From positions 1 through 43,558 of the IMG/VR virus record IMGVR_UViG_3300025093_000042: a stretch of 43,558 nucleotides of DNA, one strand, 5' to 3'. A model generated the notes under the pieces. That model saw only the letters and a program-made list of their open reading frames with translations. It was not told the origin of the DNA and ran no database searches. Position 1 is the first letter of the stretch, and every line of letters starts with the position of its first letter. The stretch comes from a virus. Shown here one piece after another: positions 1 to 43,558 of this stretch. The position numbers were made by a program, and so were the translations under genes.

Positions 1-8156: not shown

Positions 8157-8453
8157 CTATCGAGGCTGGGCAATGCGCCCGGCCCACGCATCAAAGTCGG
8201 TGCGCAGGGTTTGGAATTTTCGGGCGGCGGTTTGGTTGGTGTTCAGGTGGCGACGGCTGGTCACCCCGCACTGAACGCGGATGAATTCGGCGGCAGCGCT
8301 TGCTGACACCTGAATGTCCGACTTCAGGAGGCGCATCCCGACAAAGCGCTGAAACCGCGCATCGTTGGACAGCATGCCCGCCTGTTGGGCTGTGGGCAGT
8401 TCATCGAACCGGCGCACCTTGCGGGTGTCCACTTTGACCGGGTGCGCCGCCAT
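8157..8453 (-). CDS. Small phage protein, unknown function
   Basis: 98 residues, basic (MAAHPVKVDTRKVRRF...), predicted mainly helical. The start at 8453 forms TGATG with the upstream gene. The basic character (GVTSRRHLNTNQTAARKF) would suit nucleic-acid contact, but no domain is recognised. Confidence 0.7.
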   Translation of the reverse strand: MAAHPVKVDTRKVRRFDELPTAQQAGMLSNDARFQRFVGMRLLKSDIQVSASAAAEFIRVQCGVTSRRHLNTNQTAARKFQTLRTDFDAWAGRIAQPR

Positions 8454-8866
8454 CAGCCGCACTCCGCTTCGAACTTCAGGCGTGCGTTGTAGTCGCGACT
8501 TATTCGGTTCAGCACTTCGATGCGGGTCGGTGTGGCGCGATAGTCGATGCTGATGCGGATGATGTTGGCACAGTCGATGTCACGCTGGTCGCGCAGCGCC
8601 AGCCGGGCCAACGTTTCGATGTCAGCCTGAAGATTGCCGCCGTTTATCAGAACGGCTTCGGTCGCGATGTCGCCATTGGGGCGTTCATAGGTGACCAACC
8701 ATTGTTGATCGGCAAACAGAGCCTGCGGGCGCGTGGGTTCTGCGGCGTCATCTGCGGCACGTGTACGAAACCGGCGGAAAAAAGCGCCGGGGGTCCGCAG
8801 ACTGGACGCCCCGGCAGTGGTGCCGGTTTCATACGGCGGGGATGCGGGATGTGCGTGCATGGTCAT
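8453..8866 (-). CDS. Hypothetical phage protein
   Basis: 137 residues. The first about 45 are low-complexity (Pro, Thr, Ala, Arg); the rest has alternating strand and helix character (QWLVTYERPNGDIATEAVLI, then LARLALRDQRDID). The start forms TGATG with the upstream gene. The N-terminus is less certain, because a start near residue 50 would leave a compact domain of about 85 residues. Confidence 0.65.
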   Translation of the reverse strand: MTMHAHPASPPYETGTTAGASSLRTPGAFFRRFRTRAADDAAEPTRPQALFADQQWLVTYERPNGDIATEAVLINGGNLQADIETLARLALRDQRDIDCANIIRISIDYRATPTRIEVLNRISRDYNARLKFEAECG

Positions 8867-9174
8867 CACGCCACCCCTGTCTTGGCCAAATCCGGATAGA
8901 CCGTGATGAATCCGTCATCTTCGGTGCCGTCCAGTTTGCAATGCTGGCGGGCCAACCGCTTCCAGTTGGCAATCGCCTCTTCTTCGGTCGCGCCATCGGC
9001 GCAGATGCCATGCAGGTCCAGTTCCCAACGGTGGCTACGGTCGCCTGCTGGCGCGTCAAAGCGCCCAAAGGTTTCCATCGCCTCATTCACAAAGGCATCT
9101 TGCTGGCCATGGGCATCAAGGCATTCCAAGTTCATCAGGAACGCCGGAAGGCGGCTGTGCAGGGCTTCCATCAT
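8866..9174 (-). CDS. Hypothetical phage protein
   Basis: 102 residues. An acidic segment ADGATEEEAIANWKRLARQH resembles the helix of HicB-like or dodecin-like small proteins in outline, but I do not claim that family. The ATG overlaps the upstream stop (ATGA). Confidence 0.68.
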   Translation of the reverse strand: MMEALHSRLPAFLMNLECLDAHGQQDAFVNEAMETFGRFDAPAGDRSHRWELDLHGICADGATEEEAIANWKRLARQHCKLDGTEDDGFITVYPDLAKTGVA

Positions 9175-9572
9175 GCCGCCCTCGCTTCCAGCGCTTGCAC
9201 CTTTAGCGCTGCTATTTCATCCGGGGTCCGTCCGTGCTTTTCTGCAATCTCTTCATCAGAAAGAAATTCAGAATAACGGAGAAATTCAGATGCCCGAAAT
9301 GCCAGAACATCTTCCCCGCCAAGTCCAAGCGAACAGGGATCATATATCGGCTTTGGAACTGGCGCTGCACGATTTGGCTGAAGTCCTGCTGGTCGCAGCC
9401 GAAGTGCCCGAAGAAAGAATGCTGGCCATTGCCGAGGCGTTGCGGCGCTTTCCCCCGCACGATGATGCGGACGCGAAGTTGGTGAAGGACATGCACGAAA
9501 TTCGGTGTTCTTGGGCTGACCGAATTGAGCGGCGAATTTTGAAACAGCGTTCAGGCGATTGATAAACTTCAT
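9171..9572 (-). CDS. Uncertain leftward gene, possibly interrupted; HTH-like C-terminus
   Basis: A 133-residue reading frame starts in ATGA coupling with the upstream gene and ends in ATGA coupling with the downstream gene, so a gene clearly belongs here. Only the last about 35 residues look like natural protein (FLSDEEIAEKHGRTPDEIAA, HTH-like). Residues about 30-90 are Pro/Arg-rich and look like the antisense of the plus-strand gene 9290-9562. No ATG, GTG or TTG start lies close before the good part. The original 5' half may have been replaced by the plus-strand insert. Confidence 0.4.
   Translation of the reverse strand: MKFINRLNAVSKFAAQFGQPKNTEFRACPSPTSRPHHRAGESAATPRQWPAFFLRALRLRPAGLQPNRAAPVPKPIYDPCSLGLGGEDVLAFRASEFLRYSEFLSDEEIAEKHGRTPDEIAALKVQALEARAA
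9290..9562 (+). CDS. Small acidic helical protein on the opposite strand
   Basis: 90 residues with GGAG eight bases before the ATG. The sequence looks natural: LELALHDLAEVLLVAAEVPE, then ERMLAIAEALRRF and a charged C-terminus. It is the only rightward gene within the 10-kb leftward operon, its ends are AT-rich, and an 11-base direct repeat (AGAAATTCAGA at 9262-9272 and 9280-9290) stands in front of it. No family recognised. It may be a recently acquired cassette. Confidence 0.62.
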   Translation: MPEMPEHLPRQVQANRDHISALELALHDLAEVLLVAAEVPEERMLAIAEALRRFPPHDDADAKLVKDMHEIRCSWADRIERRILKQRSGD

Positions 9573-9784
9573 GTCGCCCGCCCCACGCATTTCCAGCCGC
9601 GTGTCGCGTGCAGCTGATAGCGTTTGCCATTGACGGTTTTGAAACGGTTCAGGCGGCGGTAGGCGTAGCCGCGCGGCGAGACTTCGGACTTTGCAATGAG
9701 TTCCTTAGCCGCAGCGTCTGATGCAATGTTGAAGACAGGAAATTCAAAGCGCCCATCCTGCATGAATGATTTCATCAACTCCAT
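9569..9784 (-). CDS. Small phage protein, unknown function
   Basis: 71 residues starting MELMKSFMQDGRFEFPVF, with a basic C-terminal half (GYAYRRLNRFKTVNGKRYQL). The start forms TGATG with the upstream gene. The basic beta-rich tail would suit nucleic-acid binding. No family recognised. Confidence 0.7.
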   Translation of the reverse strand: MELMKSFMQDGRFEFPVFNIASDAAAKELIAKSEVSPRGYAYRRLNRFKTVNGKRYQLHATRGWKCVGRAT

Positions 9785-10161
9785 CACGCGGCCTCCTGCA
9801 TCTGGGCCAGCACATCGGATGCGGCGGTGCGTTCGGCAGCGTCTGTGGAGTGGCGCAACAGGGTTTCGCAGGCGGCGGTCAGGTCGCGTGCGTGTGCAGG
9901 TTCCGGGGCGCAGATTGTGCGGCGGGCGTTATCCAGTCGGGCTTCGATAGCTTCCGACCGCAAAGCCAATGCCAGTGCGAAGGGGCGGTTCCGAGCGGTT
10001 TGCCGCCACAGCAGCAGTTCGCTGCAGATTTCGGGCAGCGCAGTCGCCAGCATCGCGCGGGTTTCCGCGTCGAATTCGCCACGCTTCGCATCAAAGTCGG
10101 GGTTTGCCAGTTCTGCCAGCAAGTCATCGCTGACAAGCGGCTGGTCTTGTGTTGCACGCAT
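9784..10161 (-). CDS. First gene of the leftward early operon, unknown function
   Basis: 125 residues from the ATG with GGAGG seven bases upstream; upstream in-frame ATGs lack a ribosome site. The protein is helical, Ala- and Arg-rich (ETRAMLATALPEICSELLLW, NRPFALALALRSEAIEARLD). It is read first from the operator-controlled promoter at 10190-10217. No family recognised. It does not resemble lambda N. Confidence 0.75.
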   Translation of the reverse strand: MRATQDQPLVSDDLLAELANPDFDAKRGEFDAETRAMLATALPEICSELLLWRQTARNRPFALALALRSEAIEARLDNARRTICAPEPAHARDLTAACETLLRHSTDAAERTAASDVLAQMQEAA

Positions 10162-10189
10162 CGTTGCCTCCATCGGTTTGATGAAGGGG

Positions 10190-10217
10190 ACTATACTAAG
10201 CAATTTGCGTAGCGCAA
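10190..10217 (-). promoter_or_regulatory. Leftward early promoter (pL-like) enclosing an operator
   Basis: On the minus strand, -35 TTGCGC (complement of 10212-10217) and -10 TATAGT (complement of 10190-10195) are 16 bases apart. The operator 10197-10211 fills the spacer, so repressor binding would block RNA polymerase. The transcript would start about 20 bases before the first gene's ribosome site. Confidence 0.7.
10197..10211. promoter_or_regulatory. Operator OL1-like
   Basis: TAAGCAATTTGCGTA differs by one base from the perfect 15-base palindrome-like operator at 10829-10843. It lies in the spacer of the leftward promoter. Confidence 0.75.
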
Positions 10218-10226
10218 GTTAAAAAA

Positions 10227-10241
10227 TAAGCATTTTGCTTA
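10227..10241. promoter_or_regulatory. Operator OL2-like
   Basis: TAAGCATTTTGCTTA differs by one base from the 10829-10843 operator. Its centre is exactly 30 bases from that of the neighbouring operator, which would allow cooperative binding. Confidence 0.75.
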
Positions 10242-10378
10242 CCGTGTGTTTATATGCTTGAATTGTAGGGGCTGAAGCGAGTCGCACCGATAGCGGCGCA
10301 TTTCGCCAAGAAGAAACAACCTAATGGGGAAACGGGCCCGCTCAAATGGCATATCTTGTGTCTTCGCAGAACCTTAAT

Positions 10379-10393
10379 GTTCTGCTAATGTTC
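10379..10393 (+). promoter_or_regulatory. LexA box (alphaproteobacterial GTTC-N7-GTTC)
   Basis: GTTC at 10379-10382 and at 10390-10393, seven bases apart, is the direct-repeat LexA site known from Rhodobacter and relatives. It ends nine bases before the GGAG of the 56-residue gene at 10414. The strict 8-base pattern is expected roughly once per window on either strand by chance, so the position is the main support. Confidence 0.6.
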
Positions 10394-10413
10394 TCGTTAC
10401 ATGGAGATTGGAA

Positions 10414-10584
10414 GTGGACGAAAAACAGATACTTGAAATGTTAAAAGAGGCCCGCAAGAAATCGGGCTTGCCACTGGATTTTTGGGCAGATTTGACTGAG
10501 GGGCTTGATTACAATGCGATTGCAATTCTGTGTGGAAGGTCAGAAATCTTCCCAAAATACATGAACTCTAAAGGCAGGTCGTAG
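10414..10584 (+). CDS. Small LexA-controlled protein, candidate antirepressor
   Basis: 56 residues, too short to be found by usual length cut-offs. It starts at GTG 10414 with GGAG seven bases before, reading (M)DEKQILEMLKEARKKSGLP and then LDFWADLTEGLDYNAIAILC. The composition is that of a real, helical, partly amphipathic protein. The LexA box just upstream implies expression after DNA damage. The gene runs into the repressor gene tail to tail, overlapping its last 76 bases. I infer an antirepressor or induction protein, comparable in logic to Tum of phage 186; there is no sequence claim to that protein. An antisense effect on repressor mRNA is also possible. Confidence 0.6.
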   Translation: MDEKQILEMLKEARKKSGLPLDFWADLTEGLDYNAIAILCGRSEIFPKYMNSKGRS

Positions 10585-10769
10585 GTCTTGCGCAGTTTTT
10601 TGGCGGCAGAAAGGGATAGTTCCCTTTTGGCATTTTCAAACGGGCCATAGACCTGTTCGCTGAGTTCAGCGCGTTCCGCAAACTCCTTTTTGGTTAATCC
10701 CAGCACTTCGCGCACTCGCTTGAGTCGCGCGGCCACTGCCTCAATGTCATCTTCGCGTTCTTCTAACAT
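10509..10769 (-). CDS. XRE-family lysogeny repressor, short form without cleavage domain
   Basis: 86 residues. The HTH_3 domain spans about 13-70 (RLKRVREVLGLTKKEFAERA, then ELSEQVYGPFENAKREL) and the tail ends ISDLPHRIAIAL. Lambda-type repressors carry a C-terminal S24 peptidase domain for RecA-stimulated self-cleavage; this protein ends before any such domain. The gene diverges from the Cro-like gene across a three-site operator region, so it is the likely repressor. No good Shine-Dalgarno precedes the ATG, so a leaderless mRNA is possible. Its 3' end overlaps the LexA-controlled gene. Confidence 0.85.
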   Translation of the reverse strand: MLEEREDDIEAVAARLKRVREVLGLTKKEFAERAELSEQVYGPFENAKRELSLSAAKKLRKTYDLPLEFMYFGKISDLPHRIAIAL

Positions 10770-10779
10770 AGCTTGACAC

Positions 10780-10794
10780 TACCAATTTTGCTAA
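10780..10794. promoter_or_regulatory. Operator OR3-like (degenerate)
   Basis: TACCAATTTTGCTAA keeps the right half of the operator motif. It is centred 25 bases from the next site and lies just in front of the repressor gene. As the weakest site, it would suit autoregulation. Confidence 0.45.
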
Positions 10795-10804
10795 ACGGCG
10801 ACAC

Positions 10805-10819
10805 TGAGCAAAATGCGTA
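10805..10819. promoter_or_regulatory. Operator OR2-like
   Basis: TGAGCAAAATGCGTA matches the operator consensus at most positions. It is centred 24 bases from OR1 and 25 from OR3. Confidence 0.65.
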
Positions 10820-10847
10820 TTTACAAACTAAGCAATTTGCTTATTTT
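10820..10847 (+). promoter_or_regulatory. Rightward early promoter (pR-like)
   Basis: -35 TTTACA (10820-10825) and -10 TATTTT (10842-10847) are 16 bases apart, with the operator 10829-10843 across the spacer, the same geometry as the leftward promoter. Transcription would start close to the Cro-like ATG at 10855, so the mRNA may be leaderless. Confidence 0.6.
10829..10843. promoter_or_regulatory. Operator OR1-like (best site)
   Basis: TAAGCAATTTGCTTA is a perfect dyad around its central base. Four further copies or near copies flank the immunity genes. This is the site most likely to be bound first by the repressor or the Cro-like protein. Confidence 0.8.
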
Positions 10848-10854
10848 AGGTCGC

Positions 10855-11091
10855 ATGATGGATATTCGTGAATTTCTTGATGTGGTTGGCCGTGACGAAA
10901 TAACGTCTCGGTTTGGGTTTCGGGCGCAGGATGTGTCGCGGGCTGCGAAGGCCGGTGTTTTCCCATCTGGTTGGTATCCCTATATCCGCCAGCTGTGTGC
11001 AGAACGGCAGATGGACACACCTGACCACTTGTTCAGGTGGTCGAGGGTTCCTCGACAATCTGGTTCAACTTTGCAGCAAGGGGTTGCCTGA
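10855..11091 (+). CDS. Cro-like DNA-binding protein
   Basis: 78 residues from the ATG just downstream of OR1 (an ATG three bases later is equally possible). The N-terminal half is a compact HTH (EFLDVVGRDEITSRFGFRAQ, then DVSRAAKAGVFPSGWYPYIR), like short Cro/YdaS-type proteins. It diverges from the repressor and is the first rightward early gene. It should compete for the same operators and favour the lytic state. Confidence 0.8.
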   Translation: MMDIREFLDVVGRDEITSRFGFRAQDVSRAAKAGVFPSGWYPYIRQLCAERQMDTPDHLFRWSRVPRQSGSTLQQGVA

Positions 11092-11104
11092 TGCGCAGAG
11101 AGTA

Positions 11105-11710
11105 TCAGAGGTGCGATTGCCAAAGCTCTTCGCTGATTATGTGCAGCGGCAGTCCACGTGTGTCGCGGTACTCTACCGCCTTTTCGATTTTCCTGCCGTA
11201 TGACGACTGCACCCACTCGTCTGATGCATATTGCCCGATTACCAAAAAAGCTGTGTCCATTCGGACGGACCCAACCTTCCCGCCACGTTCGGTCACGGCG
11301 GTTTCGCAGTCCTTGCGCGAACCATATACAAAGGTGCCCGTGAACGCGAAACGCTTTCCTTGGAATTTGACTTCCGGGTTGGGTTCGCAGAGTGGCAAGG
11401 TTGTAGACTTCAGCGCTTCGCCAATCTCGAAATCCTCTGAGCCGGTAAGTTTGGACAAAACGGCATGCAGGTCGGCGCGTTCGTTTTCGTCTACTTCGCC
11501 ATCTGCGCGTGCCTCTGCAATTCTGCGCACCAAGTCCGCGACAATCGGATTGCTGGTTATCCCTTCCGAAGCCACTAGCCACTTCTCGAGGTACTCGATC
11601 TCCGAGTCGTTCAACTGGCCATCGGCAATCAGACCACGGGCCAATCCAACCAGTTCCGTGATTTGCCGGTCGTCTAGTCGGGCGCGGTGGTATCGGGTTT
11701 GCAATGTCAT
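11105..11710 (-). CDS. BRCT-domain protein with TerB-like N-terminus
   Basis: 201 residues. The first about 85 are helical and acidic (ITELVGLARGLIADGQLNDS, DGEVDENERADLHAVL), with a repeated D-G-x-(L/V)-(N/D)-x-x-E pattern typical of TerB-like proteins. From about 110 a BRCT domain follows (FQGKRFAFTGTF, ERGGKVGSVRMDTAFLVIG, GRKIEKAVEY). The family occurs in prophages and plasmids; BRCT domains bind DNA ends or phosphoproteins. It is encoded against the surrounding early genes, so it may be a lysogeny-expressed moron with its own control at the dyad 11714-11757. Confidence 0.88.
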   Translation of the reverse strand: MTLQTRYHRARLDDRQITELVGLARGLIADGQLNDSEIEYLEKWLVASEGITSNPIVADLVRRIAEARADGEVDENERADLHAVLSKLTGSEDFEIGEALKSTTLPLCEPNPEVKFQGKRFAFTGTFVYGSRKDCETAVTERGGKVGSVRMDTAFLVIGQYASDEWVQSSYGRKIEKAVEYRDTRGLPLHIISEELWQSHL

Positions 11711-11713
11711 TTG

Positions 11714-11757
11714 GGCACATCTCCAGAAATATCAAAACGGTATTTCTGCACTGTGCC
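11714..11757. promoter_or_regulatory. Nested inverted repeat between divergent genes
   Basis: Inner arms CAGAAATA (11724-11731) and TATTTCTG (11741-11748) and outer arms GGCACA (11714-11719) and TGTGCC (11752-11757) share almost the same centre near 11736. The element starts four bases before the BRCT gene ATG and lies 122 bases before the CII-position gene. An operator or an mRNA hairpin controlling the BRCT gene are the simplest readings. Confidence 0.55.
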
Positions 11758-11879
11758 GAAAAGCAGCTTTCGGAACAATTCAAATGAGCGAGGCCATCTG
11801 ATGCGGGGATATGTGCTTTGCAGTTCATGCCATCAATCTGCACCGTTTTCACGCGCGGGCACAGGAAACGAGGTTTCCC

Positions 11880-12329
11880 ATGCCTGATTTTCGCAAAATC
11901 GTCCGTGCAAACATGAAATCCCTCGTGGATTGGCTGGGCTGCTATGATGCCGTAGCCGAGACCTTCAATGCCCGGTGGGGCGGCGGTGCCAGCAAGGGCA
12001 CGGTTAGCAAAAAGGTCAGCGGTAATCTGGATTGGACCGTTGCCGATGTGATCGCGCTGGAAGACGCGGCGGGGCGCTATCCTGTGACCCGCATGTTGGC
12101 GCGGCGTTTGGAAAACCGCCCCGTTGCCAAGGGTGGCAGCTTGCTGATGGATGGTTCCAGCATCGCCAAGGAAAGTGGTGAAGCGATTTCTGCCATTCTT
12201 GCTGCGGAACAATCCACCTGTGCGGATGAGCGGGCGCAAGCCATCAAGGAAATTGACGAGGCGATGTTCGCCTTGCGTCAAGCGCGGGCACGGCTGGAAC
12301 AATCTGTCGGAACAGGCGGTGCCGAGTGA
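11880..12329 (+). CDS. Phage regulatory protein in the CII position
   Basis: 149 residues from the ATG at 11880. The central part (KSLVDWLGCYDAVAETFNAR, KGTVSKKVSGNLDWTVADVI) reads like an HTH of the phage CII/regulatory type, followed by a helical C-terminal half (ERAQAIKEIDEAMFALRQAR). It is the first gene of the second rightward cluster. I infer a transcription regulator; the target is unknown. Confidence 0.7.
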   Translation: MPDFRKIVRANMKSLVDWLGCYDAVAETFNARWGGGASKGTVSKKVSGNLDWTVADVIALEDAAGRYPVTRMLARRLENRPVAKGGSLLMDGSSIAKESGEAISAILAAEQSTCADERAQAIKEIDEAMFALRQARARLEQSVGTGGAE

Positions 12330-12685
12330 CCACCCTGCGCCGCCCTTCATATCGCCATCCAGCCGTCCTGAAGCATCGCGACCATGGGCGGCTTTGGCGT
12401 TTGGTCGAAGGGGCCGTGGTTGATGCGTTTCACAGTCACCCTGATTTTCTGACGGTCGCCGGTCATCGCTCTGCGGTGCAGTCGGTGACCAAGCGTGTGG
12501 TTGGCCAGATTGTCGGCCACGCGAAACAGGCGCAGCAGCGCGGTCGCCTTCATCCTCCCGAAAGCGGCTCTGGCGGTGGTGCCGAGATTTCCGGCGCTCA
12601 CCAAGGTGCGAAGCGGTGTCTGACACTGCTTCGCACCCGTTCCTTCAGTATTTCGCTGACGATTTGCAGGGGGGGGCATTGCTGA
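12326..12685 (+). CDS. Small phage protein, unknown function
   Basis: 119 residues from GTG 12326, which overlaps the previous stop (GTGA). The first about 75 residues are basic and well-formed (HGRLWRLVEGAVVDAFHSHP, SVTKRVVGQIVGHAKQ). The last 40 look less natural, so a sequencing indel or a loose tail is possible. It ends in TGATG with the next gene. Confidence 0.6.
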   Translation: MTTLRRPSYRHPAVLKHRDHGRLWRLVEGAVVDAFHSHPDFLTVAGHRSAVQSVTKRVVGQIVGHAKQAQQRGRLHPPESGSGGGAEISGAHQGAKRCLTLLRTRSFSISLTICRGGHC

Positions 12686-12879
12686 TGGCTATCGTGACCG
12701 GGCGGGCGTCGGATGAACGCATTCTGAAATGGATCAAAAAGCGCGTTGCTGGTGTTGCCGCGCAGCGCATCGCTGATGCGGACGGGGTGAGCCAACCGCA
12801 GGTCATTCAATCCACCAATAAGGTCAAGGCCGCTGATGCTGCCGAGTCTGGTGAAGATGTGGCGGGGGCGTATTGGTGA
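12685..12879 (+). CDS. Small HTH-like protein
   Basis: 64 residues from the ATG at 12685 in TGATG coupling, with a run of G residues as ribosome site. A GTG at 12616 would add 23 residues and overlap the upstream gene by 70 bases, so I prefer the shorter form. AAQRIADADGVSQPQVIQST looks like a helix-turn-helix. A DNA-binding role is inferred. Confidence 0.62.
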   Translation: MAIVTGRASDERILKWIKKRVAGVAAQRIADADGVSQPQVIQSTNKVKAADAAESGEDVAGAYW

Positions 12880-13391
12880 TGGGTTACGGCATCGACTTCC
12901 CCCGCAAGCCCGATTGGGATTGGCTGAAGGCTACCTTCCCCGGCAACGTCCTGTTGCGGGTTGATTGCCCGTTTATTGAGGTTGTGCGCAGCGTGTCCGG
13001 TCGGATGGCCTATCTGGCCACGCCCTACACCCGGCAGGTTCTGAATGATGACCTGCAATGGGACCGGTGCCTGTCGTATGACATCGAAACCCGCACAGCC
13101 CGTTGGGCACGGGCCTTCGCGATTGAGGGTGCGACGGTCGCCTCGCCCATCGTGCTGTCCTGCGCCATCGTACATGCCGACCCTGAAGGCCGCATTGACC
13201 CGTTGGATGATGCGTTTTGGGCGCGGTGGTGCCAGCCTATGTTGTCGGCCTGTGGGTCTGTTGTCATTCCGGCGATGGATGGTTGGGATGTGTCGCGCGG
13301 TGTTTGGCGGGAAGCCTGTTGGGCGCTGCAGCACAACGTGCCTGTCTATCTGGTCGCTCCCGGCTCTGAACTTCCGGAGTGGGGCGCATGA
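12879..13391 (+). CDS. DUF1937 protein (nucleoside deoxyribosyltransferase-like fold)
   Basis: 170 residues. The signature MAYLATPYTR at about 47-56, the later SPIVLSCAIVHAD stretch and the C-terminal MDGWDVSRGVWREACWALQH match DUF1937. That family shares the fold of nucleoside 2-deoxyribosyltransferases, in which this type of D-G-W...S-R-G...E motif binds the nucleotide. A role in nucleotide metabolism or signalling is likely; the substrate is unknown. It overlaps the methyltransferase gene by four bases. Confidence 0.8.
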   Translation: MGYGIDFPRKPDWDWLKATFPGNVLLRVDCPFIEVVRSVSGRMAYLATPYTRQVLNDDLQWDRCLSYDIETRTARWARAFAIEGATVASPIVLSCAIVHADPEGRIDPLDDAFWARWCQPMLSACGSVVIPAMDGWDVSRGVWREACWALQHNVPVYLVAPGSELPEWGA

Positions 13392-14191
13392 TGGACGCCA
13401 TCCTGAAAGACATCACCATTGGCGACTGCCGCCTGATTTTGGGCAATGCTCTGCCCATTATGGTGGGCCTCGATCCGGTGGACCATCTGATTTCTGACCC
13501 GCCCTATGAACAGTCTCTGCATGACGCCAAGAATGGTTTGAAGGGGCGCAAGCTGCGGTCGCATGGGGAAGACCGGCTGCGCACCGATGGTGGCGTGAAG
13601 CTGCGGGAACTGGACTTTGCCGGGATTGACGAAATCCGGGCAGAATTCACCGACCTTGCTGCGGGGCTGTGCCAGAAGTGGTTCATCGGCTTTTGCACCG
13701 TCGAAGGTGTTGCCCGGTGGGCTGATGTCATCAACCCGTCGCCCATGAAATACAAGCGGGCCTGCATTTGGGTGAAGCCCGATAGCACACCGCAGTTGAA
13801 TGGTCAGGGGCCTGCGCAGGGCGCTGAGTGCTTTGTGACGGCATGGTGCGGGTCTGGCTATGCCAAGTGGAACGCAGGCGGCAAGCGCGGCGTCTATAAT
13901 CACCTGACCAACCCGCCCGACCGGCATGGCGGGCACCCGACCGAAAAGCCATGGCGCTTGATGCGCGACATCGTGCTGGACTTTACCGCGCCCGGTGACG
14001 TGATTTTGGACCCGTTCATGGGGTCTGGCACCACGTTGGTTGCGGCGGCGTTGACCGGTCGCAAGGCGGTCGGGATTGAACTGAACCCGGACTATTTCGA
14101 CATCGCGGAACATCGCGTGCGCAAGGCTGTGGCCTCGGTCAAGGCTATGGGGCCGCAGCTGACTACCGAAGTGCAGGAGGCGCTGATATGA
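13388..14191 (+). CDS. DNA adenine/cytosine-N4 methyltransferase (N6_N4_Mtase family)
   Basis: 267 residues. Catalytic DPPY is at 37-40 and the SAM-binding DPFMGSGTT at 208-216, the motif order of the beta class, with the target-recognition part between (about 45-190). No restriction gene is nearby, so it is an orphan phage methylase, perhaps to protect the genome or to alter regulation. Whether it makes N6-methyladenine or N4-methylcytosine cannot be told by eye. The next start overlaps its stop (ATGA). Confidence 0.93.
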   Translation: MMDAILKDITIGDCRLILGNALPIMVGLDPVDHLISDPPYEQSLHDAKNGLKGRKLRSHGEDRLRTDGGVKLRELDFAGIDEIRAEFTDLAAGLCQKWFIGFCTVEGVARWADVINPSPMKYKRACIWVKPDSTPQLNGQGPAQGAECFVTAWCGSGYAKWNAGGKRGVYNHLTNPPDRHGGHPTEKPWRLMRDIVLDFTAPGDVILDPFMGSGTTLVAAALTGRKAVGIELNPDYFDIAEHRVRKAVASVKAMGPQLTTEVQEALI

Positions 14192-14472
14192 ACGCCCGTG
14201 CTGAATTCAGAACCAGACGTGCTGAAGCGAGTCGCACCGCCCTTCGGTTGGCCCCGGCGTTCCATCCCCATTGGTCATCGCGCGATGACCATGCGCTGAT
14301 GACGGCCCGCGCCAAGCGTGAGAATTTCACGGTCATTGCGAAGCGCTTGGGTCGCAGCCGGATTGCCGTTGAACAGCGCTGGCATCGCCTGCGCGTCATT
14401 CCAAATGTGGTCAAGCTGCTGGAAGCCTATGGCCTGTCGGGCAAACCCTATGCGCTGGATGGGGGGTGCTGA
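14188..14472 (+). CDS. Myb/SANT-like HTH protein
   Basis: 94 residues. About 27-70 read W-S-S-R-D-D-H-A-L..., F-T-V-I-A-K-R-L-G-R-S and then A-V-E-Q-R-W-H-R-L, the spacing of a Myb/SANT or GcrA-type helix-turn-helix with its tryptophans. AGGAGG precedes the ATG by seven bases. Bases 14221-14239 inside the gene are an exact copy of 10271-10289 next to the left operator region. Confidence 0.75.
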   Translation: MNARAEFRTRRAEASRTALRLAPAFHPHWSSRDDHALMTARAKRENFTVIAKRLGRSRIAVEQRWHRLRVIPNVVKLLEAYGLSGKPYALDGGC

Positions 14473-15116
14473 TGGGTAAGCGCCTTTATACCGACATCGA
14501 AATTGGGGGCGTGACCTATGCCGATGCCAATGCCGCAGCAGCGGCGCTTGGTGTGACGGCTGGTCAGGTCCGCATGGCGGTCCGCAAGGGTCGCTTGGAC
14601 AGTTTAGGAACGCGCCCGGCTTATCGCCCTGTCACCATTCGCGGCGTGACCTATGCGAATTTCAGCGAGGCTGGGCGGGCCTTGGGTGTCCATGCCAACA
14701 CGGTCCGGGCAGCTTATCGAAACGGCACCTTGCACCGCGTCGGCACCGGGCGTGTCGGTCCGGAACCGATGCGCGTGCAGATCGCGGGCCGTGTGTTTGA
14801 AAACGTCCATGATGCGGCCAAGCATTTCGGGTGCTGCCCGCACACCATCTGGTCTGCGCTGGCTGATGGTGACCCTGACCGGGTGGCGCGACCACAGCGC
14901 TACAATCCTTGGAAGTCCAAGCCTTTTGAGATTGGCGGGCTACGGTTTCCATCCATGCGGGCTGCAAGCCGGGCGCTTGGGTTCAAGGATGAAGAATTCA
15001 TTGCCAAGGCCATCAAGCGCAAATCAAAGCGCGGTCGCGAACGCATTCTGGCGGCGGCCATGGCCTATGCTGACAGCGGCGCTGTGCGCCCCAATCACGG
15101 GGGTTCGGCACCATGA
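14472..15116 (+). CDS. Four-repeat NUMOD1/IENR1-like DNA-binding protein
   Basis: 214 residues made of four similar units of about 40-50 residues. Each has a short beta segment and an HTH: IGGVTYADANAAAAALGV, IRGVTYANFSEAGRALGV, IAGRVFENVHDAAKHFGC and IGGLRFPSMRAASRALGF. The pattern resembles the NUMOD1/IENR1 modules that guide homing endonucleases to DNA, but no nuclease domain is present. It may be a repressor-like or architectural DNA-binding protein, or a derelict homing protein. The start at 14472 forms TGATG. Confidence 0.72.
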   Translation: MGKRLYTDIEIGGVTYADANAAAAALGVTAGQVRMAVRKGRLDSLGTRPAYRPVTIRGVTYANFSEAGRALGVHANTVRAAYRNGTLHRVGTGRVGPEPMRVQIAGRVFENVHDAAKHFGCCPHTIWSALADGDPDRVARPQRYNPWKSKPFEIGGLRFPSMRAASRALGFKDEEFIAKAIKRKSKRGRERILAAAMAYADSGAVRPNHGGSAP

Positions 15117-15505
15117 CCTTACCAGCCCCACGCTTCGCAAATGCACCGGCGGCGCATTTTGACTTGGAACCTTTTCACGTCACCGCGCATCGAGAACTGG
15201 CTGATTTCCCGCTTGTTCAGCCGGGCGTTTGTCTGAACCCGATGTGTTCGCGCGTCTTCGCGCCATCGCGCAGCTGGCAGCGCTACTGCTGCGAAACCTG
15301 CCGCAAGATGGATGAAGCGGAAATGCGGCGTATCGGGCAGAAGGCCGCGCCCGCCCTGCTGGCGTGGCGCATGGGCAAATACGAGAAAGAAGACGCAGCG
15401 CTGCGGGCCTTGTCCCGTGCGGGCCGCAACTATGTCACCCGGCTTCAGTCGGAGTGGTATCGCGACCGGCTGGCGCGGGCGTCCGAAAGGAGGCAGCATG
15501 AATAG
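15113..15505 (+). CDS. Zinc-finger phage protein
   Basis: 130 residues with a four-Cys knuckle CLNPMC...CCETCR at about 40-63, followed by a long basic helix (EMRRIGQKAAPALLAWRMGK). It overlaps both neighbours. A nucleic-acid-binding role is inferred; the family is not recognised. Confidence 0.75.
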   Translation: MTLPAPRFANAPAAHFDLEPFHVTAHRELADFPLVQPGVCLNPMCSRVFAPSRSWQRYCCETCRKMDEAEMRRIGQKAAPALLAWRMGKYEKEDAALRALSRAGRNYVTRLQSEWYRDRLARASERRQHE

Positions 15506-15740
15506 ATCGTTTTCAATTGAGCCGCGGGGCAAGAAATTTGCCACCGTTTGTCGCACCGATGGTTATTGGTCGATCAATTGGCTGTCAAAAAATAGACGCC
15601 TAGCTGTTCGCAAGGGTGAAGAGTTTGTGGCTGGCAAGCGAACCTCAATGCGGAAGTACGTCACCGCTTATGGGCAAGCGCTGAACGCTCAAAGGAGTTT
15701 GGCACCACGCGAAATTCCGGCTCTGGGGGTTTCGCAATGA
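15498..15740 (+). CDS. Small basic phage protein
   Basis: 80 residues from the ATG with a perfect AAGGAGG just upstream. The N-terminal half is a beta-like stretch (FSIEPRGKKFATVCRTDGYW). It overlaps the preceding stop by eight bases and the following start by four. No family recognised. Confidence 0.72.
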   Translation: MNRSFSIEPRGKKFATVCRTDGYWSINWLSKNRRLAVRKGEEFVAGKRTSMRKYVTAYGQALNAQRSLAPREIPALGVSQ

Positions 15741-16387
15741 CTGACGCGGCAAAGACCATCAGGCTGGTCGATAGCGATGACCTGTATGAATACCCCATTC
15801 CTTCGGGTGAGCGGTTGGACAGCCATTTCTTCATGACATGGCGGTTTGACTGGTGGCTGCATTCAGAGTTTCGCTTGCTGGCTGACAAAGAGGTTCGCGC
15901 GGTCGGGTTCGACCTGTTCAACATTGCGCAGAAAGAAGACCCGGTTGGCACCTTGCCTGTCGATGAACGCATTCTGGCGCGGCTGGCGGGCGAGTCACTG
16001 GAAGAGTGGCGGCGGTTGATGGAGCGCCCGATTGGCCCCCTCTACAACTGGAAGCAATGCCGATGCGACAACGGCCATGTGCGGCTCTATCACCCCGTGG
16101 TGCTGAAGATTGCGCAGGACGCGCTTGGGCTGCGGGAAGAACGGTTGGCCAAGCGTGAGGCTGAACGCGAACGCAAGCGGCTGGAGGCGCTGCCTGACAA
16201 GATGCTGCGGGCCGGTGCGCCCAAGGGCATGACCGAAGATGCGGTGATGGTGCTGCAGTTTGACCAGTTCTTGGTGGACCATTTTGACACCTTGGGTCAG
16301 CGCCGCCCGCCCATGATCCGAAAGGCTCTGGAAGCGTTCTCTCTGGCGCAGGAAGGCATCGACTGGAAGGCCGAAATCAGCGGCTGA
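15737..16387 (+). CDS. DUF1376-like replication protein (lambda O position)
   Basis: 216 residues. The N-terminal winged-helix region (LLADKEVRAVGFDLFNIAQK, GTLPVDERILARLAGES, EEWRRLMERPIGPLYNW, DNGHVRLYHPVVLKIA) follows the DUF1376/YdaU pattern found in phage replication initiators and organisers. A charged coiled segment (about 127-160) and a C-terminal domain follow. The iteron-like cluster begins immediately after the stop codon, which supports an initiator that binds next to its own gene. Confidence 0.8.
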   Translation: MTDAAKTIRLVDSDDLYEYPIPSGERLDSHFFMTWRFDWWLHSEFRLLADKEVRAVGFDLFNIAQKEDPVGTLPVDERILARLAGESLEEWRRLMERPIGPLYNWKQCRCDNGHVRLYHPVVLKIAQDALGLREERLAKREAERERKRLEALPDKMLRAGAPKGMTEDAVMVLQFDQFLVDHFDTLGQRRPPMIRKALEAFSLAQEGIDWKAEISG

Positions 16388-16390
16388 CAT

Positions 16391-16545
16391 CCTTCCGCGT
16401 TTCTTCCGGCGGAAGGAACTTGGAAAGAACGCGGAAGGAAACCGGAAGAAAAACGGAAGGTTTGGGATGGATTTTGCACGTTTTGCGCCTCGTTCGTTCC
16501 GATTTCTTCCGGGCTGAAAGGAAAGAAGAAGAAAATATAAAAAAA
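16391..16545. other. Putative phage replication origin (iteron cluster plus AT-rich stretch)
   Basis: The hexamer CGGAAG occurs seven times within 120 bases: forward at 16410, 16432, 16443 and 16454, and reversed at 16392, 16403 and 16506. Fewer than one would be expected. Units extend to forms such as GCGGAAGGAA, and pairs face each other around 16409. A purine-rich, A-rich stretch (16515-16548) follows as a possible melting region. The initiator-like gene ends three bases before. Confidence 0.65.
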
Positions 16546-16625
16546 CGAAATTGCCACAAGCGCCCCAATACCAACCAAGCGCCATTTGAGACCGGGGCAG
16601 ATGCAAAGAAGAAGGGCAAGAGCCG

Positions 16626-17216
16626 ATGGACAGTGCTGAACAGGCAAACGGTGAAAAGAGGGTCAAGCAGGTGCTTATTGACCCATTGATGAAGCGGGGA
16701 TTGGGGCGACCTACCACGCTGACGAAAAAGGGCTTTGAAGACATGGTGGCCGACCTTTGTGCGCGGCTGGCTTATATGTCTGAAGACAGCTTGATGGCCT
16801 TGGAAGAACAGGCGGCGGCAAACCCAAGTGGGCCGTCCCGTGATCGCTTCCCAATCGCCAACAACATCCTGACATGGGTGGGGCATATTCATCCGCCGGG
16901 TGACAGTGCATCGCCCCTGTTGCGGGCTGTCTTCGCGTCACAGCTTGGGCGCGATGCCATTGACCAAGGTTGGGCACCTGAACTGCTGGCTGATGTGAAG
17001 CGAACGCGGATGTGGCCCAATCGGTTTGTGGTGTCGCAAATCAAAGACCGGGCTGACAATGCGTTGCGCGACATGCGCCGCTGCGAAGAGGCTTTGGCCA
17101 AAGGTGAATATCTGAGCCGAGACAAACAGACATGGCGGCAGCGCCGATTGGAAGCGCTTCAGAAGTGTCGTGACATCGCGGCCTTGGCCCCCGCAACGGG
17201 GGGCGCGGCATGCTGA
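16626..17216 (+). CDS. Conserved-looking phage protein next to the origin, unknown function
   Basis: 196 residues, helical and basic (GRPTTLTKKGFEDMVADLCA, ANNILTWVGHIHPPGD, TRMWPNRFVVSQIKDRADNA). No domain recognised. The place directly after initiator and origin would suit a helicase loader (lambda P position), but no AAA+ or DnaC motif is visible, so this is only positional. It ends overlapping the NusG-like gene. Confidence 0.75.
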   Translation: MDSAEQANGEKRVKQVLIDPLMKRGLGRPTTLTKKGFEDMVADLCARLAYMSEDSLMALEEQAAANPSGPSRDRFPIANNILTWVGHIHPPGDSASPLLRAVFASQLGRDAIDQGWAPELLADVKRTRMWPNRFVVSQIKDRADNALRDMRRCEEALAKGEYLSRDKQTWRQRRLEALQKCRDIAALAPATGGAAC

Positions 17217-17878
17217 TGCAGAAAATCGAAGCGCAGGAAATGCAGTGGTTTGCCGTTCGGGTGAAGCGAAAGCAGGTGGGAGGCATTCGCACCATCACCA
17301 TCGGTGGTGAGTTCGAAGCCTACCGTGACCGCAAGGGCCGTGCCCGCAAGCGGCGGGTCGATGGCACAGGTGACCGGGTATTCCTGCCCGAACACATCCT
17401 GCGCCGTGCCGGGTTCGAAGTCTTCCTTCCGGTGAAGAAGGTGCTGCGGCGCAAGAACCGCTTCACCCCTGAAAAGCATCTGGTGTCACAGCCGCTGCTG
17501 GTGGATTGGTTGTTTGTTGGTTGGCCCGTTGGCGAAAGCCGATGGCATGACCTAATGGACCTCGATGTGGTCACTGGCGTGATGGGCACAGGCGGTCGCC
17601 CCGTCTACATCCCGCCCGCGCGGGTCATGCGGTTGATGCGCCAATGGGGTGGCGGTCATCTGTCGCCAGCCTGCCATCGCTACATGCAAACCGGGTGTGA
17701 GTTCGCGGCGGGGGATACCGTCCGGGTGGCCGTTGGTCCGCTTGAAGGTGTTCATGTTCGGGTCATTGATGTCAGCGGTCCAACCGTGAAAGCGGCGCTG
17801 GATATTCTTGGCGGTGAGGTGGTCACGGAAATCCGCAGCGACGTGTTGGAGGCGGTTCAATCCGAAGGTGTTAAGTGA
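17210..17878 (+). CDS. NusG/RfaH-like transcription elongation factor, candidate late antiterminator
   Basis: 222 residues; the start is ATG 17210 or 17216 (TGATG). An NGN-like domain is split: strand 1 QWFAVRVKR (12-20), a basic insertion (about 22-60), then the helix EHILRRAGFEVFLPV and the strand LVDWLFVGW near 97-105. A KOW motif follows at about 164-190 (FAAGDTVRVAVGPLEGVHVR, VIDVSG). NusG paralogues bind RNA polymerase and switch it to a termination-resistant state. This gene is the last before a gene-free leader with two intrinsic terminators and the late operon, so I infer the role played by Q in lambda. Confidence 0.85.
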   Translation: MLMQKIEAQEMQWFAVRVKRKQVGGIRTITIGGEFEAYRDRKGRARKRRVDGTGDRVFLPEHILRRAGFEVFLPVKKVLRRKNRFTPEKHLVSQPLLVDWLFVGWPVGESRWHDLMDLDVVTGVMGTGGRPVYIPPARVMRLMRQWGGGHLSPACHRYMQTGCEFAAGDTVRVAVGPLEGVHVRVIDVSGPTVKAALDILGGEVVTEIRSDVLEAVQSEGVK

Positions 17879-17929
17879 AATCTCGAATTGTTAAGGGGGA
17901 TTGACGCACGTGCGGTGTCGGAGTTAACA
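17869..17929 (+). promoter_or_regulatory. Candidate late promoter with paired upstream repeats
   Basis: TGTTAAG occurs at 17869-17875 and 17889-17895, exactly 20 bases apart, and is followed by TTGACG (17901-17906) as a good -35. The -10 17 bases on (TTAACA, 17924-17929) is weak. An 8-base palindrome GCACGTGC lies in the spacer at 17906-17913. A weak -10 with upstream repeats would fit an activator-dependent promoter; this is inferred. Confidence 0.4.
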
Positions 17930-18050
17930 GTGATTCCACCACTAATACCAAGTCCCTGACGGAAGGGTGCAAACCCGATGCAGTTAGACCGAGTAGGTGG
18001 GGCACATGCCGCTTCCGGCATTGCACGTTGTGATTTAGGCGAATGAAAGC
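17930..18050 (+). ncRNA. Candidate structured leader RNA of the late operon
   Basis: There is no gene here, but strong folding potential. CCACCACT (17936-17943) can pair with AGT-A-GGTGG (17992-18000) to close a domain. Inside, CCCT/AGGG (17954-17957 with 17964-17967) competes for the same Gs with GGGT/ACCC capped by a GCAA tetraloop (17965-17976). A third hairpin ATGCCG-CTTC-CGGCAT (18006-18021) is extended by GCA/TGC. Two mutually exclusive hairpins ahead of terminators suggest a switch or a factor-loading site. No known RNA family is claimed. Confidence 0.45.
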
Positions 18051-18083
18051 CACCAGATCGCACACGATGTTACTCCGTCCGAT

Positions 18084-18111
18084 GGCCCGGCTGCAAAGCG
18101 CGGGCCTTTTT
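18084..18111 (+). terminator. Intrinsic terminator 1 in the late leader
   Basis: GGCCCG (18084-18089) pairs with CGGGCC (18101-18106), followed by TTTTT. It lies about 205 bases after the NusG-like gene and 215 bases before the first late gene. Confidence 0.75.
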
Positions 18112-18193
18112 CATTTGTGACGTTTGTCAAACCTGAACGCCAACGACGGAGGCTGTGATTTAACCCATCGGATAATTCCCCATTTGGTTTGAA

Positions 18194-18231
18194 GGCCGGT
18201 CGCGGAAACTCTGCGGCTGGCCTTTTGTTTT
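18194..18231 (+). terminator. Intrinsic terminator 2 in the late leader
   Basis: GGCCGGTCGCGG (18194-18205) pairs over 12 positions with CTGCGGCTGGCC (18211-18222), three pairs being G-U. The loop is AAACT and the tail TTTTGTTTT. The G-U pairs show that the stem is kept at the RNA level. Confidence 0.85.
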
Positions 18232-18327
18232 AAGTGCGGGAATGCAATAAAGCCACCGTCTGCCGTCTTCGGGGCGTTACCGGGGTTAGGTGGTCCCGGC
18301 CCGCGCTAATGATTTGCGGAGGCCGTG

Positions 18328-18891
18328 ATGTTCAGCGTTGGCGACATTGATGTGAAGGGCCTGCAGCAGTTCGAAAACATGCTGGGGGCTTTGGGGGCTG
18401 ACGCACCCAAGGCGGTCAACCGCGCTTTGAACCGCACGGGCGATATGGCGCGAACCCAAGTGGTGCGCACACTGGCCAAACAAACGGGCCTGCCACAGAA
18501 GACCATCCGCCGGGCGGTGAAGGTGAAGCGGTCTACATGGACCGACCTGAACTATACTATGACAGCGGCGGGCGGGGATGTTTCCCTGAAGTTCTTCAAG
18601 CCGCGTGAGACGCGCAAGGGTGTGACCGCGTTCGTTCGAGGTAAGCGCCAGCTGTACGAAAGCACGTTCCTGAAGGGTGGTAGCTTTGCCCGTGGCCGTG
18701 TGGCTCTGAACATGGGCGGTCATGTCTTCCTTCGGGTTGGCAATCGCACGGACTTGGAAAAGCAGAAGTCCGGCGTGGTCATCGCGGCAGAGATGGTGGA
18801 CGGTGCGACCCGCGATGCGTTTGAACGCACAGTGGAACAACAGTTGCCGCGTCGATTGGATCACGAAATCAGCCGGTCGTTGGGCCTTTGA
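18328..18891 (+). CDS. Minor tail protein Z-like (tail completion)
   Basis: 187 residues. GDIDVKGLQQFENMLGALGA, then PKAVNRALNRTGDMARTQVV and LPQKTIRRAVKVKR match the lambda gpZ family, which finishes the tail for joining to the head. GCGGAGG precedes the ATG. In lambda, Z follows the head-joining genes; here it stands before the small terminase gene and before the candidate cos site. It is the first gene after the leader terminators. Confidence 0.8.
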   Translation: MFSVGDIDVKGLQQFENMLGALGADAPKAVNRALNRTGDMARTQVVRTLAKQTGLPQKTIRRAVKVKRSTWTDLNYTMTAAGGDVSLKFFKPRETRKGVTAFVRGKRQLYESTFLKGGSFARGRVALNMGGHVFLRVGNRTDLEKQKSGVVIAAEMVDGATRDAFERTVEQQLPRRLDHEISRSLGL

Positions 18892-18919
18892 TGGCCTTTA
18901 CAGGACTAGGGACCGTAGC

Positions 18920-19025
18920 CCGTCCGGACGGCACGCGGTGCGGTAAGCGCCCGAGGGTTCGGTAGTCAGACGGGTTTTTGAAAGCCTTAACACATGGGGG
19001 TTCGCTTAACGCCGGGTGCTTAACA
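18920..19025. other. Candidate cos site (packaging start)
   Basis: This is the gene-free stretch directly before the small terminase gene. It holds a perfect 12-base palindrome CCGTCCGGACGG (18920-18931) as a possible cosN nicking site. Three repeats follow, CTTAACA (18986), CTTAACG (19005) and CTTAACA (19019), as possible binding sites for the terminase HTH. The arrangement cosN, then R-sites, then nu1, matches lambda. About ten perfect 12-base palindromes are expected in the window by chance, so placement carries the argument. Confidence 0.45.
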
Positions 19026-19062
19026 CATCAGCCCGACCGGCCACGGACTGAACGGGGCAAAG

Positions 19063-19770
19063 ATGGAAGCCGCACAAAGGGAATTGTCACAGGCGGAATT
19101 CGCACGGGAAATGGGGGTTAGCCGCGCGGCTGTCAGTCAGTGGAAAACCAAAGACATCCTGCGCGACGATGCGTTCACCAAGCCCGGCAAAAAGGGCAAG
19201 GTCATCTTTCACATCGCGGTTGAACAGGTGCGCGTGAACCGCGACCTTGGGCAGTCGCTTGGCAATGGCATCGGCACCCGCACGGCTGCGCCTGATGGCG
19301 CGGCACCAGCGTCCGCCCCTGCAACCGAAGACCCGCCCGCGCAACTGGAGCTTCCAAGCGAAGGGCATTCGGAGGCCGCGCCTGAACCTGCGGCTGATGC
19401 TCCGGCGGTTGTCCAGCCGAAAGGTAATTCGGTTCAGGACTTGCTGATTGCCGCGCGGCTTGAAGAACAGCTGCGCAAAAACCGGATTGGTGCCTCCGAA
19501 GAGGCACTGCGGCAAGGCATGCTGATGTCAGCGGATGATGCACGGGAACAGATGACCCGTGTGGCTGGCATGATGATGCAGATTTTCGAAGGTGCGTTGA
19601 CCGACTTCGCGGCGGCTCTTGCGTCTCAGTTTGATGTTCCGCAGCGCGATGCACTGCACCTGCTGAAGAACGAATTCCGCAATGTGCGTAAGACGGCGAC
19701 GATGAAGCAGCGGGCGCTTGCTGAACAGACGCCAAAGGAGGTCACCACGAACGTGGAGCTTGATGCCTGA
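19063..19770 (+). CDS. Terminase small subunit (Nu1-like)
   Basis: 235 residues. An N-terminal winged-HTH (LSQAEFAREMGVSRAAVSQW) binds packaging DNA. A Pro/Ala-rich linker (about 75-130) leads to a helical part (LIAARLEEQLRKNRIGASEE) that should assemble and contact the large subunit. It starts 38 bases after the cosB-like repeats and overlaps the large subunit gene. Length and layout fit lambda-type small terminases, with a longer linker. Confidence 0.88.
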   Translation: MEAAQRELSQAEFAREMGVSRAAVSQWKTKDILRDDAFTKPGKKGKVIFHIAVEQVRVNRDLGQSLGNGIGTRTAAPDGAAPASAPATEDPPAQLELPSEGHSEAAPEPAADAPAVVQPKGNSVQDLLIAARLEEQLRKNRIGASEEALRQGMLMSADDAREQMTRVAGMMMQIFEGALTDFAAALASQFDVPQRDALHLLKNEFRNVRKTATMKQRALAEQTPKEVTTNVELDA

Positions 19771-21731
19771 TGTTGGATGTTGCTGTCACCAGCGCGGAAT
19801 GGATGGTTTACGATGTGATGGCGGATGTCTTGGACCCGCCGCCGCCAGTCGATTATCTGAAATGGGCTGAAGAGAACATTGAATTTTCGGAACGGGAAAG
19901 TGAGTTTTCCGGGCCGTACAACCGCCAGCGGTTCCGCTATTTCGATGAAATCTTGCGGGCGCTGTCACCGGAAGACCCATGCCGCATCACGTCATTGGCG
20001 AAGTCGGCACAGCTGGGCGGGACGGTTCTGGCGAACATTTTCACCGGCGGGTCGATGGATATGGACCCCGGCGATTTTCTCTACGTCCACCCGACCGAAG
20101 AGAATGCCCGCCGTTGGTCGAAGATGAAACTGCAGCCGATGCTGAAAGGCACATCGGCGTTGCGGCGTATCTTCCCGATGAAGGCTCGTGACGGGCAGGA
20201 TTCGGTTTTCTACAAAGAGCGCCGCGACGGTCGCGGTGCCATTCTGATTTCAGGGGCCAACTCGCCCGCCTCGCTTAGTCAGGTGTCCATGTCCCGGCAG
20301 GTTCAGGATGACCTTGCCAAGTGGGACATGAACAGCGCGGGCGACCCGGAAAACCAAGCGGACAGCCGCAGTCAGGGTCGCGAGTTCGCCAAGATATTCA
20401 AGATTTCGACACCCATGGTCATTCCGGGGTGCCGGATCACAAACAACTTTGAAGCCGGGTCGCAAGAGTTTCCTTATGTGCCCTGCCCACACTGCGGTTT
20501 CATGCAGGTGCTGGAATGGGAGAACATGCTGCAAAGTCTGGATGAAGAGCATCCGGAACGTGCGCATTTCACCTGTCAGGGTCCAGATTGTGGCTGCGCG
20601 ATAGAGGATCATCACCGCGCCGAAATCATTCCGCATGTGGAGTGGCGGGCGTCGAACCCAAGTCAGAAGCGGTATCACCGTTCGTTCTATCTTTGGTCGG
20701 CCTATTCGCCTTTGCAGTCGTTTGAGCGGATCGCACGGGCTTGGCTTGCAGCCAAGGGCGACCCGCCAAAGGAGCAGACTTTCTGGAATGACGTTGTGGG
20801 CAAAGCCTATCGCGTCTTGGGCGAAGCGCCGCCTTGGGAAGACATCCGCGACCGGGCATCGGAATCGGATTATGCCCACGGCACCATTCCTGCAGGTTAT
20901 CCGCTCGTCACGTGCGGCGTTGACTGTCAGGGTGACCGCGTTGAATGGCAGGTGGTTGCGTGGGGGCAGAATAAGCGCCGGGCCATCGTGGAATATGGCG
21001 TGTTTGCCGGGCACATATCTGACGAACAATGTCAGACGAAACTGAACGGCTTACTCAAGCAGGGCTTTCGGAATGCTTATGGCCGCAAGGTTGAAATCGA
21101 CCTACTGGCCATCGACGGCAACGCCTACACCGAAGATGTGTGGGATTGGGCGCGTCGGCATCCGGCAAGCCGCGTCATCATGGTTCGCGGTGTGCATCCA
21201 GAAAGTGCGCCGTTGTTGGCGCAGGTCAAGAAAGAGCGAAACCGCCGGGGCAAGCTGGTCCGGTATTCGAAGCGTTTCTTCAACTTCGCATCGTCGGTTT
21301 TGAAGATGGGCCTGTATCGGAACCTGAAGAAGACCGACCCGGAAGAGCGCGGTTTCATCGCGCTGCCAAAGGGGCTGGAAGATGAATTCTACCGTCAGCT
21401 GACCGCAGAAACGCGCAAGGCCCAAAAGGCGAAATCGGGCTTCACCCGGTATCTGTGGGTGAAAGACCCGGCCCAAGCGAACGAGGGGCTGGACACTCAT
21501 TTGCAGGCCGAAGCTGCCGCCATCCGCCTGGGAGTTCGCAACCTTCCGGATACCGAATGGGACAAGCTGATGGCTGACCGCGAACGTCCGCCTGAAGATG
21601 TTCAGGGCGACTTTGAAGACCTGCTGATGGTGACCCGTGCCGATACGCAGGACGCTGAGCCGGAAGAACAACCGACCCCGCCTGACGCAAAAGCGCAGGC
21701 CCGGTCGAAGTGGAGAAACAGAACGCGATGA
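19770..21731 (+). CDS. Terminase large subunit, GpA family (packaging ATPase and nuclease)
   Basis: 653 residues, the normal GpA length. The N-terminal ATPase has a deviant Walker A (SLAKSAQLGGTVLANI, about 74-89). A zinc-ribbon-like part CPHC...CQGPDCGC lies in the middle (about 236-275). The nuclease domain shows VTCGVDCQGDRVEWQVVAWG near 380 and LLAIDGNAYTEDVWDW near 446, with acidic metal ligands. It cuts at cos and pumps DNA into the prohead. Coupled to the portal gene by ATGA. Confidence 0.95.
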   Translation: MLDVAVTSAEWMVYDVMADVLDPPPPVDYLKWAEENIEFSERESEFSGPYNRQRFRYFDEILRALSPEDPCRITSLAKSAQLGGTVLANIFTGGSMDMDPGDFLYVHPTEENARRWSKMKLQPMLKGTSALRRIFPMKARDGQDSVFYKERRDGRGAILISGANSPASLSQVSMSRQVQDDLAKWDMNSAGDPENQADSRSQGREFAKIFKISTPMVIPGCRITNNFEAGSQEFPYVPCPHCGFMQVLEWENMLQSLDEEHPERAHFTCQGPDCGCAIEDHHRAEIIPHVEWRASNPSQKRYHRSFYLWSAYSPLQSFERIARAWLAAKGDPPKEQTFWNDVVGKAYRVLGEAPPWEDIRDRASESDYAHGTIPAGYPLVTCGVDCQGDRVEWQVVAWGQNKRRAIVEYGVFAGHISDEQCQTKLNGLLKQGFRNAYGRKVEIDLLAIDGNAYTEDVWDWARRHPASRVIMVRGVHPESAPLLAQVKKERNRRGKLVRYSKRFFNFASSVLKMGLYRNLKKTDPEERGFIALPKGLEDEFYRQLTAETRKAQKAKSGFTRYLWVKDPAQANEGLDTHLQAEAAAIRLGVRNLPDTEWDKLMADRERPPEDVQGDFEDLLMVTRADTQDAEPEEQPTPPDAKAQARSKWRNRTR

Positions 21732-23314
21732 GCGGACTTATCAAGCCAGATGGAACGCCTTTGGTCGCGGCCACAAAGTCGGCGCGTCCAACCGCTCGTT
21801 ACCTGCGCGACACCAAAAGTGGTGTCATCGCCTCGCGTCCAGCTTCGCTGACCAGTCATCGGGAAGATGTACGCCGGTCATGGCAGCGGGCAGCAGGTCT
21901 GGCCATGGACCTTATCCAGAACTCCGGGCGTCTGAAGGGTGCAACCGACCAAGTTCTAGCAGATACGGTTGGGGTTGGCCTGACCATCGCGCCTGACCCG
22001 GATTTGTCTGGGCTGGACTATGACGACAAAGAAAAGGCTGACTGGATTCGCTTGGTCAAAAAGCGCTGGCAGTCATTCTGGAAAAGCGCCCGCGAATGCG
22101 ACATGCGTGGCAAGCTGACCGGCCCCCAGATGGTGGACATCGGGTTGCGCTGGCATATCGCCTACGGCGAGGCGACCGGCGTCTTTGATTTTTTCACGGC
22201 ACCGGACCGCGCCCGTTATGGCATCACCAGCGGAACAAAGCTGTGTTTGGTCCCCCCGTCGCGCTTGGTTCAGGATACCAGCCCGACTGAAGGGCTTTAT
22301 CAGGGTGTCCGTCATGACGGCAAAGGCCGTCCGGTGTCCTACCGGTTCCACACCACGTCAGGTGGGGTGAAGAGCAAGCGCGACTATGCTGCCTTTGACG
22401 CCGATGGCCGACCATTGGTCATGCACATCTTTGACCCAATGGATGCCACGGATGTTCGTGGGATTTCGCAATTGGCCCCGGCCTTTCGCAAGCACATCCA
22501 AGCGGAAATGCTGGATGATGCAACACTGCAGATGGCCATTCTGCAAACCGTGTTTGCCATCACGTTGACCAGCGAAGCGCCAAGCCAAGATGCTTATGAG
22601 GCTTTGGAGGTTCTGAAGGAAGAAGGCGGGGATGTCGGGAAGGCATACGGCCAAGAATATCTGGATTTCCTTGGTGCGCAGTTGGACCGTGCCGCTGAAA
22701 GCAAAATCTCGGTTGGGGCGGACCCGCAAGTGTCCCATCTTGGACCGGGTGAAAAGCTGGGGCTGGAAACGGCGCGGGTTCCGGGGCAGGATTTCCTGCC
22801 GTTCTCAAACAGTCTCGCCCGCGACATGGCGCGAACCATCGGCTGCTCCTATGGCGGTTTGACCATGGATTATTCCAAGGCGACCTATTCCAGCGTGCGG
22901 ATGGAAAACTCCAGCATCTGGTCGGTTGTGATGCGGCGACGGGAGCGCATCGCCGCGCCGATGTGTCAGGCTGTCTATGGCAATTGGCTTGATGAAGAAA
23001 TTGGCGAAGGCCGCATTCCGTTCAAGGGTGGCTATCGCGTCTTCCGGGCAAATCGTGACCGTGTGTGCGTTGCGAACTGGCAGGGACCGCCAAAGCCAAC
23101 GGCTGATGATTTGAAATCTGCCAAAGCGTCTTCAGAGCGCATGCGCAATGGCACCTCGTCTGTCGAAGACGAAACCGGTGACTTGGGCATTGATGCTGAC
23201 GCGCTGTTTGAGCGTCGGCAGCGCTTGCATCAGCGTTACGTCGAAGAGGGAATGGAATCGCCCTATGCGGCCCGTTCTGCACAGCCGGTTCTGGAACTGG
23301 AGGCGACTGAATGA
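21728..23314 (+). CDS. Portal protein (lambda B-like)
   Basis: 528 residues from ATG 21728 in ATGA coupling with the terminase gene. Typical lambda-type portal features: LIQNSGRLKGATDQVLADTV near the N-terminus, the WHIAYGEATGVFDFF region, HIFDPMDATDVRGISQLAPA, and the later MARTIGCSYGGLTMDYSKAT followed by SSVRMENSS. It forms the ring at the packaging vertex through which DNA passes. Confidence 0.95.
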   Translation: MSGLIKPDGTPLVAATKSARPTARYLRDTKSGVIASRPASLTSHREDVRRSWQRAAGLAMDLIQNSGRLKGATDQVLADTVGVGLTIAPDPDLSGLDYDDKEKADWIRLVKKRWQSFWKSARECDMRGKLTGPQMVDIGLRWHIAYGEATGVFDFFTAPDRARYGITSGTKLCLVPPSRLVQDTSPTEGLYQGVRHDGKGRPVSYRFHTTSGGVKSKRDYAAFDADGRPLVMHIFDPMDATDVRGISQLAPAFRKHIQAEMLDDATLQMAILQTVFAITLTSEAPSQDAYEALEVLKEEGGDVGKAYGQEYLDFLGAQLDRAAESKISVGADPQVSHLGPGEKLGLETARVPGQDFLPFSNSLARDMARTIGCSYGGLTMDYSKATYSSVRMENSSIWSVVMRRRERIAAPMCQAVYGNWLDEEIGEGRIPFKGGYRVFRANRDRVCVANWQGPPKPTADDLKSAKASSERMRNGTSSVEDETGDLGIDADALFERRQRLHQRYVEEGMESPYAARSAQPVLELEATE

Positions 23315-23580
23315 GCGTGACCAATACCGTGCGCATCGGCGCAGATGTCATCGACATCACCCGCCCTTGCGATGTTCTGGCTGCGCTCAAAAAGATGCAG
23401 CTGAAGCTGGCGACCGGCGGTGTGCGTGAAACCGTGCGCATCGACGGCGAAGAAGTCACGTTCATGCGGGCGAATGATGCGCGGCTTTCCAAGTTGATCG
23501 CTCAATATGAGGCCGAATGCGCCCGGACAAAGGGCGGTGCAAAGCGCACCAGATACGCCAAGCGCGTTCGCTGGACCTGA
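23311..23580 (+). CDS. Head-tail joining protein gpW-like
   Basis: 89 residues. LAALKKMQLKLATGGVRETV, then RIDGEEVTFMRAND and a C-terminal helix match the gpW fold (two helices and a hairpin) that binds under the portal. The C-terminus is strongly basic. In lambda, W precedes the portal gene; here the order is reversed. Confidence 0.83.
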   Translation: MSVTNTVRIGADVIDITRPCDVLAALKKMQLKLATGGVRETVRIDGEEVTFMRANDARLSKLIAQYEAECARTKGGAKRTRYAKRVRWT

Positions 23581-23597
23581 CAGACAAGGAGATTGGA

Positions 23598-24656
23598 ATG
23601 ACCATCTTGGTGGATGGCGAACTCGTTCTTTACGGGTTCGTCGGTGAAGACTTTTGGGATGAAGGGTTCACGGCAACCCAAGTCATCGACGCTTTGGCGA
23701 TGCTTGGCCGGGACGCTGACATCACCGTGCGCATCAATTCCGGCGGTGGTTACACCGATGACGGCATTGCGATTTACAATGCGCTGCAGGCCCATCGTGG
23801 TGAAGTGGCAGTTGTCGTTGATGCCATTGCTGCGTCTTCCGCGTCCGTGATCGCCATGGCTGGCGACACCATCACCATGCGGTCAGGTGCGCTGATGATG
23901 ATTCATGACCCTGCCAAATTCACTTGGGGCAATGCGGGTGACCATGAAAAATCGACCGACCAGCTGAACAAGCTGGCTGACCTGATGGCTGACATCTACG
24001 CGGAACAGTCGGGCGAAGACGCTGATGGCATCCGCGAAGAGATGAGGGCCGAACTTTGGCTGACCGGTGAAGAAGCTGTGGAACGTGGGTTTGCCACGGC
24101 GACGGAGGGTGGTCGCGCCAATGCGGTCGCTGCTTTCGATTACCGGGTTTACGCCCAAGCCCCCAAGAAACTCGTCGCCAAGGCGAAGAAGGAAAAGTGG
24201 TCCTTCGAAGCAGCGGCACACCAAGCGGCGTCTGCCGTGCAACCCCCGGACCATGAAGAGGAGAAACCGACCATGGCAAAACCACAAGCGGCGGGTGCGG
24301 CACCCGCCAATCCGGCTCCGGCATCGGGCACTGATGTGACCGGCGCTGATGATGTGAAGGCCCGCATTAAGGCCATCATGACCAGCGAAGAGGCCAAAGC
24401 GTTTCCGACGCTGGCGGCTGACCTTGCCTATGAAACTGACATGCCTGCTGAAGACGCGATTGCGAAGCTGCAGGCCGCAGCGTCGGACGCACCCAAGGCT
24501 GAAGGCGACGATACGCCGGACCCTGCTGGGTATCAGGCCAGCCGCAGTGCTGCAGCGGACTTGGCGCAACCCGCACCGGGTGACGGCAAGAAAGCCAAGG
24601 CAACCATCAACACCGGGGGCATCTATGCCGCCCGCCGTTCCGGAAAGGAGGCATAA
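23598..24656 (+). CDS. Prohead protease (ClpP/S49-like) fused to a scaffold region
   Basis: 352 residues, AAGGAG before the ATG. The protease part (about 1-190) has the ClpP-like DITVRINSGGGYTDDGIAIY strand, the Ser region DAIAASSASVIAMAG and the His in ALMMIHDP. About 190-352 is low-complexity and charged (KKLVAKAKKEKWSFEAAAHQ onward), as in scaffolds. It trims the prohead before packaging. An in-frame internal start at 24273 would give the scaffold alone, as lambda C/Nu3 do. Confidence 0.92.
   Translation: MTILVDGELVLYGFVGEDFWDEGFTATQVIDALAMLGRDADITVRINSGGGYTDDGIAIYNALQAHRGEVAVVVDAIAASSASVIAMAGDTITMRSGALMMIHDPAKFTWGNAGDHEKSTDQLNKLADLMADIYAEQSGEDADGIREEMRAELWLTGEEAVERGFATATEGGRANAVAAFDYRVYAQAPKKLVAKAKKEKWSFEAAAHQAASAVQPPDHEEEKPTMAKPQAAGAAPANPAPASGTDVTGADDVKARIKAIMTSEEAKAFPTLAADLAYETDMPAEDAIAKLQAAASDAPKAEGDDTPDPAGYQASRSAAADLAQPAPGDGKKAKATINTGGIYAARRSGKEA
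24273..24656 (+). CDS. Nested scaffold protein (Nu3-like), in-frame internal start
   Basis: 127 residues, MAKPQAAGAAPANPAPASGT onward, the C-terminus of the protease gene. AGAGGAG at 24257-24263 stands nine bases before this ATG, a much better ribosome site than random. Lambda makes Nu3 in the same way from inside gene C. The helical part (DDVKARIKAIMTSEEAKAFP) would bind the capsid protein. The internal start is seen; its use is inferred. Confidence 0.65.
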   Translation: MAKPQAAGAAPANPAPASGTDVTGADDVKARIKAIMTSEEAKAFPTLAADLAYETDMPAEDAIAKLQAAASDAPKAEGDDTPDPAGYQASRSAAADLAQPAPGDGKKAKATINTGGIYAARRSGKEA

Positions 24657-24659
24657 GCC

Positions 24660-25040
24660 ATGGAAAGTGCAACCATGCAAACCCGCAATCTGGCGTTTCT
24701 GCTGTCGGAGGCCGCAGGTCGCCGTTCGCGCAGCATCGTCACCATCGCAAACGGCTCTGGCAAATTGGCCGCTGGCACGGTGATTGGCAAAATTGCCGCG
24801 ACCGGCGAATATGTTGCCTCACCTGATGCCGAAATGGCCGGGAAAGAGGGTGCCGAAACCGCCATGGCCATTCTGGCCTATGGTGTCGATGCCACGGACC
24901 AAGCGGTGGAAGTCACGGCCATTGACCGTGACGCTGAAGCCAAGCTGCCCATGCTGTCGTTTGACGCATCGGTGGATGACCAAACCAAAACTGATGCCAA
25001 GGTTGCGCAGCTGAACGCTGTCGGCATCCGCGTGCGCTAA
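24660..25040 (+). CDS. Head decoration protein (gpD-like)
   Basis: 126 residues. NLAFLLSEAAGRRSRSIVTI, then AAGTVIGKIAATGEYVASP and AMAILAYGVDATDQAVEVTA follow the lambda gpD/HDPD family, which caps the capsid trimers and stabilises it. GGAGG ahead of the ATG. It lies, as usual, between scaffold and major capsid genes. Confidence 0.92.
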   Translation: MESATMQTRNLAFLLSEAAGRRSRSIVTIANGSGKLAAGTVIGKIAATGEYVASPDAEMAGKEGAETAMAILAYGVDATDQAVEVTAIDRDAEAKLPMLSFDASVDDQTKTDAKVAQLNAVGIRVR

Positions 25041-25050
25041 GGAGGCACCC

Positions 25051-26064
25051 ATGGAAGATGAATTCACCATTGTTGAACTGACGGCGGCTATCAACAAACA
25101 GCCGTTTGTCCCCGGTCAGGTCGGGGCGTTGCGCGTCGGTGACGAGCCGTTGTTCGATGAAGATGGCGTTTCGACCGATGCCATCAAGGTCGAAGAACAG
25201 GATGGCAAGCTGGACTTGATCGAGCCGACGCCGCGCGGATCGGCTGGCAATGCGCTGGATGACAGCGAAGACCGCCGCCGCATCACCTTCGAAATCGACC
25301 ACTTTGAAATCCCTGATTCCGTCAATGCTGACGAAATTCAGGGCGTCAAAATGTTCGGTTCCGATGACGAACTGGAAGTGATGGAAAACCGCGTCGACTC
25401 CAAGCTGCAGCGCCATGCGCGTTCGCTGGATGCGACGTTGGAACACCAGCGCGTCGGTGCCATCAAGGGCATCATCCTGTCCGGCAAGGGCAAGGTTCTG
25501 CACAATCTGTACGACCGCTTCGGCCTTGCGGTGCCTGCGCCGATTGCACTTGGCATCGACAATCAAGTGGCGGGCATCGCCAGCAAGATCAAAAAGGATG
25601 TGGTCTATGCTGTCGAAGACGAACTGGATGAAGCCTATGACCACATACATGCGATGTGTGGCCGCGATTTCCATGACTACCTTTGGGAACAAAAGGAAGT
25701 GCGTGAGACCTTCCTTGCCGACAACCAAGGCTACCAGTTGCGCGACGGTGCGCCCGATGTCTTCCGCGTCGGTAAAGTGACGTTTGAGCGTTACCGCACT
25801 GGCAAAAAGGCGACTTTGGCAAATGGCGGTTCGGCTTTCATTGCTGCGGATGAAGCCCGTGTGTTCCCGGTCGGCGTGCCGGAATTGTTCATCACGCGCT
25901 TTGGCCCCGGTGACTGGAACGGCCTGCCCAACACCGTTGGCCTGCCCCGCTACACCCGGATGAAGGCGAAATACAATGACAAGGGCTATCATCTGGACAG
26001 TCAGATGAACGCGATTTCGCTCTGCACCCGGCCCGGCGTGCTGAAGAAGCTGACAATCGCCTGA
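25051..26064 (+). CDS. Major capsid protein (gpE-like)
   Basis: 337 residues, standard for the lambda gpE family. Typical stretches: FTIVELTAAINKQPFVPGQV, IEPTPRGSAGNALDDSEDRR and MCGRDFHDYLWEQKEVRETF. HK97-type fold by family. An expected high-expression gene with a strong AGGAGG before the ATG. Two hairpins follow directly after the stop. Confidence 0.95.
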   Translation: MEDEFTIVELTAAINKQPFVPGQVGALRVGDEPLFDEDGVSTDAIKVEEQDGKLDLIEPTPRGSAGNALDDSEDRRRITFEIDHFEIPDSVNADEIQGVKMFGSDDELEVMENRVDSKLQRHARSLDATLEHQRVGAIKGIILSGKGKVLHNLYDRFGLAVPAPIALGIDNQVAGIASKIKKDVVYAVEDELDEAYDHIHAMCGRDFHDYLWEQKEVRETFLADNQGYQLRDGAPDVFRVGKVTFERYRTGKKATLANGGSAFIAADEARVFPVGVPELFITRFGPGDWNGLPNTVGLPRYTRMKAKYNDKGYHLDSQMNAISLCTRPGVLKKLTIA

Positions 26065-26118
26065 GCGTTTCAGGCTCAGGACAGTGAAGCAAGGCCCGGT
26101 GGTTTCCGCCGGGCCTTT
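26060..26118 (+). terminator. Double hairpin after the capsid gene (partial terminator or mRNA stabiliser)
   Basis: Hairpin 1: CCTGAGC (26060-26066) with GCTCAGG (26074-26080), spanning the stop codon. Hairpin 2: AAGGCCCGG (26091-26099) with CCGGGCCTT (26109-26117) followed by only one more T. The short T-tract suggests partial termination or 3'-end protection, raising capsid mRNA over the genes downstream. Confidence 0.65.
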
Positions 26119-26175
26119 GGCTGCATCCCCAAGCGCCGCTGGCGTTTTGGAATTCAGCCGAAACAGGAGATGAAG

Positions 26176-26565
26176 ATGGCACAGAAAAAGAAGTGGGTTG
26201 CTTTCAAGAGCAATGCGACCGTTCCCGCCGATGTCCTTGGTGCAGAGAATGACCAAAAGATGAATGTGGGTGAACCCGTTCAATTGCCAGAAGGCTACGC
26301 CAACCATGTGGTTCAGGATGGCTATGCTGCGTTCTGCGATGCGCCCAAGAAAAAGCCCGCTGCCAAGAAGCCCGCAGGCGGACAGTCGGAAGCTGAAAAG
26401 GCGGCTGCTGAAGCGACGGCAAAGCTGAAAGCCGCGCAGGAACGTGTCGATGGCCTGAACACCCGGATGGAAGGCATGACAGAGGGCCATCCAGAATGGG
26501 AAGCGCTGACCAAGGAAATGGATGAAGCGGTAACCGCGCTGGCAGAACTGCAGCCCGCCGCCTGA
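26176..26565 (+). CDS. Head protein in the FI position, unknown function
   Basis: 129 residues from ATG 26176, six bases after AGGAG (ATG 26170 abuts it). The N-terminal half is a small beta domain (WVAFKSNATVPADVLGAEND). A Lys/Ala-rich hinge KKKPAAKKPAGG and a coiled-coil-like helix (EATAKLKAAQERVDGLNTRM) follow. Position and length suit lambda FI-type packaging accessory proteins, but sequence gives no clear link. Confidence 0.7.
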   Translation: MAQKKKWVAFKSNATVPADVLGAENDQKMNVGEPVQLPEGYANHVVQDGYAAFCDAPKKKPAAKKPAGGQSEAEKAAAEATAKLKAAQERVDGLNTRMEGMTEGHPEWEALTKEMDEAVTALAELQPAA

Positions 26566-26936
26566 TGGACCGATCCTTGCGTGAAGACCTGATGGCCGAA
26601 GTGGATGAAGTGTGGGCAGAAACTGTCCGCCTGCTTCCTCTGAAGGATGGTGTTCCGGACGCTGACCGGCAGAAGGCAGAGATTTCCGCCGTTCTACGGA
26701 CGGGTGACCGTGAACCCGAAGGCATGAACTTTGGGCGCGGCAATAATGCACGTTCTTCAGTCATGGCCGATGGGGGTTATCTACGCATCGACCGCGCCAC
26801 CTATCCTGACCTCGTTGTGAAAAAGCATGACAAGCTGGTGGCCTTGGACCGTGATGGCCAGCCCGTCTTTGAAGTGCTTTCTGTTGATGATCGGTCGCAC
26901 CTGCGGCTGATTTGCGAACTTGGGGATGCAAGCTGA
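26565..26936 (+). CDS. Head-tail connector protein (FII position)
   Basis: 123 residues. A helix (REDLMAEVDEVWAETVRLLP) is followed by a beta-rich domain (GGYLRIDRATYPDLVVKKHD, then KLVALDRDGQPVFEVLSVDD), the usual outline of phage head-closure proteins. Start in TGATG coupling. Assigned by position and outline. Confidence 0.65.
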   Translation: MDRSLREDLMAEVDEVWAETVRLLPLKDGVPDADRQKAEISAVLRTGDREPEGMNFGRGNNARSSVMADGGYLRIDRATYPDLVVKKHDKLVALDRDGQPVFEVLSVDDRSHLRLICELGDAS

Positions 26937-27712
26937 TGTCTTTGACCATGATGGCCCTGCGCATCGCTGCGGTTCAGGCTCTGAAGGCTGGCGGCACGCT
27001 TGTCGGTGATAATGTGCTGGATAGCCAGATTTCGGCTATCGACCAAACGGCGGATGGCAAGCTGCGCAGTGACCAGCAGCGCCCCTTCATCGCCGTTTAT
27101 ACCGACGCGGCAAAGAGCCAAGACATGGGGCAATCCGGTCTGCGGTCGAACGGGCGCGTGGACATCATGTTCAACTGTGGCGTGTCTGTCACCATGGCTG
27201 AAACCAACAAAGAAACCGGCGAAACGCAGATTGTCGATTTGTTCCCGGCGACGGATGCGGGGCTGGAGGCAATCCTTGATGCGCTGGATGTCCAGATTGG
27301 TCGCGTGCTGGTGGATCCGGATAATGAGTGGGCGCAGGTCTTTGGGGATTTCGTTCAGATGTATGTCGCGAAGGAGCATCTGCGGTCCAGCAGTTCTGCT
27401 GAAAACGTGAGGCTGGCGGCAGGGCAAACCAAGGTAACGGTCGATGTATTTGCCGACCCGCGCCACGGTCAGCCGCTTCCTGAAGGTGGGCCATGGCCAC
27501 GTTTCATGGCGCTTATGGAGGCGGTAGATCATCCGCAATTTGAACTGTTCCAGCAGTTGCTGGGCGATGCAGATGACCTGCCCTATCCGCCGTTTGAGAA
27601 ATTGACAGGCATGACCACGCGCGATGCGCAGTCGCTGCGGCTTTACACCTTCGGCGGTGTCGGTCGTGACGTGGTTGTAACCGACGCCACGGCCCTTGCG
27701 GAGCCGGGCTGA
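26936..27712 (+). CDS. Putative tail terminator/completion protein
   Basis: 258 residues from ATG 26936 (TGATG). GLRSNGRVDIMFNCGVSVTM, then GLEAILDALDVQIGRVLVDP resembles the alpha/beta sheet of tail terminator proteins that cap the tube and bind the head. Position between connector and baseplate genes agrees. The C-terminal about 70 residues are an extra domain of unknown role. Confidence 0.6.
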   Translation: MSLTMMALRIAAVQALKAGGTLVGDNVLDSQISAIDQTADGKLRSDQQRPFIAVYTDAAKSQDMGQSGLRSNGRVDIMFNCGVSVTMAETNKETGETQIVDLFPATDAGLEAILDALDVQIGRVLVDPDNEWAQVFGDFVQMYVAKEHLRSSSSAENVRLAAGQTKVTVDVFADPRHGQPLPEGGPWPRFMALMEAVDHPQFELFQQLLGDADDLPYPPFEKLTGMTTRDAQSLRLYTFGGVGRDVVVTDATALAEPG

Positions 27713-28185
27713 TGGCGGGATTGCCGGAAATCATTGATGACCTGCGCCGCCGCGTGAGTGAACTTGAACGCCGCATCCGGTCGCAGTCCCGCACGGGTGT
27801 GGTCGAAGAGGTTGACGCGGCCAATGGGCTGGCCCGTGTGCGCCTTCAGGATGGTGATGAACCATTTCTTACAGGCTGGATACCTTGGGAAGAGCCTGCG
27901 GCGGGGTCAAACAAGACGCACAACCCGCCGTCAAAGGGGCAGCAGGTTAAGGTCTATTCCGAGTCGGGTGACCTTCACGATGCCAGCATTCAGGGAAGCC
28001 TGAATTCTGATGCGAACGGTCGGCCATCCGGTGCTGGTGATGAATATGTTTTGGCGTCCGTTGGTGCCGCCAGCGTGACCATAAGTGGTGGTGGCGCGGC
28101 CATGGTTCTGAAGGTTGGCGCAAGCACGGTGACCCTAACCGGTGGCGGTATCGTTCTGAATTCGCCGCGCATAGACCTGAACTGA
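27712..28185 (+). CDS. V: Baseplate assembly protein V (spike)
   Basis: 157 residues. RTGVVEEVDAANGLARVRLQ, then FLTGWIPWEEPAAGSNKTHN and PPSKGQQVKVYSESGDLHDA form the OB-like domain of P2 gpV. A beta-helix-type tail (ASVTISGGGAAMVLKVGAST) follows. The trimeric spike pierces the outer membrane; the PAAR tip is the next gene. Confidence 0.93.
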   Translation: MAGLPEIIDDLRRRVSELERRIRSQSRTGVVEEVDAANGLARVRLQDGDEPFLTGWIPWEEPAAGSNKTHNPPSKGQQVKVYSESGDLHDASIQGSLNSDANGRPSGAGDEYVLASVGAASVTISGGGAAMVLKVGASTVTLTGGGIVLNSPRIDLN

Positions 28186-28478
28186 TGCCTGCGGTCACCA
28201 GAAAGGGAGATAGCTGCACAGGCCACGGTTGCTGGCCACCGCGTGGCAGCACGCAAGGCAGCGGGGATGTCTATGCCAATGGCATTGCCGTTCACCGCCA
28301 AGGCGATGCGTGGGCACCTCATACGTGCCCTGCGATACCAGAAACCCATGCTGGTGCGCTGGCAAGCGGTTCTGGGACAGTTTTTGTGAACGGGCGTCAA
28401 GTTGGGCGCATCGGTGACCCGGTTGACTGCGGGTCAAGTGTCGCCAGCGGGTCTGGTGACGTGTTTGCGGGCGGATAG
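28185..28478 (+). CDS. PAAR-domain spike tip protein
   Basis: 97 residues. MPAVTRKGDSCTGHGC, SGDVYANGIAVHRQGD and GTVFVNGRQVGRIGDPVDCG contain the repeated G-S-G-x-V-x-(V/A)-N-G turns and the His/Cys metal ligands of PAAR proteins. It sharpens the gpV spike. Starts in TGATG coupling with V. Confidence 0.93.
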   Translation: MPAVTRKGDSCTGHGCWPPRGSTQGSGDVYANGIAVHRQGDAWAPHTCPAIPETHAGALASGSGTVFVNGRQVGRIGDPVDCGSSVASGSGDVFAGG

Positions 28479-28499
28479 CCCAAATCCAAGGAGTTGAAA

Positions 28500-28727
28500 A
28501 TGGCTGACCAGAAAGACACCGCTGTGGCGGATTATGAAGTGACGACTGCGCGGGAAATCGGTGGTCTGCACCGCGCGAAAGGTGAAATCATCCCGATGAC
28601 GCCAGCGCAGGCAAAATACTATCTGCCGCCCTATGGCACGGGGCTGAAGCCTGTCGCGATCAAAGCGGCGGCGAGGTCCAAGCCGGATTCGGCGGCTGAT
28701 GCGAAGTCGGACAAAGCGGACACCTAA
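28500..28727 (+). CDS. Small baseplate-region protein, unknown function
   Basis: 75 residues, AAGGAG before the ATG. VADYEVTTAREIGGLHRAKG and PMTPAQAKYYLPPYGTGLKP suggest a small structural module, with a charged Ala/Lys/Asp tail. Similar small genes sit between spike and gp25 genes in other myoviruses. No name claimed. Confidence 0.72.
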   Translation: MADQKDTAVADYEVTTAREIGGLHRAKGEIIPMTPAQAKYYLPPYGTGLKPVAIKAAARSKPDSAADAKSDKADT

Positions 28728-28733
28728 GTCAGC

Positions 28734-29123
28734 ATGGACCTGAACCACGATACCGGAGGCGCGGTCGAAGGGTGGAACCATGTGGTGCAAAGCATCCAGA
28801 CCATCCTTGCCACGCGGCTGAACACCCGCGTCTTCCGGCGTGAATTCGGGTCGGAGGTTCCGGCCTTGGTCGATGCGCCCATGAATGAAGCCAATGTTCT
28901 GTCGCTCTATGTCGCTGTGGCTGAAGCGTTGGAGCGGTGGGAACCGCGATTTGAAATGACAGATGTGCAGGTGGAAGGTCTGGAAAGCGGGGTCATCACG
29001 ATGGTCCTGACCGGCAACCATCGCCCCAATGCCCATATGGGCGACCTGACCACTGTTGATGATGAAACCCAAACCATCCGCGTTCTGCGCGACCGGGTGG
29101 ACAACTGGAGTCTTGCCGCATGA
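28734..29123 (+). CDS. W: Baseplate protein W (gp25-like)
   Basis: 129 residues. VQSIQTILATRLNTRVFRRE, FGSEVPALVDAPMN and LYVAVAEALERWEPRFEMTD match the GPW/gp25 family, the wedge protein that starts sheath polymerisation. It overlaps the J gene by four bases, as in P2-type tails. Confidence 0.93.
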   Translation: MDLNHDTGGAVEGWNHVVQSIQTILATRLNTRVFRREFGSEVPALVDAPMNEANVLSLYVAVAEALERWEPRFEMTDVQVEGLESGVITMVLTGNHRPNAHMGDLTTVDDETQTIRVLRDRVDNWSLAA

Positions 29124-30076
29124 GCCGCTTTGCAGCGCTTGACCTGACCACGTTGCCCGACCCGTCCGCAATCGGCACGCTGGACTTCGACGCCATTCTG
29201 GAGGCGCGGTTGGTTGAACTGGAAGCGCAGTTGTCGGAGGTCTTCGACGCGCCGAAGGTTGCCGAGGTGATGGGTTTGGCCCGCAATATTGCGTCCAGCC
29301 CGATGCGCTATCTGAATGAGGCTGGCGCGGCCCGCGAACTCTACATGGAAAACCGCATCAATGAAGCGGTGCGGTCCGTGTTCCTGTCCACCGCCCGTGG
29401 TGCTGACCTTGACCAGATCGGCGCGAACCGTGGCGTGGTGCGCCGGGTGGTCGGTCAAAAAGATGAAAGCACCTTCATCTATGAAGATGACGAGGCGTTT
29501 CGCGCCCGCATCCAGTTGGTCATCGAGGCGTATTCACCGCACGGCACCGAAGGGTCATATGTGTATTGGGCCTTGGATGCAGATGACCGCGTGGTTGACG
29601 TTGTGGTCTATGGGCCAAATCATGACTTGGACCCGCCCATTCCACCTGCGGAACCCAAGATGGTTGTCCTATCGCGTGAGGGCGATGGCACAGCGGGTGC
29701 TGACCTGCTGGATGCTGTCTTTGCCAATTGCACGGCGGACAAGCGCCGCCCGGTGGCTGACAAGCTAACCGTGATTTCAGCGCAGCCGGTCACCTATACC
29801 ATTGATGCGGTTCTGCACGTGACCACGCCGGAAACAGCGGCGGCGGTTGTGGAGGCCGCGCAGGCAGCGGCATCGGCATTTGTCAACAATCGCCTGCGCA
29901 TCGGTCGCAAACTGTACCGCACGTCGATTGCTGCGGCGTTGTCGGTCAACGGTGTGGTGGATGTCGAACTGACTTCGCCTGCTGCCAATATCGAGATTGG
30001 GCCGTTCCAGTCACCGCATTGCACAGAAATCAATCTGACAGTGGAGTCAGTATCCGGGGGCTGGCGCGATGTTTGA
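29120..30076 (+). CDS. J: Baseplate protein J (wedge)
   Basis: 318 residues. MGLARNIASSPMRYLNEAGA, then GADLDQIGANRGVVRR, DDEAFRARIQLVIEAYSPHG and a C-terminal DKLTVISAQPVTYTIDAVLH are typical of gpJ. It joins W and I in the baseplate wedge. It overlaps the I gene by eight bases. Confidence 0.94.
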   Translation: MSRFAALDLTTLPDPSAIGTLDFDAILEARLVELEAQLSEVFDAPKVAEVMGLARNIASSPMRYLNEAGAARELYMENRINEAVRSVFLSTARGADLDQIGANRGVVRRVVGQKDESTFIYEDDEAFRARIQLVIEAYSPHGTEGSYVYWALDADDRVVDVVVYGPNHDLDPPIPPAEPKMVVLSREGDGTAGADLLDAVFANCTADKRRPVADKLTVISAQPVTYTIDAVLHVTTPETAAAVVEAAQAAASAFVNNRLRIGRKLYRTSIAAALSVNGVVDVELTSPAANIEIGPFQSPHCTEINLTVESVSGGWRDV

Positions 30077-30716
30077 TATTCAGGACCATCTGTTGCCGGA
30101 AACGGCGACCCCGCTTGCAAAAGCAATGGACATCTTGGAAGAGCGGTTGTTCGCGCTTCCGGTCCAGATGATTACCAAAGACCCTTGGTCGGTTGATGTG
30201 GCCTTGCTGGACCATCTGGCATGGGAAGAATCTGTGGATGTCTGGGACATGGATTGGCCCGACGGCATCAAGCGAAACGTCATCGCGATTGCTGCGGAGG
30301 TCCACCGCTTCAAGGGGTCCCCGTTTGCCATCAAGCGGGCGCTTGAAGCCTTTGATGTGCGCACCGAATTGCTGGAATGGTTTGACGATCCGGACAGCGA
30401 AGGCCCCGGCACCTTCAAGGTCACGGCCTATGCGGGGAGAGCGCTCTATTCGGATGAAGAGGTGTTCATAAACGAAAAGATGGTTCACGCCATCCGGTCA
30501 GTGGTCCAGCGGGCCGCGCCCGTGTCGCGGGGCTTCATTATGGCAGTGGGTGCCAAGCTGCGGCCCCAGCCTGCGCGGATGGCTGTGCATGCCTCCAGCA
30601 TCGGCTTTGCCCGCTTTAGGATGAAGTTGGTTCAGCAGGAGCCGCATCTGACCAGCGCCCCCGGTGTAGCTGGGCACACATCCGCGATTTCGGTGACCAA
30701 AGCGAAATTCGCCTGA
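30069..30716 (+). CDS. I: Tail protein I (baseplate wedge, fibre attachment)
   Basis: 215 residues. TPLAKAMDILEERLFALPVQ, then WDMDWPDGIKRNVIAIAAEV and HRFKGSPFAIKRALEAFDV are the gpI signature. The C-terminal region is probably where the fibre docks. In order W-J-I, followed by fibre genes. Confidence 0.92.
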   Translation: MFDIQDHLLPETATPLAKAMDILEERLFALPVQMITKDPWSVDVALLDHLAWEESVDVWDMDWPDGIKRNVIAIAAEVHRFKGSPFAIKRALEAFDVRTELLEWFDDPDSEGPGTFKVTAYAGRALYSDEEVFINEKMVHAIRSVVQRAAPVSRGFIMAVGAKLRPQPARMAVHASSIGFARFRMKLVQQEPHLTSAPGVAGHTSAISVTKAKFA

Positions 30717-30732
30717 ACGTAAGGAAACCATC

Positions 30733-31278
30733 ATGTCAGAGACATTCACCCCGGTCATCACTGAGGCCGGGTTCACTGCCGCGTTGTCTGCGAAGACAGG
30801 TGGCTTTGCGGTGGACATCACCCATGTTGCCGTTGGCAGCACCGGATATGCCGTGCCGACCAATGCGCTTGGCCGAGCCACGCAAACCGCTTTGACCCAA
30901 GAACGCCAGCGTGTGGCCATTCAGGATGCCCGCGACGTAGGCAATGGGCAGACTGACATTTCATTCGTGGTCGAAGGGGCTGGTGATTTCTACATTAAGG
31001 AAGTCGGTTTTTTCATGGATGATGGCACATTGTTCGCCGTCGCATCGCACCCCACGCAGGCCCTTATCTGGAAATCGGAAATTTCCCGCGCGGCCATCGC
31101 GCTGGAACTGGTGCTGGAAGCGGTTGATCCGGACAGCATCAACATCGTGTCCGCTGGTCCGCCGCTGACGCTTTTGATGACCCGCGAAATCGCAACCCTT
31201 TCAACCTTCGCGATGCAAAATGCGCTGGAAAATTTGCGCCTTGCTGACCGCATCCGCGACATCACAGGAGACTACTGA
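30733..31278 (+). CDS. Tail fibre/collar protein, gpH N-terminal type (DUF3751)
   Basis: 181 residues. FTPVITEAGFTAALSAKTGG, VDITHVAVGSTGYAVP and FYIKEVGFFMDDGTLFAVAS match the N-terminal base-attachment domain of P2-like fibres. Here the protein ends soon after that domain, so the distal fibre must come from the next gene(s). Split fibres ease exchange of host-range modules. Confidence 0.88.
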   Translation: MSETFTPVITEAGFTAALSAKTGGFAVDITHVAVGSTGYAVPTNALGRATQTALTQERQRVAIQDARDVGNGQTDISFVVEGAGDFYIKEVGFFMDDGTLFAVASHPTQALIWKSEISRAAIALELVLEAVDPDSINIVSAGPPLTLLMTREIATLSTFAMQNALENLRLADRIRDITGDY

Positions 31279-31976
31279 TGGTGGAAACCACCCATGAAGC
31301 GCTGTTGCGCCAGACGGCAACGGCTGAAGAACTACTGACCTACTTTCAGGGCAGCCGTGCTGACATTGATGCGCGTGTCGCGGCGAAAGAGGCAGAGGTT
31401 GACGGCTTTCTTGCTTCGGCCACTAGTAAGCTAACTGTGGCGGCGGAAAAGCTATACGATCCTGCCACGCTTTATGCCAAAACAACAGCCGGAGCGGTCG
31501 CTGACCCTGCCGACAACACGCGAACCGAATGGTTCGCTGTGACGCCTTCGCTGAGTTCGTATTTCTACACGATGAACGCGGCGTCTTACCGTGCGGTTAT
31601 CAATCTCAGTCGAATGTATGTCGCTGCGCCCGGATATTATGAAGATCCGCAATATGGGAACGACAAGTGTTCGTCTCGTATCGAATTCGTGTTGGTTGGC
31701 ACTGGCACTTCAACAGAAGACATCAACACCGCACTGGCAGACCAGGCAGTTGATCCACTTAATGTGGGCGCTTGGTCTTATGGTGTTTACTCCTATGAAT
31801 TGCCAATTCTGGTGGTTCCGGGCGCAAACACTGGTGGCGTTTTGATGGCCCGGTTCAAGAATGACCCATATGTGGCTGCAAATGGGATCGACGAGAACAC
31901 TCCCTCGCAAGAAATCATGACCTTTGGCGGGAACTCTTCTTTTGGCGTTTCAAGCGTCAAGGTGCACTTGAGATAA
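31278..31976 (+). CDS. Putative distal tail fibre / receptor-binding protein
   Basis: 232 residues. An N-terminal helical stem (HEALLRQTATAEELLTYFQG, then ARVAAKEAEVDGFLASATSK) is followed by a beta-rich Tyr/Asn-rich C-terminal domain (SSYFYTMNAASYRAVINLSR). Start overlaps the collar-domain stop by one base. The region is AT-richer than the tail genes around it, as host-range genes often are. Function by position and form. Confidence 0.65.
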   Translation: MVETTHEALLRQTATAEELLTYFQGSRADIDARVAAKEAEVDGFLASATSKLTVAAEKLYDPATLYAKTTAGAVADPADNTRTEWFAVTPSLSSYFYTMNAASYRAVINLSRMYVAAPGYYEDPQYGNDKCSSRIEFVLVGTGTSTEDINTALADQAVDPLNVGAWSYGVYSYELPILVVPGANTGGVLMARFKNDPYVAANGIDENTPSQEIMTFGGNSSFGVSSVKVHLR

Positions 31977-31986
31977 GGACAAGAAA

Positions 31987-32388
31987 ATGGAACAGATACC
32001 AACCATTGAAGAAGTTAGGGCCGCTGAAGCGGAAGCGGTGCGCTCTGGCATTCGGCAGCGTATTGAGCAAAACGCGGGCGACCCGCTTTCTATGCTTGGA
32101 ACAACCGCTGATGCTGCCGCGCTGTCTACACTCGGGATCGCTGCCCTAACCACAGCCATGGCAAGTGCCGGAAATTACACCGATTTCAAGAAGGCGTTTT
32201 TGGATGCGCTTGGCAAACTAGCCGGGGGCCAAGATATGGTGGCTGTGAGCACCTCGTTTCTTCAGAAAATTGAAGCCGGTGAAGTCATCATTCCGGCCAT
32301 GGCCAAAGGCATGGGTGAAGTGATTGCCGACATTGAAGAGCGCAGCACTGCCGTATCTCAAGCGCTTATCGCGGCTCGGTCAGGCTGA
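31987..32388 (+). CDS. Hypothetical protein after the fibre gene (possible fibre assembly protein)
   Basis: 133 residues, helical and Ala-rich (EQIPTIEEVRAAEAEAVRSG, then TTADAAALSTLGIAALTTAM, and a C-terminal MAKGMGEVIADIEERS). Position is that of a tail fibre chaperone, but it lacks the usual fibre-assembly signatures. Overlaps the nuclease start by one base. Confidence 0.65.
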   Translation: MEQIPTIEEVRAAEAEAVRSGIRQRIEQNAGDPLSMLGTTADAAALSTLGIAALTTAMASAGNYTDFKKAFLDALGKLAGGQDMVAVSTSFLQKIEAGEVIIPAMAKGMGEVIADIEERSTAVSQALIAARSG

Positions 32389-32732
32389 TGTATGTCTACA
32401 AGGCCCGCGTCACGGATGTCTATGACGCGGACACCATCACCGTTGATGTGGACCTTGGGTTTCATGCTTGGCTGAAGAAGGTCAAGGTTCGCCTCTATGG
32501 GATTGATGCGCCGGAAATGCGCGGGGTCGAACGCCCGGATGGGCTGGTGTCCCGCGATTGGCTGCGGCGCGAAATCCTCGGCAAAGACATCGTGATGCGG
32601 ACCTACAAAGACGGCACGGGCAAAGGCAAATATGGCCGCTGGCTTGCCGAACTCTACCGCGCAGAAGGCGATGCGGTCAGCATCAATCAAGAACTCGTAA
32701 CGAACGGCTTGGCGGAACCGGCAAGCTACTGA
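32388..32732 (+). CDS. Staphylococcal-nuclease-like (thermonuclease/SNase) protein
   Basis: 114 residues. DVYDADTITVDVDLGF, then KVRLYGIDAPEMRG (R35, D40, E43) and GKYGRWLAELY (R84) retain the metal-binding acids and both catalytic arginines of SNase. Shorter than the secreted family members; no signal peptide is visible. It lies within the tail module, between fibre and sheath genes, directly coupled to the gene upstream. A virion-associated or late cytoplasmic nuclease is possible. Confidence 0.9.
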   Translation: MYVYKARVTDVYDADTITVDVDLGFHAWLKKVKVRLYGIDAPEMRGVERPDGLVSRDWLRREILGKDIVMRTYKDGTGKGKYGRWLAELYRAEGDAVSINQELVTNGLAEPASY

Positions 32733-32779
32733 GCGGGCCGAACGGCCCATAACCCGACCCCGGTGGAAGCCGGGATAAG

Positions 32780-32808
32780 CCCGGCAGATGCGTGCCGGGT
32801 TTTCTTTT
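32780..32808 (+). terminator. Intrinsic terminator before the sheath gene
   Basis: CCCGGCA (32780-32786) pairs with TGCCGGG (32793-32799), followed by TTTTCTTTT. It separates fibre/nuclease genes from the sheath gene 17 bases on. A short GC hairpin GGGCC-GAAC-GGCCC (32735-32748) stands just upstream. Late transcription must read through or restart here. Confidence 0.78.
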
Positions 32809-32824
32809 GGCAAAGGAGAAAGCA

Positions 32825-34003
32825 ATGGCTTTTGCAAGTTTCCACCACGGCACGCGACTGGCGGAATCCAATGAAACCCCCGTTCTGGTGCAGATCGCGC
32901 AGACGGCGGTTGTCGGCCTTCTGGGCACGGCACCCGATGCGGACGCAACCAAGTTTCCGCTGAACACCCCTGTTCTTCTAAAGGGCACGCCCAAGGATGC
33001 AGTTGACCTTGGCGACACGGGCACCCTGAAAGATGCGGTGGATGACGTATTTGACCAGATTGGCGCTTACACCGTGGTCATCCGCGTCGAAGAAGGTGCT
33101 GACCTTGCCGCGACCCAATCCAATCTGGTGGGGGATGCGACCACGCTGACCGGCGTTCACGCGCTGAAGAAGGCCGAAGCACAACTTGGCATCAAGCCCC
33201 GGCTTATCGCGGCACCCGGCTTCACCAGTGGCGACGGTGTGACCGCCAACCCTGTGGTGGCTGAGTTGGTCGGAGTTCTGAACGAACTGAAGGCCGTGGC
33301 CTTTGTTGATGGTCCGGACACCACCGATGCCGATGCGCTGGCCTATCGCGCCTTGATCGGGTCGCAGCGTGTCTATGTTGTGGACCCCAAGGTGCTGGTT
33401 TGGGATACCGACACGAACGCCTATGTGGCGCGGCCCGCGTCGGCCCGTTTTGCCGGGGTGCAGGCCCGCGTCGATACCAACCTTGGGTTCTGGCATTCCC
33501 TGTCAAACAAGCCCATCAACGGCATCGGCGGCGCGTCACGCACCGTGACTTACGGTGCGCAGGCGAACTACCTGAACGAAAACCACGTGGGCACCATCAT
33601 CAACATGGGGTCCGGTTTCATCACTTGGGGCAACCGCGCTGCGACCAGCGATGACCTGTGGGTGTTCCTGTCGGTGCGCCGGACGGCTGACTTTATCAAT
33701 GAGGCAATGGAAAAAGCCTATCTGGAATTCGTGGACAAGCCGTTCTCTGCGGCGAACCTGAAGTTCATGCTGGAAAGCGGCAACGCGGCCATGCGCACCT
33801 TCAAGGCCGATGGGGCGATTTTGGGTGGGCGTGTCTGGATTGATGAAGACCAGAATGACCCGACCGAAATGGCGGCGGGGAAAATCACCCTGTCCATGGA
33901 ATTCGAACCGCCCGCGCCGATGGAAGACATCCGGTTCATCGCGCATCGCAACATCCAGTATTATCTGGAACTGACCAAAGAAGCGCTGAAGGCGGCTGCG
34001 TAA
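32825..34003 (+). CDS. FI: Contractile tail sheath protein (FI)
   Basis: 392 residues from the ATG with AAAGGAG upstream. P2 FI type: FASFHHGTRLAESNETPVLV, IQTAVVGLLGTAPDAD-like start, VHALKKAEAQLGIKPRLIAA, GSQRVYVVDPKVLVWDTDTN and the C-terminal WIDEDQNDPTEMAAGKITLS. Forms the contractile sheath around the tube. Its own ribosome site follows a terminator, so expression may be separately set. Confidence 0.95.
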   Translation: MAFASFHHGTRLAESNETPVLVQIAQTAVVGLLGTAPDADATKFPLNTPVLLKGTPKDAVDLGDTGTLKDAVDDVFDQIGAYTVVIRVEEGADLAATQSNLVGDATTLTGVHALKKAEAQLGIKPRLIAAPGFTSGDGVTANPVVAELVGVLNELKAVAFVDGPDTTDADALAYRALIGSQRVYVVDPKVLVWDTDTNAYVARPASARFAGVQARVDTNLGFWHSLSNKPINGIGGASRTVTYGAQANYLNENHVGTIINMGSGFITWGNRAATSDDLWVFLSVRRTADFINEAMEKAYLEFVDKPFSAANLKFMLESGNAAMRTFKADGAILGGRVWIDEDQNDPTEMAAGKITLSMEFEPPAPMEDIRFIAHRNIQYYLELTKEALKAAA

Positions 34004-34082
34004 GCCTTCATTCCCCACAATCTGGAACTGACAGGTGCGCCTTGGCGCATCTGTTTCCGGTTACGCTGAACAGGAGACAGCT

Positions 34083-34592
34083 ATGAAATCCACCCCCGCA
34101 TATATCCTTCGCAACTGCGCCCTGTGGGCAAATGAAGATGTGAAGGTTGGCCAGTTTTCCGAAGTGTCGATTTCGATGCCGAAGGAAAAGACAGAAGGCT
34201 TCCGCAATGGCGGTATGATTAAAGAGCGCAAGGCAAGCATGGGCTATGAACATGATGACCTTGAATTCACCATGACCGCGTTCGACCCCGAAACCATCAA
34301 GCTGATGACCGGCAAGCCCGGCACGGAACACCCATTCATGGTGACCGGCGCAACGGTCGATGAAGACGGCGTGACCCACAGCGCGGTCTATTACGTGCGC
34401 GGTCGGCTGGTGACCGGTGACGCGGGCAACTGGAAGCCCGGCGACAAGGCCGAACTGAAATGCACCGTGGTGCAGAACTATGCCAAGCTGGAAATCGACG
34501 GGTCTGAAATCTTCGAGATTGATGACTTCGACTTTTCCGTTGGTGGTGTCAGCCAGACCGGCGACATCCGTAGCGCCCTGCTGCTGAACTAA
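34083..34592 (+). CDS. FII: Major tail tube protein (FII)
   Basis: 169 residues, CAGGAG ahead of the ATG. LRNCALWANEDVKVGQFSEV, then EKTEGFRNGGMIKERKASMG and the C-terminal EIFEIDDFDFSVGGV are the P2 FII signature. The tube lies within the sheath and conducts DNA. Confidence 0.95.
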   Translation: MKSTPAYILRNCALWANEDVKVGQFSEVSISMPKEKTEGFRNGGMIKERKASMGYEHDDLEFTMTAFDPETIKLMTGKPGTEHPFMVTGATVDEDGVTHSAVYYVRGRLVTGDAGNWKPGDKAELKCTVVQNYAKLEIDGSEIFEIDDFDFSVGGVSQTGDIRSALLLN

Positions 34593-34602
34593 GGGGTGAG
34601 GC

Positions 34603-34932
34603 ATGGAACTCCCGATTGAAGTCAAGCTGAAGCGCCCCATCAAGCACGGTGAAGAAACCATTGATGTTTTGGTTTTCGATGAACCGGACCTTGATGCGCA
34701 GATTGCCTATGCTGAATTGGAACAGACATTTTCCGACCCGCCCACAGAGGTGGATGGCGGCAAGGTCATCCGGTTCTGGATTTCGCATCTGGCAGGTGTG
34801 CCGATTGAAATCGCGGGCAAGGTCAAAGGTGCGGACCACGGAGCAGTCGAAGATGCCTTGGATGCAATCCTTGGGATCAAGAAGGCATCTGGTGACGGCG
34901 GATCGGCGGGAAACGAGACCCCGGCAAAGTAG
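34603..34932 (+). CDS. E: Tail assembly chaperone E (unshifted product)
   Basis: 109 residues. VKLKRPIKHGEETIDVLVFD, then EPDLDAQIAYAELEQTFSD is the gpE/gp41-type tail assembly family that coats the tape measure during tube assembly. The reading frame ends six codons after a GGGAAAC slippery site, and a fraction of ribosomes should shift into the following frame. Overlap and order as in P2 E/E'. Confidence 0.92.
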   Translation: MELPIEVKLKRPIKHGEETIDVLVFDEPDLDAQIAYAELEQTFSDPPTEVDGGKVIRFWISHLAGVPIEIAGKVKGADHGAVEDALDAILGIKKASGDGGSAGNETPAK

Positions 34933-35081
34933 CGAGTGACCTGCGCTTTGCCGCCGGGTTCGTGGCAAAGGTTCTATCTACCCCGTTGCGGGATGTTCTG
35001 GCCATGAAGATGTCCGAGTTCGACCGCTGGCACAAAACTGCCATTCAGGTTCATGACGCGACGCGATTGAAGTTTGAATGA
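34603..35081 (+). CDS. E': Tail assembly chaperone E+E' (-1 frameshift product)
   Basis: 104 residues of E are joined, after the AAC codon at 34912-34914, to 55 residues read one base back (next codon at 34914), giving 159. The E' part reads GKVASDLRFAAGFVAK, TPLRDVLAMKMSEFDRW and HKTAIQVHDATRLKFE, with TGA at 35079-35081. This frame has no plausible start of its own near its beginning. The ratio of E to E+E' is needed for correct tail length in P2 and lambda (G/GT). Join: 34603-34914 and 34914-35081. Confidence 0.88.
34908..34958 (+). promoter_or_regulatory. Programmed -1 ribosomal frameshift signal
   Basis: GGGAAAC at 34908-34914 stands in the phase G_GGA_AAC in E, the canonical X_XXY_YYZ. 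After an 8-base spacer, GGCAAAG (34923-34929) can pair perfectly with CTTTGCC (34946-34952). An alternative pairing is CCCGGC (34920-34925) with GCCGGG (34953-34958). The E stop codon lies in the hairpin loop. Confidence 0.88.
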
Positions 35082-35085
35082 CGCG

Positions 35086-35376
35086 TCAGCCCTGCATCTT
35101 CCGCCGGACATGTTTGCGGTATGCTTTGTTGCGATAGCCTGCGCGGCCCTGCTGCGCGGGCTTTTCTGCCAGTGGCTGCTGGAAGGCATTCAACTGATTT
35201 GACTTCAGGCTGCGCGTCGGAGCCGACTGATAGGTGAAGGCGCGATAGATCAAAATCAGCAATGCTGCGAACGCCAGTGCGCCCCATAAGCCTCCCCCAA
35301 ACACACCGACAAAGATGGTCGCCGCGACTGCGGCGGCAATCATGAAGATGGCAAAGATCATCGCAAAAACTTCCAT
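35086..35376 (-). CDS. Minus-strand membrane protein (moron; possible superinfection exclusion)
   Basis: 96 residues, MEVFAMIFAIFMIAAAVAAT onward. Two closely spaced membrane segments (about 4-24 and 27-45) are followed by a basic, Gln/Lys-rich cytoplasmic tail (AGYRNKAYRKHVRRKMQG). It lies against the tail genes, between E' and tape measure. It has a near-consensus promoter of its own (35383-35411) whose start falls about on the ATG. Such morons are expressed in the lysogen and often change the cell envelope or exclude other phages. The specific role is unknown. Confidence 0.75.
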   Translation of the reverse strand: MEVFAMIFAIFMIAAAVAATIFVGVFGGGLWGALAFAALLILIYRAFTYQSAPTRSLKSNQLNAFQQPLAEKPAQQGRAGYRNKAYRKHVRRKMQG

Positions 35377-35382
35377 GCCTTG

Positions 35383-35411
35383 AACATAGGCATTTTTACC
35401 TGATTTTTCAA
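35383..35411 (-). promoter_or_regulatory. Promoter of the minus-strand moron
   Basis: On the minus strand, TTGAAA (complement of 35406-35411) and TATGTT (complement of 35383-35388) are exactly 17 bases apart. The predicted start lies close to the ATG at 35376, so the mRNA would be leaderless. No phage operator is visible, which would allow expression in the lysogen. Confidence 0.65.
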
Positions 35412-35428
35412 CTCGCGAGACAGCAAGC

Positions 35429-38400
35429 ATGGCGACCAAGCGCATCGAAGCACGGTTGGCGATTAAGGCCGTAGACCAATACTCCGGCATGTTGAAAAAC
35501 ATGCGCACGGTGACGGGTCGATTTGCTGACAGCGTTCGTTCCAAGATGGGCGGGCTGCAAAACCTGCGCGGCCCCCTGAAGCTGATTGAAGACTTCCGTA
35601 GGCAACAGCAGGTGGTTCGCCGCTCTGGTGAGGCAATGGAAGCGGCACGTGAAAAGCAGCGGCGCTTGCTGGCTGAAATTCGTGCAACACGAAACCCAAG
35701 CGCACAGTTGCGCCGTGAGTTTGACCGCGCCCGCCAGTCGGCTGACCGGCTGGAACAGCAGCACCGCCAAAACCGCCGGGCTTTGCACGGATTGCAAGGA
35801 CAACTCCGCAATGCTGGTGTGAACACGGGTGACCTTGCAGGTGAACAGCGCCGTCTGGCAGGTGCGCTGGACAGCGCCAATGCGTCCTTTGGGCGGCAAA
35901 TGGAACGCCTGCGGCGATTGGAGCGCATGCAGGGCCGCATCGCAGAAGCGCGTGAACGCATGGACAGATCGCTGGCGACCGCTGCTAATCTGTCGTTTGT
36001 CGGTAACGCCTCGATGCAAACTGGTCGCCGGATTATCGCGGGCCTTCGGTCGCCAGTTCAGCAGGCCATCGAGTTCGAAAGCGCGATGTCGGATGTGAAG
36101 AAGGTTGTCGATTTCGATAGTCCTGCAGCCTTCAAGCAAATGTCCGAAGATATTCTGGAACTTTCCACACGCATCCCCATGGCGTCCGAAGGCTTGGCGC
36201 AAATCGTGGCAGCTGGTGGGCAATCCGGTCTGAAGAATGAAGAACTTCTGAAGTTCGCAGAACTGGCGGCGAAGGTAGGCGTAGCCTTTGATATTTCTGC
36301 CGAGCGGTCGGGCGATGCAATGGCGAACATCAAGACGGCTTTGGGCCTGTCTCTGGATGAAACCAGTGCGCTCTTTGATGCGATGAACCATCTGTCAAAC
36401 AATATGGCATCGACCGCACCAAAGGTTTTGGACTTCACGACGCGGGTTGCTGCGGACGGCAAGGTTAAGGGGTTCGACCCCACCGAAACACTGGCATTCG
36501 GCTCTGCCATGATCGCGGCTGGCGCACAAGCTGATGTTGCGGCAACATCCTTCCGGAATATGAGTAAGGCGCTTGTACGGGGTGCAGCTTCGACGCCGAA
36601 GCAACGGGCGGCATTCAAGTCCCTTGGTTTGGATGCAGCGCAGGTCGCTAGGCGTATGCAGGAAGATGCGGTTGGGACAACGCTTGATGTGATGGAACGC
36701 ATTAACCAGCTTCCAGAGCATCTTCGCTCTTCAACAGTGTCCCAGATTTTTGGCGACGAGGCCCGCGCACTTATGCCCTTGATTGGCAACTTGGATTTGC
36801 TGCGCGAGTCCTTGGGGTTGGTGTCTGAAGAGCGCGATTACCTTGGCAGCGCTGAAGCTGAATATGCGGCGCGTGCGGAAACCACCGCGAACAACATCCA
36901 GCTGATGCGCAACCAAATGGCCCGCTTGGGTGTCAGCATCGGTGAAGTTGTCTTGCCCCACCTGAATGACCTGTTGGAGCGGTCACAGGGTATCATCGAC
37001 CGATTTGTGAAGTGGACCAAAGAGCATCCCAAGCTGACCAAATGGTTGGTTTTGGGTGGTGCTGCCATCGGTGCAATGGCAATCGCGGGTGGCGCGTTGC
37101 TGACTGCCGCTGCCGGTTTGATCGGGACTTTGGCTGTGCTTCGCTTTGGTCTGATTGGTCTCGGTGCCCGCGCAGCCTTCGCAGCAGGTGACCTTTTGGG
37201 GGTTGGCCGTGCGTTTGGTGGGTTGGTCCGCCTTGCGCCGTTTGCCCTGTCTGGCTTGCTGAAGCCGGTGAAGTGGGGGGCAAAGTTGATCGGGCGTATT
37301 CCTTGGGTGCGGTTGGCTGGTCGCCTTGCGATTGGGAGTCTGTTGTTTCCATTCCGTTGGACATCGCGTTTCATCCCGAAAATCGGTTGGGCGCGACTGG
37401 CGGGACGGCTGGCAATTAGCAGCCTGCTGTTTCCATTCCGTTGGACTTCCCGCCTCATTCCCAAGATTGGGTGGGCCAAACTTGCGGGCAAGCTGGCGCT
37501 TAGTTCGTTGGTGACGCCCTTGCGGTGGACGGCGGCTTTGTTGCCCAACTTCGCACCCGCGTTGGCGAGGTTCGCCGGATTTAGGCGTTCAGCGTCTGCT
37601 GAAATGGCAGCGCTGTCTTCCAATGTTCAGCGGCATTCCGCGTCTATGCAGCGAAGCATGTCTCGCGTGAAGTGGGGCGCGTTCTCTGCTGGGGCAATGG
37701 GCTTCCTTGCGATGCGCAATGTGCCCGACAATCCCGAAGACCTTGCGGCGTTTCAAGAAAGCAATGTCCGGTCGATGGACCGGTTCTTCCGAAGCACGCC
37801 GGGCATCAGCCATCTGATTGAGGGGTACGAGCGCACCTTTGAATGGGTTCATGGAAAACCGCCACCGGTTGAACCAGCCCTGTTACCGAATGAGCCGGGC
37901 GTCCGGGCTGCTGCTGACACCGTTTATCAGTTTGCCGGTGAGCAAGACCTGCCAACGGCAGAGCGCATCGCGCACCTGCGCGAAGAGGTTGCGGCGTATC
38001 GGGAAGAAGTGGAGGCGGCAAAGGCTGCACTGGAAGCCACCCCTGAATTCGGAAGTGGAATAACCAATCCACTGCGTGTCCAGGCGCAGGGTGAATTGGA
38101 TGCGGCTGAAGCTGGTCTTCGCCGTGCTGAAGATAGGCTGAAGAGCGCTGAAGCTGCATCGGCGCAGCTGACAGAGGCGCTTCAAGTGTTGAATGGTACT
38201 GAGGTTGCGCCTGAAATCAGCACCGCTTCCATTGATCGCGCGTTGGCAAAGGTGCAGCAATTGGCTGCTGGAATTCGGGCTTTGCCTTCTGGTGGGTCTG
38301 GCGAAGTGCCATCGCCCAAGCCTGCTGGTGCCCGGGCTGGGGGCGGTCCGGTTTGGTCGGGTCTGCCCTATCTGGTGAACGAAGACACGCCGCGTTCGGA

Positions 38401-38776
38401 GTGGTTTGTACCGTCCCGGTCCGGCGGCATTCTAAATGTCGGGCAAGCGCAGTCGGCTTTCCGGTCCTATCTGACCTCAGTCGGCCCGCGCCAGATGCGC
38501 CGCCCTGCCTCTTCGGCGGCATTCGCTGCGGGGGCGTCACGAGTTCGTGCGGCAAGCCTTGCCGCGCTTTCGGCAACCGCTGTTGCCCTTCCTGCGGCGG
38601 CGGCACCGGCGGCGGCTGGTAAGGTTGGTGGCGGTGATGTGCGTGTTGAAATCAATGGCGGCATCAACGTGCAGGTTCCATCGGGCGTCACTGATCCTGA
38701 ACTTATCGCAGATTTGGTGCTTGATCGGGTTGGCGACCGCGTGAGCGGAACGATTGACGCCAGCTTTTCTGACTAG
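35429..38776 (+). CDS. T: Tape measure protein (T)
   Basis: 1115 residues. N-terminal coiled coils (about 40-190), then the TP901-type domain (SAMSDVKKVVDFDSPAAFKQ, GQSGLKNEELLKFAELAAKV, LGLSLDETSALFDAMNHLSN). Hydrophobic membrane-like segments follow at about 540-620, and a three-fold 28-residue repeat at about 628-711. Then a further coiled region (EHLREEV-like, about 850-940) and an Ala-rich end. Length sets the tail length: about 1100 residues suits a tail of roughly 150-170 nm by the usual 1.5 angstrom per residue. Starts after the minus-strand moron. Confidence 0.95.
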   Translation: MATKRIEARLAIKAVDQYSGMLKNMRTVTGRFADSVRSKMGGLQNLRGPLKLIEDFRRQQQVVRRSGEAMEAAREKQRRLLAEIRATRNPSAQLRREFDRARQSADRLEQQHRQNRRALHGLQGQLRNAGVNTGDLAGEQRRLAGALDSANASFGRQMERLRRLERMQGRIAEARERMDRSLATAANLSFVGNASMQTGRRIIAGLRSPVQQAIEFESAMSDVKKVVDFDSPAAFKQMSEDILELSTRIPMASEGLAQIVAAGGQSGLKNEELLKFAELAAKVGVAFDISAERSGDAMANIKTALGLSLDETSALFDAMNHLSNNMASTAPKVLDFTTRVAADGKVKGFDPTETLAFGSAMIAAGAQADVAATSFRNMSKALVRGAASTPKQRAAFKSLGLDAAQVARRMQEDAVGTTLDVMERINQLPEHLRSSTVSQIFGDEARALMPLIGNLDLLRESLGLVSEERDYLGSAEAEYAARAETTANNIQLMRNQMARLGVSIGEVVLPHLNDLLERSQGIIDRFVKWTKEHPKLTKWLVLGGAAIGAMAIAGGALLTAAAGLIGTLAVLRFGLIGLGARAAFAAGDLLGVGRAFGGLVRLAPFALSGLLKPVKWGAKLIGRIPWVRLAGRLAIGSLLFPFRWTSRFIPKIGWARLAGRLAISSLLFPFRWTSRLIPKIGWAKLAGKLALSSLVTPLRWTAALLPNFAPALARFAGFRRSASAEMAALSSNVQRHSASMQRSMSRVKWGAFSAGAMGFLAMRNVPDNPEDLAAFQESNVRSMDRFFRSTPGISHLIEGYERTFEWVHGKPPPVEPALLPNEPGVRAAADTVYQFAGEQDLPTAERIAHLREEVAAYREEVEAAKAALEATPEFGSGITNPLRVQAQGELDAAEAGLRRAEDRLKSAEAASAQLTEALQVLNGTEVAPEISTASIDRALAKVQQLAAGIRALPSGGSGEVPSPKPAGARAGGGPVWSGLPYLVNEDTPRSEWFVPSRSGGILNVGQAQSAFRSYLTSVGPRQMRRPASSAAFAAGASRVRAASLAALSATAVALPAAAAPAAAGKVGGGDVRVEINGGINVQVPSGVTDPELIADLVLDRVGDRVSGTIDASFSD
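37310..37561 (+). repeat. Three tandem 84-base repeats inside the tape measure gene
   Basis: Units start at 37310, 37394 and 37478. Units 1 and 2 are nearly identical (RLAGRLAIGSLLFPFRWTSR and RLAGRLAISSLLFPFRWTSR), sharing TGTTTCCATTCCGTTGGAC exactly; unit 3 is diverged (KLAGKLALSSLVTPLRWTAA). Each gives an amphipathic or membrane-active 28-residue segment. Unequal crossing over could change their number. Confidence 0.85.
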
Positions 38777-38785
38777 GGGTGACAC

Positions 38786-39208
38786 ATGGCTGGACCTGTG
38801 ACCATGGCCTTGGGGCCATTCATGTTTCGCGCCCACGGCTTCGGCTACACCGGCGTCGGGCGCAAGCTGGATACCGCATGGGCTGAGATTGAAACTGCGG
38901 GGCGGCTGAACGCTCTGCAGTGGACCGGTCCACGCACCGAAGTGGTGACAATCAATGGCGTGCTATTCCCGCAAGAGTTCGGCGGGGCTGGCACATTGGA
39001 GGGCGTGCGACTTGCTGCAAAATCCGGCGTGCCGCTGATGTTGGTTTCTTTGGGTGGCAAGGTTTTTGGCAGTCACGCCATTCAGAAGGTGGATGAAGAC
39101 CGGGCGTTCCATGACCGCTACGGCACGCCCGGTCGCAACGCCTACACAATCGAAGTGAAGCGCATCGGCGCGGGTTTCTCGCTGCTGTCTTTGTTGGGGC
39201 TTATCTGA
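38786..39208 (+). CDS. U: Tail protein U
   Basis: 140 residues. MALGPFMFRAHGFGYTGVGR, then ALQWTGPRTEVVTINGVLFP and FGGAGTLEGVRLAAKSGVPL match P2 gpU, a baseplate-hub linked tail completion protein. One-base overlap with X. Confidence 0.93.
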   Translation: MAGPVTMALGPFMFRAHGFGYTGVGRKLDTAWAEIETAGRLNALQWTGPRTEVVTINGVLFPQEFGGAGTLEGVRLAAKSGVPLMLVSLGGKVFGSHAIQKVDEDRAFHDRYGTPGRNAYTIEVKRIGAGFSLLSLLGLI

Positions 39209-39420
39209 TGGCCAGCATCTATGTGACCAAAGAAGGTGATGCCTTGGACCTGATTTGCCACCGTGAATACGGTGCGCAGGCCGGGGTTGCGGAACAGGTT
39301 CTGGAAGCCAACCCGCACATCAAGAATGTCGCGCATCGCTTCCCTGCTGGTTTGGAAATCACCCTGCCTGACTTGAATGTGCAGGACAGCGCAAGTCAGC
39401 CTCTGAGGCTTTGGGACTGA
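39208..39420 (+). CDS. X: Tail protein X (LysM-like)
   Basis: 70 residues. YVTKEGDALDLICHREYG, then GVAEQVLEANPHIKNVAHRF and PAGLEITLPDL match P2 gpX, a LysM-fold protein. Coupled to U and D by TGATG. Confidence 0.93.
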   Translation: MASIYVTKEGDALDLICHREYGAQAGVAEQVLEANPHIKNVAHRFPAGLEITLPDLNVQDSASQPLRLWD

Positions 39421-40415
39421 TGACACACCCTCGCATTCTGGTGACCGTCGATGGCATCCCTGTGTCCGGCGCGTTCTTTGATCGGCTGGTGAGCCTGACC
39501 ATCACTGACCGTGAAGGCATCAGGTCTGACACGCTGGACCTGACATTCAATGACGCACCGCCGCATTTCCAATCCCCGCGACGGGGCGCGATTGTGACAG
39601 TGACCATCCTGAATGGCTTCAGCGGGGGCTTCATCGGGGCCTATGTTATCGACCGGGTGGAATTCAAATGCCTGCCGCACACTATCACGGTCAAAGGGCA
39701 TTCTGCTGACCTGCGTTCTGAGATGAAGGCCAATAAGACCAAGCATTGGGACGGCAAGTCGGTCAAGGAAATCGTGGAAGAAAAGGCAGGTGACTACGGC
39801 CTGCAATCCAAGATTTCCGATGCCGTGTCGGGTCATGTCTATGACTGGATTGGCCAGCAGGACGAGTCCGATTTGCATTTTCTGGAACGGCTGGCGCAGC
39901 GCCACGGGGCGTTGTTCACCATCAAGAACGGGACGCTACTTTGGTTAGAGCGCGGCACTGGCAAAACAGCGGATGGAACAGCCATTCCGCCGTCGCTGAT
40001 ATTCATGCCGTCCATCGTGGAAGGCACATGCCGGATGTCGGAAACGGACGTGGACCGCTTTGCCAAGGTCAAAGCCTATTGGCAGGACCGCAAGGGGGCA
40101 AAGCGGCAGGAAGTGATTGTGGATGCTGACCCGGAGGCCAGCGGTGAACACGTCCTGCGCGACCCCTTCAGCAGCAAGGAAGAGGCTGAAGCCGCGGCTA
40201 AAGCAGCGGCACGCGAAATGATCCGCGGTTTGATCGAAACCGGGTGTTCGATCGTGGGCAGGCCCGGCCTGATGGCGGGGCAACCAATCATCTATGCAGG
40301 CGTCCGGCCTTTGGTCGATGGTCGGGAATTCATTCTGGAAATGGTGAAGCACACCTTCACCAAGTCGGGCGGTCTGCGCACGGCGTTCAGTGGCAAATTG
40401 AAAGCAGAGGCTTAG
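39420..40415 (+). CDS. D: Late control/baseplate hub protein D
   Basis: 331 residues from ATG 39420 (TGATG). PRILVTVDGIPVSGAFFDRL, then ITVKGHSADLRSEMKANKTK, HWDGKSVKEIVEEKAGDYGL and DESDLHFLERLAQRHGALFT are the phage_GPD signature. In P2 it is the hub carrying the spike. The last gene of the tail module. Confidence 0.94.
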   Translation: MTHPRILVTVDGIPVSGAFFDRLVSLTITDREGIRSDTLDLTFNDAPPHFQSPRRGAIVTVTILNGFSGGFIGAYVIDRVEFKCLPHTITVKGHSADLRSEMKANKTKHWDGKSVKEIVEEKAGDYGLQSKISDAVSGHVYDWIGQQDESDLHFLERLAQRHGALFTIKNGTLLWLERGTGKTADGTAIPPSLIFMPSIVEGTCRMSETDVDRFAKVKAYWQDRKGAKRQEVIVDADPEASGEHVLRDPFSSKEEAEAAAKAAAREMIRGLIETGCSIVGRPGLMAGQPIIYAGVRPLVDGREFILEMVKHTFTKSGGLRTAFSGKLKAEA

Positions 40416-40457
40416 GCGGTCAACGAACTGCCTAACAGGCGAGAAAGGAGACATCGG

Positions 40458-40865
40458 TTGCTGGGCAGAATTGTTGATGCGGGGGCGCAGGCCATAACGT
40501 GGCAGGCCCCGGTTCTGTTTGTGCAGGCGGCGGGAACTGCCGTAGCTGCAGCTGCCCCGGATATGCCGGGTGCGGAAATGTTGCTGGAAGTGAAGGATGA
40601 ACTGGCGGTCCTGGCGTTCAGCGGTGTCGCTGGTGCCTTCACCAAGGCTGTGATGTTTCCGCAATCTGGATGGCGCAAGCGGGCTGTATATGGGCTTTCC
40701 AGTGCCATTTCTGCGGTGTTTTTGGGTGGCGTCGTTGGGGCCATCGCCGTCAAACTCGGTGCCCCTGAAGTCTATGCGTTCTTGGCGGCGGGATTTCTGA
40801 CAGGCTTTGCTGGCAAAGAGGGTATCACTGCAATGCAGGAAAAGGTCATGGGGAAACCGCAATGA
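40458..40865 (+). CDS. Membrane protein, putative holin
   Basis: 135 residues from TTG 40458 with AAGGAG seven bases before. Hydrophobic stretches: around 15-33 (APVLFVQAAGTAVAAAAP), 52-62, 80-98 (AISAVFLGGVVGAIAVKLGA) and 104-115. As the first gene after the tail module, just before the endolysin cluster, a holin is the natural guess, but I recognise no holin family for certain. Confidence 0.65.
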   Translation: MLGRIVDAGAQAITWQAPVLFVQAAGTAVAAAAPDMPGAEMLLEVKDELAVLAFSGVAGAFTKAVMFPQSGWRKRAVYGLSSAISAVFLGGVVGAIAVKLGAPEVYAFLAAGFLTGFAGKEGITAMQEKVMGKPQ

Positions 40866-41128
40866 TTGCGAACTTGGTGGTGGGCGTATCGCTGATTTGT
40901 GTCATTGCCTGTTCATGGCATCTGGCGCAGCAAAACGTGCTTGGGAAAGAGCCATTCGCGCGATTGATTGGCTTGACCTATGGGCTGATGTCGATGGGCG
41001 CGATTGCATGGCTTTGCGCCCCCTTACTGCCCTTTGGTGAAGTGGGTGTGCCCCTCTTTGTCGGAGGCATGGCCATCAACCTTCTGCTGATTTCCGTGCG
41101 CCTGCACCGATTATACGAACGCGACTGA
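40862..41128 (+). CDS. Small three-segment membrane protein, holin or lysis accessory
   Basis: 88 residues with three membrane spans (NLVVGVSLICVIACSWHL; GLMSMGAIAWLCAPLLPF; PLFVGGMAINLLLISVRL), the topology of a class I holin. ATGA overlap with the preceding membrane gene. A strong terminator follows 26 bases after the stop. Confidence 0.68.
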   Translation: MIANLVVGVSLICVIACSWHLAQQNVLGKEPFARLIGLTYGLMSMGAIAWLCAPLLPFGEVGVPLFVGGMAINLLLISVRLHRLYERD

Positions 41129-41154
41129 CGCCCCTGAAAATCTCAAATCCATCC

Positions 41155-41177
41155 GGCCCGCCTCTGGCGGGCCTTTT
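41155..41177 (+). terminator. Intrinsic terminator between holin-type genes and the endolysin
   Basis: GGCCCGCC (41155-41162) pairs with GGCGGGCC (41166-41173) around TCT, followed by TTTT. It lies 17 bases before the endolysin ATG, so endolysin expression depends on read-through or antitermination. Confidence 0.8.
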
Positions 41178-41194
41178 CGTTGCGAGGTGACACC

Positions 41195-41935
41195 ATGACC
41201 ATGACTATCAAAGAGCGCCAGCGCCATCTGAAGCGCCACGGCTTTTACCACGGGCGTATCGACGGCATTCACGGCCCCAAGACTGAGGCTGCGACCATAG
41301 CTTTCAAAAAGTCACTGGGGTTGCGTGCGCGGGATTACGTTGGCCCTGTCACAGCCATGGCCCTGCGCAAGGGTGTCAAGCCTGCGCCCGCGCGGATCGC
41401 GATGCAAGGTGCGAATGTGAGGATGCCGGAATGGTTGCGTTTGGCCTACAGTTTTCATGGCCTGCGGGAGATACCGGGTCGGTCGCACAACGCGGACATT
41501 CTGGGCTGGTGGGAGCGACTGCAGCTACCTTTCCGCGATGATGAAACGCCTTGGTGTGCAGGCTTCGCTAACGCCATGGTGCATGCGGCTGGTTTGCCGG
41601 TTGTCGGCAAGAACCGGGCGGCAGCACTTGGATGGCGCTGGAATGCGTATGGTAAGAAGCTGAACGGTCCTGCGCTTGGAGCAGTGATGTCGATAACCCG
41701 TCCCGGCCGTCCCGGCAGTGGTCACATGACATTTGTGGCAGGTCGGGATGCGCAAGGGCGCATCATGGGGCTTGGTGGTAACCAAGGCAATGCGGTCAGC
41801 ATAAACCCCTATCATCCGACTGCCCGTGATGCGCAGTATCACTGGCCTGAAGGTGCGCGACCGCCTGCTGAAATCGGCCTCGAGACGCTGCCCATCATCA
41901 CTGCATCTGGTGCAGTTCTGACGAACGAGGCGTGA
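41195..41935 (+). CDS. Endolysin: peptidoglycan-binding domain plus C40/CHAP-like peptidase
   Basis: 246 residues from ATG 41195. About 4-62 are a PG-binding-1 domain (RQRHLKRHGFYHGRIDGIHG, PKTEAATIAFKK). From 75 a TIGR02594-type cysteine amidase/peptidase follows: C121 in DETPWCAGFAN, H177 in GSGHMTFVAG, and a polar third residue near N196 (LGGNQGNAVS). No signal peptide, so a holin is needed for release. It cuts the peptidoglycan at lysis. Confidence 0.92.
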   Translation: MTMTIKERQRHLKRHGFYHGRIDGIHGPKTEAATIAFKKSLGLRARDYVGPVTAMALRKGVKPAPARIAMQGANVRMPEWLRLAYSFHGLREIPGRSHNADILGWWERLQLPFRDDETPWCAGFANAMVHAAGLPVVGKNRAAALGWRWNAYGKKLNGPALGAVMSITRPGRPGSGHMTFVAGRDAQGRIMGLGGNQGNAVSINPYHPTARDAQYHWPEGARPPAEIGLETLPIITASGAVLTNEA

Positions 41936-41936
41936 C

Positions 41937-42197
41937 ATGCTGAAACTATTCGGGCGCTTTATCATAGGGGGCCGTTCTGGGAAGCGTGAACAGGCGTGGG
42001 CTGTTTTCCTGCTTTGGTGCGCTGCGTTTGGTTGGATGGCGGTGAAAGAGGCTTCTTCCATTCCAATGGACGGGACGCAGGCCATCCTGACAGCTGCATT
42101 GTGGCCCGTGCTGATTAACTTGGCGGCGGCGCACGGAATGGAGTGGTTCAGTACCCAAACGCAATGGGGCCAAAAGGCGGGTTGGACGGAAGAATGA
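41937..42197 (+). CDS. Small membrane protein (lysis cassette)
   Basis: 86 residues with two membrane segments (AWAVFLLWCAAFGWMAV; ILTAALWPVLINLAAAHGM), short basic N-terminus and charged C-terminus, a class II holin-like topology. Between endolysin and spanin genes. One of three candidate holins or antiholins in the cluster. Confidence 0.68.
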   Translation: MLKLFGRFIIGGRSGKREQAWAVFLLWCAAFGWMAVKEASSIPMDGTQAILTAALWPVLINLAAAHGMEWFSTQTQWGQKAGWTEE

Positions 42198-42556
42198 TGG
42201 CGATTGCGTTGCGCTTCGGCTGGCGCATCTTATCCAGCCGCGTCGGCCTTGCTGCTGTCCTGTGTGCGCTACTGTGGGGCTGGCACGTCTATGACAAGCG
42301 CCAGACCGTCAAGGCTGCACGTGAAGGATTCGTGCGCGAATTCGAACTGACAGCCGTTCAGACGGAATTGGAAGCGTTGCGCCGCAGGATGGCTGCAGTT
42401 GATGCCGCCAACCAAGCGCTGCAGGAAAAAGTTCAGGTGGCCGAAGGTGAAGCGCTGCGCTTCGCCACAGAACTGGAGGCTTACGAAAGTGAAACCCAAG
42501 TCAATCCTGAAGGTGTTGTGGATACCGACCTTCTGCGCCGCTTGCGGGCAAACTGA
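42194..42556 (+). CDS. Inner-membrane spanin subunit (Rz-like)
   Basis: 120 residues from ATG 42194 (ATGA with the upstream gene). One N-terminal membrane anchor (GLAAVLCALLWGWHVYDK) and a long periplasmic coiled coil (EFELTAVQTELEALRRRMAA, then NQALQEKVQVAEGEALRFAT) are the i-spanin form. The o-spanin candidate begins inside this gene in another frame, exactly like Rz/Rz1. Confidence 0.8.
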   Translation: MMAIALRFGWRILSSRVGLAAVLCALLWGWHVYDKRQTVKAAREGFVREFELTAVQTELEALRRRMAAVDAANQALQEKVQVAEGEALRFATELEAYESETQVNPEGVVDTDLLRRLRAN

Positions 42557-42800
42557 CATCGCCCGCGTTCAGGCTGCGGGTGAAGCTGTTGGTGAGGCGC
42601 GGGCGGAACGAGTTCTGCCGGACCTACCTGCAGACTGCCGCCGCCAGTCGCGCAGTGGTGTGCAGGCCGGTGACCGTCTGGATGTCGCTGTCTTGAAAAC
42701 CGATGCAGCGCTTGACCGGCAGAACGCCCGAACTCTGCGGTGCGCGGAATGGTATGACCGGCTTCAGGCCGGTGTTCAGGCGCAAGATGGGCCGCAATGA
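42489..42800 (+). CDS. Outer-membrane spanin lipoprotein (Rz1-like), overlapping gene
   Basis: 103 residues from GTG 42489 with GGAGG nine bases before; overlaps the Rz-like gene by 68 bases in a different frame. Basic start and short hydrophobic stretch (MKPKSILKVLWIPTFCAACG) with a lipobox-like F-C-A-A-C (the -3 position is unusual). The periplasmic part is VLPDLPADCRRQ..., LDRQNARTLRCAEWYD, seen in Rz1-type proteins of this phage group. A cytoplasmic start further upstream would give no signal, so this start is preferred. Confidence 0.72.
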   Translation: MKPKSILKVLWIPTFCAACGQTDIARVQAAGEAVGEARAERVLPDLPADCRRQSRSGVQAGDRLDVAVLKTDAALDRQNARTLRCAEWYDRLQAGVQAQDGPQ

Positions 42801-43249
42801 TTACCTTCGCCTTCTACAAGGGTCGTGGAAAGACTGTTTGGGAACGTCTTCAGGATGCGGGTATTCGCTTCGCCACGCGCGGAATTTACAGCCATGTGGA
42901 ATTGATCGCAGGGCCAGTCGAACTCGGTCGAGTGGCGGTCTGCCTTTCATCGTCGGGCCGGGATGGCGGCGTGCGCGAAAAGCGCATTCTGCTGAAGTCG
43001 GATAGCTGGGATTTGGTGCAAATGAATATCGCGCCGGAACAGCCAGTTCAGTTCATCCGTGACCGGATCGGTGCCCGCTATGACTATCGAGGCATCCTGT
43101 TTTCACAAGTGTTGGCCCTTGGCCGTCATAGCGAGTCGCGTTGGTTCTGTTCTGAGATTTGCGCCGCTGCCCTTGGCCTCAAAAGCCCGCAGCGCATGTC
43201 GCCGCAATTGCTCTTCGAAGTGCTGACTTGGGGGCGAACTTCGGCCTGA
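42797..43249 (+). CDS. Permuted NlpC/P60 (papain-like, YiiX/YebB-type) protein
   Basis: 150 residues. H in RGIYSHVELI (about 33) and C in RWFCSEICAAALGL (about 118) with D-Y-R-G before it are laid out as in the permuted papain-like family, in which His precedes Cys. Function is unproven: a second lysis enzyme, or an amidase acting on lipids or peptides. ATGA overlap with the lipoprotein gene. Last gene before attR; no clear terminator with a T-run follows. Confidence 0.75.
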   Translation: MITFAFYKGRGKTVWERLQDAGIRFATRGIYSHVELIAGPVELGRVAVCLSSSGRDGGVREKRILLKSDSWDLVQMNIAPEQPVQFIRDRIGARYDYRGILFSQVLALGRHSESRWFCSEICAAALGLKSPQRMSPQLLFEVLTWGRTSA

Positions 43250-43338
43250 AATCGCGTCTAGTCATTCATGATATGTTCCGCGATATTTCCGGTGCCCCCT
43301 AATCAGAAATCCATTTGATTTCAGCGGCATTCCATCTC
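43250..43338. other. Right att arm
   Basis: Gene-free, AT-richer. A hairpin-capable pair GAAATC (43303-43308) and GATTTC (43317-43322 region) could be an integrase arm site or a weak terminator. Nothing else stands out. Confidence 0.4.
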
Positions 43339-43382
43339 TTGCAAATCCGTGTACAGGAGTTCGATTCTCCTACTCGCCTCCA
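43339..43382 (+). pseudogene. attR: displaced 3' half of the original host tRNA-Cys
   Basis: Begins with the 17-base core (43339-43355) and continues to the CCA. The T-stem is AGGAG/CTCCT instead of ACCGG/CCGGT at attL, each internally fully paired. There is no 5' half upstream. This is the end of the tRNA before integration, now inactive. Host DNA follows from 43383. Confidence 0.92.
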
Positions 43383-43558
43383 CTATATTTCCCTCTCTAA
43401 ATTACGTTTCTCACAGGCTGGTCGCGCGTGGCATGCGTCGTGGCTATGGCATCCTCTATGTTTTAACCGTATTATCCGCCAAACACGGAAAATTGCGCCT
43501 ATTGACCCGACTGGCCGTTGCCCGGCGGGCGGTGATGTGGCATCTCACGAGACAAATA
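43383..43558. other. Host flank, no gene seen
   Basis: 176 bases of chromosome beyond attR. I see no reading frame of note, and the stretch is too short to place. Confidence 0.6.

Follow-up and report, generated by a model that had tools for sequence, protein, structure and literature searches.

A putative LexA-controlled antirepressor gene antisense to a short XRE repressor gene in temperate phages of Rhodobacterales

The immunity region and its overlapping genes

The window, meaning the whole stretch of DNA that was analysed, is a virus record 43,558 bp long and comes from a temperate tailed phage, with a tRNA-Cys at one end, an integrase gene at 225-1316, and genes for helicase, terminase, portal, head protease and tape measure all present. 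An immunity region of lambda-like layout occupies positions 10195-11091. Two operator-like palindromes, ACTAAGCAATTTGCGTA and AATAAGCATTTTGCTTA (10195-10241), lie 5' of the leftward operon, and two more of the same repeat family (D1), ACTGAGCAAAATGCGTA and ACTAAGCAATTTGCTTA (10803-10843), lie between the repressor gene and an early gene encoding 78 aa (10855-11091, plus strand), called cro-like because of its position, its product having no family match. Adjoining the region, a 201-aa protein encoded at 11105-11710 on the minus strand shows weak TerB-like and BRCT-like matches and belongs to PHROG 3989, of unknown function. A 19-nt stretch upstream of the small gene described below (10271-10289) recurs exactly at 14221-14239, in the rightward early region.

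The repressor gene (10509-10769, minus strand) encodes a short XRE protein of 86 aa with an HTH_3 domain (Pfam, 2.1e-8) and without a peptidase domain. Its AlphaFold2 model (pLDDT 90) consists of a bare HTH domain and a short tail, and structure comparison shows that the fold resembles C.AhdI, the N-domain of lambda cI and the 434 repressor, with additional weak NCBIfam matches to HipB- and MqsA-type models. A preliminary description of this DNA had held the repressor to be incapable of self-cleavage, and its length of 86 aa, with HTH as the only Pfam domain, agrees with that view. An S24 peptidase or repressor was found in none of the 24 phage records bearing the module of repressor gene and small gene (the window and 23 related records), in a search whose control genomes gave a positive signal, and no M78/ImmA-like peptidase was found in 18 such records. 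With no peptidase in the repressor and no S24 protein in the phage records, direct RecA-stimulated cleavage would be unavailable; a peptidase-based switch of either type was rejected, neither peptidase being found in the module-bearing records.

On the opposite strand, a gene for 56 aa (10414-10584, plus strand), here proposed to encode an antirepressor and supported by its homologues and pN/pS, starts with GTG at 10414 and stops at 10582-10584, giving 56 codons. Direct reading places a GGAG ribosome-binding site at 10403-10406, so that the reading frame, start codon and GGAG of the preliminary description are all present. The 76-base overlap with the end of the repressor gene is likewise present, running tail to tail from 10509 to 10584 with third codon positions opposite third positions.

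Because the 3' half lies opposite the repressor gene, where conservation is weak proof of coding, the 5' part alone was tested. Across 53 pairs, pN/pS in this non-overlapping part was 0.21 in the proposed frame; the two remaining sense frames gave 1.0-2.7, and the frames of the opposite strand 0.38-2.9. By this measure of selection, the small ORF is a genuine protein-coding gene, and the value of 0.21 bears out the expectation that the 56-residue product is conserved as a protein in related phages. The product matches no Pfam, NCBIfam or PHROGs family. A Pfam scan of 28 family members at E values up to 10 gave only one SecM chance match, a PDB sequence search with the small protein gave no match, and structure comparison of its moderately confident model (pLDDT 76) found no solved relative. 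The suspicion that such a gene would be overlooked by annotation holds for phage Pan4, in which the XRE gene is annotated and the copy of the small gene is not.

Homologues and pairing with the XRE gene

A viral-contig search with the small protein returned 14 relatives at 58-80% identity, and further homologues were found in Paracoccus, Leisingera, Ruegeria, Epibacterium, Wenxinia, Pseudooceanicola and other genomes, as well as in phage Pan4. An antisense XRE gene accompanies all 37 distinct class I ORFs with the same overlap, is kept in each of the 32 non-redundant class I loci, and is present in 28 of 28 distant loci, comprising classes II and III. The class II and class I profiles match at E 3e-18, with class II and III membership resting partly on sequence opposite the repressor gene. 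Since the C-terminal part mirrors the repressor tail and searches with it could be biased, a profile of the non-overlapping half was used; among 391 Rhodobacterales genomes it gave 17 hits at E <1e-3, 15 of them with an antisense XRE gene, the two exceptions being a truncated copy and a 113-aa Leisingera plasmid protein. Homologues next to short XRE repressors in related phages were therefore found, in keeping with the preliminary description, and the pair persists when its neighbour is exchanged: other loci that share this repressor/small-gene pair have an unrelated gene in place of the cro-like one, giving two unrelated kinds of cro-like gene beside a constant pair.

Among 385 genomes of Alphaproteobacteria searched for the module elsewhere in the class, only the query's own genome was recovered. 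The small gene is common to many temperate phages of Rhodobacterales and is usually unannotated. Two Leisingera plasmid proteins of 111-113 aa, annotated as hypothetical (L059:2429-2770 and L060:2435-2770), share the N-terminal domain of the small protein, carry an additional C-terminal stretch and have no XRE gene opposite them or nearby. Phage Pan4 (L058, ON968455) has the cyanobacterium Pseudanabaena as its recorded host, and its repressor module and LexA box are of the kind seen in Rhodobacterales; an accompanying alphaproteobacterium may be the true host. In Sulfitobacter phage pCB2047-A (L134:18562-19000), a short XRE gene lies opposite a small ORF that is unannotated and belongs to another family; this ORF contains GTTC-N7-GTTC, at 18943. 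The phage was rejected as a module carrier on account of that other family. Bradyrhizobium phages were also rejected as carriers, having a related XRE gene but a DUF4118-type protein opposite.

The overlap measures 76 nt in classes I and III, 130-175 nt in class II and 26 nt in locus L069. An origin of the small gene by inverted duplication of the repressor 3' end was rejected, DNA similarity within own pairs being equal to that across pairs. A 14-nt inverted repeat (I6) in the window is not reproduced.

The pairing bears on the possibility that the small protein is an SOS-induced host effector, such as a toxin, a division inhibitor or a modulator of RecA or LexA, with the XRE protein as its antitoxin or as a bystander. 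LexA control and small size would fit such an effector, and XRE proteins are often antitoxins, a role to which the HipB- and MqsA-type matches would also point. The XRE gene lies, however, between two operator pairs, with a cro-like gene alongside, in what looks like a complete temperate phage, and the small protein is strictly paired with the repressor and not with other genes. Its lack of a toxin-family match, and of any membrane-like hydrophobic segment when the sequence is read by eye, further argues against this role, which is considered quite improbable.

The LexA-type box and the predicted convergent transcript

The LexA-type box reported ahead of the small gene, GTTC-N7-GTTC, is an exact match at 10379-10393 on the plus strand (GTTCTGCTAATGTTC). 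GTTCN7GTTC and GAACN7GAAC are alphaproteobacterial LexA sites (PMC3091678), and the same two forms are published in a further study (PMC6473078). The pattern occurs four times in the window, against 1.3 expected, and alone it is poor evidence; the preliminary description had already allowed for its chance occurrence, and the homologous placement carries the argument. An exact box lies within 110 nt upstream in 21 of the 32 non-redundant class I loci, and within 135 nt in 22, against a background of 4.1e-5 per bp (11 in 267 kb of the same loci), or about a 0.4% chance per locus. The binomial P of 8e-43 for the class I boxes assumes independence and ignores shared descent, for which a tree-based count of box changes partly corrects. 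At least eight changes among the states 'GTTC box', 'GAAC box' and 'none' were counted on the tree, indicating that the box, which is present in either orientation among class I loci, has been gained, turned round or lost repeatedly, and has been regained or kept by selection. An exact box is also present in 12 of the 28 loci of classes II and III.

In most loci with the GAAC form, a TTGAC -35 element stands 23-24 nt ahead of the box and is separated by about 17 nt from a -10 element touching the box. In the window, a candidate promoter (TTCGCA, 17 nt, TAATGT; 10363-10390, plus strand) is overlapped by the LexA box and conserved with locus L003; judged by consensus, it is weak. Class I enrichment, changes on the tree and promoter geometry together indicate that the box is selected, not accidental. 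On the host side, GAAC-N7-GAAC lies upstream of recA in seven of the eight module-host genomes with a placeable recA start, including four hosts of boxless modules. Class I loci without an exact box (L006, L008, L019, L021, L024, L026, L028, L031, L033, L036 and L066), about one third of the class, belong mostly to one clade rich in Leisingera and Ruegeria, whose hosts' recA has the box; inspection of the boxless loci by eye revealed no convincing substitute trigger.

LexA-controlled transcription of the small gene would be antisense to the repressor gene, and the convergent RNA could itself be the effector, stopping repressor synthesis in the manner of lambda OOP on cII. OOP overlaps 52 bases of the cII 3' end and has a LexA site in its promoter (PMC5869508), a precedent that the present locus resembles in its box and in overlapping the 3' end of a regulator gene, here by 76 nt; OOP is treated as a non-coding RNA against cII (PMC5869508, PMC2327240). 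A conserved intrinsic terminator 3' of the small gene was rejected, as no conserved T-run was found, and the choice of Lys codons (AAA 22 : AAG 37) is equal to the background (112 : 182). Lacking such a terminator, transcription may continue across the repressor gene, which would favour an RNA effect. Whereas OOP is non-coding with its own terminator, the predicted transcript here encodes a conserved protein under coding constraint, has no conserved T-run, and has the lysogeny repressor as its target. Strong amino-acid-level selection in the non-overlapping part and the retention of start codons and frame speak against RNA as the effector, as do L069, which retains the protein despite the shortness of its overlap, and the homologous domains on Leisingera plasmids without an antisense XRE gene. 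Halted synthesis alone would also be expected to leave a stable repressor pool. An RNA effector is accordingly rated as unlikely. The preliminary description had named the protein, the convergent transcript or both as inactivating the repressor; protein-level constraint and the 26-nt overlap of L069 favour the protein as the main effector, and the convergent transcript may contribute too.

Likeness to the repressor tail and the proposed switch

In hhalign, the small protein matches the final long helix of the repressor and its LPLEF tail (E 3.1e-4, a short match with a probability of 39%), and the alignment of class II small proteins to class II repressors falls on the corresponding segment (E 2.6e-3, again short, probability 11%). 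None of 150 column shuffles scored as well for class I and none of 150 for class II; the cross-class pairing A4-A3 was not significant, with 10 of 150 shuffles as good. This resemblance suggests that the small protein may disable the repressor by mimicry.

SinI of Bacillus subtilis, 57 aa long, antagonises the XRE repressor SinR by mimicking its C-terminal oligomerisation segment. The phage protein would share with SinI both the role of small antagonist of an XRE repressor and the logic of mimicry, whereas the SinI and SinR genes are adjacent on the same strand and act in sporulation and biofilm control, and the present genes form an antisense phage pair. Homology to SinI was rejected, with no Pfam SinI match among 28 members and no PDB sequence match.

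Being a small helical protein that resembles part of an HTH protein, the product might also be read as a co-repressor, or as a further regulator that binds DNA, helping to re-establish lysogeny and not to break it, its SOS expression serving recovery, as discussed for CTXphi RstR (PMC3121763). The alignment to the repressor falls outside the DNA-recognition helices, however, and no other path to SOS induction is evident in these phages (no S24, no M78), making a co-repressor highly improbable.

Known LexA-controlled antirepressors include Tum of coliphage 186, AntC of N15 and GfoA/GftA of the Salmonella Gifsy prophages (PMC3121763). Their genes lie under a LexA box, as here, and the Gifsy repressor, like the present one, has no peptidase domain; derepression by binding is shown for these proteins and proposed here. 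Tum is 146 aa long against 56 aa for the small protein, the Gifsy antirepressor gene is distant from the immunity region whereas the gene described here is inside it and antisense to the repressor gene, and all of these systems belong to another host group with another LexA site. No match between the small protein and Tum, AntC or GfoA/GftA was found through PHROGs, Pfam or NCBIfam family models. The TF-smORF modules of vibriophages and Qtip of VP882 offer a further likeness, being small proteins without known homologues that inactivate a phage repressor, but their trigger is a phage transcription factor and does not depend on DNA damage (PMC10432266); the boxless clade might be nearer to this kind.

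A protein under LexA control that is strictly paired with a repressor is best explained as an antirepressor, on the model of Gifsy and 186, and on the sequence evidence the small gene is likely to encode one, linking a non-cleavable repressor to the SOS response of the host. From this evidence we infer LexA binding, induction, repressor binding and the mode of binding. In the lysogen, host LexA at 10379-10393 would silence the small gene while an XRE dimer would keep the two operator pairs closed; comparative evidence lends good support to the original proposal of an antirepressor silenced by LexA. DNA damage very probably switches the gene on: LexA would be removed, the small protein would be made and would bind the repressor, and the repressor would leave its operators, allowing both early operons to start. 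The likely contact would be the last helix of the repressor and the GLxL(D/E)F segment that follows, and the small protein, resembling both, would join the repressor in a non-functional heteromer. Its transcript would run against the repressor gene and might in addition reduce the synthesis of repressor. A fuller proposal is put forward tentatively as a possible reading: a mimic of its target's last helix and GLxL(D/E)F tail, encoded antisense to the tail-encoding segment in third-position register, would act as a switch across Rhodobacterales phages, with LexA control re-wired several times.

A LexA-controlled antirepressor for a non-cleavable repressor is an already known kind of system. The family, the antisense site in the immunity region, the possible mimicry and the LexA re-wiring were not found in the open-licence literature searched, and the first three of these seem to be new. 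The breadth of the family, the likeness to the repressor tail and the boxless clade go beyond what the preliminary description had foreseen. Mitomycin can induce temperate phages of Rhodobacterales despite XRE repressors without a peptidase domain, and the Sulfitobacter phage study names the induction switch as a future target (PMC7305329, PMC9044938); pCB2047-A, a phage of that study, does not carry the module. An antirepressor module would explain how DNA damage wakes phages whose repressor does not cleave itself, providing a concrete and cheaply testable answer for a broad set of phages. The natural series of box, reversed box and no box lends itself to studying the re-wiring of induction triggers around a constant antirepressor.
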